Below are positions 1 to 51,138 of a stretch of 51,138 bases of DNA, one piece after another; within the stretch, counting starts at the first letter, position 1; each line of letters opens with the position of its first letter. This DNA comes from Agathobacter sp. (GTDB lineage: Bacteria; Bacillota; Clostridia; Lachnospirales; Lachnospiraceae): positions 1 through 51,138 of the forward strand of contig JALEPP010000100.1 of NCBI GenBank assembly GCA_022767075.1, given 5' to 3'. A program made the translations under genes and the position numbers. Under the pieces are notes generated by a model that was given only the letters and a program-made list of their open reading frames with translations, was not told the DNA's origin and did not search any database.

Positions 1-142
1 CTCTAACTGCTTTCAGCCATGTATGGATGGTTCCTTCTGGAATACCTAATTCTTTGGCTGCCTTAGCACCGCCGATTTCTCTGGCAAGTTTGACAGCCTG
101 GACCTTATATTCTTGGTCGTATTTACGTTGGGTACGTGACAT
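1..142 (-). CDS. IS3-type transposase orfA-like HTH protein, partial (runs off window)
   Basis: Minus-strand translation MSRTQRKYDQEYKVQAVKLAREIGGAKAAKELGIPEGTIHTW.. resembles an IS3 OrfA helix-turn-helix. Confidence 0.75.
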   Translation of the reverse strand, partial: MSRTQRKYDQEYKVQAVKLAREIGGAKAAKELGIPEGTIHTWLKAVR

Positions 143-206
143 TGAGAGTACCTCCTTATTCTCTTTATTATACATTAATTCTTTGAGAATAAGGTGTAAA
201 CTTTAT

Positions 207-882
207 TTATACAACATAAGGATGTGCTTTTTGAGCTGCATGAGCATATATCTGAGCACCATCGCGTGAAATAACTTCAATGTGTGTAAATCTTTTTAAC
301 CACTCCTTGACATCATCGGTATCCCTCGATGGAATCAAGTCTATAATTCTATGTGTATCCAGGTCTACCATCACTGTTCCGTAAGAAAATCTTTTCCGTA
401 ATGCAAAATCATCCACACACACCCTTTTCACAGAAAAGTTATCCACAATGGATGGCATTTTTTTTAAGCAACTCACATATGCTGCTTTTACATACATTTA
501 TATTGCTTGTCTTTAATATTTTTGAAGCATTGACTGAACTTAACTGTGTCGATGTGTAAATAATATTTTTCTCCAACCTTCGTGTTTTCTTCCCTTTCCT
601 ATCCACGAAATGATGGCTTTCTGAAAATGTTTTTTTACTACATAAACTATTGTGGCAAAACATCTTTCTTGTTTTAACCAGCAAAATCACTTTTTTATTT
701 TGCATAGGCAAGTCCTGGATTTCTCTCTCATAAGTAGAATGTACTTTATTTGATTTTTCTCCACAATATGGACACACTAATTCCTCACACTTGGAAGATA
801 TATGAAAGACGACAACATCTTTTTTTATTTTATAATCATCAAGTATATATTCTTCCCCTAGTTCATGTATAAATTCATTCAT
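207..882 (-). pseudogene. ISL3-family transposase remnant (frameshifted, C-terminus truncated)
   Basis: ORF 439..882 has the N-terminal zinc-binding motif (CPYCGEKS..); ORF 207..497 has a DDE-type segment (VCVDDFALRKRFSYGTVMVDLDTHRIIDLIPSRD..) in another frame; ends abruptly near 207. Confidence 0.8.
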
Positions 883-1183
883 GAGTTATTACCATCCATT
901 GTTAATTTTTTTAATACAAAATCCAACTATATATGCTTATCTTACTACTTTACTAAGATATAATCAACTAACTATGGAAAGAACCGGCCAATTGGTTGTA
1001 TGCAACCAAGGAAACATGCTATTTTTTATATGTAAAAAATATGAAACGAAACACCGAAAGGAGAAAAACATGGGAATAGCAACAGGAAGGGCAAATAATG
1101 AGAGCTTTGTTGCAATCTATCCCAAGCTGATTAACGGTTGGGCTGATGGAGTATTTTATTTGAAACAACGATAAGGGGGATAT

Positions 1184-1858
1184 ATGACGTTTTCGAATAA
1201 TCTTATAAAATATCGAAAAATTAAAGGTTATACGCAGGATGACTTGGCGGAAAAAATGGGGGTCTCACGTCAATCCGTGAGTAAATGGGAAAATGGTGAG
1301 TCTATGCCAGAGGTAAGTAAGATTGTGAAAATCGCAGACTATCTGGAGGTGAGCATGGATGAACTATTTGGACGAGAAAAAATAGTCAAAACAGAACAAA
1401 ATGTTGTAAGCATGCAGGACGTTAAGATTGGATTAAAACCCAATACAATACTTTTCATGATAATATGTGTATTCTTTTTATCGCTTGGTGGAATTGTTGG
1501 ATATGGAATTGGAAGTGATAAAGGGAATGAGAAGGTAGTTTCTGGTTTAGAAAATGTGGAAATAACCGGATTTGGATTTGGACCAAACGAATGGGGCGGA
1601 ATGAACGTCGAATTTGTTCCATCATCTTACAGTCAGGATTGCAAATATACCATTTTGGCGAAGGGACAGTATGATGAATACTATGATACCCAATGGAAGG
1701 TCTCGTTCTCCGATGGAATATGCCGTAGTAATTTAGGAACAATAGACGGGGTCCTTTACAAGATTATTTTAAAAATAGAACAGGGAGAGGAGACCCGATT
1801 TATTACGCTGGCCGAGAATGTATGGGGAGACGGGAGCGGACAAAATATCCCGCAATAA
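1184..1858 (+). CDS. XRE-family HTH transcriptional regulator with C-terminal TM/extracytoplasmic region
   Basis: N-terminal HTH_3 (LIKYRKIKGYTQDDLAEKMGVSRQSVSKWENGES), then a hydrophobic segment. Confidence 0.85.
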   Translation: MTFSNNLIKYRKIKGYTQDDLAEKMGVSRQSVSKWENGESMPEVSKIVKIADYLEVSMDELFGREKIVKTEQNVVSMQDVKIGLKPNTILFMIICVFFLSLGGIVGYGIGSDKGNEKVVSGLENVEITGFGFGPNEWGGMNVEFVPSSYSQDCKYTILAKGQYDEYYDTQWKVSFSDGICRSNLGTIDGVLYKIILKIEQGEETRFITLAENVWGDGSGQNIPQ

Positions 1859-1900
1859 GAAAAGCTGGCGGAAAATCTGTGGGCTTTATCTACAGTCTGA

Positions 1901-1934
1901 GCAGAGGATACATAGCTACATCCTCTGCTTTCTG
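1901..1934 (+). terminator. putative intrinsic terminator
   Basis: GCAGAGGAT-acatagctac-ATCCTCTGC followed by a weak T-rich stretch. Confidence 0.5.
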
Positions 1935-2058
1935 TATGTTATCTAATTGGAAGTGCGTATAGTACTTATATCCTGTTTTTGGGTTGCTTTCCCTGGAAAA
2001 AAATATAGAATGGAGCTATAAAGTATTATTCGGAAAGCATACAAAGGAGGAAGGTAGG

Positions 2059-3659
2059 ATGAGGTTCAAAAAGATTAGCACAAAGATGTTGGCGACAATC
2101 TTGCCTGTTATTATGTTGGCGATGATTGTGCTTACCCAATTATCGTAGATGGAAGGTACATTGGCTGCGTAACTGTGGATATTGAGCTTGGAGCTATTAC
2201 AGGGATAGTGGACAATATCGTGGTTGGTGAGACCGGTAGTGCAATGCTCATAACTGCTTCTGGTACTTATCTGGCAGGAACAGACGATGAAAAGGTGCAA
2301 AATGCCGTTTGCATAACAGAAGATGAGAATGCTTCACTTGCATCAGCAGGTTCTGCGATATTAGGTCAGGAAAGCGGAACCTCTGCTTATATAGAAAATG
2401 GACAGTCTATTAATCTGTATTATTCCACCCTGGAGCAAACCGGTTGGAAGCTGATCTTAAAGATGCCTCAGTTAGAGTTGAATGCGCCATTGAACAGATT
2501 GAGGATGCTTCTTATCGGAGTGTCTCTGGTTGCACTTTTAGCAGCAGTTGTAATTGTGTTGTTTCAGGTCCGATCTATTGCAAATAGCATCCGTATGGTT
2601 CAGATATTTGCAGGAGCACTTGCAGGTGGTGATTTTACGGTAGATTCCATTCAGGTAAAAAGCCAGGATGAGCTTGGAAATATGGGAACATCCTTAAACC
2701 AGATGTATGACAGCAACAAGGGTGTAATTAACAATATTAAGGAGCACGCAGAAGAGATTGGAACCTCCAGCAAAAGATTGAGAGACGCTGCAACAAACCT
2801 GACAGAGAAATTCAGAGAGATACAGCGCTATATGAACGATGTAAACACAGCCATGCTGTCAAGTAGTGCTGCTACGGAAGAAGTGAATGCTTCCACAGAA
2901 GAGGTATTGTCAAATGTGAATCTCCTTGCAGAGCAGACTCATGGCAGCATGGAGATGGCTCAAAACATTAGAGAGAGAGCCACAGAGATTGGAAGAAACA
3001 GTAGAGAATCCTTTGATTCTGCAACTAAGCTGTCTGGACAGTTTGAGGAAAGACTGCAGGCAAGTATTGAAAAAGCAAAAGTTGTGGAGTGTATTGGAGA
3101 TCTTGCAAGCGTTATTTCTGGAATTGCAGAGGAGATTAATTTGCTGTCTCTCAATGCTTCTATTGAAGCAGCAAGAGCGGGTGAGGCAGGAAGAGGATTT
3201 GCAGTTGTTGCCTCAGAGATTGGACAGCTATCTGTAAGTACTTCAAAAGCGGTAGAAGAGATTAAGACAACTATTGATGAGGTAAAATTAGCATTTAGTG
3301 GTATTGCAAATGATGCTAGTGCCCTCTTGGGATTTGTTCAGGACACTGTGGCACCAGATTATAGCAATTTTGTGGAAGTGGCGGAGCAGTACGGAAGAGA
3401 TGCCGAAGCAATTGATGAGACAAGCAATCAGATTTTTACTATGTCAGAGTCTATTAAGCAAATTATGCAAGAAGTTACGTATGCTATTCAGAGTATCGCA
3501 GAGGCAACAGAGAATACCACGGAATTAAGCTCTGATATTATGGGCTCTATTGATATTGTCTCAGATGATGTATCGGATATTTCTGATATGTCAGATAAGC
3601 AGGATGTCATTGTACAGAATCTTAATGAGGTGGTAGGAAAGTTTACCTTGAGCAAATAG
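2059..3659 (+). pseudogene. methyl-accepting chemotaxis protein with internal deletion and frame change
   Basis: SD AAGGAGG and [26 protein letters not shown].. in one frame; [26 protein letters not shown].. to the MCP signalling domain ([35 protein letters not shown]) open from 2133 in another frame. Confidence 0.75.
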
Positions 3660-3679
3660 TAGGCCTTCACCAAGATAAA

Positions 3680-3711
3680 ATAAGCTTAGAGTGTTAACTC
3701 TAAGCTTATTT
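3680..3711 (+). terminator. putative intrinsic terminator
   Basis: TAAGCTTAGAG-tgttaa-CTCTAAGCTTA then T-rich. Confidence 0.7.
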
Positions 3712-3840
3712 ATTGTGCACCTTGTGGCGCACATTTTCAGAGATTTCGATTTCTGGGGATTTCTTATTGTCTGAAATATGATAAGATACTTTCTATGAAG
3801 GCTTTTGGATAAGGGAAATAACTTGAGGAGATCAGTGAAT

Positions 3841-4665
3841 ATGCAGAATATTATCAGGCTAGAAAATCTGGAGGATTCCAGACTAGATATCTATCGAAAA
3901 TATTCGGAGGTGCAGTTGCTTCACTTCTATGAGCCGGCGGAGGGAGTTTTCATTGCAGAAAGTCCTATTGTCATCGGGCGAGCCTTGGACGCAGGATATG
4001 AACCGTTTTCTTTTCTGGTTGAGGAAAAACAGCTGGAGCAGAAGAACACAAGGGAGGTGTTGGAGCGGTGTCAGGATATTCCCGTGTTTACGTCGTCTCT
4101 TGAGATGTTAAATAATCTCACAGGCTTTTCCCTTACCAGAGGAATGCTTTGTGCCATGAGAAGGAAAGCTCTTCCGACCTTGGAAGAGGTCTGCAAGGCT
4201 GCCAGACGCATTGCGATTTTGGAGGATGTAGTGAATCCTACCAATGTGGGGGCGATTGTCAGGTCCGCTGCAGCCCTTCATGTAGATGCAATTCTATTTA
4301 CATCTCCCTGTGCAGATCCGCTGTATCGAAGAGCAATCCGTGTCAGTATGGGGACGATATTCCAGATTCCATGGACCGTATTGGATAAGCAAATGGAGTG
4401 GCCTAAGGAAGGCTTTTGCCGTCTCCGGGAGCTGGGCTTTGTCACTGTAGCTATGGCACTAACGGATCAATCGGTATCCATTGATGATCCTGAAGTTATG
4501 GCTCAGGATAAGCTGGCCATTATCCTTGGCACGGAAGGGGAAGGCTTGAAGCAGGAAACCATTGATGCCTGCGACTTTACAGTTCGAATTCCAATGAGCC
4601 ACGGGGTAGATTCCCTCAATGTGGCGGCAGCCAGCGCCGTAGCGTTTTGGCAGTTGTGTAAGTAA
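3841..4665 (+). CDS. TrmH/SpoU-family RNA methyltransferase
   Basis: Motifs LEDVVNPTNVGAIVRSAAAL, LGTEGEGL, IPMSHGVDSLNVAAASAV. Confidence 0.9.
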   Translation: MQNIIRLENLEDSRLDIYRKYSEVQLLHFYEPAEGVFIAESPIVIGRALDAGYEPFSFLVEEKQLEQKNTREVLERCQDIPVFTSSLEMLNNLTGFSLTRGMLCAMRRKALPTLEEVCKAARRIAILEDVVNPTNVGAIVRSAAALHVDAILFTSPCADPLYRRAIRVSMGTIFQIPWTVLDKQMEWPKEGFCRLRELGFVTVAMALTDQSVSIDDPEVMAQDKLAIILGTEGEGLKQETIDACDFTVRIPMSHGVDSLNVAAASAVAFWQLCK

Positions 4666-4678
4666 GGAGAGAAATAAT

Positions 4679-5470
4679 ATGTCTAGAATTAAATTGATTG
4701 CCAGTGATTTGGATGGCACGTTGCTTTTAAATGGAGCCCAAAGCTGTGATCCGGAGCTTTTCCCACTTATTGAGGAGCTGGCAAAAAAGGATGTCTATTT
4801 TGTAGCAGCCAGTGGGAGACAATATCATAGCCTACAGAGGTTGTTCGCACCGGTGAGAGATAAAATTCTCTATCTCTGTGAAAATGGTTCCTTGGTTATG
4901 CATACCAATCAGGTTCTGGTTAAGACATATATGGAAGACAGCCTTGCCATGGATATCTGTCATGCAATTATTGACCACCCTGATTGTGAGGTGCTGATTT
5001 CAGGGGAGAGAACCTGCTATTTGGTTCCAAAGACCCAGGGGTTTGTAACGCATGTGAAAGAAGTGCTTGGAAATCATGTGACGGTAATCGATACTCCGGA
5101 AAGAATTGAAGAGGAGGTTATCAAGATTTCCTACTTTGCTCAACCGGACAAGCTAAAAGCCGCAACCGATCTCCTTATGGACAAATTCAAGGACAGCGAT
5201 TGTGAGATTACTGTTTCCGGTAACAGCTGGGTGGATTTTGTGGCAAAAGGAACTGGAAAAGGCGAAGCTTTAGAGAAGCTTGGGAAAAAGCTTGGAATTC
5301 TTCCGGAAGAGATGGCTGCTTTCGGAGACAACGAAAATGACAGAACTATGCTTAGCTTTGTGGGGCATCCCTATCTCATGGAAAAGTGTAATCCAACCAT
5401 GGAGGATGTAGAGGCTAAGAGATGTAAGAAAGTGGAAGAATCCTTGAGGGAGATTTTGAGGGAGTTATAG
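4679..5470 (+). CDS. Cof-type HAD-family hydrolase
   Basis: LIASDLDGTLLL, AFGDNENDRTML motifs. Confidence 0.92.
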   Translation: MSRIKLIASDLDGTLLLNGAQSCDPELFPLIEELAKKDVYFVAASGRQYHSLQRLFAPVRDKILYLCENGSLVMHTNQVLVKTYMEDSLAMDICHAIIDHPDCEVLISGERTCYLVPKTQGFVTHVKEVLGNHVTVIDTPERIEEEVIKISYFAQPDKLKAATDLLMDKFKDSDCEITVSGNSWVDFVAKGTGKGEALEKLGKKLGILPEEMAAFGDNENDRTMLSFVGHPYLMEKCNPTMEDVEAKRCKKVEESLREILREL

Positions 5471-5507
5471 AACGCATGACGAGTAATGAAACCTGCAGAG
5501 GCGATAA

Positions 5508-5918
5508 TTATGACTGCTCGAGAGCCCGGCGGAGTGCCTCGTAAGTGCATAACCCCTCTTTGTACCACTGGCAGTTCCTACAGCTTTTGGTGAAGAGCTC
5601 TTTGGTAAGATAGAGTCGACCGTGCTCATTCATTTCCGAATAGGAATAGGCTTCCCCTTCTGTTAGATGAAGTGGCTCTAATAATGATTGGTCTTTTGTT
5701 TTTACATGATTGGTGGCGTCCACGCAGTGGATGCCATCTTTTAAGTTGGGACATTTTTTACAAATCTCGTCCGGATCGGTGACAAGTAGCAGTTTTTCAT
5801 CCGGATTAGATTTGAGCCAGGTGACCATTTCCGTCATATTTTCACAGAAGGCACCGCTATAACCGTAGCCCTGGTAGAGGTTGGTACACATAATATGATG
5901 AACGCGAAATTTTTTCAT
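5508..5918 (-). CDS. DUF1284-like Cys-rich protein
   Basis: VHHIMCTNLYQGYGYS and multiple Cys residues (CKKCPNL, CRNCQWYKEGLC). Confidence 0.75.
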   Translation of the reverse strand: MKKFRVHHIMCTNLYQGYGYSGAFCENMTEMVTWLKSNPDEKLLLVTDPDEICKKCPNLKDGIHCVDATNHVKTKDQSLLEPLHLTEGEAYSYSEMNEHGRLYLTKELFTKSCRNCQWYKEGLCTYEALRRALEQS

Positions 5919-6115
5919 GGAAGCTCCTTTTACAGAAATTTTATTTGAGTATACCCTTTAAATAGTCTTTTGTAAACGTGCCTTTTAAACATAAAATATA
6001 AACTTGAATTATAGATAAAATGAAATTTTTGTATATCAGGTTATATTGACTTTGAAAATTGGAAGGATTAAGGTGAAAAACGAAAAGAGTATAGGAAAGA
6101 AAGAAGGATAAAAAG

Positions 6116-7792
6116 ATGAATGGATTAATGATTATTGTGCTGGCTGTTGTGGTTCTTGTGGCCGCATATCTCATTTATGGTCGTTATCTGGCCAAGAAAT
6201 GGGGCATAGATCCAAACGCTAAGACTCCTGCATATACAGAGGCCGATGGTGTGGATTACGTGCCTGCAGACACTAACGTGGTATTCGGCCATCAGTTTGC
6301 TTCCATAGCGGGAGCGGGGCCAATCAACGGACCAATTCAGGCAGCAATCTTTGGATGGCTTCCAGTATTGCTGTGGGTACTTTTAGGCGGTGTATTTTTT
6401 GGAGCGGTTCAGGATTTTTCCGCTATGTATGCTTCGGTAAAGAACAAAGGTAAATCCATTGGATACATTATTGAGCAGTACATAGGAGAGACAGGAAAGA
6501 GACTCTTCCTAATTTTTACCTGGTTATTCTCAATCTTGGTTGTAGCAGCATTTGCTGATATCGTAGCGACAACCTTCAATGGATTTGACGCAGAAGGTGC
6601 TAAGGTTGTGGCAGATGGAGCGGTAGCAACCACATCCATTTTATTTATTGTGTTTGCAGTAGCTTTAGGATTCTTCTTAAAGTATACAAAATTCAATACA
6701 TGGGTTAACACAGGGGTGGCAATTGCCTTGCTTGTGCTTTCCATTGTAATCGGTGTAAATGCACCTATATACTTTGACAGACAGTTCTGGCTGATTTTTG
6801 TATTCGCTTATATCTTAGTGGCTTGTGTCACCCCGGTATGGGCATTGCTTCAGCCACGTGACTATTTGAACAGTTACTTGCTGATTGCCATGATGGTTAT
6901 GGCATTTATCGGTATTATCATTTACCAGCCAGCTATGAATCTTCCTGTGTTTACTGCATTCAAGATTGTAAATGCAAATACCAACACCGTTTCGTATTTG
7001 TTCCCAACCTTGTTTGTAACCATCGCATGTGGTGCTGTATCTGGTTTCCATTCTCTGGTATCGTCAGGAACATCGTCAAAACAGATTAAAAGTGAAAAGG
7101 CAATGCTTCCTGTTTCCTTTGGAGCAATGCTTTTGGAGAGCTTTTTAGCAGTTATTGCATTGGTTTGCGTAGGTTTTGCAGCTACAGCAGATGGTCTTCC
7201 GGCAGGAACACCTGCACAAATATTTGCATCAGCCATCGCAACCTTCCTTGGAAAGGTAGGAATTGCAGAGAGTATTTCATATACTTTAATAACTTTAGCA
7301 ATCTCGGCATTTGCGTTAACCAGCTTGGATTCCGTAGCCCGTGTGGGACGTATCGCTTTCCAGGAGTTCTGGGTTGAGGACGATAAGGAACCTACTGCGT
7401 TTGTTAAATTCGTATCCAACAAATACTTTGCTACCATTATCACAATGGTACTTGCCTTCCTTTTGGCGAAAGTAGGTTACGCAAGTATTTGGCCATTATT
7501 TGGCTCAGCGAACCAGCTTCTTTCCGCATTGGCATTGATTGCATGTGCGGTATTCTTAAAGAAAACCAATCGACAGGGCATCATGCTCTGGGGCCCGATG
7601 TTCATTATGCTTGCAGTTACCTTTACCGCAATTATCTTCAAGATTGTGGAGCTGGTATCTGGATTTGCAACGGCTGTTGTGCCTGGAAATGTACTTCAGC
7701 TGGTATTCGCAGTTCTTCTGTTGATCCTTGGTATTATGGTAGCAGTAGAAGGACTGAAAAAGTTATTTGAGAGCAAGAAAGCTCAAGCTTAA
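6116..7792 (+). CDS. cstA: carbon starvation protein CstA family (peptide/pyruvate transporter)
   Basis: FGHQFASIAGAGPINGPIQAAIFGWLP and multi-TM profile. Confidence 0.9.
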   Translation: MNGLMIIVLAVVVLVAAYLIYGRYLAKKWGIDPNAKTPAYTEADGVDYVPADTNVVFGHQFASIAGAGPINGPIQAAIFGWLPVLLWVLLGGVFFGAVQDFSAMYASVKNKGKSIGYIIEQYIGETGKRLFLIFTWLFSILVVAAFADIVATTFNGFDAEGAKVVADGAVATTSILFIVFAVALGFFLKYTKFNTWVNTGVAIALLVLSIVIGVNAPIYFDRQFWLIFVFAYILVACVTPVWALLQPRDYLNSYLLIAMMVMAFIGIIIYQPAMNLPVFTAFKIVNANTNTVSYLFPTLFVTIACGAVSGFHSLVSSGTSSKQIKSEKAMLPVSFGAMLLESFLAVIALVCVGFAATADGLPAGTPAQIFASAIATFLGKVGIAESISYTLITLAISAFALTSLDSVARVGRIAFQEFWVEDDKEPTAFVKFVSNKYFATIITMVLAFLLAKVGYASIWPLFGSANQLLSALALIACAVFLKKTNRQGIMLWGPMFIMLAVTFTAIIFKIVELVSGFATAVVPGNVLQLVFAVLLLILGIMVAVEGLKKLFESKKAQA

Positions 7793-7812
7793 TTCATCAT
7801 AATTTATCACTC

Positions 7813-7861
7813 GAAGGTCATGTCACTCACGATACGTGCGGTGGTGTGGCCTTCATTTTTT
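7813..7861 (+). terminator. putative terminator after cstA
   Basis: gaaggtca...tggccttc then ATTTTTT. Confidence 0.5.
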
Positions 7862-7980
7862 ATTTACATTGCAAAAAATAGAAAGAGGTATAAAATAGGG
7901 GAAGAGCACAAACCTTATGGATAGAAAAGCGATTCCGCCAAACGATGGTGGACGACGGAAGTGCTGTAGAAGGAACAATT

Positions 7981-8316
7981 ATGAATCGAAAAACAAAGAT
8001 TATATTTTGGGGAATGATTGCATTACTATTGGTTGGAAGCAGCCTTGCGATATGTTTTATCCCTAAGAATGGAAATACAGTTGTGATATCCAGAGATGGA
8101 GAGGAGATAGGACGCTATTCTCTTGAAAAGGACCAGGTCCTTCGGTTTGAAGAGGATGAGGACTATAACATCGTTGAAATAAAGGATGGAGTGGTAAGGG
8201 TAACGGAGGCCTCCTGTAAGAATCAGATTTGCGTCCACTCGGCGCCTATTTCTAAGGAGAAGCCGGGGATGATTGCGTGCCTGCCAAATAAACTAATTGT
8301 GGAAATACAGGAATGA
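7981..8316 (+). CDS. NusG domain II-containing membrane-anchored protein
   Basis: N-terminal TM, then NTVVISRDGEEIGRYSL...ASCKNQICVHSAPIS...IACLPNKLIVEI. Confidence 0.85.
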   Translation: MNRKTKIIFWGMIALLLVGSSLAICFIPKNGNTVVISRDGEEIGRYSLEKDQVLRFEEDEDYNIVEIKDGVVRVTEASCKNQICVHSAPISKEKPGMIACLPNKLIVEIQE

Positions 8317-8382
8317 TGTTATATTAAAACATAGAGACCCTTGTGTAGGAAACATAGGGGACAAAAATAAGGAGGTAATGAT

Positions 8383-9102
8383 ATGCCAACACCACATAAT
8401 GAAGCACAAAAAGGACAGATTGCAAAGACAGTATTGATGCCGGGAGATCCACTCCGGGCAAAGTTTATCGCTGATACATTTTTAGAGAATCCAAAGCAGT
8501 TTAATAATGTTCGTGGAATGCTTGGATTTACAGGTACCTACAACGGAAAACAGATTTCTGTTATGGGTGGAGGAATGGGTATGCCAAGTATTGGTATCTA
8601 TTCCTATGAACTTTTTACCGAGTACGATGTAGACCGTATCATCCGTATTGGTAGTGCCGGAAGCTACAGCGAAAATGCAAAAATCTATGATGTAGTTCTG
8701 GCTACTTCTGCAGTGAGCGAATCCAGCTATGCCTTGACTCAGTCCGGATTTACCGGGGATGAGACCTTCCCAAGTGAAGAATTAAACGATCGTCTTCGCA
8801 AGGCGGCAAGCGATCTTGGTATCCATATTCAAGAGGGGGCTATTCACTCCAGTGATGTATTCTATAGACAGCCAAGTGATGCAAAGCCAAGCTACTGGGA
8901 GAAGCTTCGGGATGAGAGAGGATGTCTTGCGGTAGAGATGGAGAGCTTTGCGCTGTTTCACAATGCTAACGTATGTGGAAAAGAAGCTGCCTGTCTTCTT
9001 ACCATTTCAGATAGCTTTGTGAGTCCTGAGATTACCACACCGGAAGAGAGACAGAACTGCTTTACCAATATGATGAAAATCGCCTTGGAAATGGCAGAAT
9101 AA
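8383..9102 (+). CDS. deoD: purine-nucleoside phosphorylase
   Basis: TPHNEAQKGQIAKTVLMPGDPLRAKFIADTFLENP.. Confidence 0.95.
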   Translation: MPTPHNEAQKGQIAKTVLMPGDPLRAKFIADTFLENPKQFNNVRGMLGFTGTYNGKQISVMGGGMGMPSIGIYSYELFTEYDVDRIIRIGSAGSYSENAKIYDVVLATSAVSESSYALTQSGFTGDETFPSEELNDRLRKAASDLGIHIQEGAIHSSDVFYRQPSDAKPSYWEKLRDERGCLAVEMESFALFHNANVCGKEAACLLTISDSFVSPEITTPEERQNCFTNMMKIALEMAE

Positions 9103-9115
9103 GAATTGTAATAAA

Positions 9116-9131
9116 TGTTGTAATTACAACA
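9116..9131. promoter_or_regulatory. 16-bp perfect palindrome, candidate operator upstream of hcp
   Basis: TGTTGTAATTACAACA. Confidence 0.5.
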
Positions 9132-9141
9132 GAATAATGTG

Positions 9142-9198
9142 ACCTCCTATAGAATAATGTCGTTGTGAGAAAATACAACCAGAAACTCTATAGGAGGT
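9142..9198 (+). promoter_or_regulatory. candidate SD-sequestering / terminator-like hairpin in hcp 5' UTR
   Basis: ACCTCCTATAG (9142-9152) pairs with CTATAGGAGGT (9188-9198); nested GTTGT/ACAAC; followed by T-tract and ATG. Confidence 0.55.
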
Positions 9199-9204
9199 TT
9201 TTTT

Positions 9205-9853
9205 ATGTCAAATCAGATGTTTTGTTTCCAGTGCGAGCAGACTGCAGGGTGTACAGGATGTACCGGTGCAGCAGGTGTCTGCGGCAAGTCGGCAAAGACC
9301 GCAAAGCTGCAAGACCAACTGACGGGGGCTCTTATTGGCCTTGCAAAAACCTGTGAAGGAAACACACCTACCGAAGATACAACCAAGCTGATGATAGAAG
9401 GCTTGTTTACAACCATCACCAATGTAAGCTTTCATGATGAGACCCTACAGGCTTTGATTGATAAGGTTCATGGTGAAAAAAATCGAATTGCACCAAATTG
9501 TGCCAATTGCGCGGCACCATGTGGCAACACCGATGACTATGATGTTGAGAATATTTGGAATGCAGATGAAGATATTCGTTCCCTCAAATCCTTAATTCTA
9601 TTTGGAATACGCGGAATGGCAGCATATGCTTACCATGCAATGGTGCTGGGATACCGGGATTCGGATGTGGAATTCTTCTTATACAAGGCCCTTGCAACCT
9701 TAAGCTTTGATTACGGTATGGAGGACTTACTTCCAATTGTTCTGGAGCTTGGAAAAGTGAACCTAAAGTGTATGGAGCTTTTTCGTGGAGAACTATCAGA
9801 TTTCTCCAATCTCTACTCCGGATGAAGATTTAGCGAAGATTTTAGGAAAGTAG
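9205..9853 (+). pseudogene. hcp: hybrid cluster protein (hydroxylamine reductase) with large internal deletion and frameshift
   Basis: N-term MFCFQCEQTAGCTGCTGAAGVCGK..CMELF, then in another frame FVENYQISPISTPDEDLAKILGK*, an Hcp-like C-terminus. Confidence 0.8.
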
Positions 9854-9929
9854 TGAGGGGAAGGTTGACTTGATGGCACTTTTTTGATAGCATCAGAGAT
9901 GTGAAAAGTGTCGATTGAGAGTATTATGT

Positions 9930-9960
9930 GGCTCTTATCCTTGGGGATAGGAGCCTTTTT
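9930..9960 (+). terminator. intrinsic terminator upstream of trpS
   Basis: GGCTCTTATCC-ttgg-GGATAGGAGCC-TTTTT. Confidence 0.8.
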
Positions 9961-9984
9961 ACTCTATCGTTAGGAGGAATAGAG

Positions 9985-11070
9985 ATGGAAAAGATTATTT
10001 TGACAGGAGACAGACCTACAGGCAGACTTCATGTGGGCCATTATGTAGGATCCCTTAGAAGAAGAGTGGAATTACAGAACTCGGGTGAATTTGATAAAAT
10101 CTATATTATGATTGCAGATGCCCAGGCTTTGACCGATAATTTTGATAATCCGGAGAAGGTTCGTCAGAACATTATCGAGGTTGCCCTGGATTACCTGTCC
10201 GTTGGCTTAGATCCGGCAAAGTCGAATCTTTTTATTCAGTCCCAGATTCCGGAGCTTACAGAGCTTACCTTTTTTTATGCGAACCTGGTAACGGTATCAA
10301 GACTTCAGAGAAACCCAACCGTCAAAAATGAGATTAAGCTTCGTGACTTTGAGACAAGCATCCCTGTAGGTTTCTTTACCTATCCAATCAGCCAGGCTGC
10401 GGACATCACAGCATTTAAAGCTACCGTAGTGCCGGTGGGAGAGGATCAGCTTCCAATGATTGAGCAGACCAGAGAGATTGTTCGTAAATTCAACAGCATC
10501 TACGATGAGGTATTAGTGGAGCCGGAGGTTCTTCTTCCGGAGAATGAGGCCTGCATGAGACTCCCTGGTACGGACGGAAAAGCAAAGATGAGTAAATCTC
10601 TTGGCAACTGTATTTATCTGTCTGACGATGAGAAGACTGTAAAGCAGAAGGTTATGAGCATGTACACAGACCCTACTCATATCCAGATTACCGATCCGGG
10701 ACATATTGAAGGCAATACCGTATTCACATACTTGGATGCATTCAGCAAACCGGGGCATTTTGAAGAGTATCTTCCGGAGTATGCTTCTTTGGAAGAGCTT
10801 AAGGAGCACTATCAGAGAGGTGGCCTTGGAGATGTGAAGATTAAGAAATTCCTGAACAACGTCCTTCAGGAGGAGTTAAATCCAATCCGCGCAAGACGTA
10901 AGGAATTTGAAAAAGATATCCCTATGGTATATGATATCTTAAAGAAAGGAAGTGAAGCTGCAAGAGAAGCAGCTGCACAGACATTGTCAGAGGTGAAATC
11001 CGCAATGCGCATTAACTATTTTGATGATGCAGAGCTGATTAAAGCCCAGGCAGAAAAGTATTCCAACTAG
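9985..11070 (+). CDS. trpS: tryptophan--tRNA ligase
   Basis: [35 protein letters not shown] (KMSKS). Confidence 0.95.
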
Positions 11071-11149
11071 GACAAGTCCGGGTCGCGGCCCGGGAAGTAG
11101 TCCGATAGAAAATGAAATCGTCTCAGTGGTGAGGTAGAAAGGAGTCGTT

Positions 11150-11638
11150 ATGATTAGAGAAGCAACAATGGATGATTTGACGCAATTACAGCAGATTTAT
11201 AATGACGCCGTTATGAATACCACTGCCACTTTTGATACAGAGGTGAAGGATCGTGCAGACCGCATCCAGTGGTTCGAGGCACATCAGCAATCCCCCTACG
11301 TCATTCTCGTGCACGAGGAAAAGGGGGAGGTCTGTGGCTATGCGTCCTTGTCACAATACCGTACAAGAAAAGCCTTTGACTCCACAGCGGAAGTCTCCAT
11401 TTATATCCATAAGGATCACCGAGGGAAAGGCATCGGTAATCAGCTTATGGAGGCAATTTTGGAGAATGCCAGAAGTAATGAGAGACTTCATACGGTGATG
11501 TCTTTGATTACCGGTGACAATATAACCAGTAGACATTTACACGAAAAGTACGGGTTTGTCTATTGCGGTATCACCAGACAGGTGGGTTATAAGCATGATC
11601 AGTGGTTAGATTTAACCTATTATCAGATTATGGTCTAA
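11150..11638 (+). CDS. GNAT N-acetyltransferase (phosphinothricin acetyltransferase-like)
   Basis: IREATMDDLTQLQQIYNDAV..HRGKGIGNQLMEAIL..KYGFVYCGITRQVGYKHDQWLDLTYYQ. Confidence 0.9.
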   Translation: MIREATMDDLTQLQQIYNDAVMNTTATFDTEVKDRADRIQWFEAHQQSPYVILVHEEKGEVCGYASLSQYRTRKAFDSTAEVSIYIHKDHRGKGIGNQLMEAILENARSNERLHTVMSLITGDNITSRHLHEKYGFVYCGITRQVGYKHDQWLDLTYYQIMV

Positions 11639-11688
11639 GGGTCTCATGGTACCGGAGTGGTAAAAACCCGCAGGTAGCGAGGTATGAG

Positions 11689-12630
11689 ATGATTAAAGTA
11701 TGGAAAACTGACGATAGAAGAATCCATGAAGAGGAGAGAATCCAGTCAGGTGTCTGGGTTCAGATGATTAATCCTTCTGTAGAGGAAGGCCAGAAGGTAG
11801 CAGATGAGTTGAATGTGGATATTGAAGACGTACTTGCTGCGTTAGATGAAGAAGAGAGCTCCCGTATTGAAATGCAGGATGGATACACCTTGATATTGGT
11901 GGATGTGCCTTCTATCGAGATTCGTCATGAGAAGGAATCCTACACCACAATACCTCTTGGTATTATTTTGACTCAGGATGAAATTGTTACTATTTGTATG
12001 GAAGATACTCCTGTACTACAGGCGTTTGTAAATAACCGTGTAAAAGAATTCAGTACCAAAAAGAAGCTTCGTTTTGTGTACCAGATTCTATATCGCACAG
12101 CAGCTTTGTATCAGAGCGATCTGCGAGTTATCGATAAAAAAAGAACAGAGATTGAGGAGCGTGTTGGGGATGATACCGAAGACAGTGATTTGATTTCCCT
12201 CCATGAGTTGGAATCCACACTGGTTTACTTTGCCACATCCCTTCGTGCCAACGGTGTCGTCCTTGACCGATTAACCAGATATAAGAGATTGGAACAGTAT
12301 CCGGAAGACAAGGAGCTTCTTGGCGACGTCATTGTGGAGAACAAGCAGGCCATTGAGATGACAAGCATTTATCGAGATATCATCAATGGTACCAGAGAGC
12401 TGATGTCATCTGTGTTGGACAACAGATTGAACAATGTTATGAAATCGCTTACCATTATCACTCTGGTAATGGCGATTCCAACTGTAATCTCGGGAATCTA
12501 CGGAATGAACGTAAACTCACAGTGGGTGCCATTTGCAAATACCACTCATGGATTTGCAATTATTTGCTCGATCATCATTCTTATATGTGTGATTTTATTA
12601 GTAGTATTGAGAAAAAAGAAAATCTTATAA
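11689..12630 (+). CDS. corA: CorA-family Mg2+/divalent cation transporter
   Basis: C-terminal GIYGMNVN motif and two TM segments. Confidence 0.9.
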   Translation: MIKVWKTDDRRIHEEERIQSGVWVQMINPSVEEGQKVADELNVDIEDVLAALDEEESSRIEMQDGYTLILVDVPSIEIRHEKESYTTIPLGIILTQDEIVTICMEDTPVLQAFVNNRVKEFSTKKKLRFVYQILYRTAALYQSDLRVIDKKRTEIEERVGDDTEDSDLISLHELESTLVYFATSLRANGVVLDRLTRYKRLEQYPEDKELLGDVIVENKQAIEMTSIYRDIINGTRELMSSVLDNRLNNVMKSLTIITLVMAIPTVISGIYGMNVNSQWVPFANTTHGFAIICSIIILICVILLVVLRKKKIL

Positions 12631-12638
12631 TCAGGCGG

Positions 12639-12668
12639 GCTCTTCGATGTGGTATCGGAGAGCTTGTT
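12639..12668 (+). terminator. putative terminator after corA
   Basis: GCTCTTCGAT-gtggt-ATCGGAGAGC then TTGTTTATT. Confidence 0.55.
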
Positions 12669-12692
12669 TATTGAAATAGAAAAGGAAATGAA

Positions 12693-13619
12693 ATGCAAAG
12701 GATATCTTTGAAAAAATCACTTGTGCTGCTTTTGACAGCAACCATATGGGGCGTAGCCTTTGTGGCTCAAAGTGTAGGGATGGACTATGTAGGGCCATTT
12801 ACCTTCAATGCCGCAAGAAGTATACTGGGTGGATTGACGCTCATTCCCGTTATCATAATCGGGGAAAGGGTAAAGGCCAATAGAACCGGTAACGGGGCAG
12901 AAAAAGGGAGAGTACCGTGTTCCCGGGAGAAGGACAAAAAAACATTGCTACAGGGTGGCTTCTGGTGTGGAGTTATGCTGTTTCTGGGATCGAGCCTTCA
13001 GCAGCTGGGAATCCAATACACCTCTGTAGGGAAAGCGGGATTTTTAACCGCCATGTATATCGTGCTTGTACCCATCGTTGGAATCTTTTTCCGAAAGAGA
13101 GTCGGCCTTCAGAATTGGATTGGTGTGGTCCTTGCGGTGTTTGGAATGTATCTACTATGTATCAAGCCCGGGGAAGGCGGAATTCAGGTGGGAGATTTGC
13201 TGCTTACGGCATGTGCACTGGCGTTCACGGGGCATATTTTGGTGATTGATCACTTTTCCCCGCTGGTGGATGGGGTAAAGATGTCCTGTATCCAATTCTT
13301 TGTATGCGCAATTCTATCGGGGATTTTCATGATGATACTGGAGAGACCAAGTGTGTCCGCCATATTTACGGCGTGGCTGCCGATTGCCTACGCAGGTATT
13401 ATGTCCAGTGGAGTGGCCTATACCTTACAGATTGTTGCACAGAAGGATATGAATCCCACAGTGGCATCGCTGATTCTGTCGTTGGAATCTGTGATTTCCC
13501 TTCTGGCAGGTTGGGTGATTCTTCATCAGGTGCTCTCAAGAAGAGAGCTGTTGGGCTGTGCTATTGTATTTTCCGCAATTATTCTGGTGCAGCTGCCTCT
13601 CTCAAAAAGTAAAAACTAG
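12693..13619 (+). CDS. EamA/DMT-superfamily transporter
   Basis: LLLTATIWGVAFVAQSVGMDYVGPFTFNAARS and 10-TM type profile. Confidence 0.9.
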   Translation: MQRISLKKSLVLLLTATIWGVAFVAQSVGMDYVGPFTFNAARSILGGLTLIPVIIIGERVKANRTGNGAEKGRVPCSREKDKKTLLQGGFWCGVMLFLGSSLQQLGIQYTSVGKAGFLTAMYIVLVPIVGIFFRKRVGLQNWIGVVLAVFGMYLLCIKPGEGGIQVGDLLLTACALAFTGHILVIDHFSPLVDGVKMSCIQFFVCAILSGIFMMILERPSVSAIFTAWLPIAYAGIMSSGVAYTLQIVAQKDMNPTVASLILSLESVISLLAGWVILHQVLSRRELLGCAIVFSAIILVQLPLSKSKN

Positions 13620-13632
13620 TTCATACAAGAAA

Positions 13633-13670
13633 AACCGCCATCTGCAAGCTGCAGTGGCGGTTTCGTTTTC
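13633..13670. terminator. bidirectional terminator between convergent genes
   Basis: AAACCGCCA..TGCA-agc-TGCA..TGGCGGTTT then T-rich. Confidence 0.7.
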
Positions 13671-13677
13671 TCTTGAA

Positions 13678-14562
13678 TTATTTTCCCTGGAAGCGACCAG
13701 AGGCTCCGCATGGGAGTACAAGTCCATTGGTAGATACAGGGAGTCCGATTTCAGATGCAGTTACTGTTCCCGGATAATCCTTCAGCACGGTGTTCATCAT
13801 ATAGCTCAGTACTGCAGGCTGAAGTCCCGTGGTGTAAGAGTTGATTAAGAAGAACAGTGGCTCGTCCACAAGAAGCTCTTTACAAAGCTGTACCAGTGGA
13901 TAGATGCTTTCCTCGATTTTCCAAATCTCACCCTTAGGTCCGCGTCCGTAGGAAGGGGGATCCATGATGATGGCATCGTAGTGATTGCCTCTGCGTATCT
14001 CACGCTCTACAAATTTCACACAATCGTCTACTAACCAACGGATTGGAGCATCTCCAAGCCCCGAAGAAACCGCATTCTCCTTTGCCCAGGTAACCATACC
14101 CTTGGAGGCATCTACGTGAGTAACCTGTGCGCCGGCAGCTGCTGCGGCCAGTGTTGCACCGCCTGTATAAGCAAAGAGATTTAATACTTTGACAGTACGT
14201 CCCTTTTGCGTTGCGTCGTAAATGAGCTGTGAGAACCAATCCCAGTTGGTTGCCTGCTCCGGGAAAAGGCCGGTGTGCTTAAAGCTAAAGGGTTTTAGGT
14301 GGAAGGTGAGCTCCTTTTTAATTGGGAGAGAGTAGTGAATGGTCCACTCCTCCGGGAGCTGAAAGAACTCCCACTCGCCACCGCCCTTGGTACTTCTATG
14401 ATAATGGCCGTTTTTGGTGCGCCAACCCTTCTCAGTTTTTGGAGTGTCCCAGATGACCTGTGGGTCTGGGCGAACCAGGAGATAGTCGCCCCAACGCTCC
14501 AGCTTTTCTCCTTTGGAACAATCGATAACCTGATAGTCTTTCCAGTGATCTGCTAACCACAT
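13678..14562 (-). CDS. class I SAM-dependent (RlmI-like) methyltransferase
   Basis: VLNLFAYTGGATLAAAAAGAQVTHVDASKGMVTWAKENA; IMDPPSYGRG. Confidence 0.9.
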   Translation of the reverse strand: MWLADHWKDYQVIDCSKGEKLERWGDYLLVRPDPQVIWDTPKTEKGWRTKNGHYHRSTKGGGEWEFFQLPEEWTIHYSLPIKKELTFHLKPFSFKHTGLFPEQATNWDWFSQLIYDATQKGRTVKVLNLFAYTGGATLAAAAAGAQVTHVDASKGMVTWAKENAVSSGLGDAPIRWLVDDCVKFVEREIRRGNHYDAIIMDPPSYGRGPKGEIWKIEESIYPLVQLCKELLVDEPLFFLINSYTTGLQPAVLSYMMNTVLKDYPGTVTASEIGLPVSTNGLVLPCGASGRFQGK

Positions 14563-14717
14563 AATGTATCCTCGTCTTTCTATATCATATGTCATAGGAA
14601 ATATCTATAGGAAGTGTATCATGTGGTTAGTTCTGCCGCAAGTGTAAATAAAATCTCTATGAAACACCGGGGGTTTGGTTTGTTTCTATACAAGATACAC
14701 AAAATTTTCAAAATCAT

Positions 14718-14746
14718 TTGAAAATTTGAAAAAAAAGTGGTATGAT
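14718..14746 (+). promoter_or_regulatory. sigma70-type promoter P1 of the S10 operon
   Basis: TTGAAA-17 nt-TATGAT. Confidence 0.6.
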
Positions 14747-14834
14747 AGTCGATGCTGTGAGGAGCGAAGACCCATAGCGCATGAAAGAGGGTTGCAAGAA
14801 GAGTTCGGAAAAGACTTTTTCTGGGAAAAAGGTC

Positions 14835-14863
14835 TTGCATTTCGGGAAAACTTCATGTATACT
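14835..14863 (+). promoter_or_regulatory. sigma70-type promoter P2 of the S10 operon
   Basis: TTGCAT-17 nt-TATACT. Confidence 0.65.
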
Positions 14864-14955
14864 ATCTCTTGCTGTGACATGATAGCTATGAAGTTTGAAG
14901 TTACTACCCATAGAGGTAGAGAATTCGGCGGAGCGAATGTCAAGTTAGGAAACTG

Positions 14956-15056
14956 ACGGCAAGTCACTGTACAAACAATATGGTCTACGAATGTAGAAAC
15001 AACGTGTGAAAGTCTTTAGGACACACACGGAGATGTGTACAGTCACCGCTTGTCGT
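14956..15056 (+). ncRNA. structured 5' leader of rpsJ / S10 operon
   Basis: Nested pairs ACGGCAAG/CTTGTCGT, ACTGTACA/TGTACAGT, TCTAC/GTAGA, CGTGTG/CACACG giving a multibranch structure. Confidence 0.6.
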
Positions 15057-15094
15057 ACTGAATTTTAAAGTGCGAAAAGGAGGCGACTTTTTTT

Positions 15095-15412
15095 ATGGCA
15101 AGTCAAGTAATGAGAATCACATTGAAGGCTTATGATCACGAATTAGTAGATGCTTCTGCTAAGAAGATCATCGAGACTGTAAAGAAAAACGGATCACAGG
15201 TGAGCGGACCAGTTCCACTTCCAACTAAGAAGGAAGTTGTTACTATCTTAAGAGCTACTCACAAGTACAAAGATTCCCGTGAACAGTTCGAGCAGAGAAC
15301 TCATAAGAGACTCATCGATATCATGACACCAACCCAGAAAACAGTTGATGCATTATCACGTTTAGAGATGCCAGCTGGTGTGTACATCGATATCAAAATG
15401 AAAGAGAAATAA
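15095..15412 (+). CDS. rpsJ: 30S ribosomal protein S10
   Basis: [28 protein letters not shown]. Confidence 0.98.
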
Positions 15413-15562
15413 TCTTTCAAAATTAATTATGTTAAATCCCTGAATGGTTTAGATATAAACTGCTCTAGGATGAACGGTTCCGCTACTTGTGAACCGGCTA
15501 ATTCTTCGCGGGCCGGGTAAACGGGCAAGAAGCGTTCCGCTGTAGAAAACAGGAGGTTAAAA

Positions 15563-16246
15563 ATGAAGAAAGCAATTTTAGCAACAAAAGTCGGAATGAC
15601 TCAAATCTTCAACGCAGACGGCGTTTTAGTTCCAGTAACTGTTCTTCAGGCTGGTCCATGTGTTGTTACTCAGATTAAAACTGTTGAGAACGACGGATAC
15701 AGCGCAGTACAGGTTGGTTTTGTTGACAAGAAAGAAAAGGTTGTTAACGTAGACGCTAACGGCAAAAAAGAAATCAAACGCAGACATGGCGTAAACAAAG
15801 CTGAGATGGGACACTTTGCAAAAGCTGGTGTTTCAGGAAAGAGATTCGTTCGCGAGTTCAAATTTGAGAACGCAAGCGAGTACAACTTAGCTGATGAAAT
15901 CAAAGCTGATATTTTTGCAGAGGGCGACAAGGTAGACGCTACTGCAATCTCAAAAGGTAAAGGTTTCCAGGGCGCAATCAAGAGATTAGGCCAGCACAGA
16001 GGACCTATGGCTCACGGTTCTAAATTCCATCGTCATCAGGGTTCTAACGGTGCATGTTCTTCACCAAGCCGTGTATTCAAAGGAAAAGGAATGCCGGGAC
16101 ACATGGGTAGCGTAAAGGTTACAACTCAGAATCTTGAGGTTGTAAGAGTTGACGCTGAGAACAACCTGCTTCTCGTTAAGGGCGCAGTACCAGGAGCAAA
16201 GAAAGCTCTTATCACTATCAAAGAGTCTGTAAAGGCTTGCAAATAG
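15563..16246 (+). CDS. rplC: 50S ribosomal protein L3
   Basis: [20 protein letters not shown]. Confidence 0.98.
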
Positions 16247-16274
16247 TGCGAATTAAGAAAGGAGGAACTTTACG

Positions 16275-16895
16275 ATGGCTAAAGTAGCTGTTTTAAATAT
16301 GGAAGGCAAAGAAGTTGGCAATATCGAATTAAACGATGCTATCTTCGGCGTAGAAGTAAATGAGCATTTAGTTCATATGGCTGTACTTCAGCAGCTTGCA
16401 AATAATCGTCAGGGAACTCAGAAGGCGAAAACTCGTTCTGAAGTTTCTGGTGGCGGAAGAAAACCATGGAGACAGAAAGGTACCGGTCATGCAAGACAGG
16501 GATCTACAAGAGCTCCACAGTGGACAGGTGGTGGAGTAGTATTCGCTCCAACTCCAAGAGATTACTCTTTCAAGCTTAACAAGAAAGAAAAGAGAATCGC
16601 TCTTAAGTCTGTTCTTACTGACAAAGTGGCACAGAACAAATTCATCGTTGTTGATGAGCTTAAGTTAGATGAAATCAAAACAAAGAAATTTGTTGAGGTT
16701 ATGAACAACCTTAAAGTTGAGAAGGCACTTGTTGTATTAAACGATATGGACACAAACGTTATCGCTTCTGCAGCAAACGTTCCTACTGTTAAGACTGCTC
16801 AGACCAACGAGCTTAACGTATTTGATTTATTAAAATATGACACAGTAGTAGTTTCTAAGGCTGCTGTAGCAACTATCGAGGAGGTATATGCATAA
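16275..16895 (+). CDS. rplD: 50S ribosomal protein L4
   Basis: [31 protein letters not shown]. Confidence 0.98.
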
Positions 16896-17194
16896 TGGCT
16901 AACGTACAATACTATGACGTAATCCTCAAACCAGTAGTAACTGAGAAGAGCATGGCTGCAATGGCTGAGAAGAAATACACATTTCTTGTTCATCCGGAAG
17001 CAAACAAGACCATGATTAAAGAAGCAGTTGAGAAAATGTTCGAAGGAACAAAGGTAGCAAAGGTTAACACCATGAACTGTGACGGAAAGAACAAACGCCG
17101 CGGAATGGTAGTTGGAAAGACTGCTAAGACAAAGAAGGCAATTGTACAGCTTACCGCTGACAGCAAAGATATCGAGATCTTCGCTGGACTTTAA
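16895..17194 (+). CDS. rplW: 50S ribosomal protein L23
   Basis: [15 protein letters not shown]. Confidence 0.97.
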
Positions 17195-17256
17195 TCTTTG
17201 TCACGTATGTGTCAGACAAGACACGATAACAAAAACATGTTGAAAGGAGAACAACA

Positions 17257-18099
17257 ATGGGAATTAAGAAATATAACCCATATACACCTTCCAGAAGAAA
17301 TATGACTGGCTCTGATTTCTCTGAGATTACAAAAACTACTCCTGAGAAATCTCTTTGCACTTCATTAAAGAAGAACGCTGGTCGTAACAATCAGGGTAAA
17401 ATCACAGTTAGACACCACGGTGGTGGAAACAGAAGAAAATACAGACTTATCGATTTCAAGAGAAATAAAGATGGTATTCCAGCAACTGTTGTTGGAATCG
17501 AGTACGATCCAAACAGAACTGCTAACATCGCATTGATCTGCTATGCAGACGGTGAGAAAGCATACATCCTTGCTCCTGCAGGACTTACAGACGGAATGAC
17601 TGTTATGAACGGTGCAGAGGCTGAGGTTAGAATAGGAAACTGCTTACCACTTGAGAACATCCCAGTTGGTACTCAGATCCACAACATTGAGCTTATCCCT
17701 GGAAAAGGCGGACAGCTTGTTCGTTCCGCTGGTAACAGTGCACAGCTCATGGCTAAAGAAGGAAAGTACGCAACACTTCGTCTTCCTTCAGGAGAAATGA
17801 GACTTGTTCCTATTCAGTGTAGAGCAACAATCGGTGTTATCGGAAACGGTGACCACAACCTCGTAAACATTGGTAAAGCAGGACGTAAACGTCACATGGG
17901 TATCCGCCCAACAGTTCGTGGTTCTGTAATGAACCCTAACGACCATCCACACGGAGGTGGTGAAGGTAGAGCACCTATCGGACGTTCTGGCCCATGCACT
18001 CCTTGGGGAAAACCTGCTCTTGGTTTGAAGACCAGAAAGAAAAACAAGCAGTCTAACAAGATGATCGTACGTAGAAGAGACGGTCGTGCAATCAAATAA
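17257..18099 (+). CDS. rplB: 50S ribosomal protein L2
   Basis: [39 protein letters not shown]. Confidence 0.98.
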
Positions 18100-18115
18100 T
18101 TAGGAGGTTGAATTA

Positions 18116-18391
18116 ATGGCACGTTCATTGAAAAAAGGACCATTTGCTGATGAAAGCTTACTGAAAAAAGTAGACGCTATGAACGCATCAGGTGATAAGG
18201 GTGTTATTAAGACCTGGTCACGTCGTTCAACAATTTTCCCTTCATTCGTTGGACACACATTCGCTGTTCACGATGGAAGAAAGCATGTTCCTGTATATGT
18301 TACCGAAGATATGGTAGGACATAAGCTTGGTGAGTTCGTTGCAACAAGAACTTACAAGGGACATGGTAAGGATGAGAAAAAGTCTAGATAA
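18116..18391 (+). CDS. rpsS: 30S ribosomal protein S19
   Basis: [19 protein letters not shown]. Confidence 0.98.
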
Positions 18392-18422
18392 TTAAAGTAT
18401 TTGTGAAAGGAGGTTTCATCCA

Positions 18423-18809
18423 ATGGCAAAAGGACATAGATCCCAGATTAAAAGAGAGAGAAATGAAGTTAAAGATACTAGACCTTCAGCTAAATTATCA
18501 TATGCTAGAGTGTCAGTTCAGAAGGCTTGCTTCGTATTAGATGCAATCCGCGGTAAAGATGTTGAGACTGCTCTTGCAATCTTAGCTTACAACCCAAGAT
18601 ATGCATCAAGCGTTATTGAGAAATTATTGAAATCCGCAATTGCAAACGCTGAGAATAACAACGGATTAAAAGCAGAGAACCTTTACGTTGCAGAATGTTA
18701 TGCAAACAAAGGACCAACAATGAAGAGAATTCATCCAAGAGCTAAGGGTAGAGCTTACAGAATCGAGAAGAGAATGAGCCATATTACAATTGTGCTTGAT
18801 GAAAGATAG
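18423..18809 (+). CDS. rplV: 50S ribosomal protein L22
   Basis: position between rpsS and rpsC; PRAKGRAYRIEKRMSHITIVL. Confidence 0.97.
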   Translation: MAKGHRSQIKRERNEVKDTRPSAKLSYARVSVQKACFVLDAIRGKDVETALAILAYNPRYASSVIEKLLKSAIANAENNNGLKAENLYVAECYANKGPTMKRIHPRAKGRAYRIEKRMSHITIVLDER

Positions 18810-18818
18810 GAGGCAGTC

Positions 18819-19475
18819 ATGGGACAGAAAGTTAATCCTCATGGATTAAGAGTCGGTGTTATCAAAGATTGGGATTCCAAATGGTATGCTGATGCTGATT
18901 TCGCTGATTACTTAGTTGAAGATTATAATATCAGAACATTTTTAAAGAAAAAATTATACGCAGCTGGTGTTTCTAAGATTGAAATCGAAAGAGCATCTGA
19001 CCGTGTAAAGGTTATCATCTACACTGCAAAACCAGGTGTGGTTATCGGTAAAGGTGGAGCAGAGATCGAGAAGATCAAAGCAGAAGTTCAGAAGTTGACA
19101 GACAAGAAGCTTGTTGTTGACATCAAAGAGGTTAAGAGACCAGACAGAGACGCTCAGTTAGTAGCTGAGAACATCGCTCTTCAGTTAGAGAACCGTGTTT
19201 CATTCCGTCGTGCCATGAAATCATGCATGGGCCGCGCTATGAAATCTGGTGCAAAGGGTATCAAAACTTCATGTTCAGGACGTCTTGGTGGAGCTGATAT
19301 GGCTCGTACAGAGACCTACAATGAGGGAACTACCCCACTTCAGACATTAAGAGCTGATATTGATTATGGATTCGCTGAGGCAGATACCACTTACGGTAAA
19401 GTAGGTGTTAAGGTATGGATCTACAAAGGCGAAGTGCTTCCTACTAAGAACGATAAGGAAGGAGGAGCTCAGTAA
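18819..19475 (+). CDS. rpsC: 30S ribosomal protein S3
   Basis: [24 protein letters not shown]. Confidence 0.98.
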
Positions 19476-19477
19476 TT

Positions 19478-19915
19478 ATGTTAATGCCAAAGAGAGTAAA
19501 ACATCGTAAACAGTTCCGTGGATCAATGACAGGAAAGGCTTCTCGCGGTAACAAAATCACTTATGGTGAGTATGGTATCGTAGCAATGGAGCCATGTTGG
19601 ATCCGTTCAAACCAGATCGAGGCTGCTCGTATTGCAGTTACTCGTTACATCAAGCGTGGTGGTAAAGTTTGGATCAAGATTTTCCCAGACAAGCCAGTTA
19701 CAGCAAAACCAGCTGAGACTCGAATGGGTTCCGGAAAAGGTACTTTGGAATATTGGGTAGCAGTTGTTAAACCAGGTAGAGTATTATTTGAAATCTCCGG
19801 TGTACAGGAAGACGTTGCTCGTGAAGCTTTACGTCTTGCTACACATAAATTACCTTGCAAATGCAAAGTAGTTTCACGTGCAGATTTAGAAGGCGGTGAA
19901 TCAAATGAAAACTAG
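19478..19915 (+). CDS. rplP: 50S ribosomal protein L16
   Basis: [21 protein letters not shown]. Confidence 0.97.
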
Positions 19916-20108
19916 TGAATTTGTAAAAGAATTAAAAAGCCAGTCTGTAGCAGATTTACAGGCACAGTTGGTTGAAGCAAAGAAAGAACTTTTCAACTTA
20001 AGATTCCAGAATGCAACAAATCAGTTAGACAATACAGCTAGAATCAATGTGGTTCGCAAGAACATCGCTAGAATCCAGACTGTAATCTCTGAGAAAGAAG
20101 CTGAATAA
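19905..20108 (+). CDS. rpmC: 50S ribosomal protein L29
   Basis: [35 protein letters not shown]. Confidence 0.95.
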
Positions 20109-20140
20109 TCCAATATCCTATAGGAAGGAGAACAAAGACC

Positions 20141-20395
20141 GTGGAAAGAAATCTTAGAAAAACACGTGTTGGTGTTGTTGTAAGCGACAAGATGGACAAA
20201 ACTATCGTAGTTGCTGTAAGAGATAATGTAAGACATCCTCTTTACAACAAAATCGTAAAAAAGACATATAAATTAAAAGCTCATGACGAGAATAACGATG
20301 CAAAAATCGGTGATACCGTAAAAGTTATGGAAACAAGACCATTGTCAAAAGACAAGAGATGGAGACTTGTTGAAGTCATGGAAAGAGCAAAATAA
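20141..20395 (+). CDS. rpsQ: 30S ribosomal protein S17 (GTG start)
   Basis: [24 protein letters not shown]. Confidence 0.96.
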
Positions 20396-20413
20396 TTAAA
20401 GGAGGCTACAAGC

Positions 20414-20782
20414 CTGGTACAGCAGGAAAGTAGACTCAGAGTCGCTGATAACACTGGTGCAAAAGAATTACTTGTTATCCGCGTAATGGGTGGATCTACC
20501 AGAAGATATGCGAACATCGGTGATGTAATCGTTGCTACTGTTAAAGATGCAACACCAGGCGGTGTTGTTAAAAAAGGTGACGTTGTAAAAGCCGTAGTTG
20601 TTCGTTCAGTAAAAGGTGCTCGTCGTAAAGACGGATCTTATATTAAATTTGATGAGAACGCAGCAGTTATTATCAAAGATGACAAAACTCCAAAAGGAAC
20701 TCGTATCTTTGGACCAGTAGCTCGTGAGCTTCGTGAGAAACAGTTCATGAAGATTGTTTCTCTGGCTCCAGAAGTATTATAG
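20414..20782 (+). CDS. rplN: 50S ribosomal protein L14 (apparent CTG start)
   Basis: SD AAAGGAGG, then CTG GTA CAG CAG GAA AGT = (M)[27 protein letters not shown]; no ATG/GTG/TTG between the upstream in-frame stop at 20393 and the conserved N-terminus. Confidence 0.93.
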
Positions 20783-20793
20783 GAGGACGGACG

Positions 20794-21105
20794 ATGTCAA
20801 GTATGAAAATCAAAAAAGACGATATGGTTAAAGTTATCGCCGGAAAAGATAAAGGCAAAGAAGGTAAAGTCCTTGCCGTTAACGTAAAAGACAATACACT
20901 TCTTGTTGAAGGTATCAACATGGTTACCAAGCATGCGAAACCAAGCATGGCTAACCAGCAGGGTGGTATTCTTCATCAGGAAGCACCAATTGATGCTTCA
21001 AACGTAATGCTTCTTGTAAACGGAAAAGCTACTCGCGTTGGCTTCAAGATGGATGGAGATAAAAAAGTTCGTTTTGCAAAAGCAACAGGCGAAATCATTA
21101 AATAA
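20794..21105 (+). CDS. rplX: 50S ribosomal protein L24
   Basis: [23 protein letters not shown]. Confidence 0.97.
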
Positions 21106-21125
21106 TAAGAGAGGAGGCCAAAAAG

Positions 21126-21665
21126 TTGAGTAGACTTAAAGAACAGTACGAGAACGAAATTAAAGACGCAATGGTCAAAAAGTTCGGATATAAAAATGTA
21201 ATGGAGAATCCAAAGCTCGACAAGATCGTAGTTAACATGGGTGTTGGAGAAGCTAAGGAGAACGCAAAGATCCTTGAGGCAGCTGTAAAGGATATGGAAG
21301 CAATCACTGGACAGAAGGCAGTTACAACAAAAGCTAAAAAAGCGGTAGCTAACTTCAAAATCCGTGAAGGTATGCCAATCGGATGTAAAGTTACTCTTCG
21401 TGGAGAGAAAATGTACGAGTTCGCTGATCGTTTGATCAACCTTGCACTTCCACGTGTACGTGACTTTAGAGGTGTTAATCCAAACGCATTCGATGGTCGT
21501 GGAAACTATGCACTTGGAATTAAAGAGCAGATCATCTTCCCAGAGATTGAATACGATAAGGTAGACAAAGTAAGAGGTATGGATGTTATCTTTGTTACAA
21601 CTGCAAAGACAGATGAAGAAGCACGTGAATTATTGACTCTGTTCAATATGCCATTCACAAAATAA
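21126..21665 (+). CDS. rplE: 50S ribosomal protein L5 (TTG start)
   Basis: [43 protein letters not shown]. Confidence 0.97.
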
Positions 21666-21681
21666 CTAGGAGGGAATTTCA

Positions 21682-21867
21682 ATGGCTAAAACATCTATGA
21701 AAATTAAACAGCAGCGTCCGGCAAAATTCTCTACTAGAGAATACACACGTTGCAGAATTTGTGGTCGTCCACATTCAGTTTTAAGAAAATACGGAATCTG
21801 CAGAGTTTGTTTCCGTGAATTAGCATATAAAGGTCAGATTCCAGGCGTTAAGAAAGCTTCTTGGTAA
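21682..21867 (+). CDS. rpsZ: 30S ribosomal protein S14 type Z
   Basis: CxxC zinc motif [25 protein letters not shown]. Confidence 0.97.
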
Positions 21868-21908
21868 GCCGAGAATCGTTGACACAGAATTAGGAGGAAA
21901 TATATATC

Positions 21909-22313
21909 ATGATGATGACAAGTGATCCAATCGCAGATATGCTTACAAGAATTCGTAACGCAAATACTGCTAAACATGATACAGTAGATATTCCATCTTC
22001 TAAAATCAAAGTAGCTATCGCTGACATCCTTGTAGATGAAGGATACATCGAGAAATATGAGATGATCGAAGAAGGAAGCTTCAAAACTATCCGCGTTACT
22101 TTAAAATATGGCGCAGACAAGAATGAAAAAATCATCACCGGTATTAAGAGAATTTCAAAACCAGGTCTTCGTGTATACGCTGGTAAAGATGAAATCCCTT
22201 CAGTGCTTGGTGGACTTGGAATCGCTATCCTTTCTACTAACCAGGGTATCATTACTGACAAAGAGGCTCGCAAGCTTCAGGTTGGTGGCGAAGTATTAGC
22301 ATTTGTTTGGTAG
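21909..22313 (+). CDS. rpsH: 30S ribosomal protein S8
   Basis: [24 protein letters not shown]. Confidence 0.97.
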
Positions 22314-22362
22314 ACGAAAATATTGATACAAATTAATCCGAATAAATTAAGGAGGTACGGGC

Positions 22363-22902
22363 ATGTCACGTATAGGAAGAATGCCAATCGCAATCCCAGC
22401 AGGTGTTACTGTTGAAGTTGCAGAAAATAATCATGTGACTGTAAAAGGTCCTAAAGGAACTCTTGAAAGAACACTTCCAGCAGAGATGGAAATTAAAGTA
22501 GAGGGATCTGAAGTCGTAGTAACAAGACCAAATGATTTAAAGAAAATGAAATCTTTACATGGTTTAACAAGAACTCTTATCAACAACATGGTTGTTGGTG
22601 TAAGCGAAGGTTACACCAAGGTTCTTGAAGTAAACGGTGTAGGTTACAGAGCTTCTAAAGCCGGAAAGAAACTTACCTTAAACTTAGGTTACTCTCATCC
22701 GGTAGAGATGGAAGACCCAGAAGGTCTTGAGTCAGAAGTTCAGGATAATAAGATCATTATCAAAGGTATTGATAAAGAAAAAGTTGGCCAGTACGCAGCT
22801 GACATCAGAGATAAGAGAAAACCAGAACCTTACAAGGGCAAGGGTATTAAATACGCTGATGAAGTTATTAGACGTAAAGTTGGTAAGACTGGTAAAAAAT
22901 AA
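22363..22902 (+). CDS. rplF: 50S ribosomal protein L6
   Basis: [19 protein letters not shown]. Confidence 0.97.
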
Positions 22903-22919
22903 TAAAGGAGTGAACAGAA

Positions 22920-23288
22920 ATGGTTAGTAAGAAATCAAGAACTGAAGTTCGTGAAAAGAAACATAAAAGAATGCGTAATCATCTCGCTGGTACAGCAGAG
23001 CGTCCACGTTTAGCTGTATTTAGAAGCAATAACCATATGTATGCTCAGATTATTGATGATACAGTTGGAAATACACTTGTTTCTGCGTCTACTCTTGACA
23101 AAGATGTAAAGGCAGAGCTTGAGAAGACAAACAATCTCGATGCAGCAGCTAAACTTGGTACTGTAATTGCAAAGAAAGCTTTAGATAAGAACATCACAAC
23201 TGTTGTCTTCGATAGAGGTGGCTTCATTTATCAGGGTAAGATTAAAGCATTAGCCGAAGCAGCTAGAGAAGCTGGCTTAGAGTTCTAG
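22920..23288 (+). CDS. rplR: 50S ribosomal protein L18
   Basis: [35 protein letters not shown]. Confidence 0.97.
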
Positions 23289-23302
23289 GAGGAGAAACAG
23301 AC

Positions 23303-23812
23303 ATGAAACGTGAAATCATTGATGCTAGTCAATTAGAATTAGTTGACCAGGTTGTTGACATCAAACGTGTAACAAAGGTTGTTAAAGGTGGACGTAACAT
23401 GCGTTTTACAGCCCTCGTTGTAGTTGGTGACAAAAACGGTCATGTTGGTGCAGGACTTGGAAAGGCAGCTGAAATTCCTGAAGCAATCCGTAAGGGAAAA
23501 GAGGACGCTATTAAGAGTCTCATCACCGTTAAGCTTGACGAAAACAAATCTATTACACATGATGTAACAGGAAAATACACAGGTGCTTCCGTATTATTAA
23601 AGAAGTCTCCTGAAGGTACCGGTATCATCGCTGGTGGCCCTGCTCGTTCCGTATGTGAGCTTGCTGGTATTACCAACATCCGTACCAAATCTATGGGATC
23701 AAACAACAAGCAGAATGTTGTACTTGCTACAATTGAAGCATTAAAGACCCTTAGATCACCAGAAGAGGTTGCTAGACTTCGTGGTAAATCAGTAGAGGAA
23801 ATCTTGGGATAG
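23303..23812 (+). CDS. rpsE: 30S ribosomal protein S5
   Basis: [37 protein letters not shown]. Confidence 0.97.
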
Positions 23813-23825
23813 GAGGAATTGAGAC

Positions 23826-24008
23826 ATGGCAGATAGAGTAAAAGTAACACTTATCAAATCTACAATCGGTGCAGTTCCTAAGAACAAGAAGACAATCGAA
23901 GCTCTTGGTTTAACAAAATTAAACCAGACAGTTGAATTACCAAACAACGCTGCAACACAGGGCGCTGTTCGTAAAGTAGCACCATACGTAAAAGTAGAAG
24001 AAGTTTAA
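23826..24008 (+). CDS. rpmD: 50S ribosomal protein L30
   Basis: [32 protein letters not shown]. Confidence 0.96.
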
Positions 24009-24031
24009 TATTAAGACAAGGAGGTGCCGTG

Positions 24032-24472
24032 ATGGATTTATCTAACTTAAAAGCAGCTGAGGGATCAGTTCAGAGCGATAATTTCAGAAGAGGCCGTGGA
24101 CACGGTTCAGGAAACGGTAAGACCGCTGGTAAGGGACATAAGGGTCAGAAAGCTCGTTCAGGAGCTCCAAGACCAGGTTTCGAAGGTGGCCAGATGCCAT
24201 TATATCGTAGATTGCCAAAGAGAGGTTTCAAATGCAGAAACTCGAAAGAAATCGTGGCAATCAACATCTCAGCATTAGAGAGATTTGACAACGATGCAGT
24301 TGTATCTATCGATACATTATTAGAAGCAGGAATCATCAACAACGTATATGACGGTGTTAAGATTCTTGGAAACGGCGAGCTTACTAAGAAGCTTACAGTT
24401 CAGGCTAATGCATTTAGTGCAGGTGCTGTAGAGAAAATCGAAGCTCTTGGTGGAAAAGCAGAGGTGATCTAA
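24032..24472 (+). CDS. rplO: 50S ribosomal protein L15
   Basis: [26 protein letters not shown]. Confidence 0.96.
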
Positions 24473-25788
24473 TGTTTGAGACACTCCGTAATGCATTTAG
24501 AGTAAAAGAAATTCGTAAAAGAATCTTATATACTTTCTTTATGTTAATCGTCATCAGAATTGGAAGTCAGCTTCCAATTCCTGGTGTCAACGGGGATCTC
24601 TTTGCTGAATGGTTCAAGAATCAGACAGCTAACGGTTTAGGTTTCTTTGATGCTGTAACAGGTGGTTCATTCTTAAATATGTCAATTTTTGCATTGAACA
24701 TCACACCTTACATCACATCATCCATCATCATGCAGTTATTGACCATTGCAATTCCTGCTTTGGAAGAGCTTCAGCGTGACGGGGAAGACGGAAGAAAGAA
24801 AATCGTAAAGATTACTCGTTTCGTTACTATTGCTTTAGCATTGGTTCAGTCTATTACAATGGTAGTTGGATTCTCTAGAAGTGGTTACTTAACCCAGAAT
24901 AACCCACTTACCTGGATTATGATTGTGACATCACTTACCGCCGGTTCGGCAGTATTGATGTGGTTTGGTGAGCGTATTACGGAAAACGGTGTAGGAAATG
25001 GTATTTCTATTGTACTTACCATTAACATTATCTCCCGTATTCCTAACGACTTAAGTGCTCTTGGCAAACAGTTTGTTTCCGGAAAGAGCATTCCTAAGGG
25101 AACAGTTGCTGTACTCATCATTGCAGCAATTATCATCGCTATGGTGTTATTCGTAGTATTGCTTCAGGGAGCTGAACGCAGAATTCCGGTTCAGTATTCC
25201 AAGAAAGTACAGGGCAGAAAACAGGTGGGAGGACAGTCTACATACATTCCTCTCAAGGTAAATACCAGTGGTGTTATCCCGGTTATCTTTGCTCAGTCAA
25301 TTATGCAGACCCCGGTTATTATCGCTTCTTTGGTAGGCGCTAATCAGGGAACTGGATTCTGGTCAAAGGTTTTAGCAGGTTTATCACAGTCTAACTGGTG
25401 TAATCCGGATCAGCCTGTTTATTCAATCGGTTTGATTGTTTACATTTTAATGATTGTTGCATTTGCATATTTCTATACACAGATTACCTTTAATCCATTA
25501 GAGATTGCAGACAACATGAAGAAATCCGGTGGATTTATCCCAGGTATTCGTCCTGGAAAACCAACCAGTGATTACCTAAATCAAATCTTAAATTTCATTG
25601 TCTTTATAGGAGCTGTAGGTCTTTCAATTATTGCGTTCGTTCCAATTTTCTTCAACGGCGTATTTAATGCAGACGTATCATTTGGTGGAACATCCATCAT
25701 CATTATCGTCGGTGTTATTATTGAAACCTTAAAACAGATTGAATCTCAGATGAAGGTTCGTTACTATAAAGGATTTTTAACTGACTAA
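24472..25788 (+). CDS. secY: preprotein translocase subunit SecY
   Basis: FRVKEIRKRILYTFFMLIVIRIGSQLPIPGVN; multi-TM; overlaps rplO by 1 nt. Confidence 0.97.
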   Translation: MFETLRNAFRVKEIRKRILYTFFMLIVIRIGSQLPIPGVNGDLFAEWFKNQTANGLGFFDAVTGGSFLNMSIFALNITPYITSSIIMQLLTIAIPALEELQRDGEDGRKKIVKITRFVTIALALVQSITMVVGFSRSGYLTQNNPLTWIMIVTSLTAGSAVLMWFGERITENGVGNGISIVLTINIISRIPNDLSALGKQFVSGKSIPKGTVAVLIIAAIIIAMVLFVVLLQGAERRIPVQYSKKVQGRKQVGGQSTYIPLKVNTSGVIPVIFAQSIMQTPVIIASLVGANQGTGFWSKVLAGLSQSNWCNPDQPVYSIGLIVYILMIVAFAYFYTQITFNPLEIADNMKKSGGFIPGIRPGKPTSDYLNQILNFIVFIGAVGLSIIAFVPIFFNGVFNADVSFGGTSIIIIVGVIIETLKQIESQMKVRYYKGFLTD

Positions 25789-25992
25789 TTCTTAGCAGTT
25801 ACATGTGCGATAAGTGGAGATACAAGCAAAGCCTGTATCTCCTTTCGTGCATAAATGCCTTCGGCGTATGGCGAAGATGTGTATCTCGTTGTAATCACGC
25901 CGATGGATTATGGCAGCTTTTGTAAGTATGCGCAGCTTACAAAAGAGCAAATAAGGTGGAATCGAAGTAGACTTCGAAAAAGGAGAAAAAGT

Positions 25993-26637
25993 ATGAAGAT
26001 TATTATGTTAGGTGCACCAGGGGCAGGAAAAGGAACTCAGGCAAAGCAGATCGCTGCAAAATACGAGATTCCTCATATCTCAACAGGAGATATCTTCCGT
26101 GCAAACATTAAAAATGGTACTGAGCTTGGAAAGAAAGCAAAGACCTATATGGATCAGGGGGCATTAGTTCCGGATGAACTGACTTGTGATTTGGTTATGG
26201 ACCGCATCCAGCAGGAAGATTGCAAAAACGGATTCGTATTAGACGGATTCCCAAGAACCATTCCTCAGGCGGAGGCTTTAGATGCAGCTCTTACCAAGAT
26301 TGGACAGACAATGGATTATGCAATCGATGTTGACGTTCCGGATGAAAATATCGTAAACAGAATGGGTGGAAGACGTGCTTGCTTAAATTGTGGCGCTACC
26401 TATCATGTTGTCTTCAACCCTACAAAGGTTGAGGGAAAATGTGATGCCTGTGGAAGCGATACCGTGCTTCGCGATGACGACAAGCCGGAAACTGTTCAGA
26501 AGCGTCTTAGCGTATACCATGACCAGACACAACCATTGATTGATTATTATCAGAAACAGGGCATCTTAAAATCTGTAGATGGTACACAGCCAATGGATCA
26601 GGTATTTGATGCAATTGTTGCAATTTTAGGAGCATAA
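25993..26637 (+). CDS. adk: adenylate kinase
   Basis: [36 protein letters not shown]. Confidence 0.97.
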
Positions 26638-26639
26638 GA

Positions 26640-27428
26640 ATGGCGGTTTCCATTAAATCCGAAAGAGAAATTCAATTGATGCGAGAAGCAGGACGTATTC
26701 TTGCTATGGTTCATCAGGAGTTGGGAAAACAAATCAGACCAGGAATGTCTACACTTGATGTGGATAGAATCGGAGAAGAAATGATTCGAAGCTACGGCTG
26801 CGAACCTTCGTTCAAAGGATATTGTGGCTATCCTGGATCCATTTGTGTATCGGTGAATGAAGAGGTTGTTCATGGAATTCCAAATGCAAAACGCATCCTT
26901 CAGGATGGAGATATTGTCAGCCTGGACGCAGGAGTGATATACAAAGGATATCATTCCGACGCGGCCAGGACCGTGGCTGTAGGAAACATCAGTAAGGAAG
27001 CGCAGGATCTTATCAATCGAACCAGACAAAGCTTCTTTGAGGCTATGAAGGTAGCAAGGGCAGGACACCATCTCAATGAGATCGGAAGAGCTGTTCAGGA
27101 TTATGCAGAGAGCTTTGGATACGGCGTTGTAAGGGATCTGGTAGGGCATGGAATTGGCTCTGAGCTTCATCAAGAACCGGAGATTCCGAATTTCAGACAG
27201 CTTAGAAGAGGCATTAAGCTTCGGCCGGGTATGACCCTGGCGGTAGAACCTATGATTAACATGGGCACAGCAGATGTGGTTTGGATGGATGATGAATGGA
27301 CTGTGATATCTGAGGATATGTCATTATCAGCCCATTATGAAAACACGATCCTTATTACGGATGGCAAGCCTGAGCTTCTGACTCTGACAGAGGAAGAAAA
27401 AGCGGCAGGCTATCTGGACTTGTTCTAG
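26640..27428 (+). CDS. map: type I methionyl aminopeptidase
   Basis: IKSEREIQLMREAGRILAMVHQEL..GHGIGSELHQEPEIPNF. Confidence 0.96.
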   Translation: MAVSIKSEREIQLMREAGRILAMVHQELGKQIRPGMSTLDVDRIGEEMIRSYGCEPSFKGYCGYPGSICVSVNEEVVHGIPNAKRILQDGDIVSLDAGVIYKGYHSDAARTVAVGNISKEAQDLINRTRQSFFEAMKVARAGHHLNEIGRAVQDYAESFGYGVVRDLVGHGIGSELHQEPEIPNFRQLRRGIKLRPGMTLAVEPMINMGTADVVWMDDEWTVISEDMSLSAHYENTILITDGKPELLTLTEEEKAAGYLDLF

Positions 27429-27477
27429 AAATTGTTTTTCAACATCATTGAAAGTGATTGATTAGGAGGAAATAGTA

Positions 27478-27696
27478 ATGTCAAAAGCAGACGTAATCGA
27501 AGTGGAAGGTGTAGTAGTTGAGAAATTACCAAATGCATTCTTTAAGGTAGAGCTGGAGAATGGACACCAGATTTTAGCAACCATCAGTGGAAAATTAAGA
27601 ATGAATTTCATTCGTATTTTGCCTGGTGATAAAGTAACCATCGAGATGTCTCCATATGATTTGACCAAGGGAAGAATCATCTGGCGTGACAAATAA
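27478..27696 (+). CDS. infA: translation initiation factor IF-1
   Basis: [53 protein letters not shown]. Confidence 0.97.
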
Positions 27697-27704
27697 AAAA
27701 ATCA

Positions 27705-27733
27705 TTGACTTCCAATAAGTGTCTGTGTATAAT
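27705..27733 (+). promoter_or_regulatory. strong sigma70-type internal promoter between infA and rpmJ
   Basis: TTGACT-17 nt-TATAAT. Confidence 0.8.
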
Positions 27734-27821
27734 GTTAGACGGACACTTTTGGAAAGTTTGCCGTGAAAGTGGCCGAAAGCCACGTAAAACGGGGACTTTT
27801 AATAAGAAAGGAGGATTTGCT

Positions 27822-27935
27822 GTGAAGGTAAGATCATCAGTTAAACCTATTTGCGAAAAATGCAAAGTCATCAAAAGAAAAGGAAGCATCAGAATTATCT
27901 GCGAAAATCCAAAGCATAAACAGAGACAGGGTTAA
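27822..27935 (+). CDS. rpmJ: 50S ribosomal protein L36 (GTG start)
   Basis: [37 protein letters not shown]. Confidence 0.97.
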
Positions 27936-28280
27936 TGAATCGTATACCCTGCTATTGTTGCGTTTGGGACAAGGCATTTAGACGATTATTTTGGAATGTT
28001 TCCAACCAATTATTATGTGCGGCTGCAGTGTCAGTGATTGACGCTGTTTCATAATAGACAGAAGCATAACTGGAGACACATTATTATACCGAGTGATGTG
28101 TATCGAATATGCATCAGCATCTGGCTGAATAAAACAGAAGAATATGGAAAAACATGGATGTGCACACATTTCAGGGCGTGCAACCGCAGCTGTACATGTA
28201 TGTTTTTCGGATATGATATACGGTTGCAAGTATAAGTTACATTTATCATTATTAGAAAAATTATGGAGGTGTAAACACAC

Positions 28281-28649
28281 ATGGCTCGTATCGCAGGTGT
28301 AGATTTACCAAGAGAAAAACGTGTAGAGATCGGTTTGACTTATATCTACGGTATCGGTAGAGTAAGCTCTAACAAGATCCTTGAAGCAGCAAACGTTGAT
28401 CCTAGCACTCGTGTTAGAGATCTTACAGATGATGAAGTAAAGAGAATCAGTGCAGTTATCGACGAGACAATGACTGTAGAAGGTGATTTAAGAAGAGAAA
28501 TCGCTCTTAACATCAAGAGACTTCAGGAAATCGGATGCTATCGTGGAATCCGTCATAGAAAAGGACTTCCTGTTCGTGGTCAGAAGACAAAGACCAACGC
28601 AAGAACCAGAAAAGGTCCTAAGAGAACAGTTGCTAATAAGAAGAAATAA
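28281..28649 (+). CDS. rpsM: 30S ribosomal protein S13
   Basis: [26 protein letters not shown]. Confidence 0.98.
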
Positions 28650-28703
28650 TTCGTAAGCAACCTGATATTTATTAGATTATTTAGAAAGTAGGTTAGTTTA
28701 GAT

Positions 28704-29099
28704 ATGGCTAAGAACGTTGCAAAGAAAACAACTAAAAAGCGTGTAAAGAAAAACGTTGAACGCGGACAGGCACATATTCAGGCATCTTTTAACAATACTA
28801 TCGTTACAATTACAGATACTGAAGGAAATGCTTTATCATGGGCAAGTGCTGGTGGTCTTGGATTTAGAGGTTCAAAGAAATCTACTCCATACGCTGCACA
28901 GATGGCAGCAGAAACTGCTACAAAGGCAGCTTTAATTCATGGTTTAAAATCAGTTGACGTTATGGTAAAAGGACCAGGATCAGGAAGAGAAGCAGCAATT
29001 CGTGCGCTTTCAGCTTGCGGTCTTGATGTTACAAGCATCAAAGATGTAACTCCAGTTCAACACAACGGATGTCGTCCACCAAAACGCAGAAGAGTTTAA
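28704..29099 (+). CDS. rpsK: 30S ribosomal protein S11
   Basis: [46 protein letters not shown]. Confidence 0.98.
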
Positions 29100-29118
29100 T
29101 TAGGAGGATTAGATTAAG

Positions 29119-29712
29119 ATGGCAGTTAATAAAACACCAGTACTTAAAAGATGTAGATCACTTGGTCTTGAGCCAAGTTATTTAGGATATGACAAGAAGT
29201 CAAAAAGAAACTTAAAGAGAGCGAACAAGAAGGTGTCTGAGTACGGTCTTCAGCTTCGCGAGAAACAGAAAGCAAAATTCATCTACGGTGTATTAGAGAA
29301 ACCTTTCCATAACTACTATGAGAAGGCTGACAGAATGAAGGGAATGACCGGTTCTAACCTCATGACCATTCTTGAGTCAAGACTTGACAACGTAGTATTC
29401 CGTATGGGAATGGCTCGTACAAGAAGAGAAGCAAGACAGATTGTTGATCATAAATTCGTTACCGTAAACGGCAAGGTTGTAAATATTCCTTCTTACTTAG
29501 TAAAAGCTGGTGACGTTATCGAAATCAAAGAGTCTAAGAAGAACATCCAGAGAATGAAAGACATTCTTGATGTTACTGCTGGAAGAATCGTTCCGGAATG
29601 GATTGACTGCGAGATCGAGAAGTTACAGGGAACTGTAAAAGAGTTGCCAAACCGTGAGCAGATCGACGTTCCGGTTGATGAGATGCTTATTGTCGAGTTA
29701 TACTCTAAATAA
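29119..29712 (+). CDS. rpsD: 30S ribosomal protein S4
   Basis: S4 RNA-binding domain LESRLDNVVFRMGMARTRREARQIVDHKFVTVNGKVV. Confidence 0.97.
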   Translation: MAVNKTPVLKRCRSLGLEPSYLGYDKKSKRNLKRANKKVSEYGLQLREKQKAKFIYGVLEKPFHNYYEKADRMKGMTGSNLMTILESRLDNVVFRMGMARTRREARQIVDHKFVTVNGKVVNIPSYLVKAGDVIEIKESKKNIQRMKDILDVTAGRIVPEWIDCEIEKLQGTVKELPNREQIDVPVDEMLIVELYSK

Positions 29713-29767
29713 TAGATAGTATTAATTAACATCCAAACAACGATACCCGAGAAGGAGGGAATTTGTA

Positions 29768-30727
29768 GTGTTCGATTTTGAAAAACCAAGAATTGAAATT
29801 GCAGAAATTTCAGAAGACAAAAAATACGGCCGATTTGTTGTAGAACCTTTGGAAAGAGGTTACGGAACAACTCTTGGTAACTCACTTAGAAGAATTATGC
29901 TTTCTTCATTACCGGGAGCAGCTGTTAGTCAGGTTAAAATCGATGGCGTATTACATGAGTTCAGTTCAATTCCTGGCGTAAAGGAAGATGTATCTGAGAT
30001 CATCATGAACATCAAAAATCTGTCAATCAGAAATAATAGTTCTACAAATGAACCAAAAGTTGCTTATATTGAATTCGAAGGTGAAGGCGTTGTTACTGCT
30101 GCTGACATCCAGGTAGATTCTGATATTGAAATCATGAACCCTGAGTTAGTAATCGCCCATTTAAATGGTGGTGCTGACAGCAAGTTATACATGGAACTTA
30201 CTATCACAAAAGGTAGAGGATATGTAGGAGCAGACAAGAATAAGACAGACGATACTCCAATCGGAGTTATCGCTGTAGATTCTATCTACACTCCGGTTGA
30301 GCGTGTAAATTTGACTATCGAAAATACTCGTGTCGGTCAGATTACAGACTATGATAAACTTACTTTAGATGTATTCACAAACGGAACCTTAGAGCCGGAT
30401 GAGGCTGTATCTCTTGCAGCAAAAGTTCTTTCTGAGCACTTAAGTCTTTTCGTAGACCTCTCTGAGACTGCAATCGAGGCAGAGGTTATGATTGAGAAAG
30501 AAAATGATGCAAAAGAAAAAGTTCTTGAGATGAACATTGACGAGTTAGAGTTATCTGTACGTTCATACAACTGCTTAAAGAGAGCAGGAATCAACACTGT
30601 TGAGGAACTTACAAACAAGACTTCAGAAGATATGATGAAGGTACGTAACCTTGGTCGCAAGTCTTTGGATGAAGTATTAGCAAAATTAAAAGAATTAGGT
30701 TTACAGCTGAATCAGGGAGAGGAATAA
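29768..30727 (+). CDS. rpoA: DNA-directed RNA polymerase subunit alpha (GTG start)
   Basis: [50 protein letters not shown]. Confidence 0.98.
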
Positions 30728-30883
30728 TCCTTCCCTGAGGAGCTTAGACAATAACTCAGATGGGCAGAACCAGTAAGTCCAAAGGGCGTGGCTTATGTCT
30801 TTACCCTGAGTGGCAACAAACAACACCCGGAATCTAAGACCAAAGTGCAATTCCCGGTGTACCACGAAATGGAGGATTTTAAA

Positions 30884-31420
30884 ATGGCAAAGTATCGTAA
30901 ATTAAGCAGAACCTCAAGCCAGAGAAAGGCATTATTAAGAGGTCAGGTAACAGCTCTTATCGCTAACGGAAGAATCGTTACAACTGAAGCTAAAGCAAAA
31001 GAAGTTCGTAAGATCGCTGAAGGACTTATCGCTTCAGCAGTAAAAGAGAAGGACAACTTCGATGAAGTTACTGTAACAGCTAAGGTTGCTCGTAAAGACA
31101 AAGATGGTAAGAGAGTGAAAGAAGTTGTTGATGGAAAGAAAGTTACTGTATACGACGCAGTAGAAAAGACACTCAAGCAGGATCGTCCTTCACGTCTTCA
31201 CGCTCGTAGACAGATGCTCAAAGTTCTTTACTCGGTAAAAGAAGTTCCACAGACAGCTGCTGGAAAGAAGAAAAACACCAAAGAAGTTGATCTCACAAAC
31301 AAATTATTTGATGAGATTGCACCAAAATACGCAGATCGCAACGGTGGATACACTCGTATCGTAAAAATTGGTCAGCGTAAAGGTGACGGCGCTTTAGAAG
31401 TTCTTCTTGAGCTCGTTTAA
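30884..31420 (+). CDS. rplQ: 50S ribosomal protein L17
   Basis: MAKYRKLSRTSSQRKALLRGQVTALIANGRIVTTEAKAKEVRK. Confidence 0.97.
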   Translation: MAKYRKLSRTSSQRKALLRGQVTALIANGRIVTTEAKAKEVRKIAEGLIASAVKEKDNFDEVTVTAKVARKDKDGKRVKEVVDGKKVTVYDAVEKTLKQDRPSRLHARRQMLKVLYSVKEVPQTAAGKKKNTKEVDLTNKLFDEIAPKYADRNGGYTRIVKIGQRKGDGALEVLLELV

Positions 31421-31438
31421 TTCATACGAAACCATACG

Positions 31439-31475
31439 GACTGTGACTCGGTTTTTCGGGCCACAGTCTTTTTTT
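31439..31475 (+). terminator. rplQ intrinsic terminator (in left arm of giant IR)
   Basis: GACTGTG-actcggtttttcgggc-CACAGTC-TTTTTTT. Confidence 0.85.
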
Positions 31476-32099
31476 GCCCTTTTCAGGGGGCCACTATCCC
31501 CATCTCTTGTCTGTTCCCCTCTCGTAATCGTATCCAGCCCTCCCCTCCCGGTCTGGGAATTCACCAATCAACTTATTTGCCTATCGAGGATGCATAGAAA
31601 TTTTCAGCAGTGAGCTTTTTGCCTCTTATTTTCGTGTACGGCAAGGTTTGAACACTGAGGCAAGAGTATCCGCCAGAGAAGGACACTAGTCGCTTCGCGC
31701 CTGCTCCTCTAAGGAGGCGCCTTCACGAATTTTATTTCGGGGGGCGGTCTCCGCTCCGCTCCGGTCCGTCCAAAGCAGTCGTCCCCTGGACGACTAGGAC
31801 CTGTTTGTCGTTCTTCGAGCCGCAAACAGAACCGCCCCCGATCTATCGTTCAGGACGCCTCCAAGAGGAGCAACGGCTTGTCGCGAAACCGTGTTCCTTC
31901 TTCTGGCGAATACTCTTGCCTCAGTGTCCCAACTTTGCCGAACTCGAATTATCAAAGGAGGCAAAAAGTCACTGCGAAAATTCTTGCGTCCGAGATCCGG
32001 CAAAAAGTTGATGGTGAATTCCCAGACCGGGAGGGGAGGGCTGATACGATTAAGAGAGGGGGGGCAGACAAGAGATGGGGAATTATCCAAGAAAAGGGC

Positions 32100-32135
32100 A
32101 AAAAAGACTGTGGCCCGAAAAACCGAGTCACAGTC
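32100..32135 (-). terminator. prs intrinsic terminator (mirror copy in right arm of giant IR)
   Basis: Minus strand GACTGTG-actcggtttttcgggc-CACAGTC-TTTTTT. Confidence 0.85.
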
Positions 32136-32181
32136 TGTATGGTTTCGTAATGAATGAGGGCTCAAGAAGAACTTCGAAAGC

Positions 32182-33378
32182 TTAGGCGAAAATGCCGTCC
32201 TCAATTTGTTTCTGCTGGTAGCGCGCGATGTAGTTCTTGATGCGATCGTATGGGTTGAGGAGATCGCTGATGGAAGCATCGTGGTTTAAGGTGTCGATCA
32301 GGTATGCAATGTATTTGCTCATGTCACAGCTAATGTAGTACTCTTTTGAAAGGAGTTCTGGTGACTGGTAAATGAGGTTGGTGGTTACTACACGGTAGAT
32401 AAGACCTTCCTCGTAGGCTTTGTCAAATGAAGCAAATCCATTGGTGAAGAGACCGAAGGTAGAGACAACGAAGATACGGTTTGCTTTGCGTTTCTTGAGC
32501 TCTCTAGCGGTATCAATCATGCTTTCACCGGAAGAAATCATGTCGTCAATAATTAGTACATCCTTGCCCTCAACGTTGGAGCCAAGGAACTCATGGGCTA
32601 CGATAGGGTTACGACCGTTCTCGATACGGCTGTAGTCGCGGCGCTTGTAGAACATTCCCATGTCGACTCCAAGAACGTTTGCTAAGTAGATAGCACGGTT
32701 GGTTGCGCCTTCATCAGGAGAAATGATCATTAAGTGGTCGGAATCAATCTTAAGGTCATTAACGTTCTTTAAAATGCCCTTGATGAACTGGTAAGAAGGC
32801 ATTACGTTCTCAAAACCATTTAATGGAATAGCATTTACGACGCGTGGATCATGGGCATCAAAGGTGATGATGTTGTCTACGCCCATGTTTACGAGCTCCT
32901 GTAATGCGATCGGGCAATCAAGGGACTCGCGTCCGGTACGTCTATGCTGACGGCTTTCATATAAAAATGGAAGAATTACAGTGATACGACGAGCTTTTCC
33001 GCCTACTGCAGCAATGACTCTCTTAAGGTCTGCGTAGTGATCGTCTGGTGACATGTGATTTTCCTGTCCGCACACTTTGTAAGTAAGACTGTGGTTGGTA
33101 ACATCAACCATGATATATAAATCATAACCACGTACAGACTGATTGATAACACACTTAGCTTCTCCGGAACCGAATCTTGGAGTGTAAGGGTGAATGACAT
33201 AGCTGTCTTTGTAGTAATCCTTGAAAGCAGCCTCATTATGATGCTCGTGCTCGCGGTGCTCTCTCCACTGTTTCAAGTAGAAGTCGACTTTGTCTCCGAG
33301 CTCTTTGCAACTGTCTGTAGGGATCAGACCAAGTGAGCCAACTGGGGTTGTTTCTAAAATTCTTTCATCGTTAGGCAT
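32182..33378 (-). CDS. prs: ribose-phosphate pyrophosphokinase (N-terminally extended)
   Basis: PFLYESRQHRRTGRESLDCPIALQELVNMGVDNIITFDAHDPRV; VLIIDDMISSGESM PRPP loop. Confidence 0.92.
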   Translation of the reverse strand: MPNDERILETTPVGSLGLIPTDSCKELGDKVDFYLKQWREHREHEHHNEAAFKDYYKDSYVIHPYTPRFGSGEAKCVINQSVRGYDLYIMVDVTNHSLTYKVCGQENHMSPDDHYADLKRVIAAVGGKARRITVILPFLYESRQHRRTGRESLDCPIALQELVNMGVDNIITFDAHDPRVVNAIPLNGFENVMPSYQFIKGILKNVNDLKIDSDHLMIISPDEGATNRAIYLANVLGVDMGMFYKRRDYSRIENGRNPIVAHEFLGSNVEGKDVLIIDDMISSGESMIDTARELKKRKANRIFVVSTFGLFTNGFASFDKAYEEGLIYRVVTTNLIYQSPELLSKEYYISCDMSKYIAYLIDTLNHDASISDLLNPYDRIKNYIARYQQKQIEDGIFA

Positions 33379-33450
33379 GAGATTCCTCCATGTGATACTT
33401 TGGTTTATATGATTGACGCAAATAGAAAAGTATATGCGTAAAACACATTG

Positions 33451-34437
33451 TTATCTAGATCTTTTCTGAATACGAATATCGTCCCCCGACAATTTCATTA
33501 TGGTATAGTTGCTGGATATGCGAGAAAAAGTACGTTCAGAATAGGTGTCGACAATTCTACCCATATCAAGATTGGTAGAGATAATTGTGGACTTCTGACG
33601 CAATATCCTTTCATTGATGATTAAGAATAATTGTGACGTTGTAAATTTATTAGACAACTCAGTGCCTAAATCATCAATAATGAGCAGGTCACAATCAAAG
33701 ATATTTTGATGGGCTGCAATAGCATCCGCATCATGCTCAAAAATTCCCTTGCTTAATATATCAAATAATTCAAAGGCTGTAAAGTAAATAACCGAATATC
33801 CCCGGTCCAGAAGTTCTTTGGCTACACAGTTGGATAAAAAGGTCTTTCCAACACCTGTATTGCCGAAAAAGAAAAGGTTTTGCGGCTTATGCTCGAAGTT
33901 CTCAATAAAAGCCCTGGATTTATTAACAGCGTCTTTAAAGGTGTCCAAATCAGAAAGCCCGGTAATGGGATTTTTGTTGGTGTCTGAGTAGTATTCGTAG
34001 GAAAGGGTAGAGAAGTTCTCCTTTTCCAATATGGAACGAATATTGGACTGGGCGTAAACGGTGTTGATGATTGCCTGCTTGAAGCAGTGGCACTTGGTAC
34101 CAAGATCATCTACGTAACCGGTATCCTTACAATCCTTGCAGTTGTAAATTGGGTCAAAATAGCCCTCCGGATAGGGCAGGGAGGCAAGGATAGCCTGTCT
34201 TTCTTCCCGAAGGTCTGCCAGCTGCTTTTTTAGGGAATCAAGAGCCGTCCGGTCTCCATCCAAAAGCTTTCGGGCCTGAGCTACAGAGATAGAAGCAATG
34301 GAACCCTCAATCTCCTGTAGCCTTGGGTTCTCGGCAAAGGCCTTCTCCAAGCGTTTCTGTTGGGTGTTCTGATTATGAAGTTGAATGGCGTCATAATTGC
34401 GACGGATTTCATCGTACTGGGCGTTGGTAAGAGCCAT
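33451..34437 (-). CDS. ATP-binding protein, DnaC/DnaI-like helicase loader
   Basis: CKDCKDTGYV; NLFFFGNTGVGKTFLSNCVAKELLDRGYSVIYFTAFELFD; LLIIDDLGTE. Confidence 0.88.
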   Translation of the reverse strand: MALTNAQYDEIRRNYDAIQLHNQNTQQKRLEKAFAENPRLQEIEGSIASISVAQARKLLDGDRTALDSLKKQLADLREERQAILASLPYPEGYFDPIYNCKDCKDTGYVDDLGTKCHCFKQAIINTVYAQSNIRSILEKENFSTLSYEYYSDTNKNPITGLSDLDTFKDAVNKSRAFIENFEHKPQNLFFFGNTGVGKTFLSNCVAKELLDRGYSVIYFTAFELFDILSKGIFEHDADAIAAHQNIFDCDLLIIDDLGTELSNKFTTSQLFLIINERILRQKSTIISTNLDMGRIVDTYSERTFSRISSNYTIMKLSGDDIRIQKRSR

Positions 34438-34452
34438 ATCCTTCTCCTTATG

Positions 34453-35541
34453 TTAGGACTGCACAGAGGTGGTTAGTAGCATTTTCTCCATCTCTGTATA
34501 GTCATAATTGCGATGTTCAAAATTGTTGAAACGATTCTTAGGGGTAGAATCTACAGCGTTCACTGTGGCCTTGACATTTTTCTGGTTAACAAAATTGGTA
34601 TCCAGCTTTTCCACATCCTGAATGGTATGTACCTTGTTGTCGAACCAGGTGGTCAGTATTTTGTCTGCATAGGCAAAGCTAGGCTGATGAATGGCGGCCA
34701 TGGTTCTGTTGCAAGCCTCAGCAATAAGCTCTGTATCGAAGGCAAATTCCGATGACCATTTCTTGATAAAATTGGTCTCGTCAGCAACCAGGTTGCGTCC
34801 CGTAATCCCAAAGGCCTTCATGACAGCGTAGTAAACCTTGCTGTGAGCCTGAGCATCCTCTCTGGCTCTGGCTACAGTGGTGATACCGCTTTCCTTCCAT
34901 CCAAGGGCAACCTTGTCCATATAGCGGATGCTGGAATGTCCTTTGCTGATGCAATACTCTACCATGTATTCAATCAGGTCTGTGCCAAAGCCCAGGACAT
35001 CATACCAGAATAATACGGTATTGAGGTCGTTGCTGCTAAGAGGATGCTTCAGGTAGGTCTCCATAATAAATACAAGCTCTGAAATATTAGGGTTCTTCTG
35101 GAACTCCATAATTTCGTCTGCGGTGTAGGATTTTCTCTCCGCCGTAACCTCTGACGGAGGAACAGCCTTTGCTCGAGGCTGCTTTGGTGCACTTTCCTTT
35201 CCTTTCGCGTCAGAAGAGCCGGAAGCATTATGACTGCTGTGATCTCCATATGGAGAAATCAGATGTATGCCACTGATGTCTCCGGAGGATGTCCTGTCTA
35301 AGGTGATAAGCTTGTTTTTCTCCCAGTAGTTCAATGCACGTATTACATCCTTTTCCGTTTGCTCAAAAAGGTCGGCAATCCCGGAAAGAGAAATTGGAAG
35401 GTGGGCCCCAAAGGCACGTAATAAGTACAGATATATTTTTACGAATTCCCCGTTGGAACAGGGCATAATGGAATCAATAAAATAATTCGAAACAAGTGTA
35501 TTGTCCGGTAAAACTTCACTGGACAGTGCAATGGTTGTCAT
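34453..35541 (-). CDS. DnaD domain-containing replication protein
   Basis: DnaD-like C-terminal segment and genomic pairing with the DnaI-like gene. Confidence 0.8.
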   Translation of the reverse strand: MTTIALSSEVLPDNTLVSNYFIDSIMPCSNGEFVKIYLYLLRAFGAHLPISLSGIADLFEQTEKDVIRALNYWEKNKLITLDRTSSGDISGIHLISPYGDHSSHNASGSSDAKGKESAPKQPRAKAVPPSEVTAERKSYTADEIMEFQKNPNISELVFIMETYLKHPLSSNDLNTVLFWYDVLGFGTDLIEYMVEYCISKGHSSIRYMDKVALGWKESGITTVARAREDAQAHSKVYYAVMKAFGITGRNLVADETNFIKKWSSEFAFDTELIAEACNRTMAAIHQPSFAYADKILTTWFDNKVHTIQDVEKLDTNFVNQKNVKATVNAVDSTPKNRFNNFEHRNYDYTEMEKMLLTTSVQS

Positions 35542-35573
35542 AATTCATCCTCACTCCCTTTTATTACGTTTGG

Positions 35574-35602
35574 ATTATAGCACACAAAGAGCAGTGTGAA
35601 AA
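35574..35602 (-). promoter_or_regulatory. candidate promoter of the dnaD-like operon
   Basis: Minus strand TATAAT with weak -35 TTTTCA at 17-nt spacing. Confidence 0.45.
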
Positions 35603-35648
35603 GGACACCCCCTATTGGAAAACTTGACGTTCATAATTCACGAAAAAT

Positions 35649-35809
35649 TGTGGATAATGTGGATAAATGGGAAAAAGAGCTGGAAAAATGTAAGGTTTAC
35701 AAGGATTTCGACAAAAGTTGACATGTGGATAACTGTGGAAAAGTTCCACAAAAAAATCCACATGGTTTCCGACAAAAAAAGTGGGAAACTATGTGGATAA
35801 CGTGGATAA
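35649..35809 (-). promoter_or_regulatory. DnaA-box cluster (4 perfect TTATCCACA and 1 single-mismatch box)
   Basis: TGTGGATAA on + strand at 35649-35657, 35658-35666, 35724-35732, 35792-35800; CGTGGATAA at 35801-35809. Confidence 0.8.
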
Positions 35810-37198
35810 CTATTTACCAAGAAGAGATTCGCCGATTTCTACAACGTTTCCGGCTCCCATGGTTATCAACAGGTCGCCGTTCATACAATTTTTTAATAAA
35901 AATTTTTCAATCTCTTCAAAAGAAGGAAAATAATAGGCCTGGGTGCCCTTTTCCTTTAACTTGGCTAGCAAATCCCTGGAGGTGATACCGTAGGTATTCT
36001 TTTCCCGGGCTGCATAGATGTCCGCAAGGATAACCAGATCTGCCATGGAAAGGACATCGGCAAACTCCTGCAAAAATGCCTTTGTTCTGGAATAAGTGTG
36101 TGGCTGGAATACTAACACAAGACGTTTGTGCGGGTAATTCCTTGCAGCGCTCAGGGTGGCATGGATCTCTGTTGGGTGATGTGCATAGTCGTCAATGATT
36201 GTGACTCCGTCTACGACTCCCTTGTACTGGAATCTGCGTTCGGCACCACCAAATTTGGCAAGGCCGGCAATGACAGCTGTGTGGTCCAGCTTCATCTCCT
36301 CTGATAAGGCAACCGATGCGAGAGCGTTTGATACATTGTGCGTTCCCGGAACATTGAGAGATATCTCCATGAGCTTTTGGCCGTGGGTCATAATAGTAAA
36401 GCTTGGGCAGGCCTTTTCGTTGTAGGAAATGTCGGTGGCATAAAAATCACATTCAGAAGATAGACCGTATGTAATCACCTTGCATGGGACATCGGATACC
36501 AGCTCCTTGTAATCCGGAATCTCCCCGTTGATGATAATGGCACCATCTTCCTTTACGTTGTGTGCAAATCTATGGAAGGAATTGCGCACATCGGCTAAAT
36601 CCTTGAAGAAATCCAGGTGCTCTGCCTCTGCGTTAAGAATGACAGCATATTTTGGATAAAAATGCAGGAAGCTGTTGGTGTATTCACAGGCTTCCGTGAT
36701 AAAGTGTTCAGAACCGCCGACGCGAATATTTCCTTGAATGGCCGGCATAATTCCTCCGACACTGATGGTTGGATCCGATTTCGCCTCCAAAAGAATCTGA
36801 CTCATCATGGAGGTGGTGGTTGTCTTTCCATGGGTGCCTGAGATTGCGATGGAGGATTGGTAGTTCTCCATAATCTGTCCCAGAAGCTCTGCCCTGGTAA
36901 GCATTGGAATTCCCATGGTTTTGGCTGCTAAAAATTCCGGGTTGTCATCTCGGATTGCTGCGGTGTAAACAACTAAATCAAGATCCGCTGTAATATTCTC
37001 TGCCTTTTGTCCATATAAAATAGAGATGCCTTTTGCGGAGAGTTCTCTTGTATAATCGGATTCCTTGTTGTCAGAACCGGAAATGGTGAAGCCTTCTGTA
37101 TGAAGGATATCGGCAAGGCCGCTCATGCTGACGCCTCCGATACCCATGAAGTAAACATGAATCGGGCATTTAAAATCTATTTGATACATAGTACGCAT
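35810..37198 (-). CDS. murC: UDP-N-acetylmuramate--L-alanine ligase
   Basis: VYFMGIGGVSMSGLADIL; ISGTHGKTTTTSMM; IIDDYAHHPTEI. Confidence 0.96.
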   Translation of the reverse strand: MRTMYQIDFKCPIHVYFMGIGGVSMSGLADILHTEGFTISGSDNKESDYTRELSAKGISILYGQKAENITADLDLVVYTAAIRDDNPEFLAAKTMGIPMLTRAELLGQIMENYQSSIAISGTHGKTTTTSMMSQILLEAKSDPTISVGGIMPAIQGNIRVGGSEHFITEACEYTNSFLHFYPKYAVILNAEAEHLDFFKDLADVRNSFHRFAHNVKEDGAIIINGEIPDYKELVSDVPCKVITYGLSSECDFYATDISYNEKACPSFTIMTHGQKLMEISLNVPGTHNVSNALASVALSEEMKLDHTAVIAGLAKFGGAERRFQYKGVVDGVTIIDDYAHHPTEIHATLSAARNYPHKRLVLVFQPHTYSRTKAFLQEFADVLSMADLVILADIYAAREKNTYGITSRDLLAKLKEKGTQAYYFPSFEEIEKFLLKNCMNGDLLITMGAGNVVEIGESLLGK

Positions 37199-37323
37199 AC
37201 CATCCTATATCGTTTTTTCCTATTATTATACACTTATTCCACTGATTAGCAAACTATGAACCATACATATTACTTGGGAAAAAATGGAAAGTCTTTTTGC
37301 AATTAAAAATGATAGGAAAAACA

Positions 37324-37352
37324 TTGTGATAACAGTGGTGCTATGGTATAAT
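37324..37352 (+). promoter_or_regulatory. candidate glgCD promoter
   Basis: TTGTGA-17 nt-TATAAT. Confidence 0.6.
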
Positions 37353-37391
37353 TTGTATATACAAATTTTGAACAGACAAGGAGTGAAGGAC

Positions 37392-38666
37392 GTGATTAAA
37401 AAAGAAATGATAGCCATGCTCTTAGCTGGTGGTCAAGGCAGCAGACTTGGAGTTCTGACAGCGGACGTTGCAAAACCTGCGGTTTCATTCGGCGGAAAGT
37501 ACCGTATCATCGATTTCCCATTGAGTAACTGTATCAATTCGGGTATTGATACAGTTGGCGTGCTGACACAGTATCAGCCGCTGCGATTAAATACTCATAT
37601 TGGAATTGGTATTCCATGGGATTTGGATCGCAATAATGGAGGAGTAACTGTATTACCACCATACGAGAAAAGCGATAATAGCGAGTGGTACACAGGTACA
37701 GCTAATGCCATCTATCAGAATCTCCGTTACATGGAGCAATACAATCCGGAGTATGTATTGATTCTTTCAGGAGACCATATTTACAAGATGGATTATGAGG
37801 TAATGCTTGATTTCCATAAGGAAAATCAGTCAGATGTTACCATTGCGACCATGCCTGTACCGATGGAGGAGGCATCCAGATTCGGAATTGTGGTAGCGGA
37901 TGAGAATAAGAAGATTACCGAATTCCAGGAGAAACCAGAGCATCCTAGCAGCAATCTTGCTTCTATGGGTATCTATATTTTCTCTTGGCCAGTACTTCGC
38001 GATGCACTGATTACCATGAAGGATCAAAACGGATGTGACTTTGGAAAGCACATTATCCCGTATTGCTTTGACAATGGCAAACGTTGTTTTGCATACGAAT
38101 TCAACGGATATTGGAAGGATGTAGGAACCCTTGGCTCTTACTGGGAAGCCAACATGGAACTTATTGACCTGATTCCGGAATTCAACCTCTATGAGGAATA
38201 TTGGAAGATCTACACCAAGAGTGATACCATTGAGCCACAGTACATATCAGGGGAAGCTCGTGTGGAAAGAAGTATTGTGGGCGAAGCTTCGGAGATTTAC
38301 GGAGAAGTAATTAATTCTGTAATTGGGCCGAATGTCTATATTGGCAAAGGAAGTGTCATAAGGGATTCCATCATCATGAAGGACACCACAATCGGTGAAG
38401 GTGTCATTATGGACAAATCTATTGTGGCAGAAGCTTGCCAGATCGGAAATAACACTGTATTAGGTTGTGGGGAAGAGGCTCCAAACACCTACAAAGAGAG
38501 CGTATATGCATTCGGTCTCGCAGTTGTAGGAGAAGCTAGTGAGATTCCAAGTGGCGTTAGAATTGGAAAGAATACAGCCATTGTAGGAAAAACCACCCCA
38601 GAAGATTATCCAAACGGAGAACTTCCAAGTGGAGCAGTGATTATTAAGGCAGGTGACAGAGTATGA
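37392..38666 (+). CDS. glgC: glucose-1-phosphate adenylyltransferase
   Basis: [45 protein letters not shown] start chosen. Confidence 0.95.
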
Positions 38667-39781
38667 AGGCAGTAGGTATAATTTTAGCGGGTGGTAATTC
38701 CAACCGTATGAAGGACTTAACCAAGAAACGTGCAATTGCAGCAATGCCGGTAGGCGGAAGTTTTCGTTGCATCGACTTTGCGTTAAGTAATATGAGTAAC
38801 TCGAGAATTCAGACAGTAGCAGTATTGACCCAGTACAATTCCAGATCCTTGAATGAACATTTAAGCTCATCAAAATGGTGGGATTTTGGTCGTAAGCAAG
38901 GAGGACTGTATCTTTTTACACCTACTGTTACCTCCGAAAATAGCGACTGGTATAGAGGAACTGCAGACGCGATTTATCAGAACATTGATTTCTTAAAACG
39001 TCGTCATGAGCCATACGTTATCATTTGCAGCGGCGATTGCGTTTATAAAATGGATTACAATGCTATGCTCGATTATCATATTGAGAAAAAGGCAGATATC
39101 ACAATCAGCTGCAAGGATATGCCGGAGGGAACAGACTTCAGCAGGTTTGGTGTTGTGCGCATGAATGAGGATTCCAGAATCATCGATTTTGAGGAAAAAC
39201 CATTAAAGGCACAGTCCAACACCATCTCTACAGGTGTTTATGTGATTCGCAGACGTCAGCTCATTGAACTTTTGGAGAAATCGGCAGAAGAGGGTCGTTA
39301 TGATATCGTAAATGATATTCTGATTCGCTACAAGAATGTTAAGAAAATTTATGGTTACAAGACGAAAGAGTACTGGAGTAATATCGCTTCCACAGAGTCT
39401 TACTACCAGACTAATATGGACTTCTTAAAATCTGATGTAAGAAGATACTTCCGCAGTGAGCCACGTATTTTCTCAAAAGTGGATGATTTGCCACCTGCAA
39501 AATACAACACCGGATCGGAAGTAAAGAACAGCTTGATTTCCAGCGGATGTATTATTAATAGCAAGGTGGAGAATTCGGTTCTGTTTAAGAATGTATTTAT
39601 TGGAAAGAACTGCGTGATTAAAAATTCAATCATTCTAAACGATGCATATATTGGGGATAATGCACATGTAGAGAATTGCATCGTAGAGAGCAGGGGAACC
39701 TTAAAGGCGAACACCTATTATTGTGGAGAAAACGGCGAAATTAAAATCGTATCCGAGCACAATGACCGCTACACGCTATAG
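38663..39781 (+). CDS. glgD: glucose-1-phosphate adenylyltransferase subunit GlgD
   Basis: [42 protein letters not shown]; overlaps glgC. Confidence 0.94.
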
Positions 39782-39806
39782 TGATAAGACCTAAGGAGGA
39801 GAAGGC

Positions 39807-40070
39807 ATGCAAATTACAGATGTACGAGTACGAAAAGTAGACAAAGAAGGCAAAATGAAAGCTGTAGTATCCATCACAATAGACGATGAGTTTGTAGTAC
39901 ATGACATCAAAGTCATCGAGGGTGAAAAAGGTCTTTTCATTGCAATGCCTAGCAGAAAGGCAACAGATGGGGAGTATCGCGATATCGCGCATCCAATTAA
40001 TTCTGCTACCCGTGATCATATTCAGACTCTTATTCTCGACAAGTATAAGGCTGAATTAGAAGCAGAATAA
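39807..40070 (+). CDS. spoVG: septation regulator SpoVG
   Basis: [51 protein letters not shown]. Confidence 0.97.
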
Positions 40071-40086
40071 CATTAACTGATTAACG

Positions 40087-40132
40087 AAATAGCTGTGCTT
40101 CATCCAGGGATTAGAAGCACAGCTATTTTTTT
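40087..40132 (+). terminator. intrinsic terminator after spoVG
   Basis: AATAGCTGTGCTTC...GAAGCACAGCTATT-TTTTT. Confidence 0.88.
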
Positions 40133-40239
40133 ATCGACATTCTGTTAGATAATTATCGTTTATTCTGTGTGCGAAACAGCGTCCACGTGTTGACGGAAGC
40201 ATACTTCCATGGGATAATGAGGCGATGGAGGATGTACAA

Positions 40240-40812
40240 ATGGTTTTGATAGTTGGATTAGGTAATCCGGATAAGAAATACGAGAAGACGAGACATAATA
40301 TTGGTTTTCAGGTCATTGATAAGATGGCGGAGAAATATCATATAGATGTGAAGGATAAGAAGTTCAAAGGACTGGTTGGTACGGGAATGATTGACGGTGT
40401 GAAGGTTATGCTTTTGAAACCCACTACTTATATGAATCGAAGTGGTGAAAGCGTAATTGAGGCTTTGAATTTCTATAAGCTGGATCCACAGCTTCAGATG
40501 GTGGTTGTATATGATGATATTACACTGGCTCCCGGAAATATCAGGGTGCGTAAGAAAGGGAGCGCTGGTGGGCATAATGGAATTAAGAACATTATTGCAC
40601 ATACCGGAACCCAGAATTTCATGCGTGTACGTGTAGGCGTTGGCGAGAAACCCCAGGGATGGGATCTTGCGGACTATGTAATGGGCGTACTGGATGGAGA
40701 AGACAAGGAACGTGTGGAAGAGGCAAAACTCGATGCCATTGAGGCTGTGTCTCTGATGATACATGATGAAATTGACAAGGCAATGAATGACTATAATGTA
40801 AAGAAGTATTAA
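40240..40812 (+). CDS. pth: peptidyl-tRNA hydrolase
   Basis: LIVGLGNPDKKYEKTRHNIGFQVID. Confidence 0.96.
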   Translation: MVLIVGLGNPDKKYEKTRHNIGFQVIDKMAEKYHIDVKDKKFKGLVGTGMIDGVKVMLLKPTTYMNRSGESVIEALNFYKLDPQLQMVVVYDDITLAPGNIRVRKKGSAGGHNGIKNIIAHTGTQNFMRVRVGVGEKPQGWDLADYVMGVLDGEDKERVEEAKLDAIEAVSLMIHDEIDKAMNDYNVKKY

Positions 40813-40832
40813 GGTAAAAGATTGATTAGAAA

Positions 40833-43800
40833 ATGAAGGCATTTGTAGAACCACTGAGGGAGTTTGGCGAATTTGCTGAGATGGAGGCATTGCTGGACAA
40901 AAAGAATGGATTAATCAGTGTGTCCGGTTGCACCGACTCCCAAAAACCTCATATGATGTATGCAGTGAACGATGGTAGAAAAAACAAGATCATCGTTACT
41001 TTTAGTGAGCAAAAAGCCAGAGAAATGTTGGAGGACTATCTCTTTTACGACCCAAGCGCCGTGTATTATCCGGGGAAGGACGTGTTGTTTTATCAGTCAG
41101 ACGTAAGAGGGAACCTTTTGGCTGCTGAGCGAATCAATGCATTAAAGGCTATTTATGAAAACAAATACAGTACCGTAATCACAACCTTTGATGCGCTGAT
41201 GAACACCATGGCTCCGGCAGAGCTTTTGTGGGATGCAATCATACATCTTGCCCCGGAAAAGGAAGTGAACCTGGATCAATTGAAAAGCAAGCTGGTGGAA
41301 CTTGGATATTGCAAGGAGTATCAGGTGGATTCCAGAGGGCAGTTTGCTGTTCGAGGTGGGATTATAGACATTTTTCCTCTGACGGAGGAGAACCCGGTTC
41401 GTATTGAGCTTTGGGGAGATGAAATCGATGCCATTCGAAGCTTTGACGTGGAGACCCAGAAGTCCATTGAGGCCTTGGATGAAATTTATATTTATCCAGC
41501 GTGTGAAATGGTGCTTGATGATGTGCGGAAGGCAAAGGGCATCGAGGCTATGCGAAGGGAAGCAAAGAAGGTCTCTGATGCGCTGAGAAAGGAAATGAAA
41601 ACCGAGGAGGCACATCGCACCCTATCTATGGTGGAGGAGCTGGCGGAAGAGTGGTCCGAGCTTTCTATGACTGCCGGAATGGATGCCTTCCTTTCGTATT
41701 TTTTTGAAAAACCAATTGGGCTATTGGATTATTTTTCTCCGGAGAATACACAAGTATTTTTGGATGAAACTACCAGATGTGTAGAACAGGGCAAGCTGGT
41801 AGAAATGGAATTTACGGAGAGCATGAAAAACCGTTTGGAGAAGGGGTACATTTTGCCCGGACAGATGAAGGAGCTCTTTACGGTGAATGAGGTCTTGGGA
41901 AAGTTAAACCATTATCCTGCTATGGCAATGAATGCTTTAGATGTGAAAACCCATGGTTTAACAAATCTTGGACAGTTCAGCATTCATGCAAGGAATATGA
42001 ATCCATATAACAATAGCTTTGAGCTTCTGGTGAAGGATCTGAAGGCCTACAGGAAGAATGGATATCGGGTGATTTTGCTCAGTGGCTCCAGAACCAGAGC
42101 GAAGCGCCTGGCGGATGACTTGATGAATGAGGAAGTGACAGCCTTCTATTCGGAGGACTATGACCGCGTGCTGATGCCGGGAGAAATCATGGTATGTTAT
42201 GGAAAAATCCATAAAGGATTTGAGTATCCAATGATTCGCTTTGCGGTGATTGCAGATACGGATATTTTCTGGACGGAGAAGAAGAAAAAGAAGCATCATA
42301 GAAATTATGAAGGAGAAAAGATTGCTTCCTTCAACGATTTGGCGGTGGGAGATTACGTGGTTCATGAAAATCATGGACTTGGAGTATATCGAGGAATCGA
42401 GAAGATTGAAGTGGATCACACCGTAAAGGATTATATTAAGATAGAGTATTCGGGAGGCTCTAATTTATATATTCTGGCAACCCAGCTGGATTTGATTCAA
42501 AAGTTTGCGGGAAAGGATGCCAAGAAACCAAAGCTCAATAAGCTGGGGGGACAGGAGTGGAATCGAACAAAGACAAGAGTCCGAGGTGCTGTGAAGCAGA
42601 TTGCTGAGGATTTGGTGAAGCTATATGCCGTGAGGGAAAAGGAGCAGGGGTTTGTATACGGACCGGATACGGTGTGGCAGAAGGAGTTTGAAGAGCTGTT
42701 TCCTTTTGAGGAGACGGACGATCAGATTCGTGCCATTGAGGACACGAAACGTGATATGGAAAGCTCTAAAATTATGGATCGACTCATTTGCGGAGACGTA
42801 GGCTACGGCAAGACGGAGATTGCAATCCGGGCTGCGTTTAAAGCTGTACAGGAACAAAAACAGGTGGTATATCTGGTTCCCACGACTATTTTGGCGCAGC
42901 AGGTGTACAATAACTTTTCCCAGAGGATGAAGGATTATCCTGTGAATGTGGGGCTGCTTTGCAGATTTCGTTCTGCCACAGAGCAGAAAAAGACCATCGA
43001 GGATTTGAAAAAGGGTGCAGTAGATATCGTGGTTGGAACTCACAGGGTATTAAGTAAGGATGTGGAGTTCAAGGATCTGGGACTCTTAATCGTGGATGAG
43101 GAACAGCGTTTTGGGGTGACTCATAAAGAAAAAATTAAGCAGATGAAGAACAATGTGGATGTGCTTACTTTGACTGCAACTCCGATTCCAAGAACCCTTC
43201 ATATGAGCCTTATTGGTATTCGAGACATGAGTGTCTTAGAGGAGCCGCCTATGGACAGACTTCCCGTTCAGACCTATGTCATGGAATACAATGAGGAGAT
43301 GGTAAGAGAGGCCATTCATCGAGAGCTGGCAAGAGGGGGACAGGTCTACTATGTGTATAACAAGGTAAAAGATATCGATGATATGACACAAAGGATACAG
43401 GCTTTAGTGCCGGATGCCAATGTGGCATTTGCCCATGGACAGATGAAAGAGGCTATGCTGGAGAAAATTATGTATGGCTTTATCAATGGGGAAATTGATG
43501 TATTGGTTTCCACAACCATCATTGAGACGGGACTTGATATCTCCAACGTAAATACCATGATTATTCATGATGCGGACAATATGGGCCTATCGCAGCTATA
43601 TCAGCTGAGAGGACGAGTAGGACGCTCCAATCGAACAAGTTATGCATTTTTGATGTATCGAAGAAACAAAATGCTTAAGGAAGTGGCGGAAAAGCGACTG
43701 GCGGCAATCAAGGAGTACACGGAGCTTGGAAGTGGATTTAAAATCTCCATGCGAGACCTGGAAATTCGTGGAGCAGGCAATCTCCTTGGGGCGGAGCAGA

Positions 43801-44378
43801 GCGGCCATATGGAAGCCGTAGGCTATGACCTGTATTGTAAAATGCTGGGGGAAGCGGTGAAGGAGGCCAAGGGTGAAAGTACCGAGGAAAGCTTTGACAC
43901 TGCGGTGGATGTGAAGGTTACAGCGTTTATTCCGCCAACCTATATTGGGAATGAGATGCAAAAGCTTGATGTGTATAAGCGCATTGCAAGTCTTGAGAGC
44001 GAAGATGAGGTAGAGGCCATGCTGGATGAGCTGATTGATCGCTTTGGAGAACCGCCAAAATCTGTAATGAATCTCTTGTATGTAGCAAGAGTGAAAATCA
44101 GAGCTCATCGTTTATACATTACTGAGATTACCCAAAAGGGGCAGGAAATCCGCATGCAGATGTACCAGAAGGCAGCTATCCGCCCAGAGGGGATTCCTGC
44201 GGTGATAGAGGTTTTGTCTCCATCTATGCGATTTGTTCCGGACACAGAATCTCCATATTTTTGTTATACCATTGGAATCAATTCCAGAGATAGGAACATG
44301 GAAACCTTAGACCTTTTCGATAGGATATTGGGTATTTTAGAGGAAAACCTTCTGCCGAAAAAGGATGACAATACCTAG
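40833..44378 (+). CDS. mfd: transcription-repair coupling factor
   Basis: 1181 aa; VVHENHGLGVYRGIEKI; LICGDVGYGKTEIAIRAAFKAV; QLRGRVGRSNRTSYAFLMY. Confidence 0.97.
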   Translation: MKAFVEPLREFGEFAEMEALLDKKNGLISVSGCTDSQKPHMMYAVNDGRKNKIIVTFSEQKAREMLEDYLFYDPSAVYYPGKDVLFYQSDVRGNLLAAERINALKAIYENKYSTVITTFDALMNTMAPAELLWDAIIHLAPEKEVNLDQLKSKLVELGYCKEYQVDSRGQFAVRGGIIDIFPLTEENPVRIELWGDEIDAIRSFDVETQKSIEALDEIYIYPACEMVLDDVRKAKGIEAMRREAKKVSDALRKEMKTEEAHRTLSMVEELAEEWSELSMTAGMDAFLSYFFEKPIGLLDYFSPENTQVFLDETTRCVEQGKLVEMEFTESMKNRLEKGYILPGQMKELFTVNEVLGKLNHYPAMAMNALDVKTHGLTNLGQFSIHARNMNPYNNSFELLVKDLKAYRKNGYRVILLSGSRTRAKRLADDLMNEEVTAFYSEDYDRVLMPGEIMVCYGKIHKGFEYPMIRFAVIADTDIFWTEKKKKKHHRNYEGEKIASFNDLAVGDYVVHENHGLGVYRGIEKIEVDHTVKDYIKIEYSGGSNLYILATQLDLIQKFAGKDAKKPKLNKLGGQEWNRTKTRVRGAVKQIAEDLVKLYAVREKEQGFVYGPDTVWQKEFEELFPFEETDDQIRAIEDTKRDMESSKIMDRLICGDVGYGKTEIAIRAAFKAVQEQKQVVYLVPTTILAQQVYNNFSQRMKDYPVNVGLLCRFRSATEQKKTIEDLKKGAVDIVVGTHRVLSKDVEFKDLGLLIVDEEQRFGVTHKEKIKQMKNNVDVLTLTATPIPRTLHMSLIGIRDMSVLEEPPMDRLPVQTYVMEYNEEMVREAIHRELARGGQVYYVYNKVKDIDDMTQRIQALVPDANVAFAHGQMKEAMLEKIMYGFINGEIDVLVSTTIIETGLDISNVNTMIIHDADNMGLSQLYQLRGRVGRSNRTSYAFLMYRRNKMLKEVAEKRLAAIKEYTELGSGFKISMRDLEIRGAGNLLGAEQSGHMEAVGYDLYCKMLGEAVKEAKGESTEESFDTAVDVKVTAFIPPTYIGNEMQKLDVYKRIASLESEDEVEAMLDELIDRFGEPPKSVMNLLYVARVKIRAHRLYITEITQKGQEIRMQMYQKAAIRPEGIPAVIEVLSPSMRFVPDTESPYFCYTIGINSRDRNMETLDLFDRILGILEENLLPKKDDNT

Positions 44379-44426
44379 AAAAAGAACTATAATAATTCAA
44401 GTTAACGAAACATTTTAGGAGGAACT

Positions 44427-45464
44427 ATGAGAGGAAAGAAAATTGCGTCATTGTTACTTGCAATGACACTTGGAGTATCTGCATTGACAGGATGTGCAGC
44501 AGTAAATAAAAATGACACCATTGCGACATTAGGTGACAAAGAAATCAAAGCAGGCGTTGTAAATTTTATGTGTCGTTATCAGCAGGCTTCTGTGGAGGAT
44601 TATTATGTATCTGCCCTTGGAGAGGATCCATGGAGTCAAGATCCATACAGCAGTGGAACCAATATGCAGGATACCTTAAAGAATTCTGTTATGGAGAGCG
44701 TGCGGGAAATGTACACCGTAGCAGAGCACCTGGAGGATTATAACGTAGCGCTTACGGAGGATGAGAAGGCTGCGATTAAGGCTGCAGCAGAGAAATTTAT
44801 GTCAGACAATGACAAAGCGGCATTAGCGGAAATGGGAGCAACTCAGGAAATTGTGGAGGAGATGCTTACTCTGTACACTGAGAGACAGAAGATGTATGAA
44901 GCTATCATTAGTGAAGTAGATACCAATGTATCCGATGAGGAAGCCAACAAGAGAGCATATTCCATTCTTCGTGTAGGGATCGCGGGAAGCTATGATGAGC
45001 AGCATCAGTATACGGAATACACCGAAGAGGAGAAAGCGGAGATTATTACAGGAATTCAGGCTGTGTCAGATAAAATCCAGGAACCGGCTGATTTGGAGAC
45101 GGTAGCACAGGAGGCTGGCTACAATGTTACACAATCCACCTATGATGCGGATGATCAGTTAGAGGAAGCTCTTCGCAATGCCTTAGACGGCTTGAAGGAA
45201 GGGGAGATCTCAGATGTCATTACTTCTGATAACTATGCATATATTGTTCGTATCGATAAGGATACCGATGAAGAAGCAACGGCACAGAATCGCGAATCCA
45301 TTATCGCCAGCAGACAGGATACCAAGTATCAGGAGGTATTAAAGGCTTGGGAAGACGAGCTTGAGTGGAGCGTAAAAGAAAGTCTTGTAGAAAAGATTCA
45401 GTTTAAAAACTCTCTCACCTTAAAGGGCGAGGAAAGTGAATCTGTAGAGACTACAGAGCAGTAA
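44427..45464 (+). CDS. PrsA-like peptidyl-prolyl isomerase/foldase lipoprotein
   Basis: Lipobox LTGCAA; C-terminal GLKEGEISDVITSDNYAYIVRI. Confidence 0.8.
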   Translation: MRGKKIASLLLAMTLGVSALTGCAAVNKNDTIATLGDKEIKAGVVNFMCRYQQASVEDYYVSALGEDPWSQDPYSSGTNMQDTLKNSVMESVREMYTVAEHLEDYNVALTEDEKAAIKAAAEKFMSDNDKAALAEMGATQEIVEEMLTLYTERQKMYEAIISEVDTNVSDEEANKRAYSILRVGIAGSYDEQHQYTEYTEEEKAEIITGIQAVSDKIQEPADLETVAQEAGYNVTQSTYDADDQLEEALRNALDGLKEGEISDVITSDNYAYIVRIDKDTDEEATAQNRESIIASRQDTKYQEVLKAWEDELEWSVKESLVEKIQFKNSLTLKGEESESVETTEQ

Positions 45465-45485
45465 GAAAGAGATAGGAATAACGTT

Positions 45486-45992
45486 ATGAAAAATAACATC
45501 GTACTGATTGGAATGCCGGGAGTCGGAAAAAGCACCGTGGGTGTCATTCTGGCAAAGGTACTGGGATATCAGTTCTTAGATGCGGATTTGGTAATCCAGG
45601 AGCAGGAGGGCAAGCTGCTCCACGAGATTATCGAGGAGAAGGGAACAGACGGATTTATCCGGGTGGAAAATCGTGTCAATGCTTCTTTGGATACGGACAA
45701 AACGATTATTGCAACAGGTGGAAGTGTTGTATACGGAAAAGAAGCCATGGAGCATCTAAAGGAGATTGGACAGGTAGTATATCTGGAGGTTTCCTTTGAG
45801 GAGCTGGAAAAACGCCTTGCGGATATCAAGGGGCGAGGTGTGGTTCTTCGTGTGGGTCAGACGTTGAAGGATTTATATCTGGAGAGAACTCCGCTTTATG
45901 AGAAATATGCAGATGTTACCGTAAATGAAGAAGGCCTGGGCGTGGAAGAAACCGTCGATGTTTTGGTACAAAAACTTAAAAATATGCAATAA
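45486..45992 (+). CDS. aroK: shikimate kinase
   Basis: NIVLIGMPGVGKSTVGVILAKVLGYQFLDADLVI. Confidence 0.93.
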   Translation: MKNNIVLIGMPGVGKSTVGVILAKVLGYQFLDADLVIQEQEGKLLHEIIEEKGTDGFIRVENRVNASLDTDKTIIATGGSVVYGKEAMEHLKEIGQVVYLEVSFEELEKRLADIKGRGVVLRVGQTLKDLYLERTPLYEKYADVTVNEEGLGVEETVDVLVQKLKNMQ

Positions 45993-46051
45993 CCATCAGA
46001 TTTTCCAGGAATATACTGATAGTATGATGGAGATGCAAACACATGGTTGCC

Positions 46052-46081
46052 TTGACAAAGGACGTAAAAACTGATTATAAT
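46052..46081 (+). promoter_or_regulatory. candidate murA promoter
   Basis: TTGACA-18 nt-TATAAT. Confidence 0.65.
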
Positions 46082-46143
46082 AACGTGTTCATGTATATAA
46101 TCAATTGTAGTGCGTCTTAAAAAGATGTACATCGAGGTGTCAA

Positions 46144-47436
46144 ATGGAACAGTATGTTATTAAAGGCGGATCGCCTTTATATGGCGAAGTAGAGATCGGT
46201 GGAGCTAAGAATTCAGCACTTGCCATTCTTGCTGCATCTGTTATGACAGATGAGACCGTTACCATAGAGAATTTACCAAATGTAAGAGATATCAACGTGT
46301 TATTGCAGGCGATAGAGGAAATCGGTGCAAAGGTTGAGCGTGTTGATGCTCACAAGGTTATGATTAGCGGTTCATCTATTCAGGATGTAACGGTAGATAA
46401 CGAATATATTCGTAAAATTCGTGCTTCCTACTATTTGATTGGAGCACTTCTTGGAAAATATAAAAAAGCACAGGTAGCACTGCCTGGTGGATGTGAGATT
46501 GGAAGCAGACCAATCGATCTCCATATCAAAGGCTTCCGTGCAATGGGAGCTGATGTGGACATTGCCCATGGCCTTGTGTGTGCAGAGGCGACCGGGCTTA
46601 AGGGAACTCATATCTATCTGGATAAGGTTTCCGTAGGTGCCACCATGAATATCATGATGGCGGCAGCGATGGCAGAGGGAAAAACTGTAATCGAAAATGC
46701 GGCAAAAGAGCCTCACGTTGTTGATCTTGCCAACTTCCTAAACAGTATGGGGGCAAGTATACGTGGTGCAGGTACCGATGTGATTCGTATTGTGGGCACG
46801 GATAAGCTTCATGGAACAGAGTATTCCATTATTCCGGATCAGATTGAAGCTGGTACCTTTATGTTTGCGGCCGCAGCAGCAGGTGGTAATGTTCTTGTAA
46901 AGAATGTCATTCCTAAGCACTTAGAGGCTACTACTGCCAAATTATTAGAGGTTGGCTGTACCATCGAGGAATTTGATGATGCAGTTCGGGTTATTTCCAG
47001 TGGAAAGCTTACCCATACACAGGTGACCACGTTGCCATATCCTGGTTTTCCGACAGATATGCAGCCTCAGATGGCAGTTGTGCTTGCTATCGCAGAGGGA
47101 ACCAGTACCATTACGGAGAGTATTTTCGAGAATCGTTTCCGCTATGTAGATGAGCTTACCAGAATGGGTGCCAGCATTAAGGTGGAAAGTAATATCGCCA
47201 TTATTACCGGTGTTGAGAAATATACCGGTGCAAGAGTAAACGCACCGGATCTTCGTGCGGGGGCAGCCCTGGTTATCGCAGGACTTTGTGCAGAGGGCGT
47301 AACCATCATTGATGATATCCATTATGTAGAACGCGGATACGAGGACTTTGAAGGAAAGCTTCGTGGAATTGGTGCGCAGATGGAGAAAGTCTGTTCAGAT
47401 AAAGAGCTTCAGAAATTTATCTTAAAAGTTTCTTGA
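46144..47436 (+). CDS. murA: UDP-N-acetylglucosamine 1-carboxyvinyltransferase
   Basis: YVIKGGSPLYGEVEIGGAKNSALAILAASVMTDE. Confidence 0.96.
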   Translation: MEQYVIKGGSPLYGEVEIGGAKNSALAILAASVMTDETVTIENLPNVRDINVLLQAIEEIGAKVERVDAHKVMISGSSIQDVTVDNEYIRKIRASYYLIGALLGKYKKAQVALPGGCEIGSRPIDLHIKGFRAMGADVDIAHGLVCAEATGLKGTHIYLDKVSVGATMNIMMAAAMAEGKTVIENAAKEPHVVDLANFLNSMGASIRGAGTDVIRIVGTDKLHGTEYSIIPDQIEAGTFMFAAAAAGGNVLVKNVIPKHLEATTAKLLEVGCTIEEFDDAVRVISSGKLTHTQVTTLPYPGFPTDMQPQMAVVLAIAEGTSTITESIFENRFRYVDELTRMGASIKVESNIAIITGVEKYTGARVNAPDLRAGAALVIAGLCAEGVTIIDDIHYVERGYEDFEGKLRGIGAQMEKVCSDKELQKFILKVS

Positions 47437-47461
47437 CAAGATAGGAAAAAGGTAGTATATT
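47433..47461 (+). promoter_or_regulatory. metK promoter
   Basis: TTGACA-17 nt-TATATT; -35 overlaps the murA stop codon. Confidence 0.75.
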
Positions 47462-47494
47462 TTGTCCTTGGAAAACAACTGTATATTGTAAACT

Positions 47495-47594
47495 TCTCTT
47501 ATTCAGAGTGATGGAGATACAAAGGATCTGTGAAGTCACGGCAACCCCGAAGTCGGAAGGTGCCAACCTGAGCGAGCAATCGAACAATAAGAGG
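47495..47594 (+). ncRNA. SAM-I (S-box) riboswitch
   Basis: P1 TCTCTTATT/AATAAGAGG; core AGAGTGATGGAG..GTGAAGTCACGGCAACC..GGTGCCAACCTGAGCGA; upstream of metK. Confidence 0.92.
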
Positions 47595-47616
47595 ATTAGA
47601 TTACCTATGTTAATTT

Positions 47617-47648
47617 GTCCGCTTTGTTCAGCAAAGCGGACTTTTTGT
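47617..47648 (+). terminator. riboswitch expression-platform terminator
   Basis: GTCCGCTTTG-ttcag-CAAAGCGGAC-TTTTTGTT. Confidence 0.88.
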
Positions 47649-47704
47649 TATCCGGGAAAGGGTTGCCTCCCCAGATAACAAGAGAGTACGAAAGGAGAGT
47701 ATCT

Positions 47705-48886
47705 ATGGAAAAATTATTATTTACCTCAGAGTCTGTTACAGAAGGACATCCTGATAAGGTTTGTGACGCTATTTCTGATGCGATTTTAGATGCCTGCATG
47801 GAGCAGGACCCAATGAGCCGTGTGGCTTGTGAGACAGCAAGCTGTACCGGTTTTGTATTGGTAACCGGTGAGATTACCACAAAGGCAAAGCTTGATGTAC
47901 CGGCTATTGTTCGTAAAACGGTTCTTGAAATCGGATATGACGATGGAAAGAAAGGCTTAGACGGAAATTCATGTGCGGTTATGGTAGCACTTGATCAGCA
48001 GTCTGCAGATATTGCTATGGGTGTGGACAAGGCCTTGGAAGCAAGAGAAGGATCTCTTGTAGATGATCTGGATACCGGTGCCGGAGATCAGGGTATGATG
48101 TTTGGCTATGCTTCAAACGAGACAGAGGAGCTTATGCCTTATCCGATTTCACTTGCTCATAAGCTTGCGTTGCAGCTTGCAAAGGTTCGTAAGGACGGAA
48201 CTCTTACCTACCTTCGTCCGGATGGAAAGACACAGGTTTCCGTAGAGTATGATGAGGCCGGAAAACCGGTTCGTCTTGAGGCGGTTGTGCTTTCCACTCA
48301 GCACGATGAGGAGGTTACACAGGAACAGATCCACGCAGATATTAAAAAATATGTGTTTGATCCGGTCCTTCCAAAGGAATTGATTGACACTGACACCAAA
48401 TTCTTTATTAACCCAACCGGCCGTTTCGTAATCGGTGGACCTCACGGAGACGCAGGGCTTACCGGACGTAAGATTATCGTAGATACCTACGGTGGAATGG
48501 CACGTCACGGCGGTGGAGCTTTTTCAGGAAAGGACTGTACAAAGGTAGACCGTTCAGCAGCATACGCAGCTCGTTATGTTGCAAAGAACATCGTAGCAGC
48601 AGGACTTGCAGACAAATGTGAGATTCAGCTTTCTTACGCAATTGGTGTTGCAAAACCTACCTCTATCATGGTGGATACCTTTGGTACCGGTAAAGTATCC
48701 GACGAGAAGCTAGTTGAAATTGTTCGTGAGAACTTTGATCTTCGTCCGGCAGGAATTATCAAGATGTTAGACCTTCGCCGTCCAATCTATAGAGGAACTG
48801 CAGCATATGGACACTTCGGACGCACCGATTTGAACCTTCCATGGGAGGCTTGCGATAAGGTAGATGTACTTAAAAAATATCTATAA
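47705..48886 (+). CDS. metK: S-adenosylmethionine synthase
   Basis: [31 protein letters not shown]. Confidence 0.97.
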
Positions 48887-48994
48887 TCAGAATTTATAGA
48901 AAATTTACGATTATTTTAGATAATTTAAATGGGACAAGGATAATTTCATGGTATAATGAGCACAAGCGAGCTTGTGTGAGCGAATCATGATCGA

Positions 48995-49030
48995 ATGCCA
49001 TAGAGTGGAGGCTCGCTCTATGGCATTTTT
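48995..49030 (+). terminator. intrinsic terminator 1 in the metK-HK intergenic region
   Basis: ATGCCATAGAG-tggaggctcg-CTCTATGGCA-TTTTT. Confidence 0.85.
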
Positions 49031-49086
49031 ATGCGACTGATGCACAGAGGAATTATGCATGCTAAAGTATGCGTGCATCAGCGCGT

Positions 49087-49114
49087 AAAGAGTGCTCGGG
49101 TGCACTCTTTTTTA
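49087..49114 (+). terminator. intrinsic terminator 2 in the metK-HK intergenic region
   Basis: AAGAGTGC-tcgggt-GCACTCTT-TTTT. Confidence 0.8.
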
Positions 49115-49141
49115 TAGGGTTTTACATAGATCGGAGAACAT

Positions 49142-50626
49142 ATGAAGATAAAGACAAAGTTAGTAATTTCATTTTGTATCATGCTTTTTGTACCGATTTT
49201 TCTGGCTTCCCTGACCATATGGGGCTTTAGCCAGATTCAGGTGAAGAACATTGAGGCTACCTACGGAATTAAAAACGGAAAGGACTATGTTTGGACCAAC
49301 ACTCTTCAACTGATTAACCGAGCCACAAAGGAGGATTTTGAGGACTTAACGAGGGTTGCAGAAACGGATCCGGACCGATTTACGGATGAGGAATTTCTTC
49401 AGGAGGTTCAGGAAAGGCTTCATGAGAAGAGCTCCTTTTTGACGATTCGAAAAGCCCAGAAGCTTATTTTCCAAGGACAGGAGGATTCGGCTCTCTTTAT
49501 TGATTATCCGGACTATGGTGCCCAGGAGACGGAGGGTAGTGTCAGTACCTATATTGATGCTGAGGATCAGGTCTTGATTAAGCAGATTGACTTTCAATTT
49601 TCCGATGGGGATAAGGGCAGCGCATTTATTATTACCAGTACGAAGAGTGTGGTGCCGGAGGTGCGAAATCTGGTATCGGAAGCAGTGGTGGCGATTTTCC
49701 TGATCTTGTTTTTGACTGCCATGCTGATGATTATATGGATCTATCAAAGTCTGGTAACTCCGGTTCGCAAGCTTCAGATGGCATCGGATAACATCAAGGA
49801 AGGAAATCTGGATTTTCAGGTTGACGTTAGCAGCCAGGATGAGATGGGAGAGCTTTGCAGATCCTTCGAAGCCATGAGACAGCGGTTGAAGGACAATGCA
49901 GAGGAGAAAATCCGGGATGAGAAAGAGAACAGGGTTCTTATCAGTAATATTGCCCATGACCTTAAGACTCCGATTACCGCGGTAAAGGGGTATGCGGAAG
50001 GGATTATGGATGGGGTTGCCAATACGCCGGAGAAACTGGATAAATATATCAGGACCATTTACAATAAGGCAAATGAGATGGATACTTTAATTAATGAGCT
50101 TACCCTATACGCAAAGATTGATACGAATCGTATTCCATACAATTTTGCAAAAATAAATGCCACAGAATATTTTGATGACTGTATCGAGGAAATCGGATTA
50201 GATCTGGAATCCAGAAAGATTGGACTTGCTTATTACAATTATGTTGATAATGATGTGCTAATCATTGCTGATCCAGAGCAGCTTCGAAGAGTCATTCACA
50301 ATATTGTAGGAAATTCCATTAAGTACATGAATAAGTCACAGGGAATGATTAACATTCGTGTAAAGGATGTAGGAGACTTTATTCAAGTGGAGATTGAGGA
50401 CAACGGTAGAGGAATCTCGGCAGTAGATCTTCCGTACATTTTTGACCGCTTCTATCGGGCTGATGCATCCAGAAATTCAGCCACCGGAGGAAGTGGAATA
50501 GGACTTTCTATTGTTAAGAAAATTATCGAAGACCATGGTGGTAAAATATGGGCAACCAGTAAAGAAGATACTGGAACTGTGATGTATTTTGTGCTTCGTA
50601 AATATCAGGAGGTATACAATGAGTAG
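49142..50626 (+). CDS. sensor histidine kinase (HAMP, HisKA, HATPase)
   Basis: LISNIAHDLKTPITAVKGYAEGI (H-box); GIGLSIVKKIIEDHGGKIWA. Confidence 0.95.
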   Translation: MKIKTKLVISFCIMLFVPIFLASLTIWGFSQIQVKNIEATYGIKNGKDYVWTNTLQLINRATKEDFEDLTRVAETDPDRFTDEEFLQEVQERLHEKSSFLTIRKAQKLIFQGQEDSALFIDYPDYGAQETEGSVSTYIDAEDQVLIKQIDFQFSDGDKGSAFIITSTKSVVPEVRNLVSEAVVAIFLILFLTAMLMIIWIYQSLVTPVRKLQMASDNIKEGNLDFQVDVSSQDEMGELCRSFEAMRQRLKDNAEEKIRDEKENRVLISNIAHDLKTPITAVKGYAEGIMDGVANTPEKLDKYIRTIYNKANEMDTLINELTLYAKIDTNRIPYNFAKINATEYFDDCIEEIGLDLESRKIGLAYYNYVDNDVLIIADPEQLRRVIHNIVGNSIKYMNKSQGMINIRVKDVGDFIQVEIEDNGRGISAVDLPYIFDRFYRADASRNSATGGSGIGLSIVKKIIEDHGGKIWATSKEDTGTVMYFVLRKYQEVYNE

Positions 50627-51138
50627 AATATTAATTGTGGAAGATGAAGAAGCAATTGCAGATTTGGAAAAGGATTATTTGGAGTTAAGTGGATTCGAAG
50701 TGGAAATCGCCAATGACGGAACAGAGGGACTTTCCAAAGCCTTAACCGAGGAATATGACCTTTTTATCCTGGATTTGATGCTGCCGGGAGTAGACGGGTT
50801 TGAAATCTGTAAGGAAATTCGAGAAAAGAAAAACACACCTATTTTGATGGTGTCTGCAAAGAAGGACGACATCGACAAGATTCGTGGATTGGGCCTTGGG
50901 GCAGATGACTATGTGACCAAACCATTTTCCCCAAGTGAGCTGGTAGCCAGAGTAAAGGCACACCTTGCCAGATACGAGCGCTTAATCGGAAGTAACACTG
51001 TAGAAAATGATGTAATTGAAATCCGAGGAATCAAAATTGATAAGACTGCAAGACGTGTGTGGGTGAACGGAGAGGAAAAGCCATTTACCACAAAGGAATT
51101 TGATCTCCTTACCTTCCTTGCAGAGAATCCAAACCATG
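50619..51138 (+). CDS. OmpR/PhoB-type response regulator, partial (runs off window)
   Basis: MSRILIVEDEEAIADLEKDYLELSGFEVEIANDGTEGL..; overlaps the HK stop codon. Confidence 0.93.
   Translation, partial: MSRILIVEDEEAIADLEKDYLELSGFEVEIANDGTEGLSKALTEEYDLFILDLMLPGVDGFEICKEIREKKNTPILMVSAKKDDIDKIRGLGLGADDYVTKPFSPSELVARVKAHLARYERLIGSNTVENDVIEIRGIKIDKTARRVWVNGEEKPFTTKEFDLLTFLAENPNH

Follow-up and report, generated by a model that had tools for sequence, protein, structure and literature searches.

Tandem DnaA boxes in helical phase with the promoter of a helicase-loader operon in Lachnospiraceae: a probable module of transcriptional control

The locus between murC and the helicase-loader genes

The window considered here, the whole 51,138-nt stretch of DNA that was analysed, comes from a genome which we assign to the Agathobacter/Roseburia-type Lachnospiraceae because its closest named loci are those of Roseburia faecis, R. 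inulinivorans, R. hominis and Agathobacter species. In an intergenic gap of this window, between murC and a two-gene dnaD(dnaB)-dnaC(dnaI) helicase-loader operon, lies a cluster of DnaA boxes. The initial annotation of the DNA had described the downstream genes as an operon of dnaD/dnaI type, and both domain and family matches agree with this: the first gene encodes two DnaB_2/DnaD domains and is the sole member of its family in each of nine genomes searched, while the second, an AAA+ helicase loader, is followed by a PRPP-synthetase-like gene. The combination of two DnaB_2 domains with a DnaI-type partner presumably recalls the dnaB-dnaI gene pair of B. subtilis. The gene for DnaA itself is absent from the window and was not found in the 83.7%-complete assembly. 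The features of the locus are as follows.

33451..34437, minus strand: dnaC/dnaI-type AAA+ helicase-loader gene (NF005304, weaker matches to DnaC/DnaI models, IstB/DnaA ATPase)
34453..35541, minus strand: dnaD/dnaB-type helicase-loading gene, two DnaB_2/DnaD domains (PF07261, E 2.9e-38; TIGR01446)
35574..35602, minus strand: dnaD promoter, with a weak -35 (TTTTCA), a 17-bp spacer and an extended -10, TGTGCTATAAT (sequence and conservation in the genus)
35649..35666, minus strand: pair 2, formed by two exact boxes that abut; TATAAT lies 87 bp downstream of its first base
35724..35732, minus strand: extra exact box TTATCCACA, not conserved in relatives
35734..35742, minus strand: extra box TTTTCCACA, not conserved in relatives
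35749..35800, minus strand: intrinsic-terminator-like murC hairpin with T-run (fold -27 kcal/mol, z -6.8)
35792..35800, minus strand: pair 1, second box TTATCCACA, doubling as the 5' arm of the murC terminator hairpin
35801..35809, minus strand: first box of pair 1, TTATCCACG, directly adjoining the stop codon of murC
35810..37198, minus strand: murC, immediately upstream of the cluster
35863..35871, plus strand: reverse-oriented box-like TTATCAACA inside the 3' end of murC, reading TGTTGATAA in the murC sense (codon conservation)

The initial annotation had listed four exact boxes and one with a single mismatch, all in one orientation, with two abutting head-to-tail pairs at the ends of the cluster. 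All five are present on the minus strand, the exact TTATCCACA copies at 35649-35657, 35658-35666, 35724-35732 and 35792-35800 and the mismatched TTATCCACG at 35801-35809, as are the pairs at 35649-35666 (pair 2) and 35792-35809 (pair 1), but the list had missed both TTTTCCACA at 35734-35742, which has one mismatch and the same orientation as the other five, and TTATCAACA at 35863-35871 on the plus strand. The 161 bp from 35649 to 35809 hence contain six boxes with at most one mismatch, all pointing along the transcription of the downstream operon. Over the whole window there are 32 matches with at most one mismatch, compared with 16.4 +/- 4.3 in shuffled sequences, none of 100 shuffles reaching the observed number. 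A genome-wide count gives 44 exact boxes in the 2.12 Mb of the assembly by pattern search, and the 161-bp cluster lies far above chance, the probability of four exact boxes in a given 161 bp being ~5e-12 and that genome-wide ~1e-5.

The middle boxes (35724-35742), lacking conservation in relatives, were dropped as part of the module. Also within the cluster are the Spo0A-box-like sequences TTTTGTCGAAA and TTTTGTCGGAAA (minus strand, 35706-35716 and 35766-35777), apparently not conserved in the genus alignment.

Conservation of the two pairs

Among 36 relatives of the same genus a dnaD match was found in 35, for 34 of which the upstream region was also present. Nearly all of these 34 have two tandem pairs in the same orientation, an abutting one at the murC stop and another that precedes the promoter, with one of the two degenerate or missing in some members. 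A further 100 loci were collected, 80 by DnaD similarity and 20 by pattern; murC lies upstream in 96 of them, most of which show the two-pair plan as well; some retain one clear pair only, and in several genera pair 2 is expanded to a triplet. Within a pair the boxes abut, with 0 bp between them, at almost all loci. This sample is partly biased toward DnaD similarity and is phylogenetically related, a dependence handled only by counting changes on a tree and by sampling one genome per genus. In the latter survey (150 family genomes, one per genus and, except for the genome under study, at least 90% complete) the strict pattern of murC element followed by tandem pair recurs in about half of the Lachnospiraceae genera (79 of 150), with a few matches outside murC. 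Of the other families sampled in the order, about half retain recognisable boxes. A stricter, exact pattern has no match in ~186 genomes of the class outside the order, an absence to be taken as provisional because this version finds only part of the true cases. Absence of the cluster from this locus in related species would, by the initial annotation, have counted against its interpretation; the paired boxes are present across the genus and much of the family.

Helical phasing with the dnaD promoter

The strongest evidence comes from the spacing of the boxes. Within the genus the extended -10, TGTGCTATAAT, is nearly invariant, and the hexamer 17 bp upstream of it is in most loci TTCTCA, TTCTCT or TTCCAT, that is, a weak -35. 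Pair 2 lies upstream of the extended -10 and neither pair overlaps the core promoter. The distance from the first base of pair 2 to TATAAT takes the values 77, 86-88 or 97-98 bp in the genus, and in one genome (L033), in which the murC-side pair alone remains, this pair stands 107 bp before TATAAT. Similarly, a gapped-pattern search of 397 family genomes, one per genus, in which the range was set at 68-128 bp and the phase left free, returned 75-78, 85-89 and 96-97 bp, together with single values of 109, 114 and 127 bp. When measured from the promoter-proximal box to the -10, the distance is 57-59, 66-69, 76-80, 86-89 or 97-100 bp in 98 of 101 deduplicated loci; the five classes (near 58, 68, 78, 88 and 99 bp) cover ~45% of the positions in the range. 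The vector strength is ~0.9 near a period of 10.2 bp, a value reached by none of 500-2000 smoothed null sets, whereas the control distance from TATAAT to the start codon in the same loci has no periodicity (R 0.19, P 0.22). Because the arrays themselves have a 9-bp period, clean doubles were examined separately; these fall mostly at 77-80 versus 88-89 bp, a step of 10-11 bp and not of 9. On a tree of the DnaD protein (a quick tree with some weak nodes) the register changed at least 14 times among the clean doubles and 21 times overall. The box array is thus helically phased with the dnaD promoter and, with TATAAT taken as -12 to -7, occupies one helix face at roughly -70 to -110, a functional geometry for a regulated promoter. 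In a literature search largely without subscription papers we found no published example of helical phasing of DnaA boxes.

The two pairs are also in phase with each other. The distances between them cluster near 87, 98-100, 109-112, 120, 141-143, 152-157 and 162-169 bp, with a period of 11.05-11.2 bp and R of 0.6-0.7. This period is in the range of the helical repeat of 11.1-11.6 bp obtained from in vivo looping fits for the Lac repressor (PMC1762422).

In relatives (e.g. L045 and L056) a hyphenated palindrome, AAACCCTTGATTTTACTGGGTTT, occurs between pair 2 and the dnaD promoter, in both orientations. As a candidate second operator it was set aside, since in some genomes it is present at several other genomic places and in the window it is degenerate (35603-35648).

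A constrained element within murC

The reverse-oriented TTATCAACA at the 3' end of murC is read through by the coding sequence as TGTTGATAA, and its Leu and Ile codons are TTG and ATA, respectively, in 35 of 35 genus genomes each, although these two codons are in the minority wherever else in murC a Leu or Ile is conserved. In the relatives from the order that have no tandem pairs (L081, L086 and L089) the element is missing too. Because the synonymous codons are fixed and the element is missing where the tandem pairs are missing, it is, to judge by its codons, a nucleotide-level element frozen at synonymous sites. It differs from the DnaA consensus at position 6 and for this reason can be put forward only as a possible DnaA site.

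Proposed control of the loader operon by DnaA

Boxes that match the DnaA consensus TTATNCACA (PMC4447404), that lie beside a promoter in numbers above chance, that are conserved and that keep a geometry relative to the promoter, in this case helical phasing with the -10, have the attributes of a DnaA-regulated promoter. The cluster is therefore best read, from its sequence, as what is probably a cis-regulatory module by which DnaA controls transcription of dnaD(dnaB)-dnaC(dnaI). The DnaA-responsive control of helicase-loading genes, one of two readings inferred in the initial annotation, is strongly supported by comparison, through the conservation at the same locus, the phasing of the array with the promoter and of the pairs with each other, and the frozen murC element.

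We infer DnaA as the binding protein, together with the loop and the sign of regulation described below. DnaA would occupy pair 2, some 70-110 bp ahead of the transcription start and on a fixed helix face relative to RNA polymerase, as well as pair 1 and perhaps the reverse element at the murC 3' end. The two pairs keep a common phase, as though a DnaA-DnaA loop, mostly of 90-170 bp, joined them, and the dnaD promoter could then be activated when active DnaA is plentiful. We incline slightly towards activation over repression because pair 2 is clear of the core promoter and the -35 is weak. An upstream position of -70 to -110 is typical both of activators that touch RNA polymerase and of looped repressors.

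Repression of the loop type, in which DnaA at pair 1, the murC element and pair 2 would turn the loader genes down when active DnaA is abundant, is the main alternative and, although we give it less than an even chance, has to be taken seriously. Two phased sites flanking ~90-170 bp with a period of 11.05-11.2 bp are what such a loop would use, and in B. subtilis DnaA directly represses several operons (PMC4447404). Against this, both pairs lie outside the promoter, whose -35 is weak, as at activated promoters, and in some relatives one clear pair stands alone.

Control of the operon by DnaA could be one part of a wider arrangement. We suggest, tentatively, that the Lachnospiraceae may possess a DnaA regulon centred on the helicase-loader operon, with 0-bp double boxes on a fixed helix face, a bridge to the murC-side double box and a feedback loop between the initiator and its interacting loader proteins; if so, both the target and the 0-bp box geometry would be new for DnaA. 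Since B. subtilis DnaB and DnaD contact domain I of DnaA (PMC13326638) and DnaD inhibits DnaA cooperativity (PMC13220808), product feedback by DnaB/DnaD on the dnaD promoter is also conceivable by analogy.

Relation to known DnaA systems

In B. subtilis DnaA is a known activator and repressor, whose direct targets do not include dnaD or dnaB-dnaI (PMC8203912). The DnaA-regulated promoters of this organism likewise have TTATNCACA clusters beside the promoter, outside or near oriC, from which DnaA activates (as at sda) or represses (PMC8203912, PMC4447404), but none of these targets is a helicase-loader operon, and phasing like that of the murC-dnaD locus was not found in the literature consulted. 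The E. coli double boxes are similarly paired at regulated promoters, with DnaA binding as a dimer; E. coli DnaA, however, prefers 2-3 bp between the boxes (PMC11317965), whereas in nearly all murC-dnaD loci there are 0 bp, such that these pairs are not double boxes of the E. coli type, spaced by 2 or 3 bp. The Caulobacter DnaA regulon, which includes the dnaB helicase gene and dnaQ, also links DnaA to helicase-related supply, but Caulobacter belongs to another phylum and the target is the gene for the helicase, not a loader operon (PMC8203912).

DnaA is already known as a regulator, and the proposed phased helicase-loader module is a Lachnospiraceae feature for which we found no published description; nothing relevant on DnaA boxes in Lachnospiraceae emerged from a literature search made largely without subscription papers. 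DnaA has been recognised as a transcription factor in a few model species, and the Lachnospiraceae are a dominant gut family. Again and again during evolution the array has shifted along the DNA with respect to the promoter, by whole helical turns; sharp predictions follow from this, and the matching of loader supply to initiator activity becomes testable in culturable commensals such as Roseburia.

Other explanations for the boxes

The cluster could instead serve to titrate or inactivate DnaA, in the manner of the B. subtilis clusters or of E. coli datA, with no part in dnaD regulation. It is a dense set of exact boxes, and in B. subtilis, according to PMC13220808, there are six DnaA-box clusters outside oriC (Okumura 2012), the joint deletion of which leads to early initiation. 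That source discusses these clusters as oriC-proximal titration sites, whereas the murC-dnaD cluster is phased with a promoter and has no tie to oriC. Titration depends on position relative to oriC, yet in three genomes the site follows the operon at 46, 404 and 726 kb from dnaA, neither near to oriC nor at a fixed position relative to it as a datA-like element would be; titration moreover needs neither promoter phasing nor a conserved orientation and leaves the constant association with the operon at differing distances from oriC unexplained. We consider it unlikely.

That a different protein with a DnaA-like target reads the sites is a slim prospect. The abutting 0-bp geometry is unusual for DnaA and the murC element is off consensus at position 6, but the boxes are exact DnaA consensus and the same 9-mer surrounds dnaA in these genomes. 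A second conserved array also bears on the question. Tandem pairs are rare elsewhere in these genomes, the recurring other site being TTATNCACG-NAG-TTATNCACN-TTATCCACA, which adjoins an NlpC/P60 endopeptidase gene (G000:C169:5992-6021, loci L153 and L286; further loci L142, L143, L145, L147-L150 and L274-L289). It occurs in 16 of 150 family genomes. In the genus under study it lies upstream of wecG/tagA-type, YitT, PucR-like and FtsE-like (ABC ATPase) genes. An NlpC/P60 gene is within the examined flank at 9 of the 15 other loci, most of which have different genes downstream or none that the flank reaches. Because position 5 of this array is free, as in TTATNCACA, it supports DnaA as the reader of these sites. 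The 0-bp double boxes may be suggested as a motif with which to look for a wider DnaA regulon. One more tandem pair, accompanied by TTATTCACA, was observed at an ORF's 3' end, with another ORF on that strand just beyond it (G000:C108:355-383, L152); in the searched relatives no such pair was seen at a comparable locus.

There is a very small chance that the boxes result from nothing more than the terminator of murC and the constraint on its coding sequence. The murC stop codon is followed by a GC-containing hairpin and a T-run, as in an intrinsic terminator, and in 82 of the 109 loci carrying pair 1 the second box of this pair forms the 5' arm of the same hairpin. This terminator role accounts for part of the conservation of that box. 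The hairpin, though real, covers that box alone and includes neither its partner in pair 1 nor any part of pair 2, and the murC coding element is frozen at synonymous sites. The sister families keep boxes without the hairpin, so the boxes are not merely a terminator, and the pure terminator reading was rejected. The shared hairpin arm allows an interplay between the predicted binding of DnaA and murC termination. In several genera (L154, L159, L167, L213, L221, L232 and L075) another box-like TTATCAACA lies a short spacer beyond pair 1, within the region of the hairpin.

Finally, several DnaA boxes near helicase-loading genes might bring to mind a second or cryptic chromosomal origin, a reading with practically no probability, which was rejected because the GC skew does not switch at the locus and dnaA is distant, with no adjacent dnaA/dnaN. 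The initial annotation had placed the cluster away from dnaA, and beyond the lack of this gene in the window the two complete relatives of the same genus, in which dnaA is at position 1, have the murC-dnaD locus 404 kb and 726 kb away. In the complete relative G035 the skew, taken over 20 sampled pieces, stays above zero from position 0 up to ~1.6 Mb and below zero from ~1.7 Mb through to the end, such that it switches at dnaA and keeps one sign across the locus, with no switch at 2.866 Mb. Pair 2 is not followed by a DnaA-trio-like TAG run, and the oriC-type boxes of these genomes adjoin dnaA, around which they are clustered without abutting.
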